DNA from: Gemmatimonadales bacterium
Lineage (GTDB): Bacteria > Gemmatimonadota > Gemmatimonadetes > Gemmatimonadales > GWC2-71-9
DNA: 64,000 nt
NCBI GenBank assembly: GCA_036265815.1
Contig: DATAOI010000052.1
Span: 62,001 to 126,000, forward strand
Direction: 5' to 3'
The position numbers and the translations under genes were made by a program. Shown here in pieces: positions 1 through 64,000 of the stretch; the stretch's first letter is position 1; each line of letters begins with the position of its first letter. The notes beneath the pieces were generated by a model. It did no database searches and was not told the DNA's origin. It saw only the letters and a list, made by a program, of their open reading frames with translations.

Positions 1-42
1 GCGCGGCGTACGTCGCCTGGCACCGGGGGCAACGCCGGGTCG

Positions 43-1473
43 TCAATCGCGGAAGCGGTTTCGGCCGTCGGACTTGGCCCGGTAGAGGTGGCTGTCGGCC
101 AGGCGGAGCAGTGACTCGCCGTCGGTGACCCGCTCGTCCGGGTAGGAGGCGATGCCGATGCTGATCGTCACCCGGACGGGCCGGCCAGTCTCGCCGAAAT
201 CGTGGGTCGCGACCCGGCGGAGAATGCGTTCGGCGAAGTTGCGCGACTCGGTGGACGTGGTCTCCGGCAGGAGCACCACGAACTCCTCGCCACCGTAGCG
301 GGCCACGATGTCGACCGAGCGCTGCTCCCGCTTGAGCAGATTGGACAGTTGCTTGAGCACCCGATCGCCCACCAGGTGTCCGTGGGTGTCGTTGATCTGC
401 TTGAAGTTGTCGATATCGATCATCATGCCCGTGAGCATGGTGGCGTATCGCGCGGCCCGGTCCATCTCCTGCTCCAGCTTCTCCATCAGCGCCCGGCGAT
501 TAAAGCAGTTGGTCAGCGGGTCGGTCTCGGCCAGGTGGCGCATCTGCTCCTGGCCCATGACCGCGTTCTCCAGGTCGTAGGCCTTCTCCAGTGCGGACAC
601 GGCCGCCCCGATGACCTGGTCGGCGAAGAGGACGTCCTGCTCGTTGAGCGGGGCGTCCTCCGTGGTGGTGCGCAGGAAGAAAACTCCGGCCGGCTCCTGC
701 CGCAGCGAGAACCGCAGCGCGATCGCCGACCGGGTCTGGACCGGCTTGCCCTCGGCTTCCCAGGTTTCCCGGACGTCCTGATAGAGCGGATGGGTGGTGG
801 CATCACGCACCAGCACCACTTCGCCGGTAGCGAGGGCATGCTGGATCTCGGGGTAGCGCCGCAGATCCACCGACAGATTGTGCAGCATCGGATTCTCGAA
901 CGCCGCGACCACCGTACCGGTCTCGTCATCGGGGCCCGCGATGATGATCGAGCAGCGTGAGATGTTGAGCCCATGGGCCACCCGCCGGACCAGAATCTGG
1001 TAGATCTCCTCCGGTTTGAGCGAGGCAGTCACCTCCTGCATGATGTCCATCATCTCCGAGCGGGAGCGCGCCTCGGCCCGGGCCTGGTTGAGCTCCCGCC
1101 CGACCCTCAGGTGCGCCTTGACCCGGGCAAGCAACTCGCGCACCCGGAACGGCTTGGGGATGAAGTCGGCGGCCCCGAGTCCCAGCGAGCGGACGGTGGC
1201 CTCTTCCGGCGGCATGGACGAGATCATGAGCACCGGGAGGTCCTTGAACCTCGGGTCGGCTTTGACCCGCTGGAGCAGCTGCAGACCGTCCACCTTGGGC
1301 ATCATGATATCCAGCAGGAGCAGATCGAACGCCTCCGCCTGCAGATGATCGAACAGCAGCTCGCCGCCGGGGACGGTGAGCACCTCGTAGCCGTTCTCCT
1401 TGAGGATCCACGACAGGGTGCGGGAGAGGGCCTGGTCGTCGTCGGCAACGAGGATCTTGGGAGCGGGGCTCAT
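43..1473 (-). CDS. Response regulator with GAF-like and GGDEF domains (diguanylate cyclase)
   Basis: A 476-residue soluble signalling protein that should make cyclic di-GMP from two GTP. Residues about 5-122 form a receiver domain: the phospho-acceptor Asp lies in LLLLDIMMP and the switch Lys in PKPF. A GAF-like domain follows (about 150-300), and the C-terminus is a GGDEF domain. The active-site loop reads GGEEF and is preceded five residues earlier by RSVD, which matches the RxxD product-inhibition site, so the cyclase is probably active and feedback-inhibited. Its ATG directly abuts the dehydratase stop, making it the last gene of a gyrA-dehydratase-regulator run on the minus strand. The cognate kinase and the sensed ligand are not evident here. 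Confidence 0.93.
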   Translation of the reverse strand: MSPAPKILVADDDQALSRTLSWILKENGYEVLTVPGGELLFDHLQAEAFDLLLLDIMMPKVDGLQLLQRVKADPRFKDLPVLMISSMPPEEATVRSLGLGAADFIPKPFRVRELLARVKAHLRVGRELNQARAEARSRSEMMDIMQEVTASLKPEEIYQILVRRVAHGLNISRCSIIIAGPDDETGTVVAAFENPMLHNLSVDLRRYPEIQHALATGEVVLVRDATTHPLYQDVRETWEAEGKPVQTRSAIALRFSLRQEPAGVFFLRTTTEDAPLNEQDVLFADQVIGAAVSALEKAYDLENAVMGQEQMRHLAETDPLTNCFNRRALMEKLEQEMDRAARYATMLTGMMIDIDNFKQINDTHGHLVGDRVLKQLSNLLKREQRSVDIVARYGGEEFVVLLPETTSTESRNFAERILRRVATHDFGETGRPVRVTISIGIASYPDERVTDGESLLRLADSHLYRAKSDGRNRFRD

Positions 1474-2451
1474 TCAGCGTACCAGGCGTTGATAGAGATC
1501 GGGATCGACGTTGCCGCCGCTCACCACGGCCACCGTTGGTCCGGCGGGTCGGACATGCCCGGCCAGCAGGGCGGCCACCGCCACCGCGCCGGACGGCTCG
1601 GGCCGGAGCCCGGCCTCGTGATGAAGGAAGCGGACCGCCTCGGCGATCTCCTCCTCCGAGACCCGTACGGCTTCCCGGACCACGCGGTGAAGGATAGCGA
1701 AGGTGAAATCACCGATGGCGCGGGCAAGCAGGCCGTCGGCGATGCTCTCGGTGTGGTCCAGCGCCACCGGCGCGCCGGCGGCAAGCGCGGCGGTGAGTTT
1801 GGCGGCGCCGACCGGCTCCGCTCCCAACAGGCGAACCGAAGGCTTGAGCGCCGCCACGGCCACCGAGATCCCGGCCAGCAGGCCTCCCCCGCTCACCGGG
1901 ACGACAATGGTGTCCACCTCGGGCCGCTGCTCCAGAATCTCGAGCCCTGTCGTGCCCTGCCCGGCAACGACATCGGGATGGTCATACGGCGGCACCATGA
2001 CCAGCCCCTCCTCCCGTGCCATGGCCTCCGCATGGATCCGCTGCTCGGCGGAGCGGACGGCGCCGGCGAGGACGACCTCGCCCCCGTACTTTCTCACTCC
2101 GTCCAGCTTCACCTGAGGTGTGGAGGCAGGCATCACGACCACGGCGCGGAGTCCGAACGTCTGGGCGGCGTAGGCCACGGCCTGTCCGTGATTCCCGCTC
2201 GACTGGGTGATCACGCCCTTCGCCCCGCCCTCCGCCGCCACGCGGGCGATGGCGTTGTAGGCTCCCCGGATCTTGAACGCGCCGATGGGCTGGAGCTGCT
2301 CGCACTTGAGCGCCACAGGGACGCCCAGCCGGGCGGAGAGGGCCGGCAGCTCGAGCATCGGGGTCCGGAGGGCGACACCCTTCAGCCTGCCCGCCGCGGC
2401 CCGGAGGCTCGCGAGAGACACGGCGGCGGTCGAGTCCGCGGTGGATGGCAC
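1474..2451 (-). CDS. PLP-dependent threonine/serine dehydratase, short form
   Basis: A 325-residue fold-type II PLP enzyme of the threonine ammonia-lyase / serine dehydratase family, converting threonine or serine to a 2-oxo acid and ammonia. Visible motifs are the PLP lysine in FKIRGAYN, the substrate loop SSGNHGQA and the glycine-rich phosphate-binding loop SGGGLLAG. There is no C-terminal ACT domain, so it is not the feedback-inhibited biosynthetic form; a catabolic dehydratase or serine racemase is possible. The reading frame is open upstream to 2529, but that would overlap gyrA by 65 bp, so I chose the GTG at 2451, 13 bp past the gyrA stop. No clear Shine-Dalgarno is seen, and translation is probably coupled to gyrA. 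Confidence 0.88.
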   Translation of the reverse strand: MPSTADSTAAVSLASLRAAAGRLKGVALRTPMLELPALSARLGVPVALKCEQLQPIGAFKIRGAYNAIARVAAEGGAKGVITQSSGNHGQAVAYAAQTFGLRAVVVMPASTPQVKLDGVRKYGGEVVLAGAVRSAEQRIHAEAMAREEGLVMVPPYDHPDVVAGQGTTGLEILEQRPEVDTIVVPVSGGGLLAGISVAVAALKPSVRLLGAEPVGAAKLTAALAAGAPVALDHTESIADGLLARAIGDFTFAILHRVVREAVRVSEEEIAEAVRFLHHEAGLRPEPSGAVAVAALLAGHVRPAGPTVAVVSGGNVDPDLYQRLVR

Positions 2452-2464
2452 GGCTACCGGCCGG

Positions 2465-4969
2465 TCATTCGACGGCGGCCGTCGGAGTGACCTCGTCTCC
2501 TCCGATCGCGTCCTCCGGGCCTCCCTCATCCTCCTTCACTACCCGGGCGACGTCCACGACCGTATCCCCCTGGTCCAGATTCATCACCTTGACGCCCTGG
2601 GTATTGCGGCCGATCACCCGGATACCGTCCACCGGCAGTCGGATGATGACTCCATGCCGGGTGATCATCATGAGCTCGTCGTCCGGGATCACTTCCTTGA
2701 GCGCCACGATCGAGCCGGTCTTGTCGGTCTTCTTGAGGGTGATGATTCCCTTGCCGCCCCGCTTCTGCACCCGGTAGTCGGCCAGCTCGGAGCGCTTGCC
2801 GAAGCCCTTCTCGCTCACCACCAGGAGTGTGGCGTCGCGCCGGACCACGACCATGCCGATGACCTCGTCGCCCTTCTCCAGCTCGATTCCCTTCACCCCG
2901 GTGGTGGCCCGGCCCATGTCCCGGACATCGCCCTGGTGGAACCGGATGCTCATGCCGTCCTTGGTGGCCAGGATGATGTCGCTGTTCTGGTCACACACCT
3001 GCACGTCGATCAGCTCGTCGCCGTCGTCGATGTTGATGGCGCAGATGCCGTTCGCCCGGACGTTGCCGTAGGCGGAGAGCACCGTCTTCTTCACGGTGCC
3101 GAGCCGGGTGACGAAGATCAGGCACTGATCCTCGGAGAATTCCCGCACCGGCACCAGGGCCGCCACCTGCTCGTTGGGCTTGATGGCGATGCAATTGACC
3201 ACCGGCTTGCCCCGCGCCGCCCGGCTGGCCTGGGGAATCTCATGCACTTTGAGCCAGTATACCTGGCCGGTGTTGGTGAAGAAGAGCAGGTAGTCGTGGG
3301 TGCTGGCGATGAAGAGGTGCTCCACCCAGTCGTCAGCCTTGAGGTCGGCGCCGTTGAGCCCGCGTCCCCCGCGCCGCTGGCGCTTGTAGGCCGACACCGG
3401 AATCCGCTTGATGTACCCGGTGTGGGAGATGGTGATCACCATGTCCTCTTCGGCGATCAGGTCTTCCACCGTGAACTCGCCCTGGTCGGCCACGATCTCG
3501 GTCCGGCGGTCGTCTCCGAACTGCTCGACCACCTCCTTCATCTCCTCCTTGAGGATGGTCATCCGCTTGGGCCGGGATGCCAGGATCGACTTGAGGTCCT
3601 TGATGGTGGCCCGGACTTCCTTGAGCTCGGCCTCCAGCTTCTCCACCTCGAGTCCGGTCAGCCGGGCCAGCCGCATGTTGAGGATGGCGTCGCTCTGCTT
3701 CTCGCTCAGCCCGAAACGCTTCCTCAGCCGCGCATCGGCCTGCGGTGTGTCCTCCGACCCGCGGATGATCTTGATGACCTCGTCGATGTGATCGACGGCG
3801 ATCTTGAGGCCCTCGAGGATGTGCTCCCGTGCCTCGGCCGCCGTGAGGTCGAACTGGGTCCGGCGGATCACGATCTCGTGACGGTGCTCGATGTAGCGCT
3901 CGAGCAGCTCCTTGAGATTCATGACCTTGGGCGCGCCCTTGTCGAGGGCCAGCATGATCACGCCGAAGGTGGCCTGCATGGCGGTGTGCTTGTACAGCTG
4001 GTTCAGCACGACGTTGGGGATGGCGTCCCGCTTGAGCTCGATGACGATCCGCATGCCCTCACGGTCGGACTCGTCGTTGACCCCGGTGATCCCCTCGATC
4101 TTCTTCTCCGACGCCAGCTCCGCGACCGACTTGACCAGGTTCTCCTTATTGACCTGGTAGGGGATCTCGGTCACCACGATCTGGGAGCGGCCCGATGATT
4201 CTTTCTCCTCGATCTGGGCCCGCGCGCGCATGATGACCCGGCCCCGCCCGGTCTCGTATGCCTCCTTGATGCCCTGGCGACCGTAGATGTACGCGCCGGT
4301 GGGAAAATCAGGGCCCTTGATCGCCTTGCGGAGGTCGGTGATGCTGGTCTCGGGATCGTCGATCAGCAGCTCGACCGCCTTGGCCACCTCGCGGAGGTTG
4401 TGCGGTGGGATGTTGGTGGCCATGCCCACCGCGATGCCGGACGAGCCGTTGACCAGCAGGTTGGGGATCTTCGACGGCAGCACCGTCGGCTCCCGCAGAC
4501 GGTCGTCGAAGTTGGGCTGGAAGTCGACGGTGTTCTTGTCGATGTCCTCCAGCATCGCCACCGCGACCCGGGTGAGCCGGGCCTCGGTATAGCGGTAGGC
4601 CGCCGCCGGATCGCCGTCCACCGAGCCGAAATTCCCCTGCCCGTCGACCAGCGGATAGCGCAGCGAGAAGTCCTGCACCATGCGCACCAGCGCGTCGTAG
4701 ACGGAGGAATCGCCGTGCGGGTGATACTTGCCCAGCACGTCGCCCACCACGGTGGCTGCCTTCTTGTAGGCGCGACCCGGCACCAATCCGAGCTCGTTCA
4801 TCGCGTACAGGATCCGGCGGTGCACGGGCTTGAGGCCGTCCCGCACATCCGGCAGGGCCCGCGAGACGATGACGCTCATCGAGTAGTTGATGAACGATTG
4901 CTGCATCTCGTCTTCGATGAGCCTGGGCAGGATTCGTTCGCGCGAATTGGGTGCGGTCATGTGCGTCAC
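2465..4969 (-). CDS. gyrA: DNA gyrase subunit A
   Basis: An 834-residue type IIA topoisomerase breakage-reunion subunit, which with GyrB introduces negative supercoils in the cytoplasm. The catalytic Tyr is at about residue 127 in [10 protein letters not shown]. The quinolone-determining region reads [10 protein letters not shown], with Ser and Asp at the positions equivalent to E. coli 83 and 87, that is, the susceptible type. The C-terminal pinwheel starts near residue 515 and carries the GyrA box as QRRGGRG, a conservative variant of QRRGGKG, plus a later RGGKG copy. The GyrA box supports gyrase rather than topoisomerase IV. Two in-frame ATGs (4969 and 4960) are possible starts. gyrB is not in the window. 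Confidence 0.97.
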
Positions 4970-5014
4970 GTGCTAGGGAAATGGGGGCGATCCCGGGTCG
5001 GTCCGAGACGCCGA

Positions 5015-5044
5015 AATATACCCGGACGCGCCGGTCCGACGCAA
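5015..5044 (-). promoter_or_regulatory. Candidate sigma-70 promoter of gyrA
   Basis: On the minus strand a TTGCGT hexamer (5044-5039) is followed after 18 bp by TATATT (5020-5015), about 46 bp upstream of the gyrA ATG. TATATT stands out in otherwise GC-rich sequence. Transcription start is not proven. Confidence 0.5.
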
Positions 5045-5190
5045 CCGGAAGCAGCACACGAAATGTTGGGGAGACAACGACTTAGGAGAGGGAGGGAGGG
5101 GTCGGTACGACCCGGTGGTCCAGGGCGGAACTGTCAGCCCACGCGCCGGGTCGTCACCCCGAGCGCCACGCCCTCATTCCAAGCCAAACC

Positions 5191-5228
5191 GTCATCCCGA
5201 GCCCATTCGCTGCGCTGCTCGGGATGAC
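5191..5228. repeat. Perfect 12-bp inverted repeat between gyrA and the peptidase gene
   Basis: Arms GTCATCCCGAGC (5191-5202) and GCTCGGGATGAC (5217-5228) flank a 14-nt loop. A degenerate copy of one arm (GTCACCCCGAG) lies near 5152. There is no T-run, so it is not a classic intrinsic terminator. It sits just upstream of the gyrA promoter and 13 bp past the peptidase stop. The form resembles dispersed intergenic palindromes; copy number cannot be judged from one window. Nothing else was recognised in the 271-bp gap. Confidence 0.7.
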
Positions 5229-5240
5229 AGAGCCGCCCAC

Positions 5241-6914
5241 CTACTGGTGGCAGGGCGCGTCGGGATCCGGCTTGGGCTTGTCCACCGCCACCCGGTGATC
5301 CAGGTTGGCCACTCGGCCGGCCACATCAGCGAGGAACCGGGTGACGCGGGCAAACTGCTCGTAGTCCAGGTACTCGGGTTCGTCGGTCACCTGGTGATAG
5401 TCCCGGTGGCCGCCGGTGCTGAAGAACGCGATCGGAATCCCGTACCGCGCATAGGAGTAGTGATCGCTGCGGCAATAGAAGTTGTCCGGATGCCCGTCGG
5501 CGTCGTAGCTGTAATCGAACTGCATGCCGTGCTTCCCTTCCCGATTCACCGTCTCGACCAGATCGCCAAGCTCGGTCGACAGCCGGCGCGACCCGATCAC
5601 CTGGAGATACCCCGGTCCGCCCTTGGGCTCGTCCTGCGGCCCTCCCCGGGCGATCATGTCGACGTTGAGCTGGCTCACGATCGAGTCGCGAGGCACGGTC
5701 GGGTGGTCGGTGAACCAGCGGCTGCCTTGCAGTCCCGACTCCTCGCCGGTGTGCCAGACGAAGAGCAGCGAACGCTTGAACCGGGGACCCTTGGCGAAAG
5801 ACTCCGCGACCTCCAGCAGACCCATCGATCCCGAGCCATCGTCATCCGCGCCGTTCACGATGGAGTCGGCCCGGGCAGGGTGCAGCCGCCGCAGGCTGTC
5901 CAGTATTCCGTGAACCCGCCCCCACTGCTCCGCCGTAGGCTGGCCGGGCGAATCGTTGGCCCCGCGGGGACGCATGACCGTGTTGTAGGCACGGATCGAA
6001 TCGTGATCCACCGGTGGCACGATACCGATCGCGTCGTTGTGCGCGCCCAGCGCGACATATTCGCCGCGGAGCGCCGGGTCGGCGCCCTCCAGGATGCCGA
6101 CCACATTGGTGGAGGAGACATCGGTGGCCGCGTAGGAAACCTCGCCGCCCAGGGTGGCGCCGGTGTCCCCTGGCCGAAGCGCGTCGAGCGGTTTGCCGAA
6201 GAGCGTTTGCACTGTTCCGGTGGGCAGAAAGACGATACGAGGCTGGGTCGCACCGGGCGGCACCTTGGTCTCGGCGGCCACCTCCAGCCGGGGCGCGCGT
6301 AGATAATTGGTATTGCTGGCAATCAGCCCGTCGATATCGGTGATGGCGATCCCGGCGGCCAGCCCGAGCCGTCCCGCCGGCCCCAGGTCCGGCGCCGCGA
6401 TCGATTTCCCATCCCCCTGGTTGCGAAAGACGAGCAGTTTCCCCTGCAGTGCCTCGCGCGCCGGCAGCGCCGCCGAATCGCTCCGGCCTCCGATGTAGAC
6501 CACCTGAGCACCGTCGATGGGCCGCGCCGGCAGCTCGAAGGTGGGCTGATACGGGTAGTAGTCCTGGAAGGCCCGGAGCTTGACGGAACCGGCGTCAAGG
6601 GTGGTGTGGACGGTGTCGACCGCGTACCTCATGAGGGGGACTCGTTGCAGATATCCGCCCTGGTCACCTCCGGGCTTGAGACCCAGCCGGGCCAGCTCCC
6701 CCGAGATGTACGCGTTACCCCGTACGTTTCCGGGAGTGCCGGCCTGGCGGCCCTGCATAGAGTCGTCGGCGAAGATGTAGCTGCGGGTCCTGAGATCCGC
6801 TGGAGTGATCTCCGGACTGGTGGCACTCTTCGGCGTGGGCGCCTCGGCCCGCGAACCCGCGCATGCCAGAATGGGGGGGAGGAGCAGGGAAACCAGCCGC
6901 CACGGTCTCTCCAT
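5241..6914 (-). CDS. M28-family zinc metallopeptidase, predicted lipoprotein
   Basis: A 557-residue secreted aminopeptidase-type zinc hydrolase. The frame is open to 7028, but the ATG at 6914 gives a good lipoprotein signal (LLLPPILAC with the lipobox Cys), so I start there; the mature protein would be membrane-anchored outside the cytoplasm. A PA-like inserted segment lies around residues 130-280. The dizinc site of M28 enzymes is visible: His in GAHNDAIG, Asp in ADDDGSGS, Glu pair in HTGEESGLQG, Asp in NVDMIARGG and His in the C-terminal SDHYSYARYG. The substrate is unknown, and no operon partner is evident. This family is common in protein-degrading Gram-negative bacteria. Confidence 0.92.
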   Translation of the reverse strand: MERPWRLVSLLLPPILACAGSRAEAPTPKSATSPEITPADLRTRSYIFADDSMQGRQAGTPGNVRGNAYISGELARLGLKPGGDQGGYLQRVPLMRYAVDTVHTTLDAGSVKLRAFQDYYPYQPTFELPARPIDGAQVVYIGGRSDSAALPAREALQGKLLVFRNQGDGKSIAAPDLGPAGRLGLAAGIAITDIDGLIASNTNYLRAPRLEVAAETKVPPGATQPRIVFLPTGTVQTLFGKPLDALRPGDTGATLGGEVSYAATDVSSTNVVGILEGADPALRGEYVALGAHNDAIGIVPPVDHDSIRAYNTVMRPRGANDSPGQPTAEQWGRVHGILDSLRRLHPARADSIVNGADDDGSGSMGLLEVAESFAKGPRFKRSLLFVWHTGEESGLQGSRWFTDHPTVPRDSIVSQLNVDMIARGGPQDEPKGGPGYLQVIGSRRLSTELGDLVETVNREGKHGMQFDYSYDADGHPDNFYCRSDHYSYARYGIPIAFFSTGGHRDYHQVTDEPEYLDYEQFARVTRFLADVAGRVANLDHRVAVDKPKPDPDAPCHQ

Positions 6915-6996
6915 GAATCGCCGCCGGAAAATGGTGAGGTAGGAATGAAAACCGATCCCCAACATACTGTCCGGCGGCGGAATTCGTTTCAGGGCG

Positions 6997-7164
6997 TCAG
7001 CCGTGAAGCATCGACCCCGGTCCCGCACGCACCAGAAGAACCGTGCCCGCGCCGCGCGCCATGATGGGCTGGCCGGCCGGCTGCACCACTTCCCCGATTG
7101 GACGGCCGGCCCCGTCGAGCACTTCGTATACTGTCACCGGCTCCCGCTTCCTGAGCTGAATCAT
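6997..7164 (-). CDS. Small 55-residue ORF resembling the C-terminus of the propeller lipoproteins
   Basis: Small open frame starting MIQLRKREPVTVYEVLD and ending GTVLLVRAGPGSMLHG. A good Shine-Dalgarno (GGAGAGG) lies 6 nt upstream of the ATG, which supports translation. The pattern Y-x-V-x-D-x-x-G followed by EV-x-x-P-x-G and G-x-x-V resembles the last blade of the propeller proteins encoded at 10738 and 11830 (YDVFDGTGEWRREV, then PEG). It could be a genuine micro-protein or the 3' remnant of a third propeller gene. No signal peptide is present. Divergent from the ECF sigma gene. Confidence 0.5.
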   Translation of the reverse strand: MIQLRKREPVTVYEVLDGAGRPIGEVVQPAGQPIMARGAGTVLLVRAGPGSMLHG

Positions 7165-7253
7165 CGAGCACCTCTCCGTGACCATCATGCCAAGCCGTGC
7201 GGCTTTCTGCACCCGTAGGCATGAGACGCGTCGAACCCGAGGAGGGTTGCCTG

Positions 7254-7279
7254 GGAACCGCCGACCAACCCTTTCCGTC
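7254..7279 (+). promoter_or_regulatory. Candidate ECF-type promoter (GGAAC-N17-CGTC) before the sigma factor gene
   Basis: GGAAC (7254-7258) and CGTC (7276-7279) are separated by 17 bp, matching the usual -35 and -10 signature of group IV (ECF) sigma promoters. The site lies just upstream of the sigma gene, which fits the autoregulation common in this class. Predicted, not demonstrated. Confidence 0.55.
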
Positions 7280-7293
7280 CGGGGCGTGTCAGA

Positions 7294-7866
7294 GTGCCGG
7301 TTCGAGCCTACGACCTTCAAGCGCCGGAGCCCGTGAACGACCGTGAACTGATCGGCCGAGTGCTCGAAGGTGACCCGAGCGCCGAGCGGGCATTGTACGA
7401 CGCTCACGTGGACCGCGTCTTTCGCCTGGTGCATCGGATGGCGGGTGATCTCGACCGAGCCCAGGACTACACCCAGGAAACCTTTATCCGGGCGTTCCAG
7501 CGGTTGCGCGAGTTTCGGGGTGAGGCGGCATTGTCGACCTGGTTGTGTTCGATCGCGATCTCCATCACCCTCAATGGGTTACGGAAGATCCGGCGGGCCA
7601 GGGAACGGGAGGTGCCGCTGGACGAAGCGCCGGTGGTGGGCACTGCGCGCCGGGAGGCAGACCCCGATCTGAAGGTCCGGCTCTCGAACGCTATCGACGA
7701 CCTCCCCGACGGATATCGGACGGTGTTCGTGATGCACGACGTCGAGGGGTACACTCACGAGGAGATCGCCGCCGCGCTGGGAGTCCAGTCGGGCACCTCC
7801 AAGGCTCAGCTGTTCCGCGCCCGCGCCAGGCTGCGCGAGGCCCTTGCCGACTTCGCCAGGGAATGA
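7294..7866 (+). CDS. RNA polymerase ECF sigma-70 factor
   Basis: A 190-residue group IV sigma factor with only regions 2 and 4. Region 2 spans about residues 25-95 (DAHVDRVFRLVHR, then AQDYTQETFIRAF, the usual -10 recognition helix). Region 4 spans about 125-185 and includes the helix-turn-helix in YTHEEIAAALG. The start is either GTG at 7294 or GTG at 7333, just before NDRELIGRVL; the second would leave a leader of about 45 nt from the candidate promoter. Its stop overlaps the next ATG (ATGA), so it is coupled to the anti-sigma-like gene. It probably controls itself and the downstream repeat and propeller genes. Confidence 0.93.
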   Translation: MPVRAYDLQAPEPVNDRELIGRVLEGDPSAERALYDAHVDRVFRLVHRMAGDLDRAQDYTQETFIRAFQRLREFRGEAALSTWLCSIAISITLNGLRKIRRAREREVPLDEAPVVGTARREADPDLKVRLSNAIDDLPDGYRTVFVMHDVEGYTHEEIAAALGVQSGTSKAQLFRARARLREALADFARE

Positions 7867-8498
7867 GCCGCATGAATGACGATCAGTGGGACGAGATGCT
7901 GCGCCAGGCAGCCCGCGACTACAACGCTCCGCCTGAGACGCCTCGGGAGGAGATGTGGCGGGCCATTCAATCCCGCCGACGCCCCCTCCGAAGGCTGCCG
8001 GCTTCTCCCCGGCGCTGGATCCCCTGGGCCGCCGCGGCCGCCGCCGTGCTCGCCCTGGGGATCGGCCTGGGCCGGCTCTCGGTGCAGACCGGCGTGCCGA
8101 GCGCGCCGACCCCGGTCGCGACCCGGTCTCCAGTCCGGACGAATGCCACCGCTTACCGGCTCGCCGCGGCCGATCACCTGGGCCGGTCGGAGGTCTTCCT
8201 CACGCTCTTCCGGGCATCCATCCGTTCGGGCGGCAATGAGCGGCTGGCATCGGCCACCGCTCGGGAGCTCCTGGCCACCAACCGGATGCTGCTGGATTCA
8301 CCCGCTGCCGCGGACCGCAGGACCCGGCTCCTGCTGGACGACCTCGAGCTGGTGCTGGCCGAAATCGCTCAGCTCACGCCGCAGCCTCACCAGCAGGACC
8401 TGGAGTTGATTCGAGAAGGAATCGAGCGAGACGGGATGCTCTCCCGCCTCCGGACGGCCGTGCCCGCTGGCGCGACCCAAATGCAAGGAGCGTTGTGA
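7863..8498 (+). CDS. Anti-sigma-factor-like single-pass membrane protein
   Basis: A 211-residue protein translated from an ATG overlapping the sigma gene stop. It has a short cytoplasmic N-terminus (about 1-50, with arginine-rich RSRRRPLRR-like sequence), one transmembrane helix (about 53-70, alanine/leucine-rich) and an extracytoplasmic helical domain of about 130 residues. The zinc-binding HxxxCxxC motif of ZAS anti-sigma factors is absent, so assignment rests on position directly after an ECF sigma gene and on topology. It should tether the sigma factor until an envelope signal arrives. Its stop overlaps the next start (TGATG). I do not recognise the extracytoplasmic domain. Confidence 0.7.
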   Translation: MSRMNDDQWDEMLRQAARDYNAPPETPREEMWRAIQSRRRPLRRLPASPRRWIPWAAAAAAVLALGIGLGRLSVQTGVPSAPTPVATRSPVRTNATAYRLAAADHLGRSEVFLTLFRASIRSGGNERLASATARELLATNRMLLDSPAAADRRTRLLLDDLELVLAEIAQLTPQPHQQDLELIREGIERDGMLSRLRTAVPAGATQMQGAL

Positions 8499-9949
8499 TG
8501 TATCGGATGTCACTCGGAGTTATGCTGGCCGCGACGATGGGCCTCGGCGAATGGTTCGTGACGCCGAAGCCGCAGGATCGCGCGACGGTGGCTCAGGATT
8601 CGGCCGGCATTCTCAGGCCAGAGGTGCCGGCCCCCTGGCTGCAGGGAGATCCCGCCGATTCATTGTATCGGGCGGCGCGCGAGGCGCTCAATGGACGGGA
8701 CTACGCGCACGCCGCCGACCTCTTCGGTCAGATCCCCACGCGCTTCCCCCGCTCGGGCTACGTGGCCGACTCGTTCTACTGGAGCGCCTTCTCGCTCTAT
8801 CGATTGGGCGGGGAGAGCCAGTTGCGCGCCGGACTCGCGGCGCTCCGGGCGCAGAGTGAGCGATTCCCCAAAGCCGCGACCCGGGGCGACGCTGCCGCCT
8901 TGGAGCGGCGGATCCAGGGCGAGCTGGCGCGGCGGGGCGACTCCCAAGCGGCGGCAGACATCACCCGGGCGGCGAACGCCGCCGTGCAGCCGCCGGAGGC
9001 CCCCGAGGCGCCGGAAGCTCCGGTAGCACCGGAGCCTCCCGAGCCGCCGTCCGGCCCGGAGGGCGGCTGCGAGAGCGAAGCGGACGACACCAAGCTCGCC
9101 GCGCTCAGCGCGCTCCAACAGATGGACGACGAGCGGGCGCGTCCCATCCTCCGCCGGGTGCTCGCGCGACGCGATCCTGCCTCGGTCTGCCTCCGGCGGA
9201 AGGCCGTCTTTCTGATCGCCCAGGAGAGCGAGGGAGGCACCGAGGAGATCCTGCTCAACGCCGCGCGGACCGATCCCGACCACGAGGTCAGAGAGCAGGC
9301 CGTATTCTGGCTCTCGCAGGTGAATACCGACCGGGCGGTGAGCGCTCTGGATTCGATCCTACGGAGCTCGAAGGACGCCGCGATTCAGGAAAAGGCGGTC
9401 TTCGCCCTCTCTCAACAGGGCAGTCCGCGGGCCCAGCAAGCCTTGCGCGGGTACGCCGAGCGGGCAGAACTGGCCGCCGCGGTCAGAGAGAAAGTGATCT
9501 TCTGGATCGGGCAGAGCGGCGGGGCGGAGAACGAGGCGTTCCTCCGCTCGCTCTACGGCAGGCTCAAGGACGAGGGACTCAGAAACAAGATTCTGTTCTC
9601 GGTCTCCCAGGCTGGTGGCCCGGAGAACGTGCGCTGGCTGCTGGGGATCGCGCGGGACGCCACCCAGCCGCTGGAGCTGCGGAAGCAAGCGCTCTTCTGG
9701 GCGGGGCAGACCGGTGCCTCGATGGCCGATCTCGCCGGGCTCTATACCAGCATGACCGACCGGGCCATGCGTGAGCAGCTCATTTTCGTCTACTCTCAGC
9801 GGGAGGAGCCGGCCGCGGTCGACAAGCTGCTCGACATCGCCAAGAGCGACTCCGATCCCGAGCTGCGCAAGAAGGCGCTCTTCTGGCTGGGGCAGAGCGA
9901 CGATCCGCGCGCCGCCAAGGCGCTGCAGGACATCATCGAGAAACCCTGA
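8498..9949 (+). CDS. Exported TPR/HEAT-like repeat protein with eight FWxGQ-type repeats
   Basis: A 483-residue protein starting at ATG 8498 (or GTG 8495) with AAGGAG 7 nt upstream. It has an N-terminal hydrophobic signal segment, a TPR-like region (about 45-150, with ALNGRDYAHAADLF), a Pro/Glu-rich linker (about 170-190) and then eight alpha-helical repeats. Each repeat carries a core of the form R-x-x-A-[VL]-F-W-x-[GS]-Q, for example REQAVFWLSQ, REKVIFWIGQ and RKKALFWLGQS, spaced roughly 30-33 residues apart. The pattern resembles HEAT repeats, which usually bind protein partners. Cotranscribed with an ECF sigma/anti-sigma pair, it may be a regulon target or part of the signal input. Function unknown. 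Confidence 0.82.
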   Translation: MYRMSLGVMLAATMGLGEWFVTPKPQDRATVAQDSAGILRPEVPAPWLQGDPADSLYRAAREALNGRDYAHAADLFGQIPTRFPRSGYVADSFYWSAFSLYRLGGESQLRAGLAALRAQSERFPKAATRGDAAALERRIQGELARRGDSQAAADITRAANAAVQPPEAPEAPEAPVAPEPPEPPSGPEGGCESEADDTKLAALSALQQMDDERARPILRRVLARRDPASVCLRRKAVFLIAQESEGGTEEILLNAARTDPDHEVREQAVFWLSQVNTDRAVSALDSILRSSKDAAIQEKAVFALSQQGSPRAQQALRGYAERAELAAAVREKVIFWIGQSGGAENEAFLRSLYGRLKDEGLRNKILFSVSQAGGPENVRWLLGIARDATQPLELRKQALFWAGQTGASMADLAGLYTSMTDRAMREQLIFVYSQREEPAAVDKLLDIAKSDSDPELRKKALFWLGQSDDPRAAKALQDIIEKP

Positions 9950-9966
9950 GCGGAGGTGAGAATCTC

Positions 9967-10707
9967 ATGGGTCCGACTCTGGGTACCCTCCTGACACTCT
10001 TGGCGTTTCCGGCCGCGCTCAGCGGCCAGACGCTGGCCCAGCGGATGGCCGCGCTGGGACAGGGAACCATCCGGCTGAGCTTCGCGGCGCGCGAGGGCGT
10101 CTGCGGCAGCAGCAATGGCATCACTATCAGCGATAAGGGTGACGAGTGGGTGGCAGACTGCGACCGCGGTCCGGTACGGGTCTCGCTTCGGGTCAGCGGC
10201 GGCCGGCTGACCGACGCACACACGCACGTCGGCGGCCGGTGGGCAACCGAGGCCGGCGCCATCGACCTGGGGATGCTCCCCGCCCGCTCGGCCGCGACCG
10301 AGCTCCTGGCGCTGGCCGAGCACTCGGATGCGGCGGGCGAGAACCTGATCTCGGCGGCCACCCTGGCGGACAGCGTCATCGTGTGGCCCACACTGCTGCG
10401 TCTCGCCCGCGCCCCGGCGGTTCCGCTCGAGACCAGACGCCAGGCCGTCTTCTGGTTGGGCCAGGCCGCGGGGGAGGCGGCGGCTCGGGGTCTCGACTCG
10501 ATCGCGGTGGATAGCAGCGGCGATCTCGAGGTGCGCAAGCAAGCGGTCTTCGCCTTGTCTCAGCGGCCGTCCGAGGAAGGGGTGCCGGCGCTCATCCGGA
10601 TCGCCCGCACCAATCACCATCCCGAGCTTCGGAAGGCCGCGCTCTTCTGGTTGGGACAGAGCGAGGATCCGCGCGCCCTCGCATTGTTCGAGGAGATCCT
10701 CCGCTAA
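9967..10707 (+). CDS. Exported HEAT-like repeat protein, short paralogue
   Basis: A 246-residue protein with a signal peptide (LLTLLAFPAALSGQ) and a good GGAGG ribosome-binding site. The N-terminal half (about 25-115) has a Cys pair (GVCGSSNG and ADCDRG) suggesting a disulphide. The C-terminal half contains three repeats with the same core as the preceding gene (RRQAVFWLGQ, RKQAVFALSQ, RKAALFWLGQS). It follows the longer repeat gene by 17 bp, so both probably belong to one transcription unit and arose by duplication of the repeat domain. Function unknown. Confidence 0.8.
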   Translation: MGPTLGTLLTLLAFPAALSGQTLAQRMAALGQGTIRLSFAAREGVCGSSNGITISDKGDEWVADCDRGPVRVSLRVSGGRLTDAHTHVGGRWATEAGAIDLGMLPARSAATELLALAEHSDAAGENLISAATLADSVIVWPTLLRLARAPAVPLETRRQAVFWLGQAAGEAAARGLDSIAVDSSGDLEVRKQAVFALSQRPSEEGVPALIRIARTNHHPELRKAALFWLGQSEDPRALALFEEILR

Positions 10708-10725
10708 CCCCCCGCTCGGCCCCAT

Positions 10726-10731
10726 TACATT
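10726..10731 (+). promoter_or_regulatory. Candidate -10 hexamer for a leaderless mRNA
   Basis: TACATT followed by exactly 6 nt and then the ATG at 10738. No Shine-Dalgarno intervenes, and this spacing would put the transcription start at the ATG. No convincing -35 is seen. Confidence 0.4.
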
Positions 10732-10737
10732 GGGGGC

Positions 10738-11811
10738 ATGCGGCTCGCCCCCCACGCCCTTCCTGCCGCCGCCGGCCTGGTCATCGCCTGCGGCGGGCAG
10801 AAGGCGTCCGCACCCGTCGTCCGTCTGGGCGGAGCCGGGGATACGGTGGCCAGCTCGTACGGGGAAGTGTCCCAGGGTGTCTGGCTGGGTGGCGACCGAT
10901 GGGCGGTGCTGGCTCCGGCCGACCAGGCCGTAGCAGTGGTAGACTTCGCCCGCCGGAAGATCGGGCAGCTGGGGGGTGCAAACGGCAAGGAGTCCCGAAA
11001 CCCCTCGACCCTGTTCCGTGCAGGCGATACGCTTTACGTGAGCGACTGGGGGCTGCGGCGCACGTCGCTCTGGACCCTCGACGGCCGATTCGTGCGATCG
11101 GTTCCCGCTGCAGACGCCTTGCGCGGCGTGCTCGCCCGTGCACGCGACGGAGCGGGCCGGTTCTATTTCGAGGTCGCCCAGCGGGCCGGCCCCGATGGTC
11201 AGGGCAACCGCGACTCGGCGGCCGTGGTGCGAACCGGACCGGCCCTCGAGCATCCGGATACGCTGGTTCGGCTGGCGCCGCTCGACATCGCCCAGATCGA
11301 GAGTGAGAGCGGCCGGCGATTCGAGCGCCGGGTCTTCAGCGGCGCGGACTGCTGGGGAGTGCTTCCAGACGGCTCGGTCTGGGTGGCGCGGGTGTACGAC
11401 AACCGAGTGGACTGGCGCGATCCGAAGGGCACCTGGACCCGCGGCAAGGCGCTGCCGGACAGGGTACTCGAGGTCACCAGATACGACCGCGAGCTGTTTC
11501 TCCGCCGCTTTCCGCCCGAGCTCCGCTCCACCGCCGAGCAGCTGCCGTTCGCTCCGGTCAAACCACCGTTCGAGGCCGGCTTCACCTCGCCGGCGGGCGA
11601 GGTCTGGTTGGAGAAGAGCCGCGCCCCTGCCGATTCGGCGCGCCGCTACCATGTGGTGGACCGCCAGGGGAAGCTGATCCGAGAGATCCAGCTGACCGGC
11701 CGAGGGCGTATCCTCGCAGTGGGCGAGGGCGTGGTCCTGGCTGCGGAGCCTTCCCGTGAGGGCGCCCGCCTGCTCCGCGTGGCGCTGCCGGCCGCGGCCG
11801 CAATCCATTGA
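10738..11811 (+). CDS. Beta-propeller-like lipoprotein, first paralogue
   Basis: A 357-residue predicted lipoprotein (AAAGLVIACGG, lipobox Cys near residue 20). The body has recurrent short beta-strand units typical of six-bladed beta-propellers: VVDFARRKIGQLG, LYVSDWGLRRTSLW, RYHVVDRQGKLIREI. Aligned segments (WGVLPDGSVWVAR, VDWRDPKGTW, PFAPVKPPFEAGF) recur in the next gene, showing the two are paralogues. It is probably anchored to a membrane facing the periplasm. Ligand and partner are unknown. The gene follows the HEAT genes by 30 bp but may also have its own leaderless promoter. Confidence 0.8.
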   Translation: MRLAPHALPAAAGLVIACGGQKASAPVVRLGGAGDTVASSYGEVSQGVWLGGDRWAVLAPADQAVAVVDFARRKIGQLGGANGKESRNPSTLFRAGDTLYVSDWGLRRTSLWTLDGRFVRSVPAADALRGVLARARDGAGRFYFEVAQRAGPDGQGNRDSAAVVRTGPALEHPDTLVRLAPLDIAQIESESGRRFERRVFSGADCWGVLPDGSVWVARVYDNRVDWRDPKGTWTRGKALPDRVLEVTRYDRELFLRRFPPELRSTAEQLPFAPVKPPFEAGFTSPAGEVWLEKSRAPADSARRYHVVDRQGKLIREIQLTGRGRILAVGEGVVLAAEPSREGARLLRVALPAAAAIH

Positions 11812-11829
11812 TCTCGGAGGAATTCCCGA

Positions 11830-12936
11830 ATGAAGTGGCCGGGCCCGATCTGTCCGCTAACCCTCCTCGGCGTCATCGCCTGCAGCCGCGCCGAGAGCCA
11901 GAGCGGTCTCAAGCTCGAGAGCAAGCTCCCCGTCAGCTTCCCTCAGCTGAGCAACGTCGTCGAGCTGGGTGATGGCCGCGTCGCTTTCGCGGACACCAAG
12001 GAGAAGCTGTTCCTCCGGGGCGACCTGGGGAGCGGGAAGCTGGACACGCTCGGTACCCGGGTCGACTCCATCACGGCCACGGCCCCGGCGGAGCAGTACA
12101 AGTTCCCCGGGTGGGTGGCCCATCTTGCGGGCGACACGGTGGCATTGGTCGACTTCAGCGCCGCCCGCACCACACTCTGGAACGAGAGCGGCAAGGCGCT
12201 GGGCGTGCTGCCGATCGCGCCGGTGTCGGGGAGCGCACCCGTGCTGGTGTACGATGCCGTTGGGCACGGGTACAAGATCGACTATCAGGCGGTGCTGGGC
12301 GGAGGCGAGCCGGGGCGGACGCTGCGGCCGGACAGCATTCCCGTGCTTCGAATCACCCTCAAGACGGGAGCGGTCGACACAGTCGCTAACCTGACCGCCC
12401 CAGACTACGGTGACGCCACCTTCGGCACCGAGGTTCAGGAGGCGGCCAAGGTCTTCGGGCCGAATGATTTCTTCGGGGTGCTGCCCAATGGTGCTGCCTG
12501 GGTGGCTCGGGGGCGTCAGAACCGGGTCGACTGGCGGGCATCCGACGGGACCTGGAAGATCGGCAAGACTCGCGAGTACACCAAGCTGCCGGTTACCCAG
12601 CAGGATCGCGATCGGGTGCTGGCCCAGGTGCGGGAGCACGGCAAGCAGTTCGGCATGCCGCAGGATCTGCACGTCGAGTATCCCTTCGCCGATACCAAGC
12701 CACCGTTCGATTTTGCCCTGGGGCGGCCCAATGGCGAGGTCTGGCTGCAGCGCCCCCGGGCACAGGAGGACGCGCCGCTCACCTACGATGTGTTCGATGG
12801 GACAGGCGAGTGGCGCCGGGAGGTCACCTTCCCCGAGGGAGCCGCGCTCGCGGGGTTCGGGGCAAAGTCGGCCGTCTACGCGGCCATCAAGGGCTCGGAC
12901 GGCCGCCGCACGGTAGGGCGCTACACTCTCAAATAG
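11830..12936 (+). CDS. Beta-propeller-like lipoprotein, second paralogue
   Basis: A 368-residue predicted lipoprotein (LLGVIACSR lipobox) paralogous to the preceding gene, sharing FFGVLPNGAAWVAR, NRVDWRASDGTW, PFADTKPPFDF and YDVFDGTGEWRREV. A GGAGG sequence precedes the ATG. The strand-rich, tyrosine/tryptophan-poor blades and the closing strand again suggest a six-bladed propeller exposed to the periplasm. The pair is 18 bp apart and so probably cotranscribed, downstream of the ECF sigma cluster. Its stop faces the stop of a minus-strand membrane protein 19 bp away. Specific function unknown. Confidence 0.8.
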   Translation: MKWPGPICPLTLLGVIACSRAESQSGLKLESKLPVSFPQLSNVVELGDGRVAFADTKEKLFLRGDLGSGKLDTLGTRVDSITATAPAEQYKFPGWVAHLAGDTVALVDFSAARTTLWNESGKALGVLPIAPVSGSAPVLVYDAVGHGYKIDYQAVLGGGEPGRTLRPDSIPVLRITLKTGAVDTVANLTAPDYGDATFGTEVQEAAKVFGPNDFFGVLPNGAAWVARGRQNRVDWRASDGTWKIGKTREYTKLPVTQQDRDRVLAQVREHGKQFGMPQDLHVEYPFADTKPPFDFALGRPNGEVWLQRPRAQEDAPLTYDVFDGTGEWRREVTFPEGAALAGFGAKSAVYAAIKGSDGRRTVGRYTLK

Positions 12937-12955
12937 ATCGCGTCAATGGATCGCG

Positions 12956-13681
12956 TCAGTCGAGGATGGGCGGGTCGCCGCCCGGCGGGATGTTGGGGCC
13001 CTGGCGGTCGGTGCGCCGGCGGTCCCGCCGGCGCCCTTCCTCGTACCAGCGGCGGGTGATCTCGCCGGCCAACTCGCGGTTCCCCAATCCGAACGCGAGA
13101 CCGACCGCCAGGGCCACCGCGCCGAGGATGAGGGTGAAGGTGGCCGTGACGATCTCCGCCGCCACGCCCACCTGCTGAAGCGCCATGAAGAGCGAGATGA
13201 GGATGACGGCACCCTTGGCGATCTTGGCCAGCGTGGGCACCCCCGCCACGCTCCCGGCGGATGCCAGAATCAGTCCCCGAACGAACTCCCCCACCACCAT
13301 GCCGAGGATGACGATCACGATCGCGGCGATGAGCGTCGGGATGAAGGCCAGCATGGTCCCGAACATCTCGTTGATGCTCTCCAGCCCGAGCGCCGTGGTG
13401 GCGAGCAGGATGACCACCAGCATCACCAGCCAGAAGATCAGCTTGGCCGTCGCGCGAATGGGGTCGAGGCGTGACCCGGTGCGGCCCACGGCCTCGTCCA
13501 GCCCGCCCGCGGCGGCGACGCGGTTGAAGTCGATCCGCTTGAGCGTGTCGTCGGCCCAGCGCTGGATCTGGCGCGCCAGGAAGTAGCCGGTCAGGAGGAT
13601 CACGGCGGCCCCGAGGAGGGCCGGCAGTACGGTGCCGATCTGCTGGGCGCCGGTCAGCAGCCGATTCCAGAGTTCGTTCAC
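12956..13681 (-). CDS. Small membrane protein of the conserved-TM-helix (MscS-related) type
   Basis: A 241-residue membrane protein with four predicted helices: about 17-37, 83-104, 113-135 and 160-205 (the last region broad). The pattern of a first helix followed by QIQRWADDTLKRIDFNRV, then further helices, matches small prokaryotic proteins built from the conserved TM helix found in mechanosensitive-channel relatives. The C-terminus is charged and Pro/Gly-rich. The start is GTG 13681, overlapping the reductase stop (GTGA), which favours coupling; upstream in-frame sequence is Arg/Pro-rich and lies inside the neighbour. A role in osmotic or ion homeostasis is plausible but unproven. Confidence 0.78.
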   Translation of the reverse strand: MNELWNRLLTGAQQIGTVLPALLGAAVILLTGYFLARQIQRWADDTLKRIDFNRVAAAGGLDEAVGRTGSRLDPIRATAKLIFWLVMLVVILLATTALGLESINEMFGTMLAFIPTLIAAIVIVILGMVVGEFVRGLILASAGSVAGVPTLAKIAKGAVILISLFMALQQVGVAAEIVTATFTLILGAVALAVGLAFGLGNRELAGEITRRWYEEGRRRDRRRTDRQGPNIPPGGDPPILD

Positions 13682-14715
13682 GGCGATACCTCGAGTACGA
13701 GTTTGCCGATCTGCTCGCCGCGCTGCAGCCGGTCGAGCACGACGCGCCACTGGGCCAGCGGCACCACCTGGTCGATCACCGGCCAGAGCCGTCCCTGGTG
13801 GGCCAGGCGGACGATCTCGGCGTACTCCCGCCGGCTCCCGAGGGTGGATCCGAGCACGCTCCACTGATGCCAGAAGAGCCGGCGAAGATCGAGCGAGACC
13901 ATCGGTCCGCTGGTCGCGCCGCAGATCACCAGTCGTCCGCCTCGCCGGAGCGCGCGGAGCGAGTCCGGCCAGCTTCGCTCGCCGACGCTATCCAGCACCA
14001 CGTCCGCTCCTCGTCCGCCGGTCAGGCGCCGCACCTCGGCCACGACGTCCGCCGTGGTGTGGTCGATCGCGCCGGCGGCCCCGAGCCGGCGGGCAGCCTC
14101 GAGCTTGGGGCCGGAGCCGCTGGTCACGATGGCGCGGAGGTCGAGCAGCTGGGCAATCTGCAGGGCCGCCATCGCCACTCCGCCGCCGATGCCCCAGATC
14201 AGCACCGTCTCGCCGGCGCGGACCCGGGCGCGGGTCACCAGCATCCGCCAGGCCGTGAGGGTCGCGAGCGAAAAGGCGGCGGCCTGACTCCACGGCATCG
14301 CCTCGGGCACCCGGGCCAGATTGGCCGCGGGCACCACGATGTAGTCGGCCGCGGTCCCCGGCCGGTGCTCGCCCACGACTCGGAAGCTCGCGCAGAGCGA
14401 CTCATCGCCGTCCAGGCATGCCTGGCAGCAGCCACAGGAGATCCCGGGGTTGAGCATCACCCGGTCACCCGGCCGGACCTGCTGGACCCCAGCACCGACC
14501 TCCTCCACGATACCGGCCCCATCGGAGCCGACCACGTGGGGAAAGCTGTACTCGATTCCGGGAAGCCCGGCGGCGACGAACAGGTCCAGGCGGTTGAGGC
14601 CGGCCGCGTAGATCCTTACCAGCACGTCGTCAGGGCCGCCGATCTCCGGACGGGGCATCTCGACCACCGCGAGATGCTCGATCCCGCCGGTTCCGTCGAG
14701 GGTCAGCGCCCGCAT
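13678..14715 (-). CDS. Zinc-containing medium-chain dehydrogenase/reductase
   Basis: A 345-residue MDR-superfamily oxidoreductase. The N-terminal GroES-like domain includes HVVGSDGAGIVEEVG and the structural zinc site CGCCQACLDGDESLC (C-x2-C-x2-C-x7-C). The Rossmann domain has GIGGGVAMAALQIA for NAD(P)H binding, followed by TSGSGPKLEAARRLGA. The canonical catalytic-zinc Cys is not obvious (GLNRLDLFV at that position), so it behaves more like a quinone- or enone-reductase than an alcohol dehydrogenase. The gene starts 10 bp after the Ig/propeller gene stop and overlaps the next gene, so all three may be one transcript. Substrate unknown. Confidence 0.88.
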   Translation of the reverse strand: MRALTLDGTGGIEHLAVVEMPRPEIGGPDDVLVRIYAAGLNRLDLFVAAGLPGIEYSFPHVVGSDGAGIVEEVGAGVQQVRPGDRVMLNPGISCGCCQACLDGDESLCASFRVVGEHRPGTAADYIVVPAANLARVPEAMPWSQAAAFSLATLTAWRMLVTRARVRAGETVLIWGIGGGVAMAALQIAQLLDLRAIVTSGSGPKLEAARRLGAAGAIDHTTADVVAEVRRLTGGRGADVVLDSVGERSWPDSLRALRRGGRLVICGATSGPMVSLDLRRLFWHQWSVLGSTLGSRREYAEIVRLAHQGRLWPVIDQVVPLAQWRVVLDRLQRGEQIGKLVLEVSP

Positions 14716-14725
14716 GGCAGGCCGC

Positions 14726-16915
14726 TCAGAACGACGGGCTCAGCACCTGCTCGCCGGGGCGCAGCGGCACCGCGAGGGGAACGCTGCCGGGGGTGAGCGC
14801 CTGGATCCGCAAGGTGAGCTGGTTCTTGCCGCGTCCTCCTTCGGCCAGCTTGCCGGCGACGTAGGCGACCCGATCGCCGTCGCGGGAGACGTCCATCGCG
14901 ACGATCGGCTGGTCGGTCTGCAGCACCACGGCCGGCACCGGTGCCCCGGAGACGACCCGCAGCACCTTTCGCTCGGTCGCGAAGACCAGGTCCCCGCTGG
15001 ACAGGAAATGGGGACTGGACTCGCGGTCCGAGGTCTTGGTGAGTCGGCGAGGATTGGTGCCTTCCAGGTCCATCGCGTAGATCTCCGTGTTGCCGTCCCG
15101 CATGGAGACAAAGGCAATGGTGCGCCCGTCGGGCGAGACCTCGGGCGAGCGGTTGCCTCCGGCGGAAGAGGTGAGTTGCCGGAAATCTCCGCCATCCGCC
15201 TTGATGCTGGCGATCTGGGAGACGCCGGTCAGAGAGGTCGAGGTGTACACCAGGCGGGCGCCGTCGGGCGTCCAGGCGGGCTCCCCTTCGGCACCCGGAT
15301 CGACGGTCAGACGGCGGAGGTTCCGTCCGTCGGCATCCATCACGTACAGGTCGTAGCTGCCGCTCCGATCGGAGCTGAGCGCCACCCGGGTCCGGTCCGG
15401 GGAGAGCACCGCCTGGCGGTTGGAGGCGTTGTCCACCAGCAACGCAAAGAGCGTGTCGGGGGCCGAGGTCCGAAGCTGATAGATGCCGAGCATGCCGCTG
15501 CGGTTGGAGGACACCAGCAGGTCGCCGGTGACGAACACGTCGGCCGTCGCGGCTTTGCCCCAAGGGGCATTGGCGGTCACCGTGGCGCGCCCGGGACTGA
15601 CTCCCACCACTTCGCCGGCCGGGCTGACCGTGGCGACCTGCGGGTGATCGCTGCTCCACCCGAGGTCGGTGGCGGGCCCGATCGCCTTGCCCTGGTCGTC
15701 GAACAGGCCGGCCCGGATGGTGGATCGCTCCCCGGACCTGAGACCGATGCGGGAGCGCTCCAGCCCCACCACGCCGGGGATCACCTGGATCGACCAGACC
15801 GCCGGCTGGAAACCCCGGAGCCGGGCGGACAGGCTGGTCATGCCGGGCGTCCTGGCGGTGACCGTTCCCTTCGACCGGTCGAACCCCAGCACCGTCGTGT
15901 CCTCCACTGACCAGTCGATCGCGGCCTCGGGGATCGGGGTAGAGTCGGCCGCTTGCGCCACCGCGGAGAACTGACGGGCGCCGTGGAGCGGGATCTGAAT
16001 GGGGCCGGTGCTTGGGCGGGGGGAGACGACGAGCGTCTGCGGGAGCTTATGCACCACCACGCTGGCGCGGCGCTCCTGGCCGAAGCCGGTCGCGACCACC
16101 TCCGCATGGCCCGCCGACCGGCCCTCCACGATGCCGGTCGGCCCGACGGCGGCCACCGTCGAGTCGGTGGAGGACCAGTGGACGACGCCACGGACCTCAC
16201 GATTGTTCTGGGAAGGCACCAGGACGTGCAGGGTGTCGATCTCCTGGGGACCCAGAATGATGCGGGTCTTGGAGAGCACGAAATCGGCGGACTCGACCTC
16301 CACCGGCGCAGTGGCCATCAGTCCGGTGGACGTGGTCGCCTGGATGATGCTCTTTCCCACTCCAACCGCCACCACCTGGCCCGAGCTATCGACTTCGGCC
16401 ACCTCGGGTTTGAGCGACTTCCAGGACACCCTTCCCGGCGTGGGCGAAGGGGTGGCATCCTCCCGGAGCGCCTGGGCGGTGACCCGCATGCTCTCACCTG
16501 GGAGGAGGATGATGGACGCGGGGTCGAGAGTGAGCACCGAACCCGGCGGCACCGACGGCTGGCCGTTTCCTGCCGTGTTGGTGCCCGTGCCGGTGATGAG
16601 CACCGCCATCGAGGCACGTCTCCCTTGAAGGCGGGCCTCGACTTTGGCCAGGCCCGGGCTCACCCCCAGCACGGTGCCATCCTTCGCGACCCGCGCGATG
16701 AGCGTGTCCGAGCTCCAGAAGGTGAACTTGGCCGAGGGGATGAGATTGCCTTGCCGGTCGTAGGCGGCCGCGAAGATGGGCTGCCGCTGCCCGACCGCCA
16801 GGGTCATCGTCTCGGGTGTCACCTGCACCTCGGTGACGCTCTGGGCGACGGCGGGCGCGCTCCAACCCAGAAGAGCGAGCAGCGCCCAGGCCGCTTCAGG
16901 TCGGAAGGATATCAC
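14726..16915 (-). CDS. Exported protein with Big_2 Ig-like repeats and a TolB-like propeller
   Basis: A 729-residue secreted protein. I start at GTG 16915, which puts the signal peptide (AAWALLALLGWSAPAVAQS) at the N-terminus; the open frame reaches 17026. Residues about 22-480 comprise about five Ig-like modules of the bacterial Big_2 type, each opening with a phrase like VQVTPETMTLAVGQ or LTLDPASIILLPGE and closing like VSPGLAKVEARL. Residues about 490-720 form a WD40/PD40 propeller (RVALSSDRSGSYDLYVMDADG, SPDGRTIAFVSMRDGN and similar repeats). Such hybrids are cell-surface or periplasmic binding proteins; no enzymatic motif is visible. First gene of a probable three-gene run. Confidence 0.87.
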   Translation of the reverse strand: MISFRPEAAWALLALLGWSAPAVAQSVTEVQVTPETMTLAVGQRQPIFAAAYDRQGNLIPSAKFTFWSSDTLIARVAKDGTVLGVSPGLAKVEARLQGRRASMAVLITGTGTNTAGNGQPSVPPGSVLTLDPASIILLPGESMRVTAQALREDATPSPTPGRVSWKSLKPEVAEVDSSGQVVAVGVGKSIIQATTSTGLMATAPVEVESADFVLSKTRIILGPQEIDTLHVLVPSQNNREVRGVVHWSSTDSTVAAVGPTGIVEGRSAGHAEVVATGFGQERRASVVVHKLPQTLVVSPRPSTGPIQIPLHGARQFSAVAQAADSTPIPEAAIDWSVEDTTVLGFDRSKGTVTARTPGMTSLSARLRGFQPAVWSIQVIPGVVGLERSRIGLRSGERSTIRAGLFDDQGKAIGPATDLGWSSDHPQVATVSPAGEVVGVSPGRATVTANAPWGKAATADVFVTGDLLVSSNRSGMLGIYQLRTSAPDTLFALLVDNASNRQAVLSPDRTRVALSSDRSGSYDLYVMDADGRNLRRLTVDPGAEGEPAWTPDGARLVYTSTSLTGVSQIASIKADGGDFRQLTSSAGGNRSPEVSPDGRTIAFVSMRDGNTEIYAMDLEGTNPRRLTKTSDRESSPHFLSSGDLVFATERKVLRVVSGAPVPAVVLQTDQPIVAMDVSRDGDRVAYVAGKLAEGGRGKNQLTLRIQALTPGSVPLAVPLRPGEQVLSPSF

Positions 16916-16957
16916 CGGCGCATGGCGTCCAGAGAAAGGAGGAGTGGGATCAGGGTA

Positions 16958-16986
16958 ATAATAGCGCGCGCCGAGCCTTGCAGAAG
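16958..16986 (-). promoter_or_regulatory. Weak candidate promoter for the Ig/propeller gene
   Basis: On the minus strand TATTAT (16963-16958) lies 42 nt upstream of GTG 16915, with only a poor -35 (CTTCTG) 17 bp earlier. The AT-rich hexamer is conspicuous in this GC-rich gap, which separates divergent genes. Nothing else was recognised between 16916 and 17090. Confidence 0.3.
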
Positions 16987-17090
16987 CCTCGAAGATGTGC
17001 AAGTTATATCTGGTTCTTCCAGGCACAGGCGCACGCGCGCCTCACGACCGTCGGCGGGTCACGCCGGATTTGTGTTGGGAGGAAGCGAAG

Positions 17091-17552
17091 ATGGCCGAGC
17101 ACCCTTATCGGGAATTGGGCTGGTCCGGCTCCGGGTGGATGGACCCTTTGCCGACGGAGCTGCCCGCTCCGGCGCCCCCACCTGCCGTCACCCCCACACC
17201 CCCGGCCGCGGCCCCCAGCGCCGCCGTCCTGCCCGCCTCCACCCCGAAGCGGAAGTCCTCCAAACCGGCGGCCAGAAAATCGGCCAAGAAGACAGCCAAA
17301 CGGGCAGCGAAGAAGACCGCTAAGAAGAGTGCCAGGTCGGCCAAAAAGGCCGCCAAGGGCGGCAGGAAGGCCGCGAAGAAGGGTGCTAAGAAGGCGGCGA
17401 ACAGGAGCGCCAAGAAGGCGGCGAGGAGAGGCGCCAAGAAGGCGGCGAGGAAAGGCGCCAGGAAGGCGGCGAAGAAGAGTGCCAGGCGCGGGGCCAAGAA
17501 ATCGGCCCGGAAGGTCGCCCGTCGCGGCACCAGGAAGGGTCGCCGCCGGTAG
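17091..17552 (+). CDS. Histone H1-like Lys/Ala-rich DNA-binding protein
   Basis: A 153-residue protein starting at ATG 17091 with a strong Shine-Dalgarno (GGGAGGA). Residues 1-30 are acidic/aromatic (HPYRELGWSGSGWMDPL), 31-60 are Pro/Ala-rich, and 61-153 are almost entirely Lys, Ala, Arg, Ser and Gly in short KKAA, RKGA and KKSA units. This composition matches eukaryotic H1 tails and bacterial HctB/AlgP-like nucleoid proteins, which bind DNA by charge. The low-complexity repeats are also visible at DNA level. It likely compacts DNA or modulates transcription. A longer upstream frame from 16995 has no better start. Confidence 0.85.
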   Translation: MAEHPYRELGWSGSGWMDPLPTELPAPAPPPAVTPTPPAAAPSAAVLPASTPKRKSSKPAARKSAKKTAKRAAKKTAKKSARSAKKAAKGGRKAAKKGAKKAANRSAKKAARRGAKKAARKGARKAAKKSARRGAKKSARKVARRGTRKGRRR

Positions 17553-17567
17553 TGCCGGCGGCGGCGC

Positions 17568-19424
17568 TCAGTCCCCGGACCCGCTCCGGGCGAGCGCCGC
17601 CGCGCAGTTGATCAGGGCGATGTGGGTGAACGCCTGAGGAAAGTTGCCGAGGAACTGTCCGGTCACCGGATCGATCTCCTCGGAGTAGAGACCCACGTGG
17701 TTGGCGTGGCGCAGCATCCGCCGGAACACCCGGGAGGCGCGTTCCGGCTCGCCGATCATGGCGAGCGCCTGCGCCAGCCAGAAGGTGCAGATCGAGAAGG
17801 CCCCCTCCTCCCCCTCCAACCCGTCCGGGTGGCGATAGCGATAGACCAGCTCCCCGTCCGCGCTGGTGAGCTCGCGCGCCACGGCATGCACGGTACTCTG
17901 CACCCGGGGGTGGTTCCAGGGAAGAAAGCGTACCATGGGGATCGCCAGCGCCGCCGCGTCGAGCGCGTCGTAGTCGTACGCCTGGGTGAACGACTGGTGC
18001 TTCTCACTCCATCCGCGTTCCATGATCTCGGCGTGCAAGGTGGAACGCGCCGCCTGCCATCCGGCCGTATCTGACTCGAGCCCCAGCTCCTCGGCCATCC
18101 GGATTCCCCGATCCAGGGCCACCCAGCTCATCACCTTGCTGAACACGTAGTGGCGGACCTCGCCCCGCACCTCCCAGATGCTGGAGTCGGGGAGCGCCCA
18201 GTTGTGACTGACCCAGTCCACCAGGCCGCGCAGGACCCGCCAGGTGCCCTCGGTCATCTCGTGGTTTCGCCGCCAGATGTCGGCCGTCTCGAGCACCTCC
18301 CCGTAGACATCGAGCTGGAGCTGGCCGACCGCGCCGTTGCCCACCCGGACCGGACGGGAGCCGTAGTAGCCCGAGAGATGGTCGAGCTGGCGCTCCACCA
18401 GGTCACGCCGGCCGTCGATGCCGTACATGATCTGCAGGTGACCGCCCCCCTCGTGACGGCAGACCTTCTTGAGGAAGCGCATGAATGCGTCGGCCTCCCG
18501 GCGGTGTCCTACCGCATCCAGGGCCGCGAGGGTGAAGGCGGCGTCACGCAGCCAGACGAAGCGATAGTCCCAGTTCCGCCCCCCACCGAGGGTCTCGGGC
18601 AGCGAGGTGGTGGGTGCCGCGATGATGGCGCCGGTTTCGGCGTGAGTCAGGAGCTTGAGGGCCAGCGCCGAGCGCTTGACCATGCCGCGGAAGGGCCCCC
18701 GGTAGCGCACCCCGGCCGACCAGCGCGCCCAGTACGCGGCGGTGATGTCCAGCTTCTGCGCGCTCTCATAGCGATCCACCGGGTGGATGTCGTCGTCATC
18801 GTAGCGGAGGACCAGCCAGTGCTCCTCGCCTTTCTCCAGCTCGAAGCGGGCCGTGGCGGTGGACTGCTCCAGGATCCAGTCGATCGCCTTGGCGCTCGAG
18901 AGGGTGAGCACCTGATCGGTGCGATCGGTGGCGAAGATCCCGGCGCGGAGCAGCTCGAGACGGGTGGTCCGGGCGCCGTACTCGAACCGGGGCATGAAGA
19001 CCATGTGCATGGGGACGCGGCCCCGGGTGCAGCGGAGCTTCCGGTGGATCTCCGGGTGCTCGCTCGAGGGGCGCCCGTCCTCGTCCACCGGCATGAAGTC
19101 GGTGAGCGCCACCACCCCCCCGTCGGCGGTGCGGAACGTGGTCTCCAGGACATTGGTGCGCGGGAGATACCGCTGGGTGGAGGTCCAGGCGCCCTGGGGC
19201 CGGATGGCCCAGGTGCCACCGCGCTCGCGATCGAGGATCGCGGCGAAGACGCTGCCGCTGTCGAAGCGGGGGAGACAGCACCAGTCGATCGCGCCGTCCA
19301 GGCCGACCAGGGCCGCGGTGCGCATATCGCCGATCATGCCGTACGCCGAGATCGGGGGCAGCCCCTCACCCACGGCACGACTGTCTATCGCCTGGAGTGG
19401 AGTGGGAGAACGGAGGTCGGTCAT
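17568..19424 (-). CDS. Glycoside hydrolase family 15 protein (glucoamylase/trehalase type)
   Basis: A 618-residue cytoplasmic glycosidase of the (alpha/alpha)6-barrel GH15 family. The N-terminal beta-domain includes YGMIGDMRTAALVGLDGAID and WCCLPRFDSGSVFA. The barrel has NWDYRFVWLRDAAFTLAAL, and the probable general acid is the first Glu of WEVRGEVRHYVFSK; a second Glu in LYSEEIDPVTGQ is a candidate base. Bacterial members hydrolyse alpha-glucans or trehalose, and substrate cannot be fixed from sequence. I start at ATG 19424, preceded by a TATACT hexamer 7 nt upstream; the frame extends to 19478 without better support. No signal peptide. glgC lies 6 kb away on the other strand. Confidence 0.92.
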   Translation of the reverse strand: MTDLRSPTPLQAIDSRAVGEGLPPISAYGMIGDMRTAALVGLDGAIDWCCLPRFDSGSVFAAILDRERGGTWAIRPQGAWTSTQRYLPRTNVLETTFRTADGGVVALTDFMPVDEDGRPSSEHPEIHRKLRCTRGRVPMHMVFMPRFEYGARTTRLELLRAGIFATDRTDQVLTLSSAKAIDWILEQSTATARFELEKGEEHWLVLRYDDDDIHPVDRYESAQKLDITAAYWARWSAGVRYRGPFRGMVKRSALALKLLTHAETGAIIAAPTTSLPETLGGGRNWDYRFVWLRDAAFTLAALDAVGHRREADAFMRFLKKVCRHEGGGHLQIMYGIDGRRDLVERQLDHLSGYYGSRPVRVGNGAVGQLQLDVYGEVLETADIWRRNHEMTEGTWRVLRGLVDWVSHNWALPDSSIWEVRGEVRHYVFSKVMSWVALDRGIRMAEELGLESDTAGWQAARSTLHAEIMERGWSEKHQSFTQAYDYDALDAAALAIPMVRFLPWNHPRVQSTVHAVARELTSADGELVYRYRHPDGLEGEEGAFSICTFWLAQALAMIGEPERASRVFRRMLRHANHVGLYSEEIDPVTGQFLGNFPQAFTHIALINCAAALARSGSGD

Positions 19425-19431
19425 CGCCCCA

Positions 19432-19439
19432 AGTATAAT
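19432..19439. promoter_or_regulatory. Shared bidirectional -10 element between GH15 and amidohydrolase genes
   Basis: The plus strand reads TATAAT (19434-19439), and the minus strand of the same bases reads TATACT (19437-19432), 7 nt before the GH15 ATG. One symmetric AT block may therefore serve both divergent genes. No -35 is evident on either side. Confidence 0.45.
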
Positions 19440-19518
19440 GTCACGCTGGACTGAACTTGCATCGCGCGGGTGACTCATTCACCTTCCCTGAATCTTGTCC
19501 GTCTATCCACCCATCGTC

Positions 19519-20901
19519 ATGCGGCGTTCCACCTGCTGCTCAGCGGCTCTCCGAACGCTGCCGCTCCTGCTCGGCCTGGTGTCGGGGTGCCGGAAGCCGC
19601 CGCCGGACGGCGTCGCCCTGGTAGGAGCGACCCTGATCGACGGTACCGGCGGCCCCGCCCTGCCCAATGCCGCCGTCGTGGCGCGGCGCGGACGGATCGA
19701 GTGGGTGGGCAGCGCCGCCGATTTCAAGCTGCCGCCTCGTACCCTCGAGGTGAACGCGCGCGGCCGATGGATCATTCCCGGGCTGATCGACGCGCACGCC
19801 CACGTGGCCCGCTGGGCGCTGCCTCGCTACCTCGCCTGGGGGGTCACCACCGTGCGCGACATGCACGGGACCCTGGACTCCATTCTCGCCCTGCGGCGGG
19901 CCCTCGCCCTGGGTGCGCTGCCGGGACCCCGGGTCTACAGCGCCGGCGCCATGATCGATGGCGAACCCACCACCTATCCAGATGCCCTAGGCGCCGCAAC
20001 CGCCGCTGAAGCCCGGAAGGACGTGGACCGGCTGGTCAGTGCGGGGGTCGACTTCATCAAAGTCTACAGCCGGGTCGACCCGCCTCTGCTCAGAGCCATC
20101 CTGGACGAGGCCAAGACCTTCAACCTGAGGGTCAGCGGGCACCTGGGTCTCACCGACGCGCTCACGGCGGCGGAAGGCGGAATCAACTCGATCGAGCACA
20201 TGAGCGGCGTGCCGGAGGCGGCCCTGGCCGATCCGTCGGCACTGTTCACCGCCCATCGCCAGGGATTCTTCGCCGGCTGGACAGCGTTCGAGCGGAGCTG
20301 GGCCGGGTTGGATTCCTCGGCGCTCGCCCGGGTGGCGACCGGGCTGGCCGCCCGGCGGGCCATCATGGTGCCGACGCTCGTGCTCCACGAGACCTTCAGC
20401 CGGCTGGACGATTCCACCGTGGTCCGGGACAGCATGCTGCGGGAGGTGCCCCAGGAGGAGCAGCGCCGCTGGAACGTTCCCGACATGATCGCGCGGGCGC
20501 ACTGGACGGTAGATGACTTCGCGGCGCTCCGCCGCGCGAGGCCGCCGCAGGACCTGTTTCTGCGCCAGTTTCAGTCCGCGGGCGGGCGCATCGCGGCCGG
20601 CACCGACGCCTCCAATCAGCTCCTGATTCCGGGGTACAGCGAGCACGAGGAGATGGCGCTCCTGGTCGGTGCCGGCCTGACGCCCCGGGACGCGCTGCTT
20701 GCGGCCACCCGGAACGGCGCGCTGCTCCTGGGAGTCGACTCGCTTGGCTTGATCGCGCCGGGAAAGGCCGCCGACCTGGTGGTGCTCAAGCGTGATCCGC
20801 TGGCCGATATCCGCAACACCCAGTCGGTGGACCGGGTGATGTCCCGAGGCCGGCTGCTGTCGGCCGATTCGATCCGTGCGGCGTGGCAGCGTGAGCGATG
20901 A
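19519..20901 (+). CDS. Amidohydrolase-family metal-dependent hydrolase, predicted lipoprotein
   Basis: A 460-residue secreted hydrolase of the imidazolonepropionase-like amidohydrolase group. ATG 19519 gives a lipoprotein signal (LPLLLGLVSGC); an upstream TTG at 19495 is less likely. The TIM-barrel metal ligands are visible: HxH in DAHAHVAR, a candidate carboxylated Lys in FIKVYSRV, His in SGHLGLTD, His in IEHMSGV and Asp in AGTDASNQ. The C-terminal strand (LIAPGKAADLVVL) is typical. Family members cleave dipeptides or other amides; the substrate is unknown. The gene end overlaps the start of the next gene by 11 bp, suggesting coupling. Confidence 0.9.
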   Translation: MRRSTCCSAALRTLPLLLGLVSGCRKPPPDGVALVGATLIDGTGGPALPNAAVVARRGRIEWVGSAADFKLPPRTLEVNARGRWIIPGLIDAHAHVARWALPRYLAWGVTTVRDMHGTLDSILALRRALALGALPGPRVYSAGAMIDGEPTTYPDALGAATAAEARKDVDRLVSAGVDFIKVYSRVDPPLLRAILDEAKTFNLRVSGHLGLTDALTAAEGGINSIEHMSGVPEAALADPSALFTAHRQGFFAGWTAFERSWAGLDSSALARVATGLAARRAIMVPTLVLHETFSRLDDSTVVRDSMLREVPQEEQRRWNVPDMIARAHWTVDDFAALRRARPPQDLFLRQFQSAGGRIAAGTDASNQLLIPGYSEHEEMALLVGAGLTPRDALLAATRNGALLLGVDSLGLIAPGKAADLVVLKRDPLADIRNTQSVDRVMSRGRLLSADSIRAAWQRER

Positions 20902-21790
20902 AACGAGTAGTAGCGCCCTGATCGATCGAATCGGTCGCTTCTTCGGGGTCGAGGCCACCCGGCAAGGCGTGCTGGCCCGTGCGGCACTCGGGTCGGAGGA
21001 CCGCGGGGGCGAGCTGGTGAGCCGGCTGCTGGTCGCGATGGAGCGCGAGATCCGCCCCGACGGCACCGTGGGCGGGGCGGCCGTCCCCACGATCTGGCGA
21101 GTCCACGAGCTGGTCGATCTCGGTCGCCGCGGCAGGGACCCCGCGGTCCACCGGGCAATGACCTGGGTGCTCGGGTTGCAGGGGAAGCCCGGCGCATTCG
21201 GGGACGGCTGCGACAAGCCGCGGCACGGCCAGCGGATCTGCGAGCACTATATCCGCGGATTCTTCGCGCCGGCACCGCCGGAGCAGCGACTGACGCCGAT
21301 CACCCTGCCCAACGGCAAGGTATTTCGCGCGGAGCCCGCGGCGCGATTCGCCATCAGCTGTCTCGCGCTACGCGGGGCCCTGCGCACCGGGCACGCGGCC
21401 CGCACGGCCGTGGAGCAGCACGTCGCGAGCCTCGCCGCGCTGGCCGAGCAGTGGACCAGCTGGAGTGGATTCTTTGCACCCGAGGTGATCGTGGCCGGCA
21501 TGCACGCGCTCGCGCTGGCCGGGCCGTCGCATCAGGCGGTGGTGGACCGACTGGTGTCGCTGGTCGGGGAGCATCAGGCAGCCGACGGCAGCTGGCCCAA
21601 CGCCGACCTGTTCCCTGTGCTGGAGGCCCTGTCTGCCACCCGGCACCCCCGGGCCAAGGCGCTGATCCAGCGGACCCGTCCCGCGCTGGCCTCCCGCCAG
21701 CGGGCCGACGGGAGCTTCGGCTCGCCGGCCCAGCAGGAGCGGGCGCTCATCGCCTTGCGAGCACTGCTCTGGGCCGAAGAGGCATCATAG
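20891..21790 (+). CDS. Alpha/alpha-toroid (terpenoid cyclase/prenyltransferase-like) protein
   Basis: A 299-residue protein of unknown function. I start at GTG 20891, overlapping the amidohydrolase stop; the frame opens at GTG 20876. It is alpha-helical, with two repeats near the C-terminus carrying the Q-x-x-D-G-S-[WF] core (QAADGSWPN, QRADGSFGS) and an earlier degenerate RPDGTVGG. These are signatures of the alpha/alpha-toroid fold found in squalene-hopene cyclases, prenyltransferases and complement-like proteins. The catalytic DxDD of hopene cyclases is absent, and it is half their length. Cysteines at GDGCDKPRHGQRICEHY might bind metal. Not a recognised enzyme. Confidence 0.7.
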   Translation: MSDETSSSALIDRIGRFFGVEATRQGVLARAALGSEDRGGELVSRLLVAMEREIRPDGTVGGAAVPTIWRVHELVDLGRRGRDPAVHRAMTWVLGLQGKPGAFGDGCDKPRHGQRICEHYIRGFFAPAPPEQRLTPITLPNGKVFRAEPAARFAISCLALRGALRTGHAARTAVEQHVASLAALAEQWTSWSGFFAPEVIVAGMHALALAGPSHQAVVDRLVSLVGEHQAADGSWPNADLFPVLEALSATRHPRAKALIQRTRPALASRQRADGSFGSPAQQERALIALRALLWAEEAS

Positions 21791-22498
21791 TCCTGCCTGC
21801 AGCACCGCCCGCGCCACCCACCAGGCACCGATCGCCATCGCCAGGAACCCGACCAGCATGACCGACCGGCGCCCCCATGCCAGCGACCGGCTAGACGCCC
21901 GGCGCACCGCGCCGGCGGCGACCAGTGCGAAGAGGATCATCGCGAGGGTGACCCCGATGCCGAAGGCGGTGAGGTAGCCCAGGCCGAGACCGACGCGATC
22001 CATCATGGTGACCGGCACCAGGGCCACCACGCCGCTGCTCCCGGCCAGGCCGTGCAGCAACCCCACCAGGGTGATACCACCGTGGTCGTGCGGCCGCGCG
22101 GGGGGCGAGGCGGGGCCGTGCGGGTGGCCATGGGTGCCGAGGCCCTGGTGCACATGCAGATGAGCGTGTCCCCCGTGTTCCTCCGCCGAGTGCAGGTGTA
22201 ACTTCCGGGCGGACGCGAGGGCCCACCCGCCCAGCCCCAGCAGCACGAGGCCGACCAGGCCTTCGCCAAGAGGCTCGTACCGGAGTGGCCAGCGGATTCC
22301 GGTTGCCAGCAGGAAGCCGCCTGCGGCGAGCACTGCAATCCCGTGACCCATCCCCCAGCGGAGGCCGAACTGGGTGGCGGAGGCGAGAGTGGGCCGGCGA
22401 CTGACGAAGGTGGTCACCGCCACCATGTGATCGACTTCGAGCGCGTGCAGGCAGCCGAGCATCCCGGCGGTGCCGAGAGCAATGATGTCGGAGGACAT
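21785..22498 (-). CDS. Nickel/cobalt-type transporter (HX4DH) with His-rich loop
   Basis: A 237-residue inner-membrane protein with about six hydrophobic helices. The first helix contains HALEVDHMVAV, matching the HX4DH signature of the NiCoT/HupE-UreJ/RcnA-like transporter superfamily, and a second metal-type motif reads GMGHGIAVLAAGG. A central loop (about 110-150) is His-rich (GGHAHLHVHQG, THGHPHG, PHDHGG), consistent with metal capture. Direction of transport and metal (Ni, Co or other) cannot be fixed. The start at ATG 22498 has no Shine-Dalgarno but a TAGGAT hexamer 8 nt upstream. It is divergent from selD with a 42-bp gap. The gene end overlaps the preceding convergent gene by 6 bp. 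Confidence 0.8.
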   Translation of the reverse strand: MSSDIIALGTAGMLGCLHALEVDHMVAVTTFVSRRPTLASATQFGLRWGMGHGIAVLAAGGFLLATGIRWPLRYEPLGEGLVGLVLLGLGGWALASARKLHLHSAEEHGGHAHLHVHQGLGTHGHPHGPASPPARPHDHGGITLVGLLHGLAGSSGVVALVPVTMMDRVGLGLGYLTAFGIGVTLAMILFALVAAGAVRRASSRSLAWGRRSVMLVGFLAMAIGAWWVARAVLQAGL

Positions 22499-22506
22499 GG
22501 GCCGGA

Positions 22507-22512
22507 ATCCTA
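22507..22512 (-). promoter_or_regulatory. Candidate -10 for leaderless transporter mRNA
   Basis: On the minus strand TAGGAT is followed by 8 nt and then the ATG at 22498. The 42-bp divergent gap to selD leaves little room for a longer leader. Confidence 0.35.
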
Positions 22513-22540
22513 CCACCAGGCAGACCTTTCCGAAACGAGC

Positions 22541-23611
22541 ATGTCGGAGCCAGCCGCCGAGCCACAACCCAGAGTCCGTCTCACCTCGCTCTCCCATGGG
22601 GCCGGCTGCGCCTGCAAGCTCGGCTCGGTGGAGCTGGCAGAGATTCTGCGCCGGCTGCCAGGCGTGACGGATCCGCGGGTGATGGTGGACGCCGCCACCC
22701 GTGACGACGCGGCGGTCTTCCGCCTCACCGACGACCGCGCCCTGGTCGCCACAGTGGATTTCTTCACGCCCATCGTGGACAATCCGGCGGATTGGGGCGC
22801 GATCGCGGCGGCCAACGCGCTGAGCGACATCTACGCCATGGGCGGCACTCCCCTGTTCGCCTTGAGCCTGGTCGGCTGGCCGCGCGAGAAGGCCTCCTTC
22901 GAGATTCTGGGCGAGGTGCTCCGCGGCGCCTTCGAAGTCACCGAGCGGGCCCGATGCATGGTGCTGGGCGGCCACTCGATCGACGTCGTGGAGCCGATCT
23001 TCGGCCTGGTAGTACTCGGGGAGGTCCACCCGGACCGGGCGCTCACCAACGCCGGCGCGTGTGCCGGAGACGTGCTGGTGCTGACCAAACCGCTGGGCAC
23101 CGGCATTCTCTCGACCGCGCTCAAGCGCGACGCCTTGCTGGAAGCCGGGATGGCGGAGGCAGTGCGCTGCATGACCACGCTCAACCAGGGCGCCGCCCGG
23201 GCGGCGCTCGAGGTCGGCGTCAGCGCGGCCACCGACGTCACCGGCTTCGGCCTGCTCGGTCACTTGAGCAACATGCTCGACGCGAGCCAGGTCGGCGCGG
23301 AGGTCGCTTACGAGGCGCTGCCGCTCCTGCCCCACGCCTGGAACCTCGCTTCCCGCGGCATCGTGCCGGGCGGCACCCAGCGCAACCTGGCCGCAGCGAC
23401 ACGGGTCGAGTGGGCCGACGACCTGGCAGCGGCCGACCGGGCGCTCTGCGTCGATGCCCAGACCTCGGGCGGGCTCCTTCTGGCAGTGCCGCCGGAGCAC
23501 GAGGCGGCACTGCTCGCCGCCTTGGAAAAGGAATCGACGCCGGCGGCGGCCGTGATCGGCCGGATCACCTCGGGTCCGCCTGGCCAGATCCGCGTCGCCC
23601 GCCGGCTCTAG
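22541..23611 (+). CDS. selD: Selenide, water dikinase (selenophosphate synthase)
   Basis: A 356-residue enzyme making selenophosphate from selenide and ATP, the selenium donor for selenocysteine and 2-selenouridine. The N-terminal active-site motif SHGAGCACKLG carries the Cys (equivalent to Cys17 of E. coli SelD) and Lys (Lys20); here it is Cys, not Sec. Other family signatures are VDFFTPIVDNP, AANALSDIYAMGGTP, TDVTGFGLLGH and the C-terminal TSGGLL. I chose ATG 22541, where similarity starts; the upstream frame overlaps the divergent transporter. No selA, selB, selC or mnmH is in the window, so the use of selenophosphate must be looked for elsewhere. Confidence 0.95.
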   Translation: MSEPAAEPQPRVRLTSLSHGAGCACKLGSVELAEILRRLPGVTDPRVMVDAATRDDAAVFRLTDDRALVATVDFFTPIVDNPADWGAIAAANALSDIYAMGGTPLFALSLVGWPREKASFEILGEVLRGAFEVTERARCMVLGGHSIDVVEPIFGLVVLGEVHPDRALTNAGACAGDVLVLTKPLGTGILSTALKRDALLEAGMAEAVRCMTTLNQGAARAALEVGVSAATDVTGFGLLGHLSNMLDASQVGAEVAYEALPLLPHAWNLASRGIVPGGTQRNLAAATRVEWADDLAAADRALCVDAQTSGGLLLAVPPEHEAALLAALEKESTPAAAVIGRITSGPPGQIRVARRL

Positions 23612-23641
23612 ACCAGCGCCGCTCCGCCTGCCCGAATCCTC

Positions 23642-23866
23642 ATGTCCCCACTGCGCTGGAGTGCCGAGCGAATGGATCAGCTGGAGAGTGCCGCGCGCCG
23701 GGGGCAGCGGGTGGCGCTCATGCGCCGGGGCACCGAGTACATCGTGGTCGCCGTGCGGGTGATCTCCGCGGGGCGGGGCGAGGCGCTGATCGGTTACCTG
23801 CCCATGACCGGCGAGGAGCTGACCTTCCGGCTGGACGAGATCGACAACATGCAGGTCATCGATTGA
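23642..23866 (+). CDS. Small conserved-looking protein of unknown function (74 residues)
   Basis: A 74-residue soluble protein, ATG 23642, lying 30 bp after selD and 10 bp before the RNase H-like gene, so probably in the same transcript. The sequence alternates charged and hydrophobic strands (GQRVALMRRGTEYIVVAVRV, then GEALIGYLPMTGEELTF), suggesting a small beta-barrel fold such as an SH3-like or Hfq/WYL-like module. No Cys, signal peptide or transmembrane segment. I do not recognise the family. Confidence 0.7.
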   Translation: MSPLRWSAERMDQLESAARRGQRVALMRRGTEYIVVAVRVISAGRGEALIGYLPMTGEELTFRLDEIDNMQVID

Positions 23867-23876
23867 GCGGCCGCGC

Positions 23877-24494
23877 GTGAGCGGTCCCGCCGTCCTCCAC
23901 CTCGACGAGAGCTGTCTGGGCAACGGACGGGAGGGCGACAACCCGGGTGGGTCCGGCGGTCTGGTCGAGGCGCGGAGCGGGAACGGGCGGATCCACCGGC
24001 TCGATTTCTATCTCCATTCGCCCGCCACCACCAACAACCGGATGGCGCTGAGCGGCGCGATCGCGGCCCTGCAGCTGCTGGGGCGGAAAGGCGCCCGGGT
24101 GCGGGCGCTGATCGTGTCCGATTCGGAGTACCTGGTCAAGGGCATGCGGGAGTGGGTGCCCGGCTGGATGGCGCGGGGCTGGAAACGCAAGGTCGGCCCG
24201 ATCGAGAATCTGGAGCTGTGGCAGGCGCTGGTGGCGTCGGCCCGCCTGCACGAGGTACAGTGGACCTGGGTTCGGGGACACCGGGGACATCCCAAGAACG
24301 AATACGCCAACGACCTCGCCGTCGCGGCGGCCCGTGAGCAGAAGACCTCCCAGGGCCTGATCGAATCGGAGTTCGAGAGCTGGCTCGCCGCAAAGCTGGC
24401 CAAGGGTCTCTACGCCGATTACGCGCCGGACGAGACGTTCGCGGCGCTGGAGCGGCGCCTCGCGGCGGGTGATTCGTTTCCCCTGGCCGAATGA
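23877..24494 (+). CDS. RNase H-fold protein with a degenerate catalytic site
   Basis: A 205-residue protein clearly homologous to RNase HI: LDESCLGNGREG aligns with the E. coli TDGSCLGN segment, TTNNRMALSGAIAAL with TTNNRMELMAAIVAL, SDSEYLVKGM with TDSQYVRQGI, and GHRGHPKNEYANDLA with GHAGHPENERCDELA. Of the four catalytic carboxylates (Asp10, Glu48, Asp70, Asp134), Asp10 and Asp70 are kept, Glu48 is replaced by Ala and Asp134 by Asn; His124 is retained. About 50 extra residues follow the domain. Start GTG 23877. Nuclease activity is doubtful; a hybrid-binding or regulatory role is possible. Confidence 0.88.
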   Translation: MSGPAVLHLDESCLGNGREGDNPGGSGGLVEARSGNGRIHRLDFYLHSPATTNNRMALSGAIAALQLLGRKGARVRALIVSDSEYLVKGMREWVPGWMARGWKRKVGPIENLELWQALVASARLHEVQWTWVRGHRGHPKNEYANDLAVAAAREQKTSQGLIESEFESWLAAKLAKGLYADYAPDETFAALERRLAAGDSFPLAE

Positions 24495-24529
24495 AGGGAG
24501 ACACCACGCCGTCGCGGTCGGAAGCTTGC

Positions 24530-24558
24530 TTGACACCGCCGCGGGTGGTCCCTAACCT
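24530..24558 (+). promoter_or_regulatory. Candidate sigma-70 promoter for the zinc-ribbon gene
   Basis: A perfect TTGACA (24530-24535) and TAACCT (24553-24558) with an ideal 17-bp spacer, 33 nt upstream of GTG 24592. One of the best sigma-70 promoters in the window. Confidence 0.65.
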
Positions 24559-24591
24559 GGCTCACCGACCGCTTCGCCACGAGGGTACCGC

Positions 24592-25281
24592 GTGACCGAT
24601 CTGGAGCGTCTGTTCCGCCGGCTGGTTCGGAACCTGGCCGACACCGAGCCGGCTCGACTGCATCAGCCACTCCCACTCGCCGACGTATACCAGTCCATCG
24701 TACCCTATCGCAGCAACCGGCGCTCGCTGGGGCTGGAGAGCAGCGAAGACTACGAGCTGGTGCTGCTCCGGCTCGCCGGCGGCGAGGGAGGCCTGGTGCG
24801 GACCGAGCCGGAGGAGGCACGGAAAAAGCTCGCGGCGGAGGCGGCGAGCAGCAATCCGGACCTGGGGCTGCTGCGCCGGATGGACAACGTCTTTCTGACC
24901 CTCCGCTCGGAGCCGCTGGCCTACGCGCTCGGTCCCGAGCCCCACGCGACGGAGTCACGTGCGGCGGGCAGGGCGGCGGCCCCGGCGCCCCCTGATTTCG
25001 CCGAGCCCGACGAGCTCCCGGCGGTCGAGGCCGCTGCTCCCGAGGCCGCCGATCCGGTGGTCGCCGATCCGGTGGCTGCTGTTCCGGTGGCTGCTGTTCC
25101 GGTGGCTGCCGTGCCCGACTGCCTCTACTGCGGCGGCAGCCTTCCACGTCATCGGACCGTGACGTTCTGCCCCCATTGTGGTCAGCGCCAGGGGCCCGCG
25201 ACCTGCCCAGCGTGTCACAGCGAGGTCGAGCCCGGCTGGCGGCATTGCGTGAACTGCGGGAGCGCATTGCACGACGGCTGA
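24592..25281 (+). CDS. Protein with C-terminal double zinc ribbon
   Basis: A 229-residue protein. Residues about 1-115 are alpha-helical and unassigned (RLFRRLVRNLADTEPARL, then EDYELVLLRL). Residues 120-180 are a Pro/Ala linker with pentapeptide repeats. The C-terminus holds two C-x2-C zinc-ribbon pairs: CLYCGG with CPHCGQ, and CPACHS with CVNCGS. No transmembrane helix. Such zinc ribbons often mediate protein or nucleic-acid contact. Start GTG 24592 lies behind a good sigma-70 promoter, so this is the first gene of its own unit, with glgC 104 bp downstream. Function unknown. Confidence 0.82.
   Translation: MTDLERLFRRLVRNLADTEPARLHQPLPLADVYQSIVPYRSNRRSLGLESSEDYELVLLRLAGGEGGLVRTEPEEARKKLAAEAASSNPDLGLLRRMDNVFLTLRSEPLAYALGPEPHATESRAAGRAAAPAPPDFAEPDELPAVEAAAPEAADPVVADPVAAVPVAAVPVAAVPDCLYCGGSLPRHRTVTFCPHCGQRQGPATCPACHSEVEPGWRHCVNCGSALHDG
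25051..25110 (+). repeat. Four tandem 15-bp repeats inside the zinc-ribbon gene
   Basis: Units begin at 25051, 25066, 25081 and 25096 and read GATCCGGTGGTCGCC, GATCCGGTGGCTGCT, GTTCCGGTGGCTGCT and GTTCCGGTGGCTGCC. They encode the pentapeptides DPVVA, DPVAA, VPVAA and VPVAA. The frame-preserving length suggests linker expansion by slippage. Confidence 0.85.
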
Positions 25282-25385
25282 CTGAAGTTTTCCGCGGGCC
25301 TGCCGACACTCCGCTTCGGGGCGGTGCATCCCCGGGAGAGTCAGGCCCGCGTTATCCTTGAGAGGACCGCCACCGGGACCCCGCC

Positions 25386-26642
25386 GTGCCCTGGAACGCC
25401 GCCGTGCGCCCGCAGGACGTGCTCGCCGTCATCATGGGCGGCGGCGCCGGAACGCGTCTCTTCCCCTTGACCAAGGATCGCGCCAAGCCCGCCGTGCCGC
25501 TGGCGGGGAAGTACCGCCTGGTCGACATCCCCATCAGCAACTGCATCAACTCCGATCTGCGGCGGATCTTCCTGCTCACCCAGTTCAACAGCAGCTCACT
25601 GCACCGGCACGTGGTCGAGAGCTACCGGTTCGACACCTTCACTCCCGGCTTCGTGGAGATCCTCGCCGCCGAGCAGCGACCGGACCGGGTCGACTGGTAC
25701 CAGGGCACCGCGGATGCCGTGCGCCAGAACATGATGCATCTCGACGCCTACCCCCACCGCCTGGTGGTGATCCTGTCAGGCGACCAGCTCTACCGGATGA
25801 ACTTGTGTGCCCTGGTGGAGCAGCACGTGGCGAGCGGGGCGGAGGTGACGGTGACCACGACGCCGATCGGGGCGGAGGCGGCGCGCGCGTTCGGGATCAT
25901 GCAGGTGGCGGAGGGTGGCCGGATCACCAGCTTCGTGGAGAAGCCCACGGAGCCCGGCTCGCTGGCGGCGCTGCCGGGCTACCCGGATGCCCTCCCCGCG
26001 TCGATGGGCATCTACGTGTTCGACCGGGGGGTCCTGGCCGATGCACTGGTGGGCATGGATCACGATTTCGGAAAGCACGTCATTCCGAAGCTGATCGAGA
26101 CCCGCCGGGTCTTTGCCTTTCAGCACCAGGGCTACTGGGAGGACATCGGCACCATCCGGTCGTTCTACGAAGCCAATCTGGATCTCTGCGCCCCACTTCC
26201 GCAGTTCAATTTCTACGATGCCACCGCACCCATCTTCACCCACGCCCGTTACCTGCCCGCGACCAAGATCATCAAGAGTCAGGTGGAGCGCTCGGTAATC
26301 GCCGACGGCTGCATCATCAACGACGCGGTGATCGAGCATTCCCTGATCGGGGTGCGGAGCCACATCCAGGCGGGCGCGACCATCCGCGATTCCCTGGTGA
26401 TGGGGCAGGACTACTACGAGACGCCCGACCGCCCGGGCCCGTGGGGCGCCCCGCCGATGGGATTGGGCCACGGGACCTCGATCGAGCGCACCATCGTGGA
26501 CAAGAACGCCAGGATCGGGGACGAGGTGCGGATCACCCCGGACGGGAAGCCGGCGCACCTGGACGGACCCAACTTCTACATTCGCGAGGGGCTGGTGATC
26601 ATCCCCAAGAATGCGGTGGTGATGAGCGGAACGGTCATTTAG
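25386..26642 (+). CDS. glgC: Glucose-1-phosphate adenylyltransferase
   Basis: A 418-residue ADP-glucose pyrophosphorylase, the committed step of bacterial glycogen synthesis (glucose-1-phosphate + ATP to ADP-glucose). The nucleotidyltransferase domain shows IMGGGAGTRLFPLT with the dinucleotide-binding motif, AKPAVPLAGKYRLVDIPISN, WYQGTADAVRQN, LSGDQLYRM and the sugar-phosphate Lys in SFVEKPTEP. The C-terminal left-handed beta-helix (about 290-418) gives hexapeptide repeats (SVIADGCIINDAVIEHSLIG). Start GTG 25386. No other glycogen gene adjoins it, though a GH15 glucanase-type gene lies 6 kb away. Confidence 0.96.
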   Translation: MPWNAAVRPQDVLAVIMGGGAGTRLFPLTKDRAKPAVPLAGKYRLVDIPISNCINSDLRRIFLLTQFNSSSLHRHVVESYRFDTFTPGFVEILAAEQRPDRVDWYQGTADAVRQNMMHLDAYPHRLVVILSGDQLYRMNLCALVEQHVASGAEVTVTTTPIGAEAARAFGIMQVAEGGRITSFVEKPTEPGSLAALPGYPDALPASMGIYVFDRGVLADALVGMDHDFGKHVIPKLIETRRVFAFQHQGYWEDIGTIRSFYEANLDLCAPLPQFNFYDATAPIFTHARYLPATKIIKSQVERSVIADGCIINDAVIEHSLIGVRSHIQAGATIRDSLVMGQDYYETPDRPGPWGAPPMGLGHGTSIERTIVDKNARIGDEVRITPDGKPAHLDGPNFYIREGLVIIPKNAVVMSGTVI

Positions 26643-26651
26643 ATATTCTTT

Positions 26652-26683
26652 TGCGACAGAATGCACCCCGAGGCCTTGTCGCA
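26652..26683. repeat. Inverted repeat just downstream of glgC
   Basis: TGCGACA (26652-26658) and TGTCGCA (26677-26683) flank an 18-nt loop and are followed by three T. The long loop and short T-run make it a poor terminator; it may still help end the glgC transcript. Nothing else was recognised in the 202-bp gap before 26845. Confidence 0.35.
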
Positions 26684-26844
26684 TTTGAGCCCGTTGTCCT
26701 CGACTTTGCGGCAATCTGACCCTCGCCCTGCCGCTGCCGCCGACCGGCCCGCTGCAGCGGCACCATTGACCGCATAGCGCCGCCATCCCACATTCGCTCC
26801 AATCTCGGCCGCTCGGCCGCCCCTTCTCCATCACCGGAACTCCC

Positions 26845-27807
26845 ATGTATCGACCTGCGCTCCTGGCCGCCGGCCTCGCTGCGTGTGTTGTCAGCGGACT
26901 CGCGGCTCAGGCGAACACCCCCTCCCACCCCGCCTCCATACCCGACAGCACCGACGTGCTGATCGTCGACCATGAGTTCACCGCCGGGGTGGGAGAGTTC
27001 ACCCGGGTATTCCTGCAGGCGGCACAGGTCTATCGCGGCGAGCTCAGCACCGAGGACGTGACGCTGGAGATCCGGTCGATCGGACGGCAGGTACGACTGC
27101 CCAGGGTGTATCCCCTGCTCGCGTCCCAATCGCCGTCCGGCAGCTCCATCGTCGAGCTGTACCCCACCGTGGATGCGGAGTACGAGGTGCGTCCTGTCCG
27201 CGCGGCCGGCGCTGGCGGGGGCATTTCTACCCGGCTCCGGCTGTATCGCGACATCAGGGAATCCCGCCGGCGCCAGCGGGTCATCGATCAGCCCTCTTGG
27301 GAGATCGGTATGGAGCTCGCCGGCGGGTATCACAGCGGTTTCGCCCACACCCAGAGCCCGCTGCCGGGCGAGGAGCTCAGCGGCGGGAGCAACGTCGAGC
27401 TCTGCTTCTCCGCCCGCAGCGCACCGGGTATCCCCCGGCTTGGCATGTGCGCGCTCGGCCTCGGGTACGAAACCCAGCGCGGTGCCAAGGACATCTTCTG
27501 GATCTTCACGGAGCCGCGTTTCCGGCTGCTCGGGCGGGCCAGCCGGGGCAAGTCCAACTGGGAGCTCGGCGCGCTGTTCCGCGTCGGGCTCGGTGAGATC
27601 TCCCGCTCGGCCGACGTGCCGATCATCCTCGCGCCCGGCGGCTACGTCGCCCGGCAGATCCGGCGCGATGCCAGCGGCCGGGGATGGAGTCTGCAGCTGG
27701 CCTACTCTCATCCGACGCTGTACCGGTTTGCCAAGCCGCTGGACGGGGGAGAAGGCGTCACCCCGCACAGCGACCGGCTGCTCTTCGGGATCGGGTGGTA
27801 CCAGTAA
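26845..27807 (+). CDS. Exported protein with predicted C-terminal beta-barrel
   Basis: A 320-residue protein with a signal peptide (LLAAGLAACVVSGLAAQA). Residues about 25-125 are strand-rich with VLIVDHEFTAGVGEFTRVFL. Residues 150-320 alternate short amphipathic strands (SWEIGMELAGGYHSG, VELCFSARS, NWELGALFRVGLG, GWSLQLAYSHP) and end in an aromatic strand (LLFGIGWYQ), the usual C-terminal signal of outer-membrane barrels. I infer an outer-membrane protein of unknown function. No Shine-Dalgarno is evident before the ATG. It stands alone between glgC and the thiolase. Confidence 0.65.
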   Translation: MYRPALLAAGLAACVVSGLAAQANTPSHPASIPDSTDVLIVDHEFTAGVGEFTRVFLQAAQVYRGELSTEDVTLEIRSIGRQVRLPRVYPLLASQSPSGSSIVELYPTVDAEYEVRPVRAAGAGGGISTRLRLYRDIRESRRRQRVIDQPSWEIGMELAGGYHSGFAHTQSPLPGEELSGGSNVELCFSARSAPGIPRLGMCALGLGYETQRGAKDIFWIFTEPRFRLLGRASRGKSNWELGALFRVGLGEISRSADVPIILAPGGYVARQIRRDASGRGWSLQLAYSHPTLYRFAKPLDGGEGVTPHSDRLLFGIGWYQ

Positions 27808-27823
27808 GGTCCCCGCGATTTGC

Positions 27824-27852
27824 TTGAAGTGCCCCCTGCACGGGGGCATATT
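27824..27852 (+). promoter_or_regulatory. Candidate thiolase promoter with a 7-bp palindrome in its spacer
   Basis: TTGAAG (27824-27829) and CATATT (27847-27852) are 17 bp apart. The spacer contains TGCCCCC (27830-27836) and GGGGGCA (27842-27848) around a 5-nt loop. This palindrome could be an operator, or the stem of a terminator for the upstream gene, being followed by TATTT. Confidence 0.45.
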
Positions 27853-27899
27853 TCCGGTCCAATGCCGTCGCTGCCGCCGCCCCGCCCGAGCTCCCTTCC

Positions 27900-29111
27900 G
27901 TGAACGCCGTACGTCGTGAGGCCGGAGTCGTATTCCTTGCCGGCGTTCGCACCGGGTTCGGGGCGTTCGGCGGTGCGTTGAAGGAGCTGTCCGCCACCGA
28001 CCTCGGTACCGTCGCCGCTCAGGGAGCGCTCGCCAGGTCCGGAGTGGAGCCCGCCGAAGTGGATCACGTGGTATTCGGCAACGTGCTCCAGACCTCCGCC
28101 GATGCCCCCTACCTTGCCCGCCACATCGGCCTCCGCTCGGCGCTCCCGGTGGAGACCCCGGCCGTCACCGTCAACCGGCTCTGCGGCTCGGGGTTCGAGG
28201 CCGTCATTCAGGGAGCGCAGCAGGTCATGCTGGGCCAATCGCGGGTGGTCCTGGCAGGCGGCACCGAGTCGATGAGCCAGGCGCCGCACGTCGTCCGCGG
28301 GGCGCGGTGGGGGCTCCGCCTGGGGCCCTCGGCCCCGATGGAAGACTCGCTCTGGGAAGCCCTGCGCGACGCCCAGTGCGGGCTCTCCATGGCGGAGACG
28401 GCGGAGAACCTGGCCCAGCAGTACCGGATCGGCCGTGAGGCGGTGGACTGCTATGCCGCGCGAAGCCAGGCCTGCGCCAAGGCGGCCTGGGACGCCGGGG
28501 TGTTCGCCGACGAGGTGGTCCCCGTCCAGCTCACCAACCGGAAGACCCGCCAGCCGGAGCCGTGGATGGCGGACGAGCACGTGCGGCCCGGCACCACCCC
28601 TGAGGTGCTGGCCAAGTTGCCGCCCTACTTCAAGAAAGACGGCGTGGTCACCGCGGGGAACGCCTCGGGCATCTGCGACGGCGCCGCCGCGCTGGTCGTC
28701 GCCGGCGAGCGGTTCGCCGAGGAGCGGGGTCTTCGGCCGATCGGACGGCTGGTGGCCTGGGCGGCGGCCGGGGTCGACCCACGCATCATGGGTATCGGCC
28801 CGGTGCCGGCCTCCCGGCGGGCGCTGGAGCAAGCGGGACTCGAGCTCGACCAGATGGACCTCGTGGAGATCAACGAGGCCTTCGCCGCCCAGTACCTCGC
28901 CGTCGAGCAGGAGCTCGGCCTCGACCGGGAGCGGACCAACATCCATGGGGGCGCCGTGGCGCTGGGTCACCCGCTTGGCGCGAGCGGCGCGCGCATCACC
29001 CTCCATCTGCTCCACGGGCTCAGGCGGCAGTCCGGTCGCTACGGACTCGGCAGCGCCTGCATCGGCGGGGGCCAGGGGGTCGCCGTGATCGTCGAAGCGT
29101 TTTCCTCATGA
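27900..29111 (+). CDS. Acetyl-CoA acetyltransferase (thiolase)
   Basis: A 403-residue thiolase. The acylated Cys lies in [11 protein letters not shown], the His of the NEAFAAQ motif and the [16 protein letters not shown] loop are intact, and the second catalytic Cys is in [10 protein letters not shown]. It condenses two acetyl-CoA or cleaves 3-ketoacyl-CoA. Start GTG 27900. The next genes encode a stomatin-like protein, a two-helix protein and a 3-hydroxyacyl-CoA dehydrogenase on the same strand, consistent with short-chain acyl-CoA or polyhydroxybutyrate metabolism, although no enoyl-CoA hydratase or PHB synthase is nearby. Confidence 0.94.
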
Positions 29112-29121
29112 GGACCGGACC

Positions 29122-29997
29122 ATGGACTTTCTGATTCCGGCGCTGGCCATCGCGGTCGTCTACTCCTTCCTGAGCCTGCGGGTGGTCCGCCAATACGAGC
29201 GTGGAGTGGCGTTCTTCCTCGGCCGCTACTGGGGAACCAAGGGACCCGGCCTGATCTTTCTGCCCGCCGGCTTCTCCGGGCAGAAGCGCGTCTCGCTTCG
29301 GATCGCGGCGATGGACATCCCGCCCCAGGACGTCATCACCCGTGACAACGTCTCGGTCAAGGTCAATGCCGTCCTCTACATGCGGGTGACCGATCCGGCC
29401 AAGGCGGTGATCGAGATCGAGGACTATCTCTACGCCACCAGCCAGCTGGCCCAGACCACGCTCCGCGCGGTGCTGGGTGAAGTGGAGCTCGACGAGCTGC
29501 TATCCGACCGCGAGAAGATCAACGCCGTGCTCAAGAAGATCATCGACGAGCGCACCGATGCGTGGGGCATCGAGGTCTCGGCCGTGGAGGTCAAGGATGT
29601 CGACCTACCCGATCAGATGAAGCGCGCCATGGCCCGCCAGGCGGAGGCCGAGCGTGAGCGCCGGGCCAAGGTCATCGCGGCGCAGGGCGAGCTGCAGGCG
29701 TCCGAAACGCTGGCGCAGGCGGCGAGAAACCTCGCTGCCGAACCGAGCGCCATCCAGCTTCGCTATCTGCAGACCGTCACCGAGATCGCGGCGGAGAACA
29801 ACTCCACCACGCTGTTCCCCATACCGATCGAGCTGTTCCGGCCGTTCCTGCAGAACGCGACGTCGACTTCACCGCCCACGCCCGCCGTCAAGGTGGAAGC
29901 CGCCGAGCCTCCCGGGGCCGCCTTGCCCGCGGGGGACATCGCCAGCCTGATGTCGCAGCTCCGGCTGGGCGCCGCGGGCAAGCATCCCCAGGACTAG
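29122..29997 (+). CDS. SPFH/stomatin-like membrane protein (slipin)
   Basis: A 291-residue protein with one N-terminal hydrophobic segment ([18 protein letters not shown]) followed by the SPFH/Band 7 domain ([48 protein letters not shown]) and a charged coiled-coil ([20 protein letters not shown]). Slipins form oligomeric membrane scaffolds and often pair with NfeD-type proteins. Here the following gene, starting 2 bp later, encodes a different two-helix protein, which may be its partner. ATG 29122 has GAGGACC upstream. The C-terminal 50 residues are Pro/Ala-rich. Confidence 0.93.
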
Positions 29998-29998
29998 C

Positions 29999-30829
29999 AT
30001 GGCCGACCTCACGCCGGCCCGGCTCGATCGGGCCGCGCTCGAGCGGATCATCCAGCGGGCCGCCGAGCTCCAGACGGCGGCTCGCGACATTGGCGAGAGC
30101 CTCACCCCGGACGAAGTCCTGTCCCTGGGCAAAGAGGTCGGCATCCCCGACCGCTATCTCCAGCAGGCACTGCTGGAGGAGCGGACCCGGGTGGTCGTGC
30201 CCGAGCCCCGCGGGCCCTGGGCGCGAGTGGCCGGGCCGGCACAGGTCAGCACCCAACGGGTGGTTCCCGGTTCACCCGAGCAGGTGGAGCGGGCGCTGGT
30301 GCAGTGGATGGAGCAGAACGAGATTTTCTGCATTCAGCGGCAGCAGCCCGGGCGAATCACCTGGGAGCCGATGAGCGGCATGGCGGCCGCCATGCGCCGT
30401 TCAGCCGCCGCCTTCGGTAGCGGGAAGCGTTCCTTCATGCTCTCGCGGGCTGACACCGTCTCCGCCACCCTGCTGCCTTTGGAGCCGGGCCGCACCCACG
30501 TCACGCTCCAGGCGGAGGCGCGCCGAGCCCGCGCGGAGTACGCCGGCGGCGGCGCGGCGGTGGCCGGTGCCGGGCTGGGCAGTGCGGCGCTGATGATGGT
30601 GCTCGGCGCCTTTCTGCCGGTCGCGTTGCTGCCGGTGCCGATAGCGCTGGGGCTTGGCTACGTGACGGCTCGGCGCTACGGACCGGCGCTCCAGCGGATC
30701 CAGCTCGGGCTCGAGCGCGCACTGGATCATCTGGAGCACGGCGAAGCCCGGGCCAACCCACAGTTTCCTCCCCGCGCCACCGGATTGCTCGGCCTCATTG
30801 CGGACGAGGTGCGCAAGTCGCTGCGGTAG
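29999..30829 (+). CDS. Two-helix membrane protein of unknown function, downstream of slipin
   Basis: A 276-residue protein. The N-terminal 60 residues are helical and charged (LDRAALERIIQRAAELQ, TPDEVLSLGKEVGIPDRYL), resembling the cytoplasmic region of bacterial proteins that carry a helix-turn-helix-like regulatory segment. A central beta-rich region (about 75-180) follows, then two adjacent hydrophobic helices (GAGLGSAALMMVLGAFLP and VALLPVPIALGLGY) and a C-terminal helix. The gene starts 2 bp after the slipin stop, so the two are almost certainly cotranslated. I infer a functional partnership with the SPFH protein. The family is not recognised. Confidence 0.78.
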   Translation: MADLTPARLDRAALERIIQRAAELQTAARDIGESLTPDEVLSLGKEVGIPDRYLQQALLEERTRVVVPEPRGPWARVAGPAQVSTQRVVPGSPEQVERALVQWMEQNEIFCIQRQQPGRITWEPMSGMAAAMRRSAAAFGSGKRSFMLSRADTVSATLLPLEPGRTHVTLQAEARRARAEYAGGGAAVAGAGLGSAALMMVLGAFLPVALLPVPIALGLGYVTARRYGPALQRIQLGLERALDHLEHGEARANPQFPPRATGLLGLIADEVRKSLR

Positions 30830-30859
30830 TCCACTCCCGCTGTCATCCGGAGGAGCTCG

Positions 30860-31747
30860 ATGCCCGAGATCACCAGCGTCGGCGTGCTCGGCTGCGGCCT
30901 CATGGGCGGCGGCATCGCGCAGACTGCCGCGGCCGCCGGATTCCCCACGGCTGTGCGGGACGTGACCCAGGCGCTGCTGCAGCGGGGCGAGGGGGCGATC
31001 GCGCGCTCGCTGGCCAAGCTGGTGGAAAAGGGCAAGCTCGATCCGTCCGCGCGGGACGGCGCCCTCGAGCGCCTCAGCTTCACCACGGAGCTGGACGACC
31101 TCCGGAGCTGCGACATCGTGATCGAGGCGGTGCCGGAGGACCTGGCGCTCAAGAATGAGCTCTGGCGAGCGCTCGACGAGCGCTGCCCGCCCGCCACCAT
31201 CTTCGTCTCCAACACCTCGAGTCTCCCGATCGGCGCGATGGCCGCCGCGACCTCCCGTCCCGATCGCTTCGCCGGACTCCACTTCTTCAACCCGGTTCCC
31301 CTGATGCCGCTGGTGGAGGTCGTCCGGGCCGTCACTACGTCGCGGGAGACGTTCGAGCAGGTGATGACCTTCGCCCGGCGGCTCGGCAAGGAGCCGCTCG
31401 CCGCGCGCGACCGGTCCGGCTTCATCGTGAACCTGCTGCTGGTGCCGTTCCTCATGGACGCCGTGCGGGCGCTCGAGCACGGGGTGGGCGCCGCGGCGGA
31501 CATCGATCGCGGCATGCAGCTCGGCTGCGGGCATCCGATGGGGCCGCTCGCGCTGCTCGACTTCATCGGCCTGGACACCGCGATGCGCATCGCCGACATC
31601 ATGTTTGAGGAGTATCGTGAGCCCCGCTACGCCCCGCCCCCGCTGCTCCGGAGGATGGTGGGCGCGGGGCTCTACGGCCGGAAAAACGGCCGGGGGTTTT
31701 ATGATTATGCCTCCGATCCGCCGCTCCCCATCGATCTCGCCATCTAA
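30860..31747 (+). CDS. 3-hydroxyacyl-CoA dehydrogenase (3-hydroxybutyryl-CoA type)
   Basis: A 295-residue NAD-dependent enzyme interconverting 3-hydroxyacyl-CoA and 3-ketoacyl-CoA. The Rossmann motif GVLGCGLMGGGIA is at the N-terminus, followed by VIEAVPEDLALKNELW, NTSSLPIGAM and the catalytic-His segment GLHFFNPVPLMPLVEV. The C-terminal helical domain contains GFIVNLLLVPFLMDAVRALE. The length fits a single-domain short-chain enzyme rather than a FadB multidomain protein. A strong Shine-Dalgarno (GGAGGAG) precedes the ATG. Together with the thiolase at 27900 it covers two steps of acetyl-CoA to 3-hydroxybutyryl-CoA. Confidence 0.95.
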   Translation: MPEITSVGVLGCGLMGGGIAQTAAAAGFPTAVRDVTQALLQRGEGAIARSLAKLVEKGKLDPSARDGALERLSFTTELDDLRSCDIVIEAVPEDLALKNELWRALDERCPPATIFVSNTSSLPIGAMAAATSRPDRFAGLHFFNPVPLMPLVEVVRAVTTSRETFEQVMTFARRLGKEPLAARDRSGFIVNLLLVPFLMDAVRALEHGVGAAADIDRGMQLGCGHPMGPLALLDFIGLDTAMRIADIMFEEYREPRYAPPPLLRRMVGAGLYGRKNGRGFYDYASDPPLPIDLAI

Positions 31748-31756
31748 GGAGACCTG

Positions 31757-32404
31757 ATGTTCGGCTACGACTGGCCCCGGCTGCACGCCGCCCTGAACGA
31801 CCTGCCGGCCGCCCTGCTGGCCACCGCCGTGTTGTTCGATCTCCTGGGGGCGCTCACCGGGCGCCCCTCGCTCCGGCAGGCCGGCTTCGTGACCATGATC
31901 GCGGGTACCATCGGTGCCGGGCTGGCGGTGCTCTCGGGCCTGCAGGCCGAGGACCACATCGCCCACGGCGAGGCGGTCCACGCCATCATGAAAACCCACG
32001 AGACGCTCGCGCTCGTCACCCTGGGCATCTTCACCGTGCTGGTGGTGTGGCGGATCGTGCGCGAGCGGCGGATGAGTGCCGCGGAACGCACCCTCTCGCT
32101 CGTGGTCTCGCTGACCGGCGCGGGAGTGCTCGTCGCCACGGGTGCCTACGGGGGGAAGATGGTCTTCGAGCACGCCGCGGGCATTCCCTCCGAGGCACTG
32201 AAGCAGGAGCTGCACGAGCGGGCAGAGGGCCACCATCACCATGGGGGGGAGGCGGAGGAGCACGAGCCGATGGGCGAGGAGCACGACTCGGCGGCCGAGG
32301 CGCAGGAGCACGCCACCGATTCCGAGGGGCACGAGCACGCCGCCGATTCCGCGGCGCCGGCCGGCCACAGCCATCCACCCGGCACCCCTCCACACAAGGA
32401 CTGA
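31757..32404 (+). CDS. DUF2231-like membrane protein with His/Glu-rich tail
   Basis: A 215-residue protein with four transmembrane helices in the first 140 residues (LLATAVLFDLLGALTG, MIAGTIGAGLAVLSGL, LALVTLGIFTVLVVW, LVVSLTGAGVLVATGAYGG). The N-terminal LHAALNDLPAALL and the conserved His positions in helices 2-3 fit the DUF2231 family. The last 70 residues are unusually rich in His and Glu (EGHHHHGGEAEEHE, SEGHEHAAD), suggesting metal binding at the membrane surface. A strong AAGGAG lies before the ATG. It is followed 4 bp later by a small lipoprotein gene. Confidence 0.82.
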   Translation: MFGYDWPRLHAALNDLPAALLATAVLFDLLGALTGRPSLRQAGFVTMIAGTIGAGLAVLSGLQAEDHIAHGEAVHAIMKTHETLALVTLGIFTVLVVWRIVRERRMSAAERTLSLVVSLTGAGVLVATGAYGGKMVFEHAAGIPSEALKQELHERAEGHHHHGGEAEEHEPMGEEHDSAAEAQEHATDSEGHEHAADSAAPAGHSHPPGTPPHKD

Positions 32405-32407
32405 GCG

Positions 32408-32959
32408 ATGGGCCTCCCGCGAGCGCTGCCCGCGCTCATCGCCGGCCTGCTGGCCTGTCAGCCTTCGACCACCCGGCCGACGTTCGCGCCGTTGCCCGAG
32501 GCAGCGGTCACCGAGGTCCGGCTCTCCCAGCCGGAGGCCACCCGCCATCTGGCCGAGGGCCTCAAGGCGGAGTCGATACCGGCCTCGCGGGTGGAATTAC
32601 GGGACGGGTACATCGAGAGCCGCTGGTTCGACTCCGCCACCGGAAAGCGGAGCTCCCGGCGTCCCATCGGCACCGGTGTGGTCCGGGTCCGCGCCTGGGC
32701 CGATCCCGCCCGTCCCGGCAACACGCTGCTCACGGTCGAGACCCTCTACCAGCCGCTGCTCGACCCATCGCTCCCTCCTCGGGATCTGGAGCGCGAGGTG
32801 CCGCGCGATCATCCGGTGGCGGTGAAGGTCCGCGCCCTGCTGCAGGATCTGGTCAAGCGCTACGGCGGCCCGCCGCCCCCGGAGGCGCAGCAGCCGGCGC
32901 AATCGAACGTCCGGCCGACAGAAGGAGAGCAGGAGCCGGAGGAAGGTGGGGTAAGGTGA
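32408..32959 (+). CDS. Predicted lipoprotein of unknown function
   Basis: A 183-residue protein with a short lipoprotein signal (ALIAGLLACQ, Cys near residue 17). The mature part (about 30-150) alternates strands and helices (VTEVRLSQPEATRHLAEGL, VVRVRAWADPARPGNTLLTVE), reminiscent of small exported NTF2- or BamC-like modules, but no family is recognised. The C-terminus is Pro/Gln/Glu-rich and runs into a 10-bp tandem repeat that also encodes its last residues (EEGGVR). It follows the DUF2231 gene by 4 bp and is probably coupled to it. Confidence 0.72.
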   Translation: MGLPRALPALIAGLLACQPSTTRPTFAPLPEAAVTEVRLSQPEATRHLAEGLKAESIPASRVELRDGYIESRWFDSATGKRSSRRPIGTGVVRVRAWADPARPGNTLLTVETLYQPLLDPSLPPRDLEREVPRDHPVAVKVRALLQDLVKRYGGPPPPEAQQPAQSNVRPTEGEQEPEEGGVR

Positions 32960-33069
32960 GGTAGGGTGGGGCAGGGTAGGGCAAGGTGGGGCAAGGTGGG
33001 GCAAGGTGAGGTGGGCAGGGCAACAGCGCGTTCCGCGCCTCCACCCCCTGCCCCACCCTGCCTCACCTT
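32941..33069. repeat. Ten-bp tandem array with a 24-bp inverted-repeat end, between convergent genes
   Basis: From 32941 to 33020 eight variants of a G-rich decamer (consensus GCAAGGTGGG) run in tandem. The left arm 32953-32976 is the reverse complement of 33046-33069 in 23 of 24 positions, so a long hairpin or cruciform can form. The G-rich strand also has many GGG runs. The array lies at the shared 3' ends of a plus and a minus gene and could act as a bidirectional terminator. Confidence 0.85.
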
Positions 33070-33075
33070 GTCACT

Positions 33076-33870
33076 CTACACCACGTACGCCCTCACCCAC
33101 TCCTCCAGCTGCCCCAGGTTCAGCCGGGCGTCCTTGCAGGGTCCCGCCGGCAGGGTCATGGTGAGGCCGAGGACCGGGATCTTCCCCGCCACGTCGTGCA
33201 GGCCACTCACCATGTCGCGCTCGCATGCGACGGCCACCACAGCGCGCGGCCGGCGCTCGCGGATCACCCGACGCGCCAGCTGACCTCGCGTGGCCACGAA
33301 GACCGGAACGCCATACCGCCCGGCGATACCGAGCACCCCGTCGAGAGTCTCCTTCGAGAGGCAGCGCGGAATCAGGAGCAGCAGCTCGCCCTTTCCGACC
33401 TTTCTCCCCCGCAGCACCGCCAGTCCGTTGTACACCTTCACCGCGGCATTCTCGACCCAGTCCCGCCGGCCGAAGCGGTCCGCCACCCTGGAGGTGAGCC
33501 GCATCAGCCGGAGGAACGGCCCTCGCTCCGCGAGCCGCTCGGGCAAGAGCCTCCGCCCCGTGGCATAGGAAAGGAGTAGGACCGCCCACCAGAGCGAGAG
33601 CAGCGCGCCGGCAACGGCCAGCGCGCTCCACAGGATGCTGGGAAGAGCGGAGTGCAGCGTCGCGAGACGGGGGCCGAGGAGGTAGAGGAGGATGCCGATC
33701 GCGCCGAACCCGACCAGCAGCGCGGCGGCCGACCACTTGAAGAACAGCGCCGGCTTGGAGTCGTAGTTGCCCTGGTTGGGCAGTGGCTGCCCGTCCCACT
33801 CATCCCACTCGTGTCCCAGCCGGCGATCGACGTCGATGTGAATCAGTTGGGCGCGGGGAGTCTCCGGCAT
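33076..33870 (-). CDS. DUF116-family membrane protein
   Basis: A 264-residue protein with two hydrophobic helices (about 45-68 and 78-103) and a cytoplasmic C-terminal domain (about 135-264) matching DUF116: LLLIPRCLSKE, then VAVACERDMVSGLHDV and AGPCKDARL, with conserved Cys residues that could bind a metal or iron-sulphur cluster. Family members are often encoded near lipoate or radical enzymes, but the role is not established. The start is ATG 33870, only 28 bp from the divergent flavoprotein ATG. No Shine-Dalgarno is present. Confidence 0.8.
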   Translation of the reverse strand: MPETPRAQLIHIDVDRRLGHEWDEWDGQPLPNQGNYDSKPALFFKWSAAALLVGFGAIGILLYLLGPRLATLHSALPSILWSALAVAGALLSLWWAVLLLSYATGRRLLPERLAERGPFLRLMRLTSRVADRFGRRDWVENAAVKVYNGLAVLRGRKVGKGELLLLIPRCLSKETLDGVLGIAGRYGVPVFVATRGQLARRVIRERRPRAVVAVACERDMVSGLHDVAGKIPVLGLTMTLPAGPCKDARLNLGQLEEWVRAYVV

Positions 33871-33878
33871 ACGGGAAC

Positions 33879-33884
33879 AAGGTA
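33879..33884 (-). promoter_or_regulatory. Candidate -10 for leaderless DUF116 mRNA
   Basis: On the minus strand TACCTT lies 8 nt before ATG 33870. The 28-bp gap cannot hold two conventional promoters with leaders. Confidence 0.35.
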
Positions 33885-33886
33885 AT

Positions 33887-33892
33887 TAGCTT
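33887..33892 (+). promoter_or_regulatory. Candidate -10 for leaderless flavoprotein mRNA
   Basis: TAGCTT is followed by exactly 6 nt and ATG 33899, so transcription would begin at the A of the start codon. It sits back-to-back with the DUF116 hexamer. Confidence 0.45.
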
Positions 33893-33898
33893 TGGGCG

Positions 33899-35500
33899 AT
33901 GCTGCCTCCCCCAGCCATCCGTGGTCTCTTCCGCACCGATCAGCGCGCACGTGGCGCCTATGCCGAAGGCGCCGGGATCTTCAGGATCCTGCCCGCGGCC
34001 GTCTGCGTGCCCGCCGACCGGGAAGACCTCGCCTCGCTCTGCCATTGGGCGGCGACGCACCGCGTCCACCTGGTGCCGCGTGGGGCGGGCAGCGGCATGG
34101 GCGGCGGGAACGTCGGCGACGGCGTGGTGGTGGATCTCACCGGAATGCCTCGCCGGCGGGAGATCGATCCCGCCGCTCGGCGCGCCCGCACCAGCGCGAG
34201 CCTCACGCTGGCGGAGCTCAATTCGGCGGCCGACCCATACCGGCTCAGGCTCCCTCCCGACCCCTCCAGTGGCCGCTGGGCAACGCTCGGTGGCCTGGTC
34301 TCCACCAACGCGTCCGGCGCGCGATCGGTGCGCTACGGCAGCGTGCGCCGCTGGGTGGAGTCGCTGGAGCTGGTGACGGCGGATGGCGAGGTGGTCGAGC
34401 TCCGGCGCGGAGCCCCGCCGGTGACCGCGGCGGGGCCGTCCGCCCGCGCCATCGAGCGATTCGAGTCGGACGCCGCGCCGGCCGTTCGCGCGGCCAGCGA
34501 GGTGATCGCCGGACGCTTCCCCCGGACCCGGAAGAATTCCTCGGGCTATGCCCTGGACGCGTTTCTCGCCTCGGGCGACCTGCTCGACCTGGTGGTCGGG
34601 TCCGAAGGCACCCTCGCTCTGGTGACGGCGGTGGAGTGGCGGCTGGATCTCCTGCCGCTGCATCGCGCCGGTCTCCGCGTGGCGCTGCGCTCGCTGGACG
34701 GCCTGAGCGACGCCGTCGCCGCACTGCTGACCCACGAGCCCTCGGCACTGGAGCTGCTCGACCGGAGCTTCCTCGAGCTGGTCGGCGAATCCGGCAGCGA
34801 CGCGATGCTCCTGGTGGAGTTCGAGGGCGATTCATCCGACGACGTGCGGCGGCGGGTCCAGCGTGCCGCCGCCGCCATTCGCCCCCGGGCCGCGGGCGTC
34901 AACATCGGCCTGACCGAAGCGGCCGGCGAGCGGCTCTGGGCGCTGCGGCACGCGGCCAGCCCGATCCTCGCGCGGCTGCCGGAGGATCGCCGCTCGCTGC
35001 AGGTGATCGAGGACGGCTGTGTGCCGGTGGAGCGGATGGCGGAGTACGTGCGCGCGGTCCGCGCCGCGGCGGCGTCCCGCGGTCTTCAGGTGGTGATCTT
35101 CGGTCATGCCGGCGACGGCCACGTGCACGTGAACCTGCTGCCGGAGCTGGCCCGGGCGGACTGGGAGGACGCGGTCGCCTCGCTCCTGGAGGAGGTCACC
35201 GACACCCTCGTCCGGCTGGGCGGCACCCCCTCGGGCGAGCATGGTGACGGCCGGCTTCGGGCTGGCCTGCTGCCGCGGGTGTATGGGGAGGAGGTGGTCG
35301 CGCTCTTCCAGCGGGTGAAGCGCGCCTTCGATCCCCTCGGAATTCTCAATCCCGGCGTTATCCTTCCGTCCGGCCAGCCGGCGGTGAGCCGGCTCAAGGT
35401 GGGCGCGCACGCCCTGGCACTTCCCGCGGACATCGCCCACGGGCTCCGGGAGATCGAGCAGACCGGCGGATACGCCCGGAGCCGGTTGGAGCTGGCATGA
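33899..35500 (+). CDS. FAD-linked oxidase of the GlcD / D-lactate dehydrogenase type
   Basis: A 533-residue flavoprotein oxidising a 2-hydroxy acid. The FAD-binding PCMH domain spans about 30-215 (LVPRGAGSGMGGGNVGDGVV, TLGGLVSTNASGARSVRYG, GSEGTLALVTAVE). The C-terminal FAD-linked oxidase domain spans about 255-490, with IFGHAGDGHVHVNLLPE, TPSGEHGDGRLRAG and FDPLGILNPG. The C-terminal CCG iron-sulphur domain of fused GlcD/GlcF enzymes is absent, so electron transfer would need a partner. Substrate could be glycolate, D-lactate or a related acid. Its stop overlaps an in-frame ATG of the thyX region. Confidence 0.93.
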   Translation: MLPPPAIRGLFRTDQRARGAYAEGAGIFRILPAAVCVPADREDLASLCHWAATHRVHLVPRGAGSGMGGGNVGDGVVVDLTGMPRRREIDPAARRARTSASLTLAELNSAADPYRLRLPPDPSSGRWATLGGLVSTNASGARSVRYGSVRRWVESLELVTADGEVVELRRGAPPVTAAGPSARAIERFESDAAPAVRAASEVIAGRFPRTRKNSSGYALDAFLASGDLLDLVVGSEGTLALVTAVEWRLDLLPLHRAGLRVALRSLDGLSDAVAALLTHEPSALELLDRSFLELVGESGSDAMLLVEFEGDSSDDVRRRVQRAAAAIRPRAAGVNIGLTEAAGERLWALRHAASPILARLPEDRRSLQVIEDGCVPVERMAEYVRAVRAAAASRGLQVVIFGHAGDGHVHVNLLPELARADWEDAVASLLEEVTDTLVRLGGTPSGEHGDGRLRAGLLPRVYGEEVVALFQRVKRAFDPLGILNPGVILPSGQPAVSRLKVGAHALALPADIAHGLREIEQTGGYARSRLELA

Positions 35501-35556
35501 GGCACCCGAGCGCCGCTCCAAGCGGCCCTTCTCATCATTCAACCACGTCACGCCCC

Positions 35557-36309
35557 ATGGACATCATCCGCGAGCCTCGCGTCACACTCATCGCCCGTCC
35601 TCAGTTTCTCGAGCCGAGCCATCTGGCGGTCCAGTGGAAGGGCGACTCCAGCGACGGTGAGCGGATCGCGGAGTTCGCCGGGCGACTCTGCTACATGAGC
35701 CAGCACAATCCGGCGGGGCGGACGACGGCGGAATACCTCCGGAACATCCTCAGCCAGGGACACGGGTCGGTCTTCGAGCACTCCACCTACGTCATGCTGA
35801 TCGAAGGGATCTCCCGTTCCTGCAGTCACGAGCTGGTGCGCCACCGGGCCGGGTGGGGCTACTCCCAGCTCTCCCAGCGCTACGTCGACGAGTCCCATGC
35901 CGCCTTCGTGATGCCGCCGGCGATCCTGGGCGACGCGGCGCTGGAGGCGGAGTGGACGGCGCAGGTGCAGGCGGCCCAGGCCGCCTACGTCGGCGCGGTG
36001 GAGCATCTGATGACCCGCTACGCCTGGGTGAGCGACAAGGTGCATCGGAGGAAGCTGGCGCGGGAGGCGGCGCGGAGCGTGCTGCCCAATGCCACCGAGG
36101 TGAAGATCGTGGCGAGCGCCAACGTCCGCGCCTGGCGCACCATGCTCGAGCTGCGTCTGGGCGAGGGGGCGGAGCTGGAGATCCGGCGGATGGCGGTGGC
36201 CTGTCTTCGCCGGCTGCAGGCGGAGGCGCCCGCGCTGTTCGACGACTTCGAGCTCTACGCCTCCGCCGAGGGCGGTGAGGCGGGACGCGTCGGGTATCAC
36301 AAGGTGTGA
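35557..36309 (+). CDS. thyX: Flavin-dependent thymidylate synthase
   Basis: A 250-residue FAD-dependent enzyme methylating dUMP to dTMP using methylene-tetrahydrofolate and NADPH. The family signature region reads RHRAGWGYSQLSQRY (RHR followed by eight residues then Ser). Flanking motifs include GHGSVFEHSTYVMLIEGISR and PNATEVKIVASANVRAW; the C-terminus has ELRLGEGAELEIRRMA. I use ATG 35557; an upstream ATG at 35497 overlaps the flavoprotein stop and would add 20 residues of weak content. thyA is not in the window. Confidence 0.94.
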   Translation: MDIIREPRVTLIARPQFLEPSHLAVQWKGDSSDGERIAEFAGRLCYMSQHNPAGRTTAEYLRNILSQGHGSVFEHSTYVMLIEGISRSCSHELVRHRAGWGYSQLSQRYVDESHAAFVMPPAILGDAALEAEWTAQVQAAQAAYVGAVEHLMTRYAWVSDKVHRRKLAREAARSVLPNATEVKIVASANVRAWRTMLELRLGEGAELEIRRMAVACLRRLQAEAPALFDDFELYASAEGGEAGRVGYHKV

Positions 36310-36367
36310 GCGTCGTCACGACGAGCGCGCGCGATGGGAATTCGCGTCGCGACTTTCGCAAAACCTA

Positions 36368-36396
36368 TTGTGCGACCGAAGCCTTTTTCTTAACTT
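36368..36396 (+). promoter_or_regulatory. Candidate promoter of the ATP-grasp operon
   Basis: TTGTGC (36368-36373) and TAACTT (36391-36396) with a 17-bp spacer lie in an AT-rich island of the 157-bp gap after thyX. Transcription would start near 36403, giving a leader of about 64 nt that contains the terminator described next. Confidence 0.45.
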
Positions 36397-36424
36397 AGTT
36401 TCGTCGAAGCAGTCAACTCGTCGC

Positions 36425-36452
36425 GGCTCGTCTCTCGCAGACGGCCTTTTTT
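36425..36452 (+). terminator. Rho-independent terminator placed 3 bp before a ribosome-binding site
   Basis: GGC-T-CGTCT and AGACG-GCC (36425-36433 and 36439-36446) pair with one bulged T around the pentaloop CTCGC and are followed by six T (36447-36452). The Shine-Dalgarno AGAGGGA of the next gene starts at 36455. The position is unusual for a terminator that only ends thyX and fits a leader attenuator. Confidence 0.7.
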
Positions 36453-36466
36453 GTAGAGGGACACCT

Positions 36467-37567
36467 TTGGCAGTTCGGATCGGACTCGCCTTCAATCTCA
36501 AACCTACGGCGCCGGCTAGTCCAGCCGGGGCGACTCCCGACTCCCCCTCTCCCGACGAACCCAGCCGGTCGCTGCGCTCCGATCTTTCCCAGCCCGATCT
36601 CTATGCCGAGTGGGACGAGCCCGCCACCATCGACGCGGTGGAGCAGGCGCTCAGCTCGGTCGGCCAGGTCTACCGGCTGGAGGCCAACGCCAGCTTCCCC
36701 GCGCGGCTCGCGCTCATCCGCCCCGACTTCGTCTTCAACATCGCCGAAGGGCTGTACGGCCCCAACCGCGAGGGCCACGTTCCGGCCATCTGCGAGTTTC
36801 TCGGCGTCCCCTGTCACGCCTCCGATCCGCTCACCCTCGGGCTCGCCCTCGACAAGCGGCGCGCCAAGGAGGTGCTGACGTATCACGGCGTGCCCACGGC
36901 CCCCTTCATCCTGGCCCGGAGCCCGGATGATGCGCGCAACGTGCAGCTCCCGTTTCCGCTCTTCGTCAAGCCGGCGTTCGAGGGATCGGGCAAGGGCGTC
37001 AGCGTCCGGAGCGTCTGTAAGAACCGCACCCAGCTGGTCCGCCAGGTCGCCAGCCTGCTCGCCACCTACGCGGAGCCGGTGCTCATCGAGACCTATCTCC
37101 CGGGTCCCGAGTTCACCGTCGCGGTGCTCGGCAACGACGAGGAGGCGCGCTGCCTGCCCATCGTCGGCATGGACTTTGATACGCTGCCGCCGGGTGCGCC
37201 GCCGATCTACGGCTACGAAGCGAAGTGGCTGTGGGACTCGCCGAGCCATCCTCTGGAGATCTTCGATTGCCCGGCCCCGATCTCTGACGCACTGGCCGAG
37301 CACATCCGCGCCGCCGCCTTGGGCGCCTACCACGCCTTGGAATGCCGCGACTGGTGCCGCGTCGATATTCGCTGCGACGCTGACCATCGCCCGATGGTCG
37401 TCGAATTGAATCCGCTGCCGGGCATTTTGCCCGATCCGCGGGACAATTCCTGCTTCCCCAAGGCCGCGCGGGCCGCCGGGATCAGCTACGACGATCTCAT
37501 CCGCACCGTCGCCGACATCGCCTGGCGCCGGATCAGCGGCCGTTCTCTCCTGGCGGAGGTAGCCTGA
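36467..37567 (+). CDS. ATP-grasp ligase of the D-Ala-D-Ala ligase superfamily, first copy
   Basis: A 366-residue ATP-dependent amide/ester-forming ligase. The start is TTG 36467, supported by AGAGGGA 5 nt upstream and by homology beginning at once (VRIGLAFNLKP). ATP-grasp motifs: FVKPAFEGSGKGVSV, VLIETYLPGPEFTVAV, YGYEAKWLWD and the Mg-binding DIRCDADHRPMVVELNPLPG. The Ddl glycine/serine loop (GSSVGM) is changed to GSGKGV and the N-terminal catalytic Glu segment is missing, so it is probably not a D-Ala-D-Ala ligase. Its stop overlaps the next start (TGATG). Substrates unknown; context suggests an amino acid or beta-amino acid. Confidence 0.9.
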   Translation: MAVRIGLAFNLKPTAPASPAGATPDSPSPDEPSRSLRSDLSQPDLYAEWDEPATIDAVEQALSSVGQVYRLEANASFPARLALIRPDFVFNIAEGLYGPNREGHVPAICEFLGVPCHASDPLTLGLALDKRRAKEVLTYHGVPTAPFILARSPDDARNVQLPFPLFVKPAFEGSGKGVSVRSVCKNRTQLVRQVASLLATYAEPVLIETYLPGPEFTVAVLGNDEEARCLPIVGMDFDTLPPGAPPIYGYEAKWLWDSPSHPLEIFDCPAPISDALAEHIRAAALGAYHALECRDWCRVDIRCDADHRPMVVELNPLPGILPDPRDNSCFPKAARAAGISYDDLIRTVADIAWRRISGRSLLAEVA

Positions 37568-38577
37568 TGCGAGTTGCGATCCTGTACGATGCAGGCAGCG
37601 ATGAGTGGAGTCCCCAGGACGTGGCCGCGGTGGTCGGCAACGTCCACGAGATCCGCGACGTGCTCCGCCGTCGGGGGCACGAGGTGGACCTCCTGCCGGT
37701 CCGCCTGGGCGATTTCCGCTGGCTTTCACGCGCCCGCCGGGCCGACCTCGTCTTCAACCTGTGCGAGGGGATCAACGGCCACGCCAAGTACGAGGACCTC
37801 GTCGTCGCGACCCTGGAGCTGAGCGGCGTCCCCTTTACCGGATGCCGCACCTGGCCCACCACCGTCTGCCACCGGAAGCACGTGGCCAACACCCTGCTCT
37901 CCGCGGCGGGGCTCCCGGTGCCGGCCTTCGCCCTGGCCCAGGCCAACAAGACACCGTCGGAGTTTCCCCTGCCCGCCATCGTGAAGCCCTCGGCGGAAGA
38001 TGCGAGCGTGGGGATCGATAACGGGGCGGTCTGCACCTCCAAGCGGGCGCTCAAGAAGCGGGTCGCCCAGATGCTGGAGCAGTTCGAAGAGGTGCTGGTC
38101 CAGGAATACGTGGCCGGCCGGGAGTTCAACGTCGGCTTCGTCGGACAGCGGATGCTGCCCATCGCCGAGATCCGGTTCGAAGGCATGCCCGACGGCACCT
38201 GGCCCATCGTGAGCTACGCCGCCAAGTGGCTGCCGGGAAGCCCGGAGGATGAAGGCACCGTGCCGATCTGCCCCGCCGACATCCCCGAGGATCTGGCCAA
38301 CCGGGTCGCCGCGGTGGCGCGGGACGCCTGGCTCCATATGTGTGGCGGCGAGGGATACGGCCGGGTCGATCTGCGGGTCAATGACGATGGGCAGCCGTAC
38401 GTGCTCGAAGTGAATCCCGGTCCGGACCTCTCCAGCAACGCCGGTCTCGCCCGGATGGGCCGAGCCTTCGGCTGGAGCTACGACGAGCTGGTCATGCAGG
38501 TCGTGGACGAGGCACTCATGCGGTCTCAGAGCCACAGCGCCGCCGCCGCCCTGGTCAGTGGGGTGTCCGCCGCGTGA
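37567..38577 (+). CDS. ATP-grasp ligase of the D-Ala-D-Ala ligase superfamily, second copy
   Basis: A 336-residue paralogue of the preceding ligase, coupled to it by TGATG. Motifs include VFNLCEGINGHAKYED, AIVKPSAEDASVGID (here the serine loop SVG is kept), VLVQEYVAGREFNVGF, SYAAKWLPGS and the metal site GRVDLRVNDDGQPYVLEVNPG. The N-terminus lacks the AEREVS motif of true Ddl. The two copies are distinct in their active-site loops, so they may act in sequence on different substrates. The end overlaps the GNAT start (GTGA). Confidence 0.9.
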   Translation: MRVAILYDAGSDEWSPQDVAAVVGNVHEIRDVLRRRGHEVDLLPVRLGDFRWLSRARRADLVFNLCEGINGHAKYEDLVVATLELSGVPFTGCRTWPTTVCHRKHVANTLLSAAGLPVPAFALAQANKTPSEFPLPAIVKPSAEDASVGIDNGAVCTSKRALKKRVAQMLEQFEEVLVQEYVAGREFNVGFVGQRMLPIAEIRFEGMPDGTWPIVSYAAKWLPGSPEDEGTVPICPADIPEDLANRVAAVARDAWLHMCGGEGYGRVDLRVNDDGQPYVLEVNPGPDLSSNAGLARMGRAFGWSYDELVMQVVDEALMRSQSHSAAAALVSGVSAA

Positions 38578-39071
38578 GCGGCACCCTGACCTCCGCTGTC
38601 CTTCGCACCCTCAACGCCGCCGACCGCGGCCGCATCGAGGAGATCACCCGTGCGGCCGGGCTCTTCCGCGAGGAGGAGATCCCGGTCGCCCTCGAGGTCT
38701 TCGATGGCGCGGTGGCCGGTTCACCCGACTATATCGCGCTGGGGGCCGAGCACGAGGGATCCCTGGCGGGGTGGATCTGCTGGGGTCCCACCCCGTGCAC
38801 CCTGGGCACCTACGACCTCTATTGGATGGCCGTGGACCCGGCGCGCCAGCGGGCCGGCATCGGCACCGCGCTCCTCCATGGCATGGAGCGGCGCCTGATC
38901 GGCATCGCCCGGCTCATCGTGGTGGAAACCGCCGGCCGCCCCGACTACCGGGGCACCCGGGCCTTCTACCAGGCCCGCGGGTACGCGGTCGCGGCCACCA
39001 TCCCCAATTTCTACGCGCCGGGCGACGATCAGGTCGTCTACGTGAAGTCCCTCTCCACTCGCAGTCGATAG
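38574..39071 (+). CDS. GNAT-family N-acetyltransferase
   Basis: A 165-residue acetyltransferase, start GTG 38574 overlapping the previous stop. The acetyl-CoA-binding region is MAVDPARQRAGIGTALLHGM (a Q-x-x-G-x-G/A variant), and the closing motif is GTRAFYQARGYAVAATIPNFY. It should transfer acetyl to an amine. In methanogens and some bacteria a GNAT (AblB) next to lysine 2,3-aminomutase (AblA) acetylates beta-lysine to an osmolyte. Here two ATP-grasp ligases share the operon, so the acceptor may differ. Confidence 0.9.
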   Translation: MSGTLTSAVLRTLNAADRGRIEEITRAAGLFREEEIPVALEVFDGAVAGSPDYIALGAEHEGSLAGWICWGPTPCTLGTYDLYWMAVDPARQRAGIGTALLHGMERRLIGIARLIVVETAGRPDYRGTRAFYQARGYAVAATIPNFYAPGDDQVVYVKSLSTRSR

Positions 39072-39092
39072 GCAGGGAGGACGGGTAGCCTC

Positions 39093-40256
39093 ATGGAGAG
39101 CTGGCAGGAGGTCCTCAAGAAGAACTCCATCATGTCGCTGGAGGCGCTCGCGGCCAAGTTCGGTCCGGAGCATTTCCCCGACCTCGACCGTCTCCGCCAG
39201 GCCGCGGAGAACTTCGAGTTCCGGATCTCGCCCGCCATGGTCGACCTGATCAAGTCGCCCGACGACCCGATCTGGCGGCAGTACGTCCCCACCGTCGAGG
39301 AGCTGAACGTGGTGGACGGCATGGTGGACTCGCTCAACGAGGACGCGGATAGTCCGGTGCCCAACATCACCCACCGGTATCCCGACCGGGCGCTCTTCCT
39401 GGTGTCCCCGGTCTGCGCCAGCTACTGCCGCTTCTGTACCCGGCGGCGCAAGGTGGGCGATCCCGAGAAGATCCCGATGTCGCAGTTCGAGTCCGCGTTC
39501 CAGTATCTGGAGCAGCACACCGAAATCCGCGACGTCATCATGTCGGGTGGCGACCCGCTGCTGTTGAACGACCGGCGGCTCGACGCCATCCTGACCCGGC
39601 TCCGGGCCATCCCGCACCTCCAGATCATCCGGATCGGCAGCCGGATCCCCTGCCACCTGCCCGAGCGGATCACTCCGGAGCTGTGTGCCACGCTCAAGCG
39701 CTTCCATCCGCTCTTCATCAATACCCACTTCAACCATCCCGACGAGCTCACACCAGCCGCCGTTCACGGTCTGGGCATGCTGGCCGATGCCGGTATCCCG
39801 CTGGGCTGCCAGACGGTACTGCTCAAGGGCGTGAACGACGATCCGATGGTCATGAAGGAACTGATGCAGCGGCTGCTGATGGCCCGGGTGCGCCCCTACT
39901 ACATCTATATGGCCGATCAGGTGGCAGGGGGAGAGCACTTCCGGACCAGTGTCCAGGCCGGCATCCGAATCATGGAGGCGCTGCGCGGCTGGACCAGCGG
40001 GTTGGCCAATCCTTACTTCGTGATCGATGCCCCGGGCGGCGGCGGCAAGATCCCGCTGCTTCCCCAGTACGTGATCAGCATGACGGACGAGGAGGTCGTG
40101 CTGCGGAATTTCCGGGGGCAGCGATACGTCTACCGGCAGCCCCAGGAGACGGCGGTCGGGGCCCGTACGACCGACCCCGAATACCTCGTTCAGCCCGGCT
40201 TCGAGATGCGGCAGGAGCGCAGGCGCCCCGTCAAGCCGAAGCGGGAGACCGCCTGA
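39093..40256 (+). CDS. Lysine 2,3-aminomutase-family radical SAM enzyme
   Basis: A 387-residue radical SAM, PLP-dependent aminomutase (KamA family). The cluster motif is CASYCRFCTRRR (C-x3-C-x2-C). The PLP lysine is in APGGGGKIPLLPQYV. The Asp residues that bind the lysine side-chain amine in clostridial LAM appear to be kept (YYIYMADQV and YFVIDAPGG), which favours L-lysine over glutamate as substrate. Product would be L-beta-lysine. It follows the GNAT by 22 bp. A 40-residue basic C-terminal extension (RRRPVKPKRE) is notable. The 3' end overlaps the convergent DUF2784 gene by 26 bp. Confidence 0.92.
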   Translation: MESWQEVLKKNSIMSLEALAAKFGPEHFPDLDRLRQAAENFEFRISPAMVDLIKSPDDPIWRQYVPTVEELNVVDGMVDSLNEDADSPVPNITHRYPDRALFLVSPVCASYCRFCTRRRKVGDPEKIPMSQFESAFQYLEQHTEIRDVIMSGGDPLLLNDRRLDAILTRLRAIPHLQIIRIGSRIPCHLPERITPELCATLKRFHPLFINTHFNHPDELTPAAVHGLGMLADAGIPLGCQTVLLKGVNDDPMVMKELMQRLLMARVRPYYIYMADQVAGGEHFRTSVQAGIRIMEALRGWTSGLANPYFVIDAPGGGGKIPLLPQYVISMTDEEVVLRNFRGQRYVYRQPQETAVGARTTDPEYLVQPGFEMRQERRRPVKPKRETA

Positions 40257-40605
40257 CCCGGCGAAACACCCACCAGTACACGGCGGCGTTCACCAGCACC
40301 ACGCCGGCCCCAAGGACGTACTGCACGCCGCGTGTGAGCCCCACCGGATAGAGCACGGGCAGCAGGTAGTGCTCGACGAAACCACCCGCGTACCCTGCCG
40401 TGCCCCCCGCCCGCCGGAGGCGGTTTTCCAGCGGGGTGAGCGGACAGATCCAGCCGGCAAATTCGATCAAGGCCCCCCAGACCGCCGCCGGCAGGTGCAG
40501 CCACGCCAGGCGGGGCCAGCGCAGCACCAGCAGACCTCCCAGCACCACGAACAGCACGAACCCCACGTGGAATCCGACGACGATCTCGGCCAGGACCCGG
40601 TACAC
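40231..40605 (-). CDS. DUF2784-family membrane protein
   Basis: A 124-residue protein with about four hydrophobic helices: VLAEIVVGFHVGFVLFVVLG, LAWLHLPAAVWGALIEFAGW, YLLPVLYPVGLTRG and YVLGAGVVLVNAAVYWWVF. The motif WICPLTPLENRLR after the second helix is characteristic of DUF2784. I start at GTG 40605, 2 bp after the EF-G-like stop; the open frame extends upstream inside that gene. Likely translated from the EF-G-like transcript. Function unknown. Confidence 0.82.
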   Translation of the reverse strand: MYRVLAEIVVGFHVGFVLFVVLGGLLVLRWPRLAWLHLPAAVWGALIEFAGWICPLTPLENRLRRAGGTAGYAGGFVEHYLLPVLYPVGLTRGVQYVLGAGVVLVNAAVYWWVFRRVRRSPASA

Positions 40606-40606
40606 G

Positions 40607-42652
40607 CTAGGACGCGACCGCGTGCTCCTTCTGATTCTCCTCCGCCACCCGCGCCGCAACCTCGGGGGGAGCCTCGGCGTACCCGTGGAACTTCTGGCGA
40701 TGGGTGCCGCGGCCGTGGGTGATGGAGTGCAGCGTGGTGGAGTACTTGTAGAGCTCCGCCTCCGGCACGATGGCCCGGACCTTGGTGAGCCGGCCGTCCG
40801 CCTCGGTGCCCAGAATCTGGCCCCGCCGAGCGCTGAGGTCGCCCATCACGTCGCCGAGCACGTCGTCCGGTGCCCAGGCTTCGACTTCGACCAGCGGCTC
40901 CAGCAGCACCGGCCGCGCCTTGGGCGCCACGTTCCTGAACGCCAGAATGCCGGCCATCTTGAACGACATTTCATTGGAGTCGACGTCGTGGTAGGAGCCG
41001 TCGTAGCACTCCGCCTGGAAGTCCACCAGGGGATAGCCCGCCACCACTCCCCGCTCGGCCGCCTCCTGCACCCCGCGATCGACCGCCGGGATGTACTTAT
41101 TGGGGATGACGCCGCCCACGATGTCGTCCACGAAGGTATAGCCGGCACCCCGCGGGCGAGGTGACAAGCGCACCCAGCAGTCGCCGTACTGCCCGCGGCC
41201 GCCGCTCTGCTTCTTGTGCTTGCCCTGCCCCTCGGCCTTGCCCTTGATGGTCTCGCGATAGGCCACCCGGGGGCGGATCAGCTCTGCGTGCACTCCGAAC
41301 TTCCGCTCCAGCCGATGGAGGATGGTGTCGAAGTGCCGCTCGCCCATCCCGTGAATGAGGGTCTGGCCCAGCTCGGAGCTGTACTCGAACTGGAAGGTGG
41401 GATCCTCCTCGTGCAGCTTGTGGAGCCCCGCGGCCAGCTTGTCCTCCTCGCCCCGCTGCTTGACCAGCACGGCGGAGGTGGCCACAGACTCAGGCAGGGG
41501 GATGGGGGGAAGCCGCACCGGGCGGTCGGCCCGGCAGAAGGTGTCGCCGGTGTGGGTGTTGCGCAGCTTGGCGACTGAGCCGATGTCGCCCGCCGAGAGG
41601 CGCTCCACCTCGATCCGGTCCTTTCCCTGTTGGATCGAGAGGTGGTTGAGCTTCTCCGCCACCTCGTGCTCCGCGTTCCAGACCTCGTCGCCGTTCCGGA
41701 GCTCGCCCGAATAGAGCCGGAAGAGCGTGACATCTCCCACGTGCGGCTCGGAGTGGGTCTTGAAGACCCGGCCCACCAGCGGCGCCTCGACCGGCGGGGT
41801 GACTTCGCCGGCCGCGGGCAGGAGCTCCACCATCTTCTTGAGCAGCGTGCGGACCCCATAGGTCAGCTCGCCGCTGCCGCAGAAGAGCGGGACGATCTGC
41901 CCGGCGACGATCGCTTTCTTGATGCCGTCGATGAACTCTGACCGGGGGATCGCCTCGCCGGCCAGGTAGCGCTCGATGAGCGAGTCGTCGGTCGAGGCCA
42001 CGGCCTCGGTCAGGTGCTCGGTGTACTCCTCGAAGCGAGCCTGGTACTCGGCCGGGATGGGGACGACCTCGTACTCGCCGGTCTTGGTCCCCTTCTTATA
42101 GAAGTGGCAATGGCCCGAGAAGAGATTGATGATCCCGTGGAAATCGTGACCCTCACCGATGGGGATCTCCACCGGGACCACTTTGGGGGTCAGGTGGGTC
42201 TTGATGTCGGTGAAGACCCGCTCGAAGTCGGCGTGGTCCTTGTCCATCTGGGAGACGAACAGGAGCCGCGGAAGGTGGAGCTGGTCGCAGACTTCCCAGA
42301 CCTTCTCGGTGCCGACTTCGACACCCCCGGTCGCGCTCAGCACCACGACGGCGGCGTCGGCGGCGTGCAGGCCGGTGACGACTTCGCCGAAGTAATCGAG
42401 GTACCCGGGGGTGTCGAGGAGATTGATCTTGGTGTCGAGCCACTCGGCGTAGCCTAAGCCGAGGCTGATCGAGTGCTTACGTTCGATTTCATCGGGGGAG
42501 TAATCGGTCAGCGTCGTACCGTCTTTGATCGAGCCGTGGCGCCGGCCGGCTCCGGATACGAATGCGAGTGCATCGACGAGGGATGTCTTCCCGCTCGCTC
42601 CGTGGCCAACGAACGCCACGTTGCGGATGGCGTTGGAGCCATAGACCTTCAT
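40607..42652 (-). CDS. EF-G-II-type translational GTPase with altered G motifs
   Basis: A 681-residue EF-G paralogue. ATG 42652 has AAGGAGGT 8 nt upstream; a GTG at 42661 is less suitable. The P-loop is GHGASGKTS. Switch II reads DTPGYLDYF, so the catalytic His of canonical EF-G (DTPGH) is Tyr, as in the EF-G-II subgroup. The G4 specificity motif, normally NKMD, is SQMD. Domain II-V features are present (KQSGGRGQYGDCWVR). This is unlikely to be the main elongation factor; a ribosome-recycling or stress role is possible. Last residues are followed immediately by DUF2784. Confidence 0.9.
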   Translation of the reverse strand: MKVYGSNAIRNVAFVGHGASGKTSLVDALAFVSGAGRRHGSIKDGTTLTDYSPDEIERKHSISLGLGYAEWLDTKINLLDTPGYLDYFGEVVTGLHAADAAVVVLSATGGVEVGTEKVWEVCDQLHLPRLLFVSQMDKDHADFERVFTDIKTHLTPKVVPVEIPIGEGHDFHGIINLFSGHCHFYKKGTKTGEYEVVPIPAEYQARFEEYTEHLTEAVASTDDSLIERYLAGEAIPRSEFIDGIKKAIVAGQIVPLFCGSGELTYGVRTLLKKMVELLPAAGEVTPPVEAPLVGRVFKTHSEPHVGDVTLFRLYSGELRNGDEVWNAEHEVAEKLNHLSIQQGKDRIEVERLSAGDIGSVAKLRNTHTGDTFCRADRPVRLPPIPLPESVATSAVLVKQRGEEDKLAAGLHKLHEEDPTFQFEYSSELGQTLIHGMGERHFDTILHRLERKFGVHAELIRPRVAYRETIKGKAEGQGKHKKQSGGRGQYGDCWVRLSPRPRGAGYTFVDDIVGGVIPNKYIPAVDRGVQEAAERGVVAGYPLVDFQAECYDGSYHDVDSNEMSFKMAGILAFRNVAPKARPVLLEPLVEVEAWAPDDVLGDVMGDLSARRGQILGTEADGRLTKVRAIVPEAELYKYSTTLHSITHGRGTHRQKFHGYAEAPPEVAARVAEENQKEHAVAS

Positions 42653-42747
42653 GGCCTCCACCTCCTTGGATAGGTTGGATTTCCAAGGTGGTCTCCCGGC
42701 ATCGGGTTGTCAATTCGGCGGCGGGCGGGCCCGGCGCGCGGCCAGTC

Positions 42748-44643
42748 CTACCGATACCCTGCCGCCTGCAGATGGAACAGCTCCGCATAGAGGCCGCCGA
42801 GCTCCACCAGTGCCTCGTGGGTCCCCTGCTCCACCAGCTCGCCACCCTGGAGCACCAGGATCCGGTCCGCCATCCGCACGGTGGAGAACCGGTGGGAGAT
42901 AAGCACCGCCATCCGCCCGGCGGTGAGCTCGGAGAAACGGAGGAAGACCTGGTACTCGGCACGAGCGTCGAGCGCGGCGGTCGGCTCGTCCAGAATGAGC
43001 AGTTGAGCGTCCCTCATGTAGGCTCGGGCCAGCGCCACCTTCTGCCATTCGCCCCCGGAGAGCTCGACGCCTCCCTCGAAGCGCCGGCCCAGCATCTGGT
43101 CGTAGCGGCCGGCCAGCCGTTCGGCGACGGAATTGGCCAGGCTCCGCTGGGCGGCCGCCTCGATCCGCGGTGTGTCCTCCAAGCCACCGATGTTGCCGAC
43201 CGCGATGTTCTCCCGCAGGACGAAGTCGTAGCGGACGAAATCCTGGAAGATGACGCCGACGTTCCGCCGGAGGCTCTCGATGTCGTACTCGCGGAGGTCG
43301 ACTCCATCGAGCAGGATCCGCCCCTCGGTGGGATCGTAGAGACGGGCGAGCAGCTTGACCAGCGTGGTCTTGCCTGCTCCGTTCTCGCCCACCAGTGCCA
43401 CCCGCTCCCCCGGAGCCAGCGTGAAGTCGAGGCCCCGCACCGCCCAGGTCTCCGCGCCGGGATAGCGAAACCCCACGTTCTCGAACACGAAGCCGGCTCG
43501 GATCGGAACCGGCACGGGCCGAGCGCCCGGCTGGGGCCGGATCCGGGGTTGAAGCTCCAGGAAGGTGAACAGGTCGTCCAGATAGAGACTCTGCTCGTAG
43601 ACCTGCGAGAGCGAGAGCAGGACCCGTTGAATCAGGTCGCGGCTCTGGCGGAACGATCCGGCGAGAAAGGTCAGCACACCGATGGTGAACAGCCCCGCCG
43701 GCGAGCGATACCCGATCACGGTCAGATAGATGATCACCCCATACGCGCCGTAATATCCCAGCGTTCCCACCGCGGCCAGCAGGCTCGAGACGACGCTCCG
43801 CCGGACCGCGAGCGCTTTGTTGGCCTCGTAGAAGTCGCGGGAGAGCCGGTCGTAGCGCCCCACCAGAAAATCCGACAGGCCGAAGAGCTTGAGCTCCTTG
43901 GCCGAGATGTCGCTGGCGCCGATATAGCGCAGGTAATCGAGCTGCCGGCGCTCCGGGGTCCAGGAGTAGAGCAGCGAGTAGCCCAGGGAGGCGAAGTGGG
44001 TCTCCCCCAGGAGCGAGGGGAGTACCGCCACCAGCAGCAGGACCAGCAGCCAGGGGACGTACACCGCCAGCGCCGCGGCCAGCGTGGCGAAGGTGATGGC
44101 GTCCTGCACGGTCGAAAGCAGCAGGGTAAAGAGGCCGATCCGCCCGACCGTCTGCCGCCGGGCCCGCTCCAGCTTGTCGTACAGATCGGCGTTCTCGAAC
44201 TGCTCCAGGTCCAGCGTGGCGGAGTGCCGCATCAGCTCCACGCTGGTGCGGTTGGCGAAGAGATCTCCCAGCAGACTCTCGAACAGGGCGGAGAGCCGCG
44301 CCAGCCCTTCGCCCGCCAGGGCGATGAGCAGCTCCAGCGCCACCAGCTCGATGAGCCGCTCCCACGCCACCGCTCCGCCGCCTCGGGCCGCCCCCACCGC
44401 GTGGATCACCTCGTCCACGATCAGCTTGCCGATCCAGAGCACCGCCAGCGGTACCAGCGCGCGCGCCACGCGGAGCACGAAGATGCCGACCACGTAGCGG
44501 GGCTCGGTCTCCCACACCAGCCGCAGCAGTCGCGGCACGTGGCGGACCGCCTGCAACCGCTCCCGCCATCCGGGGCGCGGCTCGTCGGGCTTACGGGTGC
44601 TTCGGTTGGAGCGTACTATCGGATGCTGCAGCGGCAACGTCAT
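42748..44643 (-). CDS. ABC exporter, fused transmembrane and ATPase domains
   Basis: A 631-residue half-transporter that would act as a dimer in the inner membrane. Residues about 45-350 hold the six-helix ABC transporter domain (VVGIFVLRVARALVPLAVLW, LFTLLLSTVQDAITFATLAAA-type segments). The ATPase follows: Walker A GENGAGKTTL, Q-loop IFQDF, signature LSGGEWQKVALARA, Walker B LLILDEPTAAL and switch His in ISHRFST. Substrate (lipid, drug or peptide) cannot be told. ATG 44643 is preceded by TAGCTT 6 nt upstream with no Shine-Dalgarno, suggesting a leaderless mRNA. Divergent from DUF421. Confidence 0.94.
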   Translation of the reverse strand: MTLPLQHPIVRSNRSTRKPDEPRPGWRERLQAVRHVPRLLRLVWETEPRYVVGIFVLRVARALVPLAVLWIGKLIVDEVIHAVGAARGGGAVAWERLIELVALELLIALAGEGLARLSALFESLLGDLFANRTSVELMRHSATLDLEQFENADLYDKLERARRQTVGRIGLFTLLLSTVQDAITFATLAAALAVYVPWLLVLLLVAVLPSLLGETHFASLGYSLLYSWTPERRQLDYLRYIGASDISAKELKLFGLSDFLVGRYDRLSRDFYEANKALAVRRSVVSSLLAAVGTLGYYGAYGVIIYLTVIGYRSPAGLFTIGVLTFLAGSFRQSRDLIQRVLLSLSQVYEQSLYLDDLFTFLELQPRIRPQPGARPVPVPIRAGFVFENVGFRYPGAETWAVRGLDFTLAPGERVALVGENGAGKTTLVKLLARLYDPTEGRILLDGVDLREYDIESLRRNVGVIFQDFVRYDFVLRENIAVGNIGGLEDTPRIEAAAQRSLANSVAERLAGRYDQMLGRRFEGGVELSGGEWQKVALARAYMRDAQLLILDEPTAALDARAEYQVFLRFSELTAGRMAVLISHRFSTVRMADRILVLQGGELVEQGTHEALVELGGLYAELFHLQAAGYR

Positions 44644-44649
44644 GAACGG

Positions 44650-44655
44650 AAGCTA
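44650..44655 (-). promoter_or_regulatory. Candidate -10 for leaderless ABC exporter mRNA
   Basis: On the minus strand TAGCTT is followed by exactly 6 nt and ATG 44643. The same hexamer and spacing occur at 33887 on the plus strand. Confidence 0.45.
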
Positions 44656-44674
44656 ATCGTGGGAGAGCCGACCG

Positions 44675-45283
44675 ATGCACCCGATCGACTGGCACACGCT
44701 CTGGTCCAACCTCATGCACCTGGGGACGCCGGACAGCGTCGCCCATCCCGTCTCGCTGATCGAGAAGGTGATCCGCCCGGTGGTGGTCTACCTCCTGCTG
44801 GTGATCGGGCTCAAGGCCTTCGGCAAGCGCATCCTGGCGCAGCTCAACCCGTTCGATTTCGTGGTGCTGCTGACCCTGGCCAATACGGTTCAGAACGCCA
44901 TCATCGGGAACGACAGCTCGCTCCTGGGCGGCGTCCTGGGCGCCGCGGCGCTGCTCGGCGTCAACGCACTACTGGTGCGGGCCTACTATCGGGGCGCCTC
45001 GACGGAGCACATGCAGTCCGGCGAGCGCGACATCGTGCTGATCGATCAGGGGCGTCTGCAGGAGCGGGAGATGCAGCGGCTGCACATCAACGCCGGCGAG
45101 CTCACCGCCAAGGCGCATGAGCGAGGGTTCGACTGGCTGGACGACGTCGAGCGGGCCGTGCTGTATCCCAACGGCACGATCTACTTTCAGGCCAAGGCGC
45201 AGGTGACCGAGACCGCGCGCTACGCCGAGCTCATCCGTCGGATCGACCTGCTGTCCACCCAGGTGGCGGCACTCCGAAAGTGA
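44675..45283 (+). CDS. DUF421/YetF-like membrane protein
   Basis: A 202-residue protein with three N-terminal transmembrane helices (VIRPVVVYLLLVIGLKAFG, FDFVVLLTLANTVQNAIIG and LGGVLGAAALLGVNALLV) and a soluble C-terminal domain (about 105-202) containing GERDIVLIDQGRLQEREM and ERAVLYPNGTIYFQA. This layout matches the DUF421/YetF family. A Shine-Dalgarno (GGGAGAG) precedes ATG 44675. It is divergent from the ABC exporter (31 bp) and followed by an SDR 15 bp later. Molecular function not established. Confidence 0.88.
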   Translation: MHPIDWHTLWSNLMHLGTPDSVAHPVSLIEKVIRPVVVYLLLVIGLKAFGKRILAQLNPFDFVVLLTLANTVQNAIIGNDSSLLGGVLGAAALLGVNALLVRAYYRGASTEHMQSGERDIVLIDQGRLQEREMQRLHINAGELTAKAHERGFDWLDDVERAVLYPNGTIYFQAKAQVTETARYAELIRRIDLLSTQVAALRK

Positions 45284-45287
45284 GAGG

Positions 45288-45293
45288 TAGAAT
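45288..45293 (+). promoter_or_regulatory. Candidate -10 before the SDR gene
   Basis: TAGAAT followed by 5 nt and ATG 45299. A GAGAGG at 45282-45287 could instead serve as a distant Shine-Dalgarno, so leadered translation from the DUF421 transcript is an alternative. Confidence 0.3.
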
Positions 45294-45298
45294 TCACC

Positions 45299-46009
45299 AT
45301 GCCGCCCAGCATCACCGCCCTCGTCACCGGCGCGACCCACGGGATCGGCCGCGCCACCGCCTTCGCGCTCGGCCGCGCTGGCTACCGCGTCGGGGTGTGC
45401 GCCCGAACGGCCGCCAAGGTCGATGGGCTGGTGGCGGAGCTCCGGGGAGAGGGAATCGAGGCCGCGGGCCATCCGGCGGATGTCGGCGATGCGGTCCAGG
45501 CGGCCGCCGCGGTGGAGCGGATCGTCGCCGCCATCGGTGAGATCGACGTGCTGGTGAATAACGCGGGCGTGCTGATCGCCCGTCCGTTCGAGGAGCTCTC
45601 GCTGGAGGAGTGGGACGCAACCATGGCGACCAACCTCCGGAGTCTCTTCCTCATGACCCGCGCGGTGCTCCCTCCCATGCGCAGGCGAGGCGCGGGGGCC
45701 ATCGTGAACGTCGCCAGCCTTGCCGCGCGGAACGGCTTCGTCGGCGGGACGGCGTATACCGCGTCCAAGCACGCCGTGCTCGGCTTCGGCCGGTCGCTCA
45801 TGCTCGAGCTCCGGAAGGAGAACATCCGGGTCATCACCCTCTGCCCCGGCTCAGTCGCCACCGGCATGCTGCAGGACCAGCCGATGCTCCGGTCCGACCC
45901 CCAAAGGATTTTACGTCCGGAAGATGTTGCCGATACTATCCTCCATGCCCTTGCCCTCCCGACCCGGGCGCTGGTGAGCGAACTGGATCTGCGCCCGACC
46001 AACCCGTAG
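45299..46009 (+). CDS. Short-chain dehydrogenase/reductase
   Basis: A 236-residue classical SDR with TGATHGIGRATAFAL (TGxxxGIG), the NNAGVL motif, the catalytic Ser in VASLAARNGF and the YxxxK pair in AYTASKHAVLG. The cofactor is NAD(P); an Arg after the glycine motif (CARTAAK) favours NADPH. Substrate unknown. It starts 15 bp after DUF421 and is followed 2 bp later by a BFD-like ferredoxin gene. No signal peptide. Confidence 0.93.
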   Translation: MPPSITALVTGATHGIGRATAFALGRAGYRVGVCARTAAKVDGLVAELRGEGIEAAGHPADVGDAVQAAAAVERIVAAIGEIDVLVNNAGVLIARPFEELSLEEWDATMATNLRSLFLMTRAVLPPMRRRGAGAIVNVASLAARNGFVGGTAYTASKHAVLGFGRSLMLELRKENIRVITLCPGSVATGMLQDQPMLRSDPQRILRPEDVADTILHALALPTRALVSELDLRPTNP

Positions 46010-46011
46010 GT

Positions 46012-46224
46012 ATGGCACCCGTCCTGGTGACCATGTGCGTCTGCCAGCGCGTGCCGTTCGCCGAGCTCCTCCCCCAGGCCAGGGCGGCGAGCTGGTCACT
46101 GCCCGAGCTCATTCGCGAGACCGGCTGTGGGGGACAGTGCGGGCTCTGCCGGCCCTACCTGCGGCGGATGCTGGCCACCGGCGAGACCACCTTCCGCGAG
46201 CTTCTTCGGGAAGAGCCGGACTGA
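46012..46224 (+). CDS. BFD-like [2Fe-2S] domain protein
   Basis: A 70-residue protein beginning MAPVLVTMCVCQRVPFAE. The Cys pattern CVC, then about 29 residues, then CGGQCGLCRPY matches the bacterioferritin-associated ferredoxin/NifU-like [2Fe-2S] module that relays electrons from ferritin iron stores. It sits between an SDR and a sensor kinase with 2-bp and 1-bp gaps, so all three may be cotranscribed. Its partner (bacterioferritin or an oxidoreductase) is not in the window. Confidence 0.8.
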   Translation: MAPVLVTMCVCQRVPFAELLPQARAASWSLPELIRETGCGGQCGLCRPYLRRMLATGETTFRELLREEPD

Positions 46225-46225
46225 A

Positions 46226-47758
46226 ATGCGCCGGCCCTCCAGGCCCGAGGCGCTGTCGGTCCTGGCCTTCGTGGTCGGCTGGATCGGCGTGTACTTCGCC
46301 TTCCGCGACCACTGGCTGGGCATCCTTCTCCCCCTGATGACCACCATCCTCACCCTCCTGGTGGTCCGCCGGATGGAGGCGCTGGGCCGGCACCGGCGGC
46401 AGGAGCTGCAGCGGGCCCTGGAGAGCGCGGCGGCGCGCAATCGGGAGCTGGAACGGCTGCGCCATCTGGCTGCCGCGCTCCTGGCGGGCACCGATCTCGC
46501 CGGTCTGGTCCAGGAGGTGGCGGGGACGGCCGCGGAGCTGCTCGAGGCGGAAAGCGGGGCGGTCACCTTCGTGGTCGAGGAGGGCCGCTTTCTCCGGGTC
46601 TCCGCGGCGACCGGGCCGTTGAGCCGCGTACGAGGACAGCTCATTCCGGTCGACGGTTCGATGCTGGGGTGGGTGGTGACCAACGGCACGCCGTTGCTGT
46701 CGGATCACATGTCCACGGACCCGCGGTCGTATCAGATCCCCCAGCTGACCGTCACCCTCAAGACCACCGCCGCGGTTCCGTTGCGCTCTGCGGGAGTGGT
46801 GCTCGGTACGGTGAGCGTCTACAACCGGCGGGACGGGCGGTTCTTCACCGATCACGACCTCCAGCTGCTCCAGATCCTGGGCGACCAGGTCGTGGTGGGA
46901 CTGGACCGCACGGCAGTGCTGGAGGAGAGCCGGCGGAACGAGCGCGCGCTCGGTGCCAAGAATCTGGAGCTGCAGCGGGCCACCCGGCTCAAGAGCGAGT
47001 TCCTGGCCAATATGTCGCACGAGCTGCGCACACCGCTCAATGCCATCATCGGCTTCTCCGATCTGCTCCTGGCGGGAGGCGCGGGAGAGATCAACGAGCA
47101 GCAGCGCGATTTCCTCGATTCGGTGCTGCGCAATGGCCGGCACCTGCTTCAGCTGATCAACAGCGTGCTCGACCTCTCCAAGATCGAGGCGGGCCGCATG
47201 ACCCTCAGCCTGGGACGCACCGATCTGCGCGAGGCCATCACCGGAGCGGTGGCGGATACCGCCAGCCTTCGGAGTGCCAAGCGCCAGGAGTGCGACCTGC
47301 AGCTCGAAGGGTCGTCCCTCGCCGTGGTGGCCGATGGCGTTCGGGTGAGGCAGGTGCTCTTCAACCTGCTCTCCAACGCCTCCAAGTTCACCCCCGAAGC
47401 GGGCACCATCCGGCTGGCCGCGATCCGGACCCAGGCCCCGCTCCCGCTGCCCTCCGATCGCTCCGGGGAGGAGCAGCGGATGCAGACCCAGGAGGTGGTC
47501 TGGGTCTCGATCATCGACTCGGGGATCGGCATCAGCCCGGAGGATATGCCCAAGCTGTTCCAGGAGTTCAGTCAGGTGGACAGCTCGGCCAGCCGGCAAG
47601 CGCAGGGGACCGGGCTGGGACTCGCGCTCTGCAAGAAGTTCGTGGAGCTGCACGGCGGCGCCATCGGCGCGGATTCGATTCCGGGAAAGGGCTCAACCTT
47701 CTGGTTCATGCTCCCGGTCGACGGTCCCGTGAGGCGGCTGCCGCTGGCGGAGGCTTGA
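46226..47758 (+). CDS. Membrane sensor histidine kinase with GAF domain
   Basis: A 510-residue kinase. Two transmembrane helices occupy residues about 9-50 (ALSVLAFVVGWIGVYFAF, ILLPLMTTILTLLVV). A coiled-coil linker leads to a GAF domain (about 85-230). The HisKA dimerisation helix has the phospho-acceptor in NMSHELRTPLN, and the HATPase domain has NLLSNASKFTPEAG (N box), DSGIGISPED (G1) and GTGLGLALCKKF (G2). No receiver domain is fused and no response regulator adjoins. It lies 1 bp after the BFD-like gene. Confidence 0.94.
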   Translation: MRRPSRPEALSVLAFVVGWIGVYFAFRDHWLGILLPLMTTILTLLVVRRMEALGRHRRQELQRALESAAARNRELERLRHLAAALLAGTDLAGLVQEVAGTAAELLEAESGAVTFVVEEGRFLRVSAATGPLSRVRGQLIPVDGSMLGWVVTNGTPLLSDHMSTDPRSYQIPQLTVTLKTTAAVPLRSAGVVLGTVSVYNRRDGRFFTDHDLQLLQILGDQVVVGLDRTAVLEESRRNERALGAKNLELQRATRLKSEFLANMSHELRTPLNAIIGFSDLLLAGGAGEINEQQRDFLDSVLRNGRHLLQLINSVLDLSKIEAGRMTLSLGRTDLREAITGAVADTASLRSAKRQECDLQLEGSSLAVVADGVRVRQVLFNLLSNASKFTPEAGTIRLAAIRTQAPLPLPSDRSGEEQRMQTQEVVWVSIIDSGIGISPEDMPKLFQEFSQVDSSASRQAQGTGLGLALCKKFVELHGGAIGADSIPGKGSTFWFMLPVDGPVRRLPLAEA

Positions 47759-47790
47759 ATCGGGTGGCCTAGCCGCTAAGCATTCATCGA

Positions 47791-48129
47791 ATGCGACCCG
47801 GACGCCTCCTCCTGCTGCTGCTCACTGCGAGCCCACTGCTGTGGGGAGTGACCCCTGAACGGGCGGTCGAGCCGCCCACCCCATTCGAGGCGACGGCCAG
47901 TATCACCTCCTCCAGGGCGCCGCTCCCGGCCCCGGTCCACGACGAATCCACCTGCCCCTTCTGCCAGGCTGCGCTCTTCCCGCCCTGCGCCCCAGCATCC
48001 ACGGCCGTTCTGGTGGCGTCGGCGGATCTGATCCGCCGAGCGGTTCCCCAGCCGGACACCAGCGTCCGTCACGTCGTCCTCACCCGTTCCCCGAGCTCAC
48101 GAGCCCGACCCATCCTCCGATTCGTTTGA
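47791..48129 (+). CDS. Small exported protein with CPFC motif (DUF2946-like)
   Basis: A 112-residue protein with a signal peptide (LLLLLLTASPLLWG). The mature part has low complexity and one Cys pair in HDESTCPFCQAALFPPC, the kind of motif seen in DUF2946-type copper- or zinc-linked secreted proteins. It precedes a truncated metal-binding protein and a zinc-type ABC permease, so a metal-related role is likely. The rest of the sequence gives no clue. ATG 47791; no strong Shine-Dalgarno seen. Confidence 0.6.
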   Translation: MRPGRLLLLLLTASPLLWGVTPERAVEPPTPFEATASITSSRAPLPAPVHDESTCPFCQAALFPPCAPASTAVLVASADLIRRAVPQPDTSVRHVVLTRSPSSRARPILRFV

Positions 48130-48145
48130 TCAGCCGCGTGCCCGC

Positions 48146-48433
48146 ATGGGTGCGCTCTCTTCAACGCATCGGAGTTCGACATGTACGTGCGCGCCCGTCC
48201 CACAGCACGTGCAGGAGGTGATCGCCCTGATGAAGGAGCGAAAGATTCCCGTGCTCTTCGCCTCGAACTACTTCGACCGGAACCAGATCCAGCAGGTGGC
48301 TCAACGGACCGGCGCCAAGGCGGTCATCGTGCCGGAGAACACCAACGGAGCGCCCGGGGTCAACACCTACTTCGATCTGATGAACGCTTGGGTCGGTGGA
48401 CTGGCCGCGGCGTTTGGCGGAGGGGCCACCTGA
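48146..48433 (+). pseudogene. C-terminal fragment of a zinc/manganese ABC substrate-binding protein
   Basis: The 95-codon frame encodes, from about codon 20, a sequence typical of the last quarter of ZnuA-like binding proteins: QHVQEVIALMKERKIPVLFA, NYFDRNQIQQVAQRTGAKAV and VPENTNGAPGVNTYFDLMNAW. The signal peptide, the N-terminal lobe and the metal-binding His residues are missing, and the first 19 codons look unrelated. The intact protein should be about 280-300 residues. The stop overlaps the permease start (TGATG), the usual operon junction. Either a deletion has occurred in the strain or the assembly has collapsed here. Confidence 0.75.
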
Positions 48434-49284
48434 TGGATCTCAGCCTCTTTCTCCCGCCACTGGCGGCCTGTCTGGTCATCGTGGCGATTCATTCGTATCT
48501 GGGCCTGCATGTCATCGCCCGGGAAGTGATCTTCGTCGACCTCTCGCTGGCCCAGATGGCCGCGCTCGGATCCACGGTGGCCATCCTGGCCGGGAGCCAG
48601 TCCGATTCGACCGCCGCGCTCATCTATGCACTCGGCTTCACCACGCTGGGGGCCGCGGTGTTCGCGCTCACCCGCAGCGACGAGGGAGGGCGAGTGCCCC
48701 AGGAGGCGATCATCGGCATCGTGTACGTGGTCGCGTCGGCCGCTGCCATTCTGGTGGCCGACCGCACCCCACGAGGCGGCGAGGCGATCAAGGACATCCT
48801 GGTCGGGAGCCTGCTCTGGGTGACCTGGCCCACCATCATCCGGCTGGCCGGCATCTACCTGGTGCTCGGGCTCTTCCACTGGGTGCTGCGGAAGCGATTC
48901 CTGACCATTTCCTTCCAGCCGGCCACCGCGCTGGCCAACGGCTGGAGCATCCGCTGGTGGGACTTCCTGTTCTATCTCTCCTTCGGCATCGTGATCACCT
49001 TCTCGGTGCCGATCGCGGGGGTGCTGCTGGTGTTCTCCTTCCTGGTGGTCCCGGCGGCGATCGCCTTCCAGTTCACCGACCGGCAGGGGGTGCTCGCGGT
49101 GATCGCCTGGTTGACCGGCGCCCTCGCCTCGGCGTCGGGGCTTCTGATTTCCTTTCGCTACGACCTGCCCACAGGCCCGATCGTCGTCTGCATGTTCGGA
49201 GTGCTGCTGCTGATCGCGTTCGGCGTCCGGAAGGCGCTCGGGCTGCACGCGGTGGCGGAGAGAGAGGCGGTTGAGATGGCCTAG
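48433..49284 (+). CDS. ABC-3-type metal (zinc/manganese) transporter permease
   Basis: A 283-residue inner-membrane protein with about eight hydrophobic helices, matching the ZnuB/ABC-3 permease family (IVIVAIHSYLGLHVIAREVIF-type opening, VDLSLAQMAALGSTVA, SFLVVPAAIAFQFTDRQGV). In other genomes these genes are adjacent to a binding protein (znuA) and an ATPase (znuC). Here the binding protein is only a fragment, and no ATPase is encoded in the window. Starts at ATG 48433 overlapping the fragment stop. Confidence 0.92.
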   Translation: MDLSLFLPPLAACLVIVAIHSYLGLHVIAREVIFVDLSLAQMAALGSTVAILAGSQSDSTAALIYALGFTTLGAAVFALTRSDEGGRVPQEAIIGIVYVVASAAAILVADRTPRGGEAIKDILVGSLLWVTWPTIIRLAGIYLVLGLFHWVLRKRFLTISFQPATALANGWSIRWWDFLFYLSFGIVITFSVPIAGVLLVFSFLVVPAAIAFQFTDRQGVLAVIAWLTGALASASGLLISFRYDLPTGPIVVCMFGVLLLIAFGVRKALGLHAVAEREAVEMA

Positions 49285-49316
49285 CGAGGGCGGGGCGGCG
49301 GAACGCGGGGTTCCCT

Positions 49317-50852
49317 CTACCTCACCTTCTTCCACCCCGGCATGTACGGCGGCGGCAGGAGCGCCGCTCGGCGGAGCAGCTCCAGGTGTGGCGCCACGAT
49401 GTCCGCCAGCTGCTGCGCGGCATGCACGTGCAGCTCGCGGAGCAGGGCTGGGGGAGCCGCGGTCAGCAGCAGGGCCCCATGGATTCTGCCGGCGACCCTG
49501 AGCGGTACGATCAGCCGCGCCTCGCCGTCCACCAGCGCAAACGCGCCCGGCAGCGCCCCCGCCAGCACCTCGGCCAAGGACGTGCCCGCCACCGGGATCA
49601 GGGGAAGATCGGGCAGCGGCCGCCGCTCACCGGGCTCGAGCAACACCACCCGGTCACCTTCGCTCAGCCGGATGGCATAGCGCATCGCGTCGAACGGGAG
49701 CAGCCGGCCAGCCAGCTCGGAAACCCGGCACATCGCCTCGCCCATGTCACTGCTGCCCGCCATCACCTCGGCGACCTCGCCGACCAGGAGCTGGGAGACC
49801 GTTCCGCCAGCCTCGGGTGGCGTGGGCTCCTCGCCGGCGGACGCGAACAGCGCCACCTGTGCCGCGATGAGCGCGCCCAACCGAACCAGCAGCGCCGCAT
49901 CCTCGTCGACGTACAGATCGTGACCCACGCTCCCGGCGAGCAGGAACGCGGAGAAGCCGTTGCGACCGGCGATCCGGGCTCCCACGATCGAGCGCGGCTC
50001 CCCACCGGCCGGCTCGGTCAAGCTGAAATACCCCCTGGGCCAGCGAGGCTCGCGGTAGGTATCGGGGAGGAGCAGGCGATCCTCCGCGCCGAAGAGCTCA
50101 TTCACGTCGAGCTCCTGCCGTCCGATGACCAGCGAAGGATCGCCCCACATCGGCCCACCGGCGTGCTCGCCCAGCCGGAAGAAGCGGCCGCGCGGGCCAT
50201 CCGCCAGGAGTAGCTCGAGGTGGTCGTGCGGCAGCAGCGGCTCCAACGCTCTGCTCAACGCCGCCACATAGCGGTTCGGCGTGCCCGAATCTCCGTTGCT
50301 CTGGCCAACCACGTCGAGCAGCGCCGCAATACGCTCCAACTGCCGGGAAGTGGAGCCCGGCACATCCCATTGGCGCGCCAGCCGGCCGAAGAGCGGTGCG
50401 AGCCGGTGGGTCGCCAGCCGAAGCGTGACCAGGGCGGCGTCGCCGTACCGGCACGACTGAAGGTCGGCCACCAGCATCAGCCCGACGTCTCGCCGGCCGA
50501 AGCGTACGGGCACGGTCACCACGGAGCGGTACCCGGCGTCCCGCACCACCTCTTCCAGGAAGGTCAGCTGGGTCCCGTCGAGCTGAGGAGTCGGCAGAGG
50601 CACCGAGAGATCGTCCGCCGCAAGGGCTTGGGGACCGAGGAGCACCGCGCCACCCCGGGTAGGGTAGAGCCAAAGCGCCAGCAGATCATGCGGGACATCG
50701 ACCGAAAGCGCGCTCGAGAGCGCCTCATGCCAGGTCGCCAGCGCCACCGGATCCCCCAGACCGTCCTCGACCCGGAGGATCGGAACGAGCGGATCGGCCG
50801 CCGTTTCGGGCAGCGGAGGCTGGTTGGGTTCGGGGCTGCCCGGAAAGAACAT
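49317..50852 (-). CDS. Multi-GAF-domain regulatory protein
   Basis: A 511-residue soluble protein. I start at ATG 50852 (MFFPGSPEPNQP); upstream in-frame sequence is low complexity and contains the divergent copper operon region. At least three GAF-like sensor domains follow, around residues 30-170, 185-330 and 350-490, each with an alternating strand-helix pattern (RSVVTVPVRFGRRDVGLMLV, RSIVGARIAGRNGFSAFLL, EARLIVPLRVAGRIHGALLL). No kinase, GGDEF, phosphodiesterase or DNA-binding domain is present, so it would act by protein contact. Convergent with the metal permease. Function unknown. Confidence 0.78.
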   Translation of the reverse strand: MFFPGSPEPNQPPLPETAADPLVPILRVEDGLGDPVALATWHEALSSALSVDVPHDLLALWLYPTRGGAVLLGPQALAADDLSVPLPTPQLDGTQLTFLEEVVRDAGYRSVVTVPVRFGRRDVGLMLVADLQSCRYGDAALVTLRLATHRLAPLFGRLARQWDVPGSTSRQLERIAALLDVVGQSNGDSGTPNRYVAALSRALEPLLPHDHLELLLADGPRGRFFRLGEHAGGPMWGDPSLVIGRQELDVNELFGAEDRLLLPDTYREPRWPRGYFSLTEPAGGEPRSIVGARIAGRNGFSAFLLAGSVGHDLYVDEDAALLVRLGALIAAQVALFASAGEEPTPPEAGGTVSQLLVGEVAEVMAGSSDMGEAMCRVSELAGRLLPFDAMRYAIRLSEGDRVVLLEPGERRPLPDLPLIPVAGTSLAEVLAGALPGAFALVDGEARLIVPLRVAGRIHGALLLTAAPPALLRELHVHAAQQLADIVAPHLELLRRAALLPPPYMPGWKKVR

Positions 50853-51024
50853 GTCTGCCTTGGAGGCAGGAGGTGTGCCGAGGGCGGAACCCCGGCAAGT
50901 CGTTGCCGTCGGAGGGGTTGGCGTCGGATGGAGGGCTCCCGGGGCGCCGCGCTGGCCCACGCCGTCGCGTCCTGCCCGCGTTCGTTGCAGCCTGCTGGCG
51001 GCGAAGTGAGGCGGCCACCATAGC

Positions 51025-51053
51025 TTGACATACCCCTCCCCCCTATGTAGAAT
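51025..51053 (+). promoter_or_regulatory. Copper operon promoter with embedded CsoR-like operator
   Basis: TTGACA (51025-51030) and TAGAAT (51048-51053) with 17-bp spacing form a near-consensus promoter. Within it ACATA (51028-51032) and TATGT (51044-51048) are perfect inverted repeats around a C-rich core CCCCTCCCCCC. This is the form of a CsoR/RcnR-family operator, and csoR is the last gene of the operon. Binding would block the polymerase. Confidence 0.7.
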
Positions 51054-51091
51054 CCTCGCGTGTCGTCGCCTTACATCCTGAAGGAGTCCCC

Positions 51092-51316
51092 ATGCGGCAC
51101 CTGACACTCCATATCGCAGGCATGAGCTGCGGCCACTGCCTCAACGCGGTGAACCAGGCCCTGGCATCGGTGCCAGGGGTGCAGATCGATTCGGTCCGGA
51201 TCGGCCGAGCGGAGCTGCGGTTCGACGAGTCGATCACCACGCCCGCTCGCATCGAAACGGCCGTGGACAACGCCGGCTACCACGCCAGCAGCACGCCGTC
51301 CGAGGCGGGCGCGTAG
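51092..51316 (+). CDS. copZ: Copper chaperone, heavy-metal-associated domain (CopZ-like)
   Basis: A 74-residue ferredoxin-like HMA domain with metal motif [11 protein letters not shown] (C-x2-C) at residues 10-20. It would bind Cu(I) and hand it to the P-type ATPase two genes downstream. A Shine-Dalgarno (AAGGAG) precedes ATG 51092. First gene of a four-gene copper operon under the promoter described above. The gap to the next gene is 8 bp. Confidence 0.92.
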
Positions 51317-51324
51317 CGCTCGAG

Positions 51325-51738
51325 ATGGTGATGAGCACCGCTCAGATCGTCGTGACCCTGCTCGGCATCGGCGCCGTCGCCTGGATCAACTGGTACTTCT
51401 TCCTTGCCGAGGCGCCGGAGGTGGCGGCCGCGGCGGGGGTGGATGGCCCTCAGCGCGCGCGGATCGAAGTCAAAGGCGGCTACTCGCCCGCGGTGGTGCG
51501 GGTTCGTGCCGGCCGGCCGGTGCGGCTCGAGTTCTACCGCGACGAGACCAGCGGGTGCACCGAGGAGGTGGTGCTGCCGGATTTCGGCATTCGTACCTTC
51601 CTGCCTCCATACCGGACGACGCCCGTGGAGTTCACGCCAGTGCGTGCCGGCAGCTACGAGTTCACCTGCGGCATGGGGATGGTACGGGGACGGGTCATCG
51701 CGGAGGCTCCCGCCGCCGACGGGGGAGAACGGCCATGA
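51325..51738 (+). CDS. Membrane-anchored cupredoxin-like protein
   Basis: A 137-residue protein with an N-terminal hydrophobic helix ([19 protein letters not shown]) and a cupredoxin-like domain (about 45-125): [20 protein letters not shown], a Cys in [11 protein letters not shown] and the C-terminal [11 protein letters not shown] with Cys and Met ligands. Such cupredoxin_1 proteins sit between copZ and copA in many copper operons and likely pass or bind periplasmic copper. The gene stop overlaps the copA start (ATGA). Confidence 0.82.
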
Positions 51739-54026
51739 CGACCGCGGCCCCGAATGCTCCGGACCAGTGCACCATTCCGGTGACCGGGATGACCTGTGCC
51801 GCATGCAGCGGGCGGGTGCAGCGCACGCTCGAGCGGACGCCGGGCGTCACCGGCGCCAATGTCAATCTCATGACCGGCAGCGCGACAATCAGGTATGACC
51901 GGGGCGCGATCTCCCCGGCAGGACTGGTCGAGGTCATCCGCTCCACCGGCTACGGCGCAGAGCTCCCCTCGCCGGACGCCTCATCCGAAGATCTGCTCGA
52001 GGCGCAGGACCAGACCCGCGCCGATGAGGTCCGGGAGCTACGGCGGAAGCTCGCCGTGAGCGCCACTGCCGCCGTACTCGCCATGCTGGTGAGCATGCGA
52101 TCCGGGGCGAGCATGGGCGGCGGCACCGCCCTCGGACGATACCTCCTGCTCGCCCTCACCATTCCGGTCGTCGGCTGGGCTGGACGCCACTTCTATGCTC
52201 GGGCATGGGCCGCGGTTCGGCACCACAGCGCCGACATGAACACGCTCATCGCGGTCGGAACCGGGGCCGCGTTCCTGTACAGTCTCGTGCTGACATTGGC
52301 GGGAAGCTGGTTCGCGGCCCATGGGATCGAGCCGCAGGTCTACTTCGAGGCGGTGAGCTGGATCATCGCTCTGGTCCTGCTCGGCAACCTGCTGGAGGCC
52401 CGGGCCAAGGGGCAGACCACCGGCGCCATCCGCCGGTTGATCGGACTCCGTCCGGCGACCGCCCGGGTGATCCGCGATGGCGGGGAGGTGGAGATCGGTC
52501 TGGCGGAGCTGCGCATCCGGGACGTCGTCGTGGTCCGGCCCGGAGAGAAGCTCCCCGCCGACGGCACCGTGCTCGAGGGCAGCAGCAACGTGGACGAATC
52601 GATGCTCACCGGCGAGCCGGTGCCGGTGCCGAAGCGGGCTGGCGACGCGGTCATCGGCGCGACGCTCAACCAGAACGGCGCGTTCCGCTTCCAGGTCGAT
52701 CGGGTGGGCCAGGACACGGTGCTCTCTCGGATCATTCGCCTGGTGCAGCAGGCCCAGGGATCCAAGGCGCCGATCCAGCGCCTGGCCGACCGGATTTCCG
52801 CGATCTTCGTTCCCGTCGTGCTCTCGATCGCGGTCGCAACCTTCGTCATCTGGTTCGACTTCGGTCCCGCTCCCGCGTACCTGCACGGGCTGGTCTCCGC
52901 CGTGACGGTGCTGATCATCGCCTGCCCCTGCGCCATGGGCCTGGCCGTGCCGACTGCGGTGATGGTTTCGACCGGCCGCGGCGCCGAGCTCGGGGTGCTG
53001 ATCAAGGGCGGTGAAGTGCTGGAGCGGAGTCACGCGATCGACACGGTCGTCTTCGACAAGACGGGGACGATCACGGCCGGCCGCCCCGTGGTACGGTCGG
53101 TTCTGCTCGCGCCCGGCATCGACCCGGAGCTCGCGGGAGACGAGACCCGCCTGCTCCAGCTCGCCGCGGCGGTGGAGCAGAAGAGCGAGCACCCGTTGGC
53201 CGATGCCGTTGTCGCCGAGGCGGAGCGGCGGGGCGCCGCTGCCCTGAGCGCAACCGATTTCGAGAGTCGCACCGGCAGCGGAATCGTGGGCACCGTTCTG
53301 GGCCTGCGAGTGGCCGTGGGCAACGCCGCCCTGGTGCGTGAGCTGGGAGCCGATCCGACCGCGCTCGCTGCCCACGCGGACCGCCTGGCCGCGGAGGGAA
53401 GCACGCCCGCATTCGTCGTGGTGGATGGTCGGCTCGCCGGTCTGCTTGCCGTCGCCGATCCGGTGAAGCCGACCAGCCGTCAGGCCGTGGCGGTGCTCCA
53501 GCGGCTGGGCATCGATACGGTGCTCCTCACCGGCGACGATCGCCGCACCGCGGAGGCCGTGGCCCACGCCGTCGGCATCCGTCGCGTCGTCGCCGAGGTC
53601 CTGCCCGACCGCAAGCTGGAGGAGGTCCGCCGGATCCAGGAGCAGGGGAAGGTCGTCGCCATGGTGGGCGATGGCCTCAACGACGCGCCCGCCCTAGCCC
53701 AGGCGGACGTGGGTATCGCCATGGGGACCGGCACCGACGTGGCCATCGATGCCGGCGCGATCACCCTCATGCGGGGCGATCCGCTCGGTGCGGTCACCGC
53801 GATCGCGCTGGCCCGGCGGACAATGCGGCTCATTCGGCAGAATCTCTTCTGGGCCTTCATCTACAACGTGATCGGCATTCCGGTCGCGGCCGGCGTGTTG
53901 TATCCGGTGTTCGGCCTTCGCCTCACTCCCGCGATGGGGGCGGCAGCAATGGCCCTGAGCTCCGTGAGCGTGATCTCCAACAGTCTGCGGCTGCGCCGCT
54001 TCTCTCTGCGAGGGGACCTGGTATGA
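51735..54026 (+). CDS. copA: Copper-exporting P1B-type ATPase
   Basis: A 763-residue ion-pumping ATPase. One N-terminal HMA domain ([11 protein letters not shown]) precedes about eight transmembrane helices. The key motifs are the TGE loop ([10 protein letters not shown]), CPC in the ion channel ([15 protein letters not shown]), the phosphorylation site DKTGTITAG, the HP motif [10 protein letters not shown] and the hinge [16 protein letters not shown]. The CPC and N-terminal HMA indicate Cu(I) export. It overlaps the preceding cupredoxin gene (ATGA) and the following csoR (ATGA). Start ATG 51735. Confidence 0.97.
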
Positions 54027-54364
54027 ACGACGTCATCGCTCCCTGCGCCTGCGCCGCCCGCCCGGGAGACGGGGCCCACGCCACGGCGGTCGACCCGGAG
54101 ATCAAGCGTGCCGTCGTCACCCGCCTGCGGCGGATCGAGGGCCAGATCCGGGGTCTTCAGAAGATGGTGGACGAGGAGCGTTACTGCGCCGACGTGCTGA
54201 TGCAGGTCTCTTCGGTGCAGGAGGCGCTACGGGGCGTGGGTCGGTCGCTGCTGCACAACCACCTGAAGCACTGCGCCACCCAGGCCATTCGCTCGGGCGA
54301 TCCGGCGCAGGCGGAAGCAATGTACCAGGAGTTGATGGAGCTGATGTCTCGAAGTCTCAGATAG
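54023..54364 (+). CDS. csoR: CsoR-family copper-sensing repressor
   Basis: A 113-residue all-helical repressor of the DUF156/CsoR family. The copper-sensing Cys-His-Cys set is visible: Cys in [10 protein letters not shown] and His/Cys in [11 protein letters not shown] (H-x3-C), as in mycobacterial CsoR. The helix [18 protein letters not shown] is highly conserved. An N-terminal tail (PCACAARPG) adds extra Cys. It is the last gene of the copper operon, placed to repress the promoter at 51025-51053; ATGA overlaps the copA stop. Its own end overlaps the convergent MFS gene by 8 bp. Confidence 0.95.
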
Positions 54365-55859
54365 CCAGCGGCTCGGCCGCGACCCGCGCCATGTCTCGAG
54401 CCACGGTGCGGGCGGCTCCCAGCAGCACCAGGCCGCCCGCGAGCGCCACCCCGGGCAGGACCAGCACCGCACGGTCCAGGCCGAAGCGGTCGGACAGCGC
54501 ACCGACCAGGGGAAACGCCACCGTGTCGCCCACCAGGTGGATGAAGCAGAGGTAGGCGCCTGCCACCGTCGCGGTGATCCGGGCCGGCACCACGTCGAAG
54601 ATCACCGCCGCGATGGGGCCGTTGTACCAGGAGATGAAGAAGAACGCCGCGCAGAACACCGGCACGAATACGGCCAGATCGCGCACCGTGAGCAGCCAGA
54701 CGGTGAGCGGCGCGCCCAGCAGCAGCCCGATCGAGATCGTCAGCACCCGCCCCGTCTTGGTGTAGCGTCGAAGCCAGTCGGCGACCACTCCCCCGCAGAG
54801 CGCGCCGGCGATGCCCGCCACGAGACCCCAGGTCCCCAGCAGCGTCGCCGCCTCGGTCACCTGGAGTCCGAGCTCCCGGGCCATGAAGGTCGGTGCCCAG
54901 CCGACCAGACCGTTGACCCCGAAGGAAATGAGCGCACCGCCCAGGAAGACGTACACCAGCGTCGGCGTGCGCAGCACCGCCGCGAGCGAGGCGGCCAGAT
55001 CGCCGAACACCCGGACCAGCGCACTCGGCCCTTCGGCGGGCGCGCGCGCGAAGTGCCGGACCCATACTCTGATGTTGAAGGCGAGCCCGATGGCCACGGC
55101 CGCCCCGAACGCGGCGACGTCGACCTTGGAGTCCGCCCCCGACACGCGATCGAGCTGGAAGGCAAGCAGGCCACCGACGGCGACACCGCTCAGCAGTGGT
55201 GCGAAGTGGCGCATGATAGCCATGAGCCCCACCTCAAGCTCATCCAGGGCGGCCTTGAGCGACACCATCCGGGGACGCCGAACCGGATCCCGCAGTCTGA
55301 TGGTCAAGGAGGCCAGAGCGAAGCCCGGTAGGCTCACGGCGAAGAGGGCGGTCCGCCAATCATAGGCGGCCTCGAGGCGGCCGCCGAGCCAGATCCCCAG
55401 CACGCCGCCCAGCGTGATTCCGGCCGAGAGGATGCCCATGGCCACGGCGCGACCGCGGGAGGGGAAGTAATCCGCCGCCAGCGACTGGGCCGCGGCGCCA
55501 AACGCCGCCCCGCCCGCCCCCACCAGCGCCCGTGCGAGGAGCAGTCCCCCGAAGCTGTCGGCGAACCCGCTCGCGAGCGTGCAGGCGCTCCACAGCAGCA
55601 CGCCGCCGGTGATGACCCCGCGGCGGGAGCGCAGGTCACTGAGCACGCCGAATGGCAGCGCCGCCAGCGCAAACACCAGCACGTACGACGAGGCCAGCCA
55701 GCCGAGTTGGGCGTCGGAGATGTGCAGGTCCCGCTTGATCGGCTCGAACAACGCGAAGACGATGTTGCGGTTGACGAAGCTCAGCAGGTTGGTCAGCGCG
55801 AGGAGGCCGAGGGCGTACCGGCTGTAGGCGGACGACGGCGGGTTGAGCGGCGGGGTCAC
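54357..55859 (-). CDS. Major facilitator superfamily transporter
   Basis: A 500-residue transporter with about 12 hydrophobic helices and MFS signatures ([48 protein letters not shown]). The overall organisation and the motif [11 protein letters not shown] resemble spinster-like lipid/solute carriers. It is the last gene of a minus-strand operon after a deoxyhypusine-synthase-like gene, overlapping it by ATGA. It may move the operon's small-molecule product across the inner membrane. Substrate unknown. Confidence 0.9.
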
Positions 55860-57031
55860 CGCCGCGCCACGGTCTCGGCCCCGCCGGCGCCCGGGTGCAT
55901 GTGGCTCAGCGACTCGTCCGCACGCTGATCGCGGAAGGCCAGGGCGGCCCGGTACTCGTCGATCAGCCGGTCCATCATCTCCTGGCGCCGGGCGAACAGG
56001 CGCTTGAGCGGGCGGGCTTCGCGCCGCTCCTTGGCATAGGCGGTGAGGAGCGGCAGCGCGATGGAATTGTCGCTGTACACCACGACCGTCCCGGGGAGCT
56101 GGTCGGGGTCGATCTTTCCCCAGCTCACGGCCTCGGCGGGCGTGGCGCCGGAGAGACCTCCGGTGTCCGGCCGGGCATCGGTCATCTGGAGGAAGTAGTC
56201 GTGCCCCCGCTCGTCGATCCCCAGCACCTCCTGGATCTGGGGCTCGGTCTGCAGCATGAAGTTCTTGGGGCTGCCACCGCCGACGATGAGCACTCCGCTC
56301 TTCCCGCCTGAGCGCTTGGCCTCGAGCACGATGCTGGCGGTCTCGTTGACGTCGGCGCTCACGTCAAAGCGGAGCTTGCTTCCCGCCAGGGCCTGCTCGG
56401 CCACGTTCATGCCGATCGAGCTGTCGCCGGGCGAGCTGGTATACAGCGGCACCTGCAGGTCGTGCGCAGCCGAAAGGACCGAGCGGCGAGTGAGCCCCAG
56501 GGCCTTCTCCCGCTCCCGGACGTACCCGCCCAGCAGGTAGTGGTACTCGGCGCTGCTCATCGGCCGCTGGAACTCCTCCCGCGCGGACACGTCGCGGATG
56601 AACGCATCGGTGGAGAGCAGCACGTGATAGTCGAAGAAGATATCGTAGATCCGCACGACGCCCTTGTCGCGCAGCTCGACGTCGTTCGCGTTGGGGGTGC
56701 CGCGATGCATCGCCAGTCCGAGCGCGAAGTGCGCGTCGTGATACAGGTTGGCCCCGGTGGAGATGATCCAGTCGACGAAGCCCGACTCCATGAGCGGGAT
56801 GAGGCAGCTCATGCCCAGTCCCGCGGGTGTCATGGCGCCAGTGAGGGTCATGCCGACGGTGACATCCGGCTCGAGCATCCGCTGCACGAAGAGCTGGCAG
56901 CCTTCCCGCAGGCGGCCGGCGTTGTAGGCCAGGAATGCGTCGTCGATCAGGCCCGCCACCGTTTCCCGCCCGGAGATCGCGGCCGGCTCGATGCGCTGCC
57001 CCCGAAGGTACGGAGCCGAAGGACGAGTCAT
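55856..57031 (-). CDS. Deoxyhypusine synthase-family protein
   Basis: A 391-residue protein of the deoxyhypusine synthase fold. The catalytic-lysine segment reads [14 protein letters not shown], matching the eukaryotic EAVSWGK motif, and NAD-binding segments include [25 protein letters not shown] and [12 protein letters not shown]. Bacteria lack eIF5A hypusination, so the bacterial homologues probably act on small molecules (polyamine metabolism such as homospermidine formation is known for relatives). It overlaps the MFS gene and follows the LOG-type gene by 4 bp. Substrate not determined. Confidence 0.92.
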
Positions 57032-57035
57032 ACGA

Positions 57036-57780
<745 letters not shown>

Positions 57781-57791
<11 letters not shown>

Positions 57792-58929
57792 GGGTCAGAC
57801 GCTCGATCGCGGCGCGGTGGTCATCGCGCACGTTGTAGAAGTAGGGGGAGATCCGGACGTGCCCCGGACGGGCGTCGGAGACGATGCGCGCCTCCGCCAG
57901 CCGGCGGACGTCCCGGGCCGGGTCCGCGCTCGGCAGCATGACGATGGCGGACCGCTCCTCTCGAGAAGATGCCACCTGGGGCTGGAGACCCGCGGCGCGG
58001 GCCTGATCGATCAGGTCCTCCGCCAGGGCCATGGTGAGGCGGCGGATCTCCACCACGCCGATCTCCTCGATCAGGTCCAAGCCCCCCAGCTGCGCGTAGA
58101 CCGGCAGCAGGGCAGGCGTTCCGGTCTCGAGCCGGCGGGCGTCGGCGTGCAGCTCCAGTCCGCGCGGATCGAAGTTGAACTGCTGCCGGTGCGAGAACCA
58201 TCCGGCCGAGCGAGGCGCCAGCGTCGGGAGCAGCTCGGGTCTGGCGTAGAGAAACGCGACGCCGGTGCCGCCCAGCAGCCACTTGAGGCCGCCACCGCAA
58301 TAGAAGTCGACGTCCAGGGCCCGCACGTCGACCGGAAGCTGGCCCGCCGCCTGGTACCCATCGATCAGCAGCAGCGCGCCTCGGCGGTGGGCCACCTCGG
58401 ACAGGGCGCGTACATCCTGGATGGCGCCGCTGGTGAAGAACACGTGGCTGGTGGCCACCAGCGCGGTGCGGTCATCGACGGCCCGGGCGATGGCCTCGAC
58501 CGGCACACCGATCCCATCGGGGCTCTCCACCACCACCAGCTCCACTCCCGCGCTCCTTCGGGCCAGCCACTGGTAGGCCACCGTGGGGAAATCGAGCGCG
58601 GTCACCACCACCTTGGGGCGGCGGCCATACTCCAGCGACTGCGCCACCGCGGTGAGCGCGCTCGAGATGCTGGGATGCAGCGCCACGGCGCCGTCCGCCG
58701 CCCCGATCAGGTGTCCGTAGCGACTCCGGAGCTCCGCCAGAGCCGCCCACCAGATGTCGTACCAGGCGGCCGCGCCGCGGCCCTCCCAGAGGTCGAGAAA
58801 CTCCTCGACCTTGGCGCGCGACCGGCGGGACAGCGCGCCCAGCGAGCAGCTGTTGAGGTAGATGGAGTGGCGGAAGATGGGGAATTCCGCCCGGTAGTCC
58901 CGGGGAGGAGCGGGGGCGGCGGTGGCCAT
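57781..58929 (-). CDS. Class V PLP aminotransferase / cysteine desulfurase-like
   Basis: A 382-residue fold-type I PLP enzyme of the aminotransferase class V family (kynureninase/cysteine desulfurase/isopenicillin epimerase group). The PLP lysine is in CGGGLKWLLGGTG and the Asp that binds the pyridine nitrogen is in LLIDGYQAAGQ. I start at ATG 58929; ATG 58953 is also possible. A TATATT hexamer 9 nt upstream could drive a leaderless mRNA. It is the first gene of a four-gene operon. Substrate and reaction type not fixed by sequence. Confidence 0.88.
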
Positions 58930-58938
58930 AGCGAGCCC

Positions 58939-58944
58939 AATATA
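58939..58944 (-). promoter_or_regulatory. Candidate -10 before the aminotransferase gene
   Basis: On the minus strand TATATT lies 9 nt before ATG 58929. If used, the leader would be about 2-3 nt. No good -35. Confidence 0.3.
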
Positions 58945-58989
58945 ACCGACCATGGGCCCGCGGCAGCACCCGCCGCATGAGGGTGGATG

Positions 58990-58995
58990 TATTAT
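58990..58995 (+). promoter_or_regulatory. Candidate -10 before the small 59001 gene
   Basis: TATTAT lies 5 nt before ATG 59001 and is preceded by TG with one intervening base (an extended -10). It fits a leaderless transcript. Confidence 0.4.
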
Positions 58996-59000
58996 GCAGC

Positions 59001-59300
59001 ATGTTCGCCCCTCACGTCGCCGGGAATGCGGCGCCGAGCTATCGGGGGTCGTGGTGGAGGCTTGTCGCGCGGCTGTCGGTGAGCGCCCTGCTGCGCCCGC
59101 GCCTGGCGCTCGACCTCGTGGCCACCGCCTGGGCCTTTCGCCGGCGTCGGTGGTGGGCGCGGCCGCCATTCCTGCCGCTCCCCGATCGGAAGTATCTGCG
59201 CTGGCGGATGTATACGGCGTATGCCGACGAGGAGGCCGTCCCGCCGGCCGAGGACGTAGTGCGCTTCGCCACGTGGCGGCGCGAGACCATGGGTCTGTAA
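59001..59300 (+). CDS. Small basic protein of unknown function, upstream of NDH-2
   Basis: A 99-residue protein rich in Arg and Trp (WRLVARLSVSALLRPRLALD, RRRRWWARPPFLPLPDRKYL) with no clear transmembrane helix, ending YADEEAVPPAEDVVRFATWR. I start at ATG 59001 because of the adjacent hexamer; ATG 58977 would add 8 residues. The family is not recognised; the pattern of a small basic protein before NADH dehydrogenase suggests an accessory or assembly role, which is inference only. It precedes NDH-2 by 15 bp. Confidence 0.65.
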   Translation: MFAPHVAGNAAPSYRGSWWRLVARLSVSALLRPRLALDLVATAWAFRRRRWWARPPFLPLPDRKYLRWRMYTAYADEEAVPPAEDVVRFATWRRETMGL

Positions 59301-59315
59301 CCTGAGGAGTGCGCG

Positions 59316-60632
59316 GTGATCGGAGCTCCGGAGAAGACTGGATTGCCCCATCTGGTCATCGTGGGAGGCGGGTTCGCCGGATTGTACGCCGCCAAGGCGC
59401 TGAGCAAGGCGCCCCTGCGGGTGACGCTGGTGGACCGGCACAATCATCACCTGTTCCAGCCGATGCTCTACCAGGTGGCAACGGCGGGTCTCAACCCCAG
59501 CGACATCGCCTCGCCCATCCGGTCGATCCTGCGGCGCTCCAGGAACACCGAGGTGCTGTTGGCGGAGGTCGATGCCGTCGACCCCGCGGCCCGCCGGATC
59601 CACCTGACCGATGGCGACAGCCTCGCCTACGACTATCTGATCGTCGCCACCGGCGCGCGCCATTCCTATTTCGGCCACGACGCGTGGGAGCCGCTCGCCC
59701 CCGGGCTCAAGAGCCTGGAAGATGCGCTGGAGATCCGCCGACGGGTGCTGCTGGCCTTCGAGCGAGCGGAGCGGGAGACCGACTCGGTCCGGCGGCATGC
59801 CTATCTCACGTTCGTGATCGTGGGGGGCGGACCAACCGGCGTCGAGATGGCCGGGGCCGTGGCGGAGATTCGCCGCTATGCGCTGCGCCGGGACTTCCGC
59901 CGGATCGATCCGGGTGAGGCCACCGTCATGCTGCTCGAGGGCGGCCCCCGATTGCTGCCCTCTTACCCTCCGAGCCTGAGCGAGCAGGCGAAGCTCAAGC
60001 TGCGCCGGCTGGGTGTGGAGGTGCGCACCGAAACCCTGGTGACCGATATCCGTCCGGGCTCGGTGGGTGCCGCGGGCTGGACCATCCCCACTCAGACCGT
60101 CATCTGGGCCGCCGGCAACACCGCCAGTCCCCTGCTCACGAGCCTGGGTACGCCGCTCGACCGGATGGGACGCGCGCTGGTCGAGCCGGACTGCTCCATC
60201 CCGGGCCATCCCGAAGTCTTCGTGCTGGGCGACGCCGCCGCGTTCGAGCACCAGACCGGCGGCACCCTTCCCGGCATCTGCCCCGTAGCCATTCAGATGG
60301 GGGTCTACGCGGCGCGTACGATCGAGGGCGATCTCGCCGGCCGGCCCCGCCGCGCATTCCACTACTGGGACAAGGGTCAGCTGGCGGTGATCGGCCGGGG
60401 CCAGGCGGTGGCGGACATTTGGAAGCTCCACTTCGGCGGATTCGTCGCTTGGCTAACCTGGATCTTCGTGCACATCTTTTTCCTGATCGGATTCCGCAAC
60501 CGGATCCTGGTTCTGCTCCAATGGGGCTGGTCGTACGCGACCTACAGCCGCGGCGCTCGGCTGATCACCGGCGAGGCGCGCATGCCCGCCGTGCCGCTCA
60601 GAGCGGTTGGAATGCCCGGCGCATCGCCGTGA
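59316..60632 (+). CDS. Type II NADH dehydrogenase (NDH-2)
   Basis: A 438-residue FAD enzyme oxidising NADH and reducing quinone at the membrane without proton pumping. The FAD motif VIVGGGFAGLYAAKAL is at the N-terminus and the NAD(P)H motif VIVGGGPTGVEMAGAVAE near residue 170. The C-terminal membrane-binding segment is WIFVHIFFLIGFRNRILVLL. Start GTG 59316 with GAGGAG upstream. The stop overlaps the queG start (GTGA). Confidence 0.94.
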   Translation: MIGAPEKTGLPHLVIVGGGFAGLYAAKALSKAPLRVTLVDRHNHHLFQPMLYQVATAGLNPSDIASPIRSILRRSRNTEVLLAEVDAVDPAARRIHLTDGDSLAYDYLIVATGARHSYFGHDAWEPLAPGLKSLEDALEIRRRVLLAFERAERETDSVRRHAYLTFVIVGGGPTGVEMAGAVAEIRRYALRRDFRRIDPGEATVMLLEGGPRLLPSYPPSLSEQAKLKLRRLGVEVRTETLVTDIRPGSVGAAGWTIPTQTVIWAAGNTASPLLTSLGTPLDRMGRALVEPDCSIPGHPEVFVLGDAAAFEHQTGGTLPGICPVAIQMGVYAARTIEGDLAGRPRRAFHYWDKGQLAVIGRGQAVADIWKLHFGGFVAWLTWIFVHIFFLIGFRNRILVLLQWGWSYATYSRGARLITGEARMPAVPLRAVGMPGASP

Positions 60633-61585
60633 CTCTCTCGTCCTCCGTCAAGGCCCGCGCCGCCGAGCTGGGTTTTCTGGCGTGCGGGATCACCGATACT
60701 CGTCCGCTCGCGCACGGCGACCGACTGGACGACTGGCTGGCCCGCGGCTACGCCGGCACCATGCGGTATCTCCATCGGCAGGCGAGACGCCGCAAGCAGC
60801 CCGCCCTGATCGTCCCGGACGCGCTCGCGATCGTGGTCGTGTTGGAGAACTATTACCAGCCTGACGACACCGCTGATCGCCTCGCGCCCCGGGTGGCGAA
60901 GTACGCTCGGGGGGAAGACTATCATCACGTGACCGGCCGGCGGCTCGACAGCCTGGCGGAGTACCTCCGGGAGCTGGGCGCGCGAGTGGCCCGTTCTTAC
61001 GTCGACGCCGGCCCGGTGCCCGAGCGGGAGCTGGCCCAACGCGCGGGACTCGGATGGATCGGCAAGAACAGCATGCTGATCCGCCCGGAGACAGGGTCGT
61101 TCTTCTTCATCGGCACCATCTTCACCGATCTCCCGCTGCAGCCCGACCAGCCCTTCGAGCCGGACCATTGCGGCAGCTGTACCCGCTGCCTCGAGGCCTG
61201 CCCCACGGACGCGTTGGTGGAGCCTGGGGTGCTGGATGCGACCCGGTGCATCTCCTATCTCACGATCGAGTACCGCGGGGAGATCCCAACCGCGCTGGCG
61301 GAGCGGTTCGAGGGCTACGCCTTCGGCTGCGACATCTGCAACGACGTCTGTCCCTGGAATCAGCGATTCGCCGTGGCCACTTCGATCCCCGAGCTTCGCT
61401 CGCAGCACCGGCTGGCGGGAGTTGGGCCAGAGTTCTTCGACCAGATGGACGAGGAGGAGTTCTCCCGCCGCTTCGGCCAGACTGCGCTCGCGCGCCCCGG
61501 ACTCGTGGGCATGCGGCGGAATATTCAGGCGGCGCTCGCCTCGGAGCGCGGCGGCACGACGACCGAACACGGCGAGCGGGGATGA
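60629..61585 (+). CDS. queG: Epoxyqueuosine reductase
   Basis: A 318-residue cobalamin-dependent enzyme carrying out the last step of queuosine synthesis in tRNA. Two [4Fe-4S] motifs are present: CGSCTRCLEACP and CDICNDVCPWN. The N-terminal Q-binding region includes LDDWLARGYAGTMRYLH, and GLGWIGKNSMLI is conserved in the family. Start GTG 60629 overlapping NDH-2. No other queuosine gene is in the window. The stop overlaps the DinB start (ATGA). Confidence 0.95.
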   Translation: MTLSSSVKARAAELGFLACGITDTRPLAHGDRLDDWLARGYAGTMRYLHRQARRRKQPALIVPDALAIVVVLENYYQPDDTADRLAPRVAKYARGEDYHHVTGRRLDSLAEYLRELGARVARSYVDAGPVPERELAQRAGLGWIGKNSMLIRPETGSFFFIGTIFTDLPLQPDQPFEPDHCGSCTRCLEACPTDALVEPGVLDATRCISYLTIEYRGEIPTALAERFEGYAFGCDICNDVCPWNQRFAVATSIPELRSQHRLAGVGPEFFDQMDEEEFSRRFGQTALARPGLVGMRRNIQAALASERGGTTTEHGERG

Positions 61586-62052
61586 GCGATCTCACCTATT
61601 ACGGCCGGCTGCTCGACTACGATCATTGGGCCAACCGCGAGACTCTTCGGCATCTGCGCGAGAGCGCCGAGGCGCCGCCGTTCGCGGTACGGTGGATGGC
61701 CCACATCATCGGCTCCGAGTATCTCTGGCTGGCTCGCCTGCGGGAGGAGGCGCCGACCCTGCCCGTCTGGCCCGATTTGGACCTCGACGCCTGCGCTGCC
61801 GGGCTTGCCGAGCTCGAGCCCGCCTGGGCGCAGTGGCTGGACGCCCTCGAGCCCGAAACCCTGGGCGAGGGGGTCGGGTACCGTAACACAAAGGGCGAGT
61901 TCTGGACCAGCACCATGGGTGACATCCTGACCCATGTGATTCTCCATTCTTCCTATCACCGCGGGCAGATCGCTTCGGCGATGCGGGCGGGCGGAGAGAA
62001 TCCCGCGTACACCGACTTCATTCACGCCGTGCGCCAGGGTCTGGTCGAGTGA
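61582..62052 (+). CDS. DinB-family putative metal-dependent protein
   Basis: A 156-residue four-helix-bundle protein of the DinB/YfiT superfamily. The metal-binding His triad is visible: His in [13 protein letters not shown], His in [12 protein letters not shown] and two His in [14 protein letters not shown]. Members serve as bacillithiol or mycothiol transferases or unknown hydrolases; no thiol-specific partner is nearby. Coupled to queG by ATGA. Followed by DUF2905 with a GTGA overlap. Confidence 0.9.
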
Positions 62053-62270
62053 CCTCGGGGGGTGCAGGTCCGCTGCTCGTGGGTCTGGGTACCTGTCTGA
62101 TAGTCGTCGGGCTGCTGGTCTGGTCGGGGGCACTCGACTGGTTTGGCCGGCTGCCGGGCGATATTCGGATCGAGCGGGAAGGCGTGCGGATCTATGTCCC
62201 GCTGGTCTCGATGCTGCTCCTCTCCGCCACCCTGAGTCTCCTGCTCTACCTGCTGCGCCGGTTCCGCTGA
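62049..62270 (+). CDS. DUF2905 membrane protein
   Basis: A 73-residue protein with two transmembrane helices ([17 protein letters not shown] and [20 protein letters not shown]) and the intervening motif [18 protein letters not shown], diagnostic of DUF2905. Start GTG 62049 overlapping the DinB stop. Function not established. Confidence 0.9.
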
Positions 62271-62336
62271 CACAGCCGGTGCGCGCTGGCGCCCGGGTAT
62301 CGTCTCCTTGGACGTGCTCGGCCGGGACCAGCCAGC

Positions 62337-63428
62337 GTGACGACGAGAACCAAAGCCTTCGCGGTCTTCCTCGCCTGGACCCTGGTGGCCCTGGTGGGGC
62401 TGTGCCAGTGGTACCTTCTGCGGGTCTCCGCCGGAGTGCCTCTCCAGTGGGGCGGTTTCCTCGCCGGAACGCTCCAGAGCTGCTGGCTCTGGGCCGCCTT
62501 CACCCCGGCCATCGTCGCCCTGGCGCGCCGGTTTCGGCTGGAGCGCGGCGCCTGGACCCGGAACCTCCTGCTCCACTTCGGGCTCAGCCTCGGGTTCGGG
62601 TTCCTCGATACCCTGGTGGGCGAGGGGGTCGCCCACCTGCTTCCCTTCGGGACGCCACGACCCCTGCTTATCGCCTTCCTCGGCCAGTCGTTCCTCGAGA
62701 TCTTCAGTTACTTCGCCGTCGTGGCCATCGCCCACGCCGTGGACTACTATGCCCTCTTTCATGAGCGGCAGGTGGCCGCCTCGCGCCTGGAAGCGCAGCT
62801 GCTGAGCGCCCAACTCCAATCGCTGGAGATGCAGCTCCGGCCGCACTTCCTCTTCAACACGCTCCATACCGTCGCGTCGCTGGTTCGAACCGGTCGGAAG
62901 CCGGACGCCGTGCGGATGATCGCCGGATTGAGCGACCTGCTCCGCGCTTCGTTGCGACCCGACGCCGCGGCGGAAGTGCCCCTTCGGGAGGAGCTGGCGT
63001 TCGTGCAGCGCTACCTGGAGATCGAGCGGATCCGCTTCCAGGACCGGCTCCGCACCAGGATCTCCGCAGGTCCGGAGGTCCTCGATGCGCTCGTCCCCAG
63101 CCTCATTCTGCAGCCCCTGGTAGAGAACGCGATCCGCCACGGGATCGAGCGCCGGGCTGCCCCCGGAGAGATCATACTCGAGGCCGTTCGCCAGAATGGA
63201 ACGCTCTGTCTTCGTGTGCAAGACTCCAGTTCGGGCGCGTCCATCGTGTCGCCGGGCAGGTCGGGGGGAGGCATCGGACTGAGCAACACGCAGGCCCGCC
63301 TGCGGCACCTCTACGGTCACCGGCAACACTTCGAGTTGGCGGCCGCCGCTCAAGGCGGCACGGTGGCCCGGATCGAGCTCCCGTTTCATCGAGAGCCGGT
63401 GAACCATGGACGACCCGCAAGCTCCTGA
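62337..63428 (+). CDS. LytS/YehU-type sensor histidine kinase
   Basis: A 363-residue membrane kinase. Four hydrophobic helices cover about 8-140 (FAVFLAWTLVALVGLCQWYL, LLLHFGLSLGFGFLDTLVG, SFLEIFSYFAVVAIAHAVDYY). The His_kinase domain has the phospho-acceptor in LRPHFLFNTLHTVASL, and the ATPase region has LVENAIRHGIE (N box) and GGGIGLSNTQARL (G2). This is the family paired with LytTR regulators, and the following gene is one, overlapping by 23 bp. Start GTG 62337. The sensed signal is unknown. Confidence 0.93.
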   Translation: MTTRTKAFAVFLAWTLVALVGLCQWYLLRVSAGVPLQWGGFLAGTLQSCWLWAAFTPAIVALARRFRLERGAWTRNLLLHFGLSLGFGFLDTLVGEGVAHLLPFGTPRPLLIAFLGQSFLEIFSYFAVVAIAHAVDYYALFHERQVAASRLEAQLLSAQLQSLEMQLRPHFLFNTLHTVASLVRTGRKPDAVRMIAGLSDLLRASLRPDAAAEVPLREELAFVQRYLEIERIRFQDRLRTRISAGPEVLDALVPSLILQPLVENAIRHGIERRAAPGEIILEAVRQNGTLCLRVQDSSSGASIVSPGRSGGGIGLSNTQARLRHLYGHRQHFELAAAAQGGTVARIELPFHREPVNHGRPASS

Positions 63429-64000
63429 TCGGCTGACCGCGCTGATTGTGGACGACGAGGCGCTGGCCCGCGCATCGCTCCGCGGCCTGCTGGGGCAGGA
63501 TCCCGAGATCGAGCTCATCGGCGAATGCCGTGACGGTATCGCGGCCGCCGCACTGATCGCGGCACGAATCCCCGACATTCTCTTTCTGGATGTCCAGATG
63601 CCGGAGGTGGACGGCTTCGAGGTGCTCCGCCGAATCGGGCAGGCCGGGATCCCCGCGGTCGTCCTGGTCACCGCCTTCGATGAGTACGCGCTCCAGGCGT
63701 TCGAGGCGGAAGCTCTGGATTACCTGCTGAAGCCGTTCGATGATGCCCGCTTCCACCGGAGCCTCTCTCGGGCCAAGAGCCGGGTGCGGGAGCGGCGGAT
63801 GAACCGGCTCACCCGCCGGCTGATCGCCGCCTTCGGGGCGCCGGCCGCCCGCGACACCCCCGCCGATCCCCCGCCGACCTACGCGGAGCGGCTCGCGCTC
63901 AAGAACGACGGCCGCATCTCGTTCCTCCCGGTGGGCGAGGTCGACTGGATCGAAGCGGCCGACTACTGCGTCCGGGTACACGCGGACGGGCGCTTCCACC
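63406..64000 (+). CDS. LytTR-type response regulator (truncated by the window end)
   Basis: The first 198 codons of a regulator paired with the preceding kinase. Receiver domain: acidic pair in IVDDEALARASL, phospho-acceptor Asp in LFLDVQMPEVDG, Lys in YLLKPFDD. From about residue 170 the start of a LytTR DNA-binding domain is visible (RLALKNDGRISFLPVGEVDW and EAADYCVRVHADG). It should bind direct repeats upstream of target genes. The 3' end lies beyond the window. Confidence 0.93.
   Translation, partial: MDDPQAPDRLTALIVDDEALARASLRGLLGQDPEIELIGECRDGIAAAALIAARIPDILFLDVQMPEVDGFEVLRRIGQAGIPAVVLVTAFDEYALQAFEAEALDYLLKPFDDARFHRSLSRAKSRVRERRMNRLTRRLIAAFGAPAARDTPADPPPTYAERLALKNDGRISFLPVGEVDWIEAADYCVRVHADGRFH

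Follow-up and report, generated by a model that had tools for sequence, protein, structure and literature searches.

Why should an intrinsic terminator stand almost in contact with the ribosome-binding site of the gene that follows it? We encountered this arrangement in a 64,000-nt stretch of genomic DNA (henceforth the window) from an uncultured soil Gemmatimonadota bacterium, where a hairpin and a T-run directly precede an operon encoding two ATP-grasp (D-Ala-D-Ala ligase-like) proteins, a GNAT acetyltransferase and a lysine 2,3-aminomutase-like (KamA/AblA family) radical SAM protein (Table 1). The last of these passed the KamA subfamily model and failed the AblA equivalog (TIGR03820; 437 bits, below the equivalog cut-off of 525). 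For this type of operon, our literature search returned only papers on the osmolyte acetyl-beta-lysine, and by analogy the ATP-grasp/GNAT/KamA operon may possibly have an osmolyte role.

Table 1. Coordinates of the leader element, the surrounding genes and the Desulfuromonadales leader copies (positions refer to the window unless a locus is named).
Feature	Position	Strand	Evidence or remark
thyX (upstream context, outside the leader element)	35497..36309	+	TIGR02170 above cut-off
Predicted -35, TTGTGC	36368..36373	+	Inside conserved block AAAACCTATTGTGC; CTATTG[CT][AG][CT] in relatives across the family
Predicted -10, TAACTT	36391..36396	+	17 nt after the -35; TACTTT, TATTCT, TATCGT in relatives
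Predicted short terminated leader RNA	36403..36452	+	About 50 nt; transcription start (TSS) inferred at 36403 +/-2 from promoter position
Terminator hairpin	36425..36446	+	8 bp, one 5'-side bulge (T36428), loop CTCGC; terminator scan, RNAfold, compensatory stems in L016, L020, L023, L066
T6 tract of terminator	36447..36452	+	Genus-invariant; one of only 14 T6 tracts in 800 kb
Shine-Dalgarno (SD), AGAGGG	36455..36460	+	2 nt past the T-run; cassette GGCCTTTTTTGTAG[AG]RGG
ATP-grasp (D-Ala-D-Ala ligase-like) gene 1, TTG start	36467..37567	+	PF07478, 1.8e-33; TTGGCAGTTCGGAT conserved
ATP-grasp gene 2	37567..38577	+	PF07478, 6e-26
GNAT acetyltransferase gene	38574..39071	+	PF00583, 2.6e-9
Lysine 2,3-aminomutase-like (KamA/AblA family) radical SAM gene	39093..40256	+	TIGR00238 above cut-off
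Desulfuromonadales leader copies	L231-L241, L246-L264 (match from locus position 1501); L042:3841-4002		

The hairpin is built from GGC-T-CGTCT (36425-36433), the loop CTCGC (36434-36438) and AGACGGCC (36439-36446). RNAfold gave the structure (((.(((((.....)))))))) at -9.7 kcal/mol, a terminator scan picked up the same hairpin, and the T6 tract is followed by GT and then by AGAGGGA from 36455. The sequence and both programs thus bear out the initial annotation, which had described a bulged 8-bp stem, a CTCGC loop and six T ending at 36452, with the SD 2 nt further on; its remark that the leader lies in an AT-rich island unlike its surroundings also holds (GC 0.44 at 36357-36406 vs 0.69 for the whole window). 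In an 800-kb sample of the same genome (both strands), we counted just 14 T6 tracts, of which 6, including the window site, stood directly 3' of a hairpin of -9 kcal/mol or lower. A looser scan of the same 800 kb returned 116 terminator-like sites; 5 of them precede an SD and a possible start codon, and only the window site does so cleanly. The position of the terminator would on its own be unusual without being decisive, and we take the hairpin to be a real feature because it is conserved.

This conservation was assessed in relatives collected via the ATP-grasp protein, mostly metagenome-assembled genomes. We found the cassette of hairpin, T-run and SD in 37 distinct leaders, 16 from the clade of the window (clade 1) and 21 from a second clade (clade 2), so that the stem survives the check in relatives which the initial annotation had proposed. 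In clade 1 the stems vary while their changes compensate (i.e., CGTCT/AGACG in the window, CGCTC/GGGCG in L016, GCTTC/GAAGC in L066, CGTCCG/CGGACG in L020, and GGCTG/CAGCC plus TCGC/GCGG in L023), and when arms were swapped between leaders, a leader's own 3' arm paired better with its 5' arm in 43 of 56 combinations. The clade 2 hairpin (CCGC/GCGG, loops of 4-8 nt) is weak, at about -6 to -9 kcal/mol, and because its stem is invariant, RNAalifold applied to the whole clade-2 leader yielded no covariation. By a strict automatic count, 22 of the 37 leaders carry a single bulge on the 5' side and none on the 3' side. The hairpin loop and the leader body differ from genus to genus. Nearly every leader has its T-run fused to the SD, and the sequence of this T-run/SD cassette is almost unchanged across the two clades. 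Exact matches to GGCCTTTTTTGTAGRRGG in 102 family genomes occurred at this locus only, and near matches in three genomes of genus g3 (L162, L163, L164) turned out to be terminators of c-di-GMP-I riboswitches (RF01051, 54-62 bits). Genome-wide pattern searches, for the promoter and for the terminator-SD junction, likewise returned this locus, c-di-GMP riboswitches and weak matches at chance level.

Upstream of the hairpin lies a predicted promoter that would serve the same gene. Its 17-nt spacing agrees with aligned relatives: the block CTATTG[CT][AG][CT]-N-TTTC[TG]TA...., which fits a -35/17 nt/-10 arrangement, recurs 5' of the ATP-grasp gene, and the predicted promoter TTGTGC-17 nt-TA(A/C)(C/T)TT is kept across the family. 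The pattern of -35 and -10 blocks is unique within its own genome; a promoter scan gave no score for TTGTGC-17-TAACTT (36368-36396). A footprint of 7 genomes of the genus showed identities of mostly 0.8-1.0 at 36357-36406 and 36417-36456 (0.58 in the promoter spacer, 0.8-0.9 in the promoter), with most flanking non-coding blocks at 0.2-0.5, and 100% identity within the genus at 36427-36436 and 36447-36456. The candidate promoter put forward in the initial annotation stands, conserved and footprinted, whereas the accompanying leader of approximately 60 nt has to be shortened, with 44 nt from the inferred TSS to the start of the T-run (36-55 nt in relatives).

Several relatives keep the promoter and lack the terminator, namely L018, L022, L024-L026, L029, L104, L108, genus g3 and a short-leader clade. 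Genus g3 (L115, L117, L123-L125, L130, L131, L136, L137) is predicted to make a near-leaderless mRNA, with its -10 element TATTCT about 15 nt or less from the ATG. The short-leader clade (L145-L155, L033, L035, L039, L047, L050) has the same promoter and, in L145-L155, a leader of about 20 nt; several of its members carry a perfect or near-perfect hairpin, AACTCC/GGAGTT, around the SD, which to judge from its pairing could possibly be a translational alternative to the terminator. The presence of the promoter without the terminator in leaderless g3 and the short-leader clade implies that it belongs to the ATP-grasp gene, and the terminator, being absent from several promoter-keeping relatives, is therefore not essential. 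About 6 gains or losses of the cassette are needed on the ATP-grasp tree, with the clade-2 terminator labels set by hand since the automatic call undercounts weak hairpins. This distribution is consistent with a cassette that clades 1 and 2 inherited from their ancestor and that g3 and others lost.

The region around the start codon varied in other ways too. In L112-L144 (clade 2), codons 4-5 contain GGTCTC, complementary to a GAGACC just 5' of the ATG, and this pairing would place the start codon in a hairpin loop. In Bacteroidetes/Ignavibacteria relatives (L030, L031, L034, L037, L038) the ATP-grasp frame apparently opens with a conserved CTG, an unusual start codon, which comes after a GGAG SD.

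Given a promoter upstream on the same gene and a conserved stem and U-run before the start codon, we consider it fairly probable that the ATP-grasp/GNAT/KamA operon has in this element a promoter-proximal transcription attenuator. The hairpin has a conserved promoter on one side and the SD on the other, and its changes in related genera preserve pairing. Termination in vivo, which very probably restrains the operon, is our inference, as is regulation of the read-through fraction. RNA polymerase would start at about 36403 and make a leader of about 45 nt; the bulged hairpin would then form and, in some rounds of transcription, the polymerase would let go at the T-run. Only transcripts that read through would expose the SD next to it and the TTG start, which is weak and likewise conserved.

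What might set the read-through fraction? The initial annotation had proposed attenuation or antitermination, perhaps by lysine or the operon product; the conserved leader terminator behind a conserved promoter agrees with the first part of this proposal, whereas the search for a cis antiterminator does not, as upstream pairing of the 5' arm, the competing structure to be looked for, did not exceed dinucleotide shuffles (mean rank 0.72, clade 1). Nor did we find support for sensing of lysine or the operon product. No ATG, GTG or TTG occurs from the inferred TSS to the T-run, and hence there is no leader peptide of the kind used by trp/his-type ribosome-mediated attenuators; no Rfam riboswitch was found in the window at the gathering threshold, and a permissive Rfam search of the leader returned a lone chance match (isrD, 14.9 bits, E 1.4). 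A lysine riboswitch (L box) was rejected on the lack of an Rfam match and on a leader far too short for it. The lack of a cis antiterminator lowers the case for a switch in cis, while attenuators controlled in trans need no such pairing. With antiterminator, aptamer and leader peptide all lacking, control would most likely be exerted in trans, through a factor that binds RNA or polymerase and acts on the bulged hairpin, or by a physical condition such as ionic strength, which would fit the possible osmolyte role.

The same three negative searches also favour the main rival explanation, namely that the terminator is constitutive and leaky, lowering operon expression by a fixed factor and blocking read-through from upstream with no switch involved. 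The conservation of the weak TTG start and the patchy occurrence of the terminator on the tree point in the same direction. However, expression could be cut more simply by mutating the promoter, yet the promoter is intact, and fixed damping sits poorly with a T-run/SD cassette kept nearly letter for letter in two clades. We thus regard constitutive damping as a serious competitor that is nonetheless unlikely to be the right explanation.

A second possibility is that the hairpin is merely the 3' terminator of thyX and lies beside the next SD by accident. Indeed, thyX is found upstream of most terminator-bearing loci (35 of the 38 rows labelled T). Synteny nevertheless led us to reject this candidate, as the hairpin is tied in position to the ATP-grasp start and not to thyX, which lies at varying distances or gives way to other genes: the T-run lies 12-17 nt from the ATP-grasp start in 35 of 37 leaders (the exceptions being 36 nt in L016 and 60 nt in L014), whereas the distance from thyX to the terminator ranges in relatives from about 110 to 600 nt, reaching about 600 nt in L011. 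Furthermore, the conserved promoter stands between thyX and the hairpin, L019 has an ORF on the opposite strand between thyX and the promoter, and the upstream gene is glnA in L066 and thyA-folA in L023, both of which keep a terminator. A plain thyX terminator is thus very improbable, in agreement with the initial annotation, which had doubted it on grounds of position.

Could the leader act on translation instead? In read-through RNA, GUCUCUC of the 5' arm and loop could base-pair with GAGGGAC at the SD as a translational switch; this pairing is the minimum free energy fold of the window leader, and SD hairpins such as AACTCC/GGAGTT occur in some other clades. In clade 1, however, the SD is as accessible in the leaders as in their shuffled versions (mean rank 0.52), and we give a translational switch hardly any weight. 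That promoter and terminator together produce an independent small RNA of about 50 nt, as a promoter, a short body conserved within the genus and a terminator might suggest, is scarcely credible given a loop and body that diverge between genera, a T-run fused to the SD in nearly all leaders, and one copy per genome with no independent occurrence.

Beyond the family, orthologous operons in Desulfuromonadales are preceded by a different, larger leader of about 155-170 nt. A covariance model of this leader, built on 11 examples, matched in 45 of 136 genomes of the group with one copy each, and all 30 inspected copies stood directly before the ATP-grasp orthologue. Its basal stem covaries, with a leader's own strands pairing better than swapped ones in 746 of 820 divergent swaps. 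A conserved ACCCCTT can pair with the SD AAGGGGT, a helix which together with the basal stem would form a pseudoknot; being nearly invariant, this helix itself covaries little (326 of 552 swaps). The Desulfuromonadales leader had no Rfam match and is, on the sequence comparisons, a candidate unlisted cis-regulatory RNA. As a separate leader before the same operon, it supports the view that leader-RNA control of the ATP-grasp operon arose more than once.

Returning to the attenuator, a bolder idea, which we offer as speculation and consider rather doubtful, is that an antitermination factor not yet described targets the bulged terminator of about 50 nt itself, or that this terminator senses an ion directly, and that osmolyte synthesis is controlled in this way without a separate aptamer or antiterminator. 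Under the same idea, one operon would have evolved different leader-RNA devices across phyla: Gemmatimonadota would have a terminator or an SD hairpin, Desulfuromonadales an unlisted pseudoknot RNA that pairs with the SD.

Our literature search on RNA regulation in Gemmatimonadota found almost nothing, and the locus offers a comparatively supported case of predicted leader-terminator control in this phylum, on an operon resembling acetyl-beta-lysine osmolyte genes. Within one family, a single conserved promoter is combined with three leader designs (a terminator at the SD, an SD hairpin and a leaderless form), which constitute a natural series in which to study the function of such leaders. 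The sequence comparisons also turned up the unlisted structured RNA before the orthologous Desulfuromonadales operon.

Among known systems, the ablA gene (lysine 2,3-aminomutase) of Dehalobacter sp. CF is controlled by two terminators in its leader, which respond to Na+ and c-di-AMP (PMC9337991). This Na+-I/c-di-AMP tandem riboswitch resembles our locus in its KamA/AblA-family gene, its intrinsic terminators in the leader and its osmolyte context, but it contains two large aptamers, whereas the window leader measures about 44 nt to the T-run and matches no Rfam family. The HMP-PP (thiS motif) riboswitch, a terminator-embedded aptamer (PMC6478431), is similar in having a very short leader with almost nothing beyond a terminator. 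By contrast, the loop of the thiS motif is abnormally conserved and an alternative P1/pseudoknot exists, while the loop of our element differs from one genus to the next and its alternative folds do no better than shuffles. The likeness to the lysine riboswitch is confined to the lysine sensing proposed in the initial annotation. A further parallel comes from the same family: the c-di-GMP-I riboswitches of L162-L164 have a near-identical terminator-SD junction, GGCGGCCTTTTTTGTTAGGGG, and although there a real aptamer precedes the junction and none was found in the window leader, they provide, by analogy, a same-family precedent for a terminator-SD junction that serves as an expression platform.
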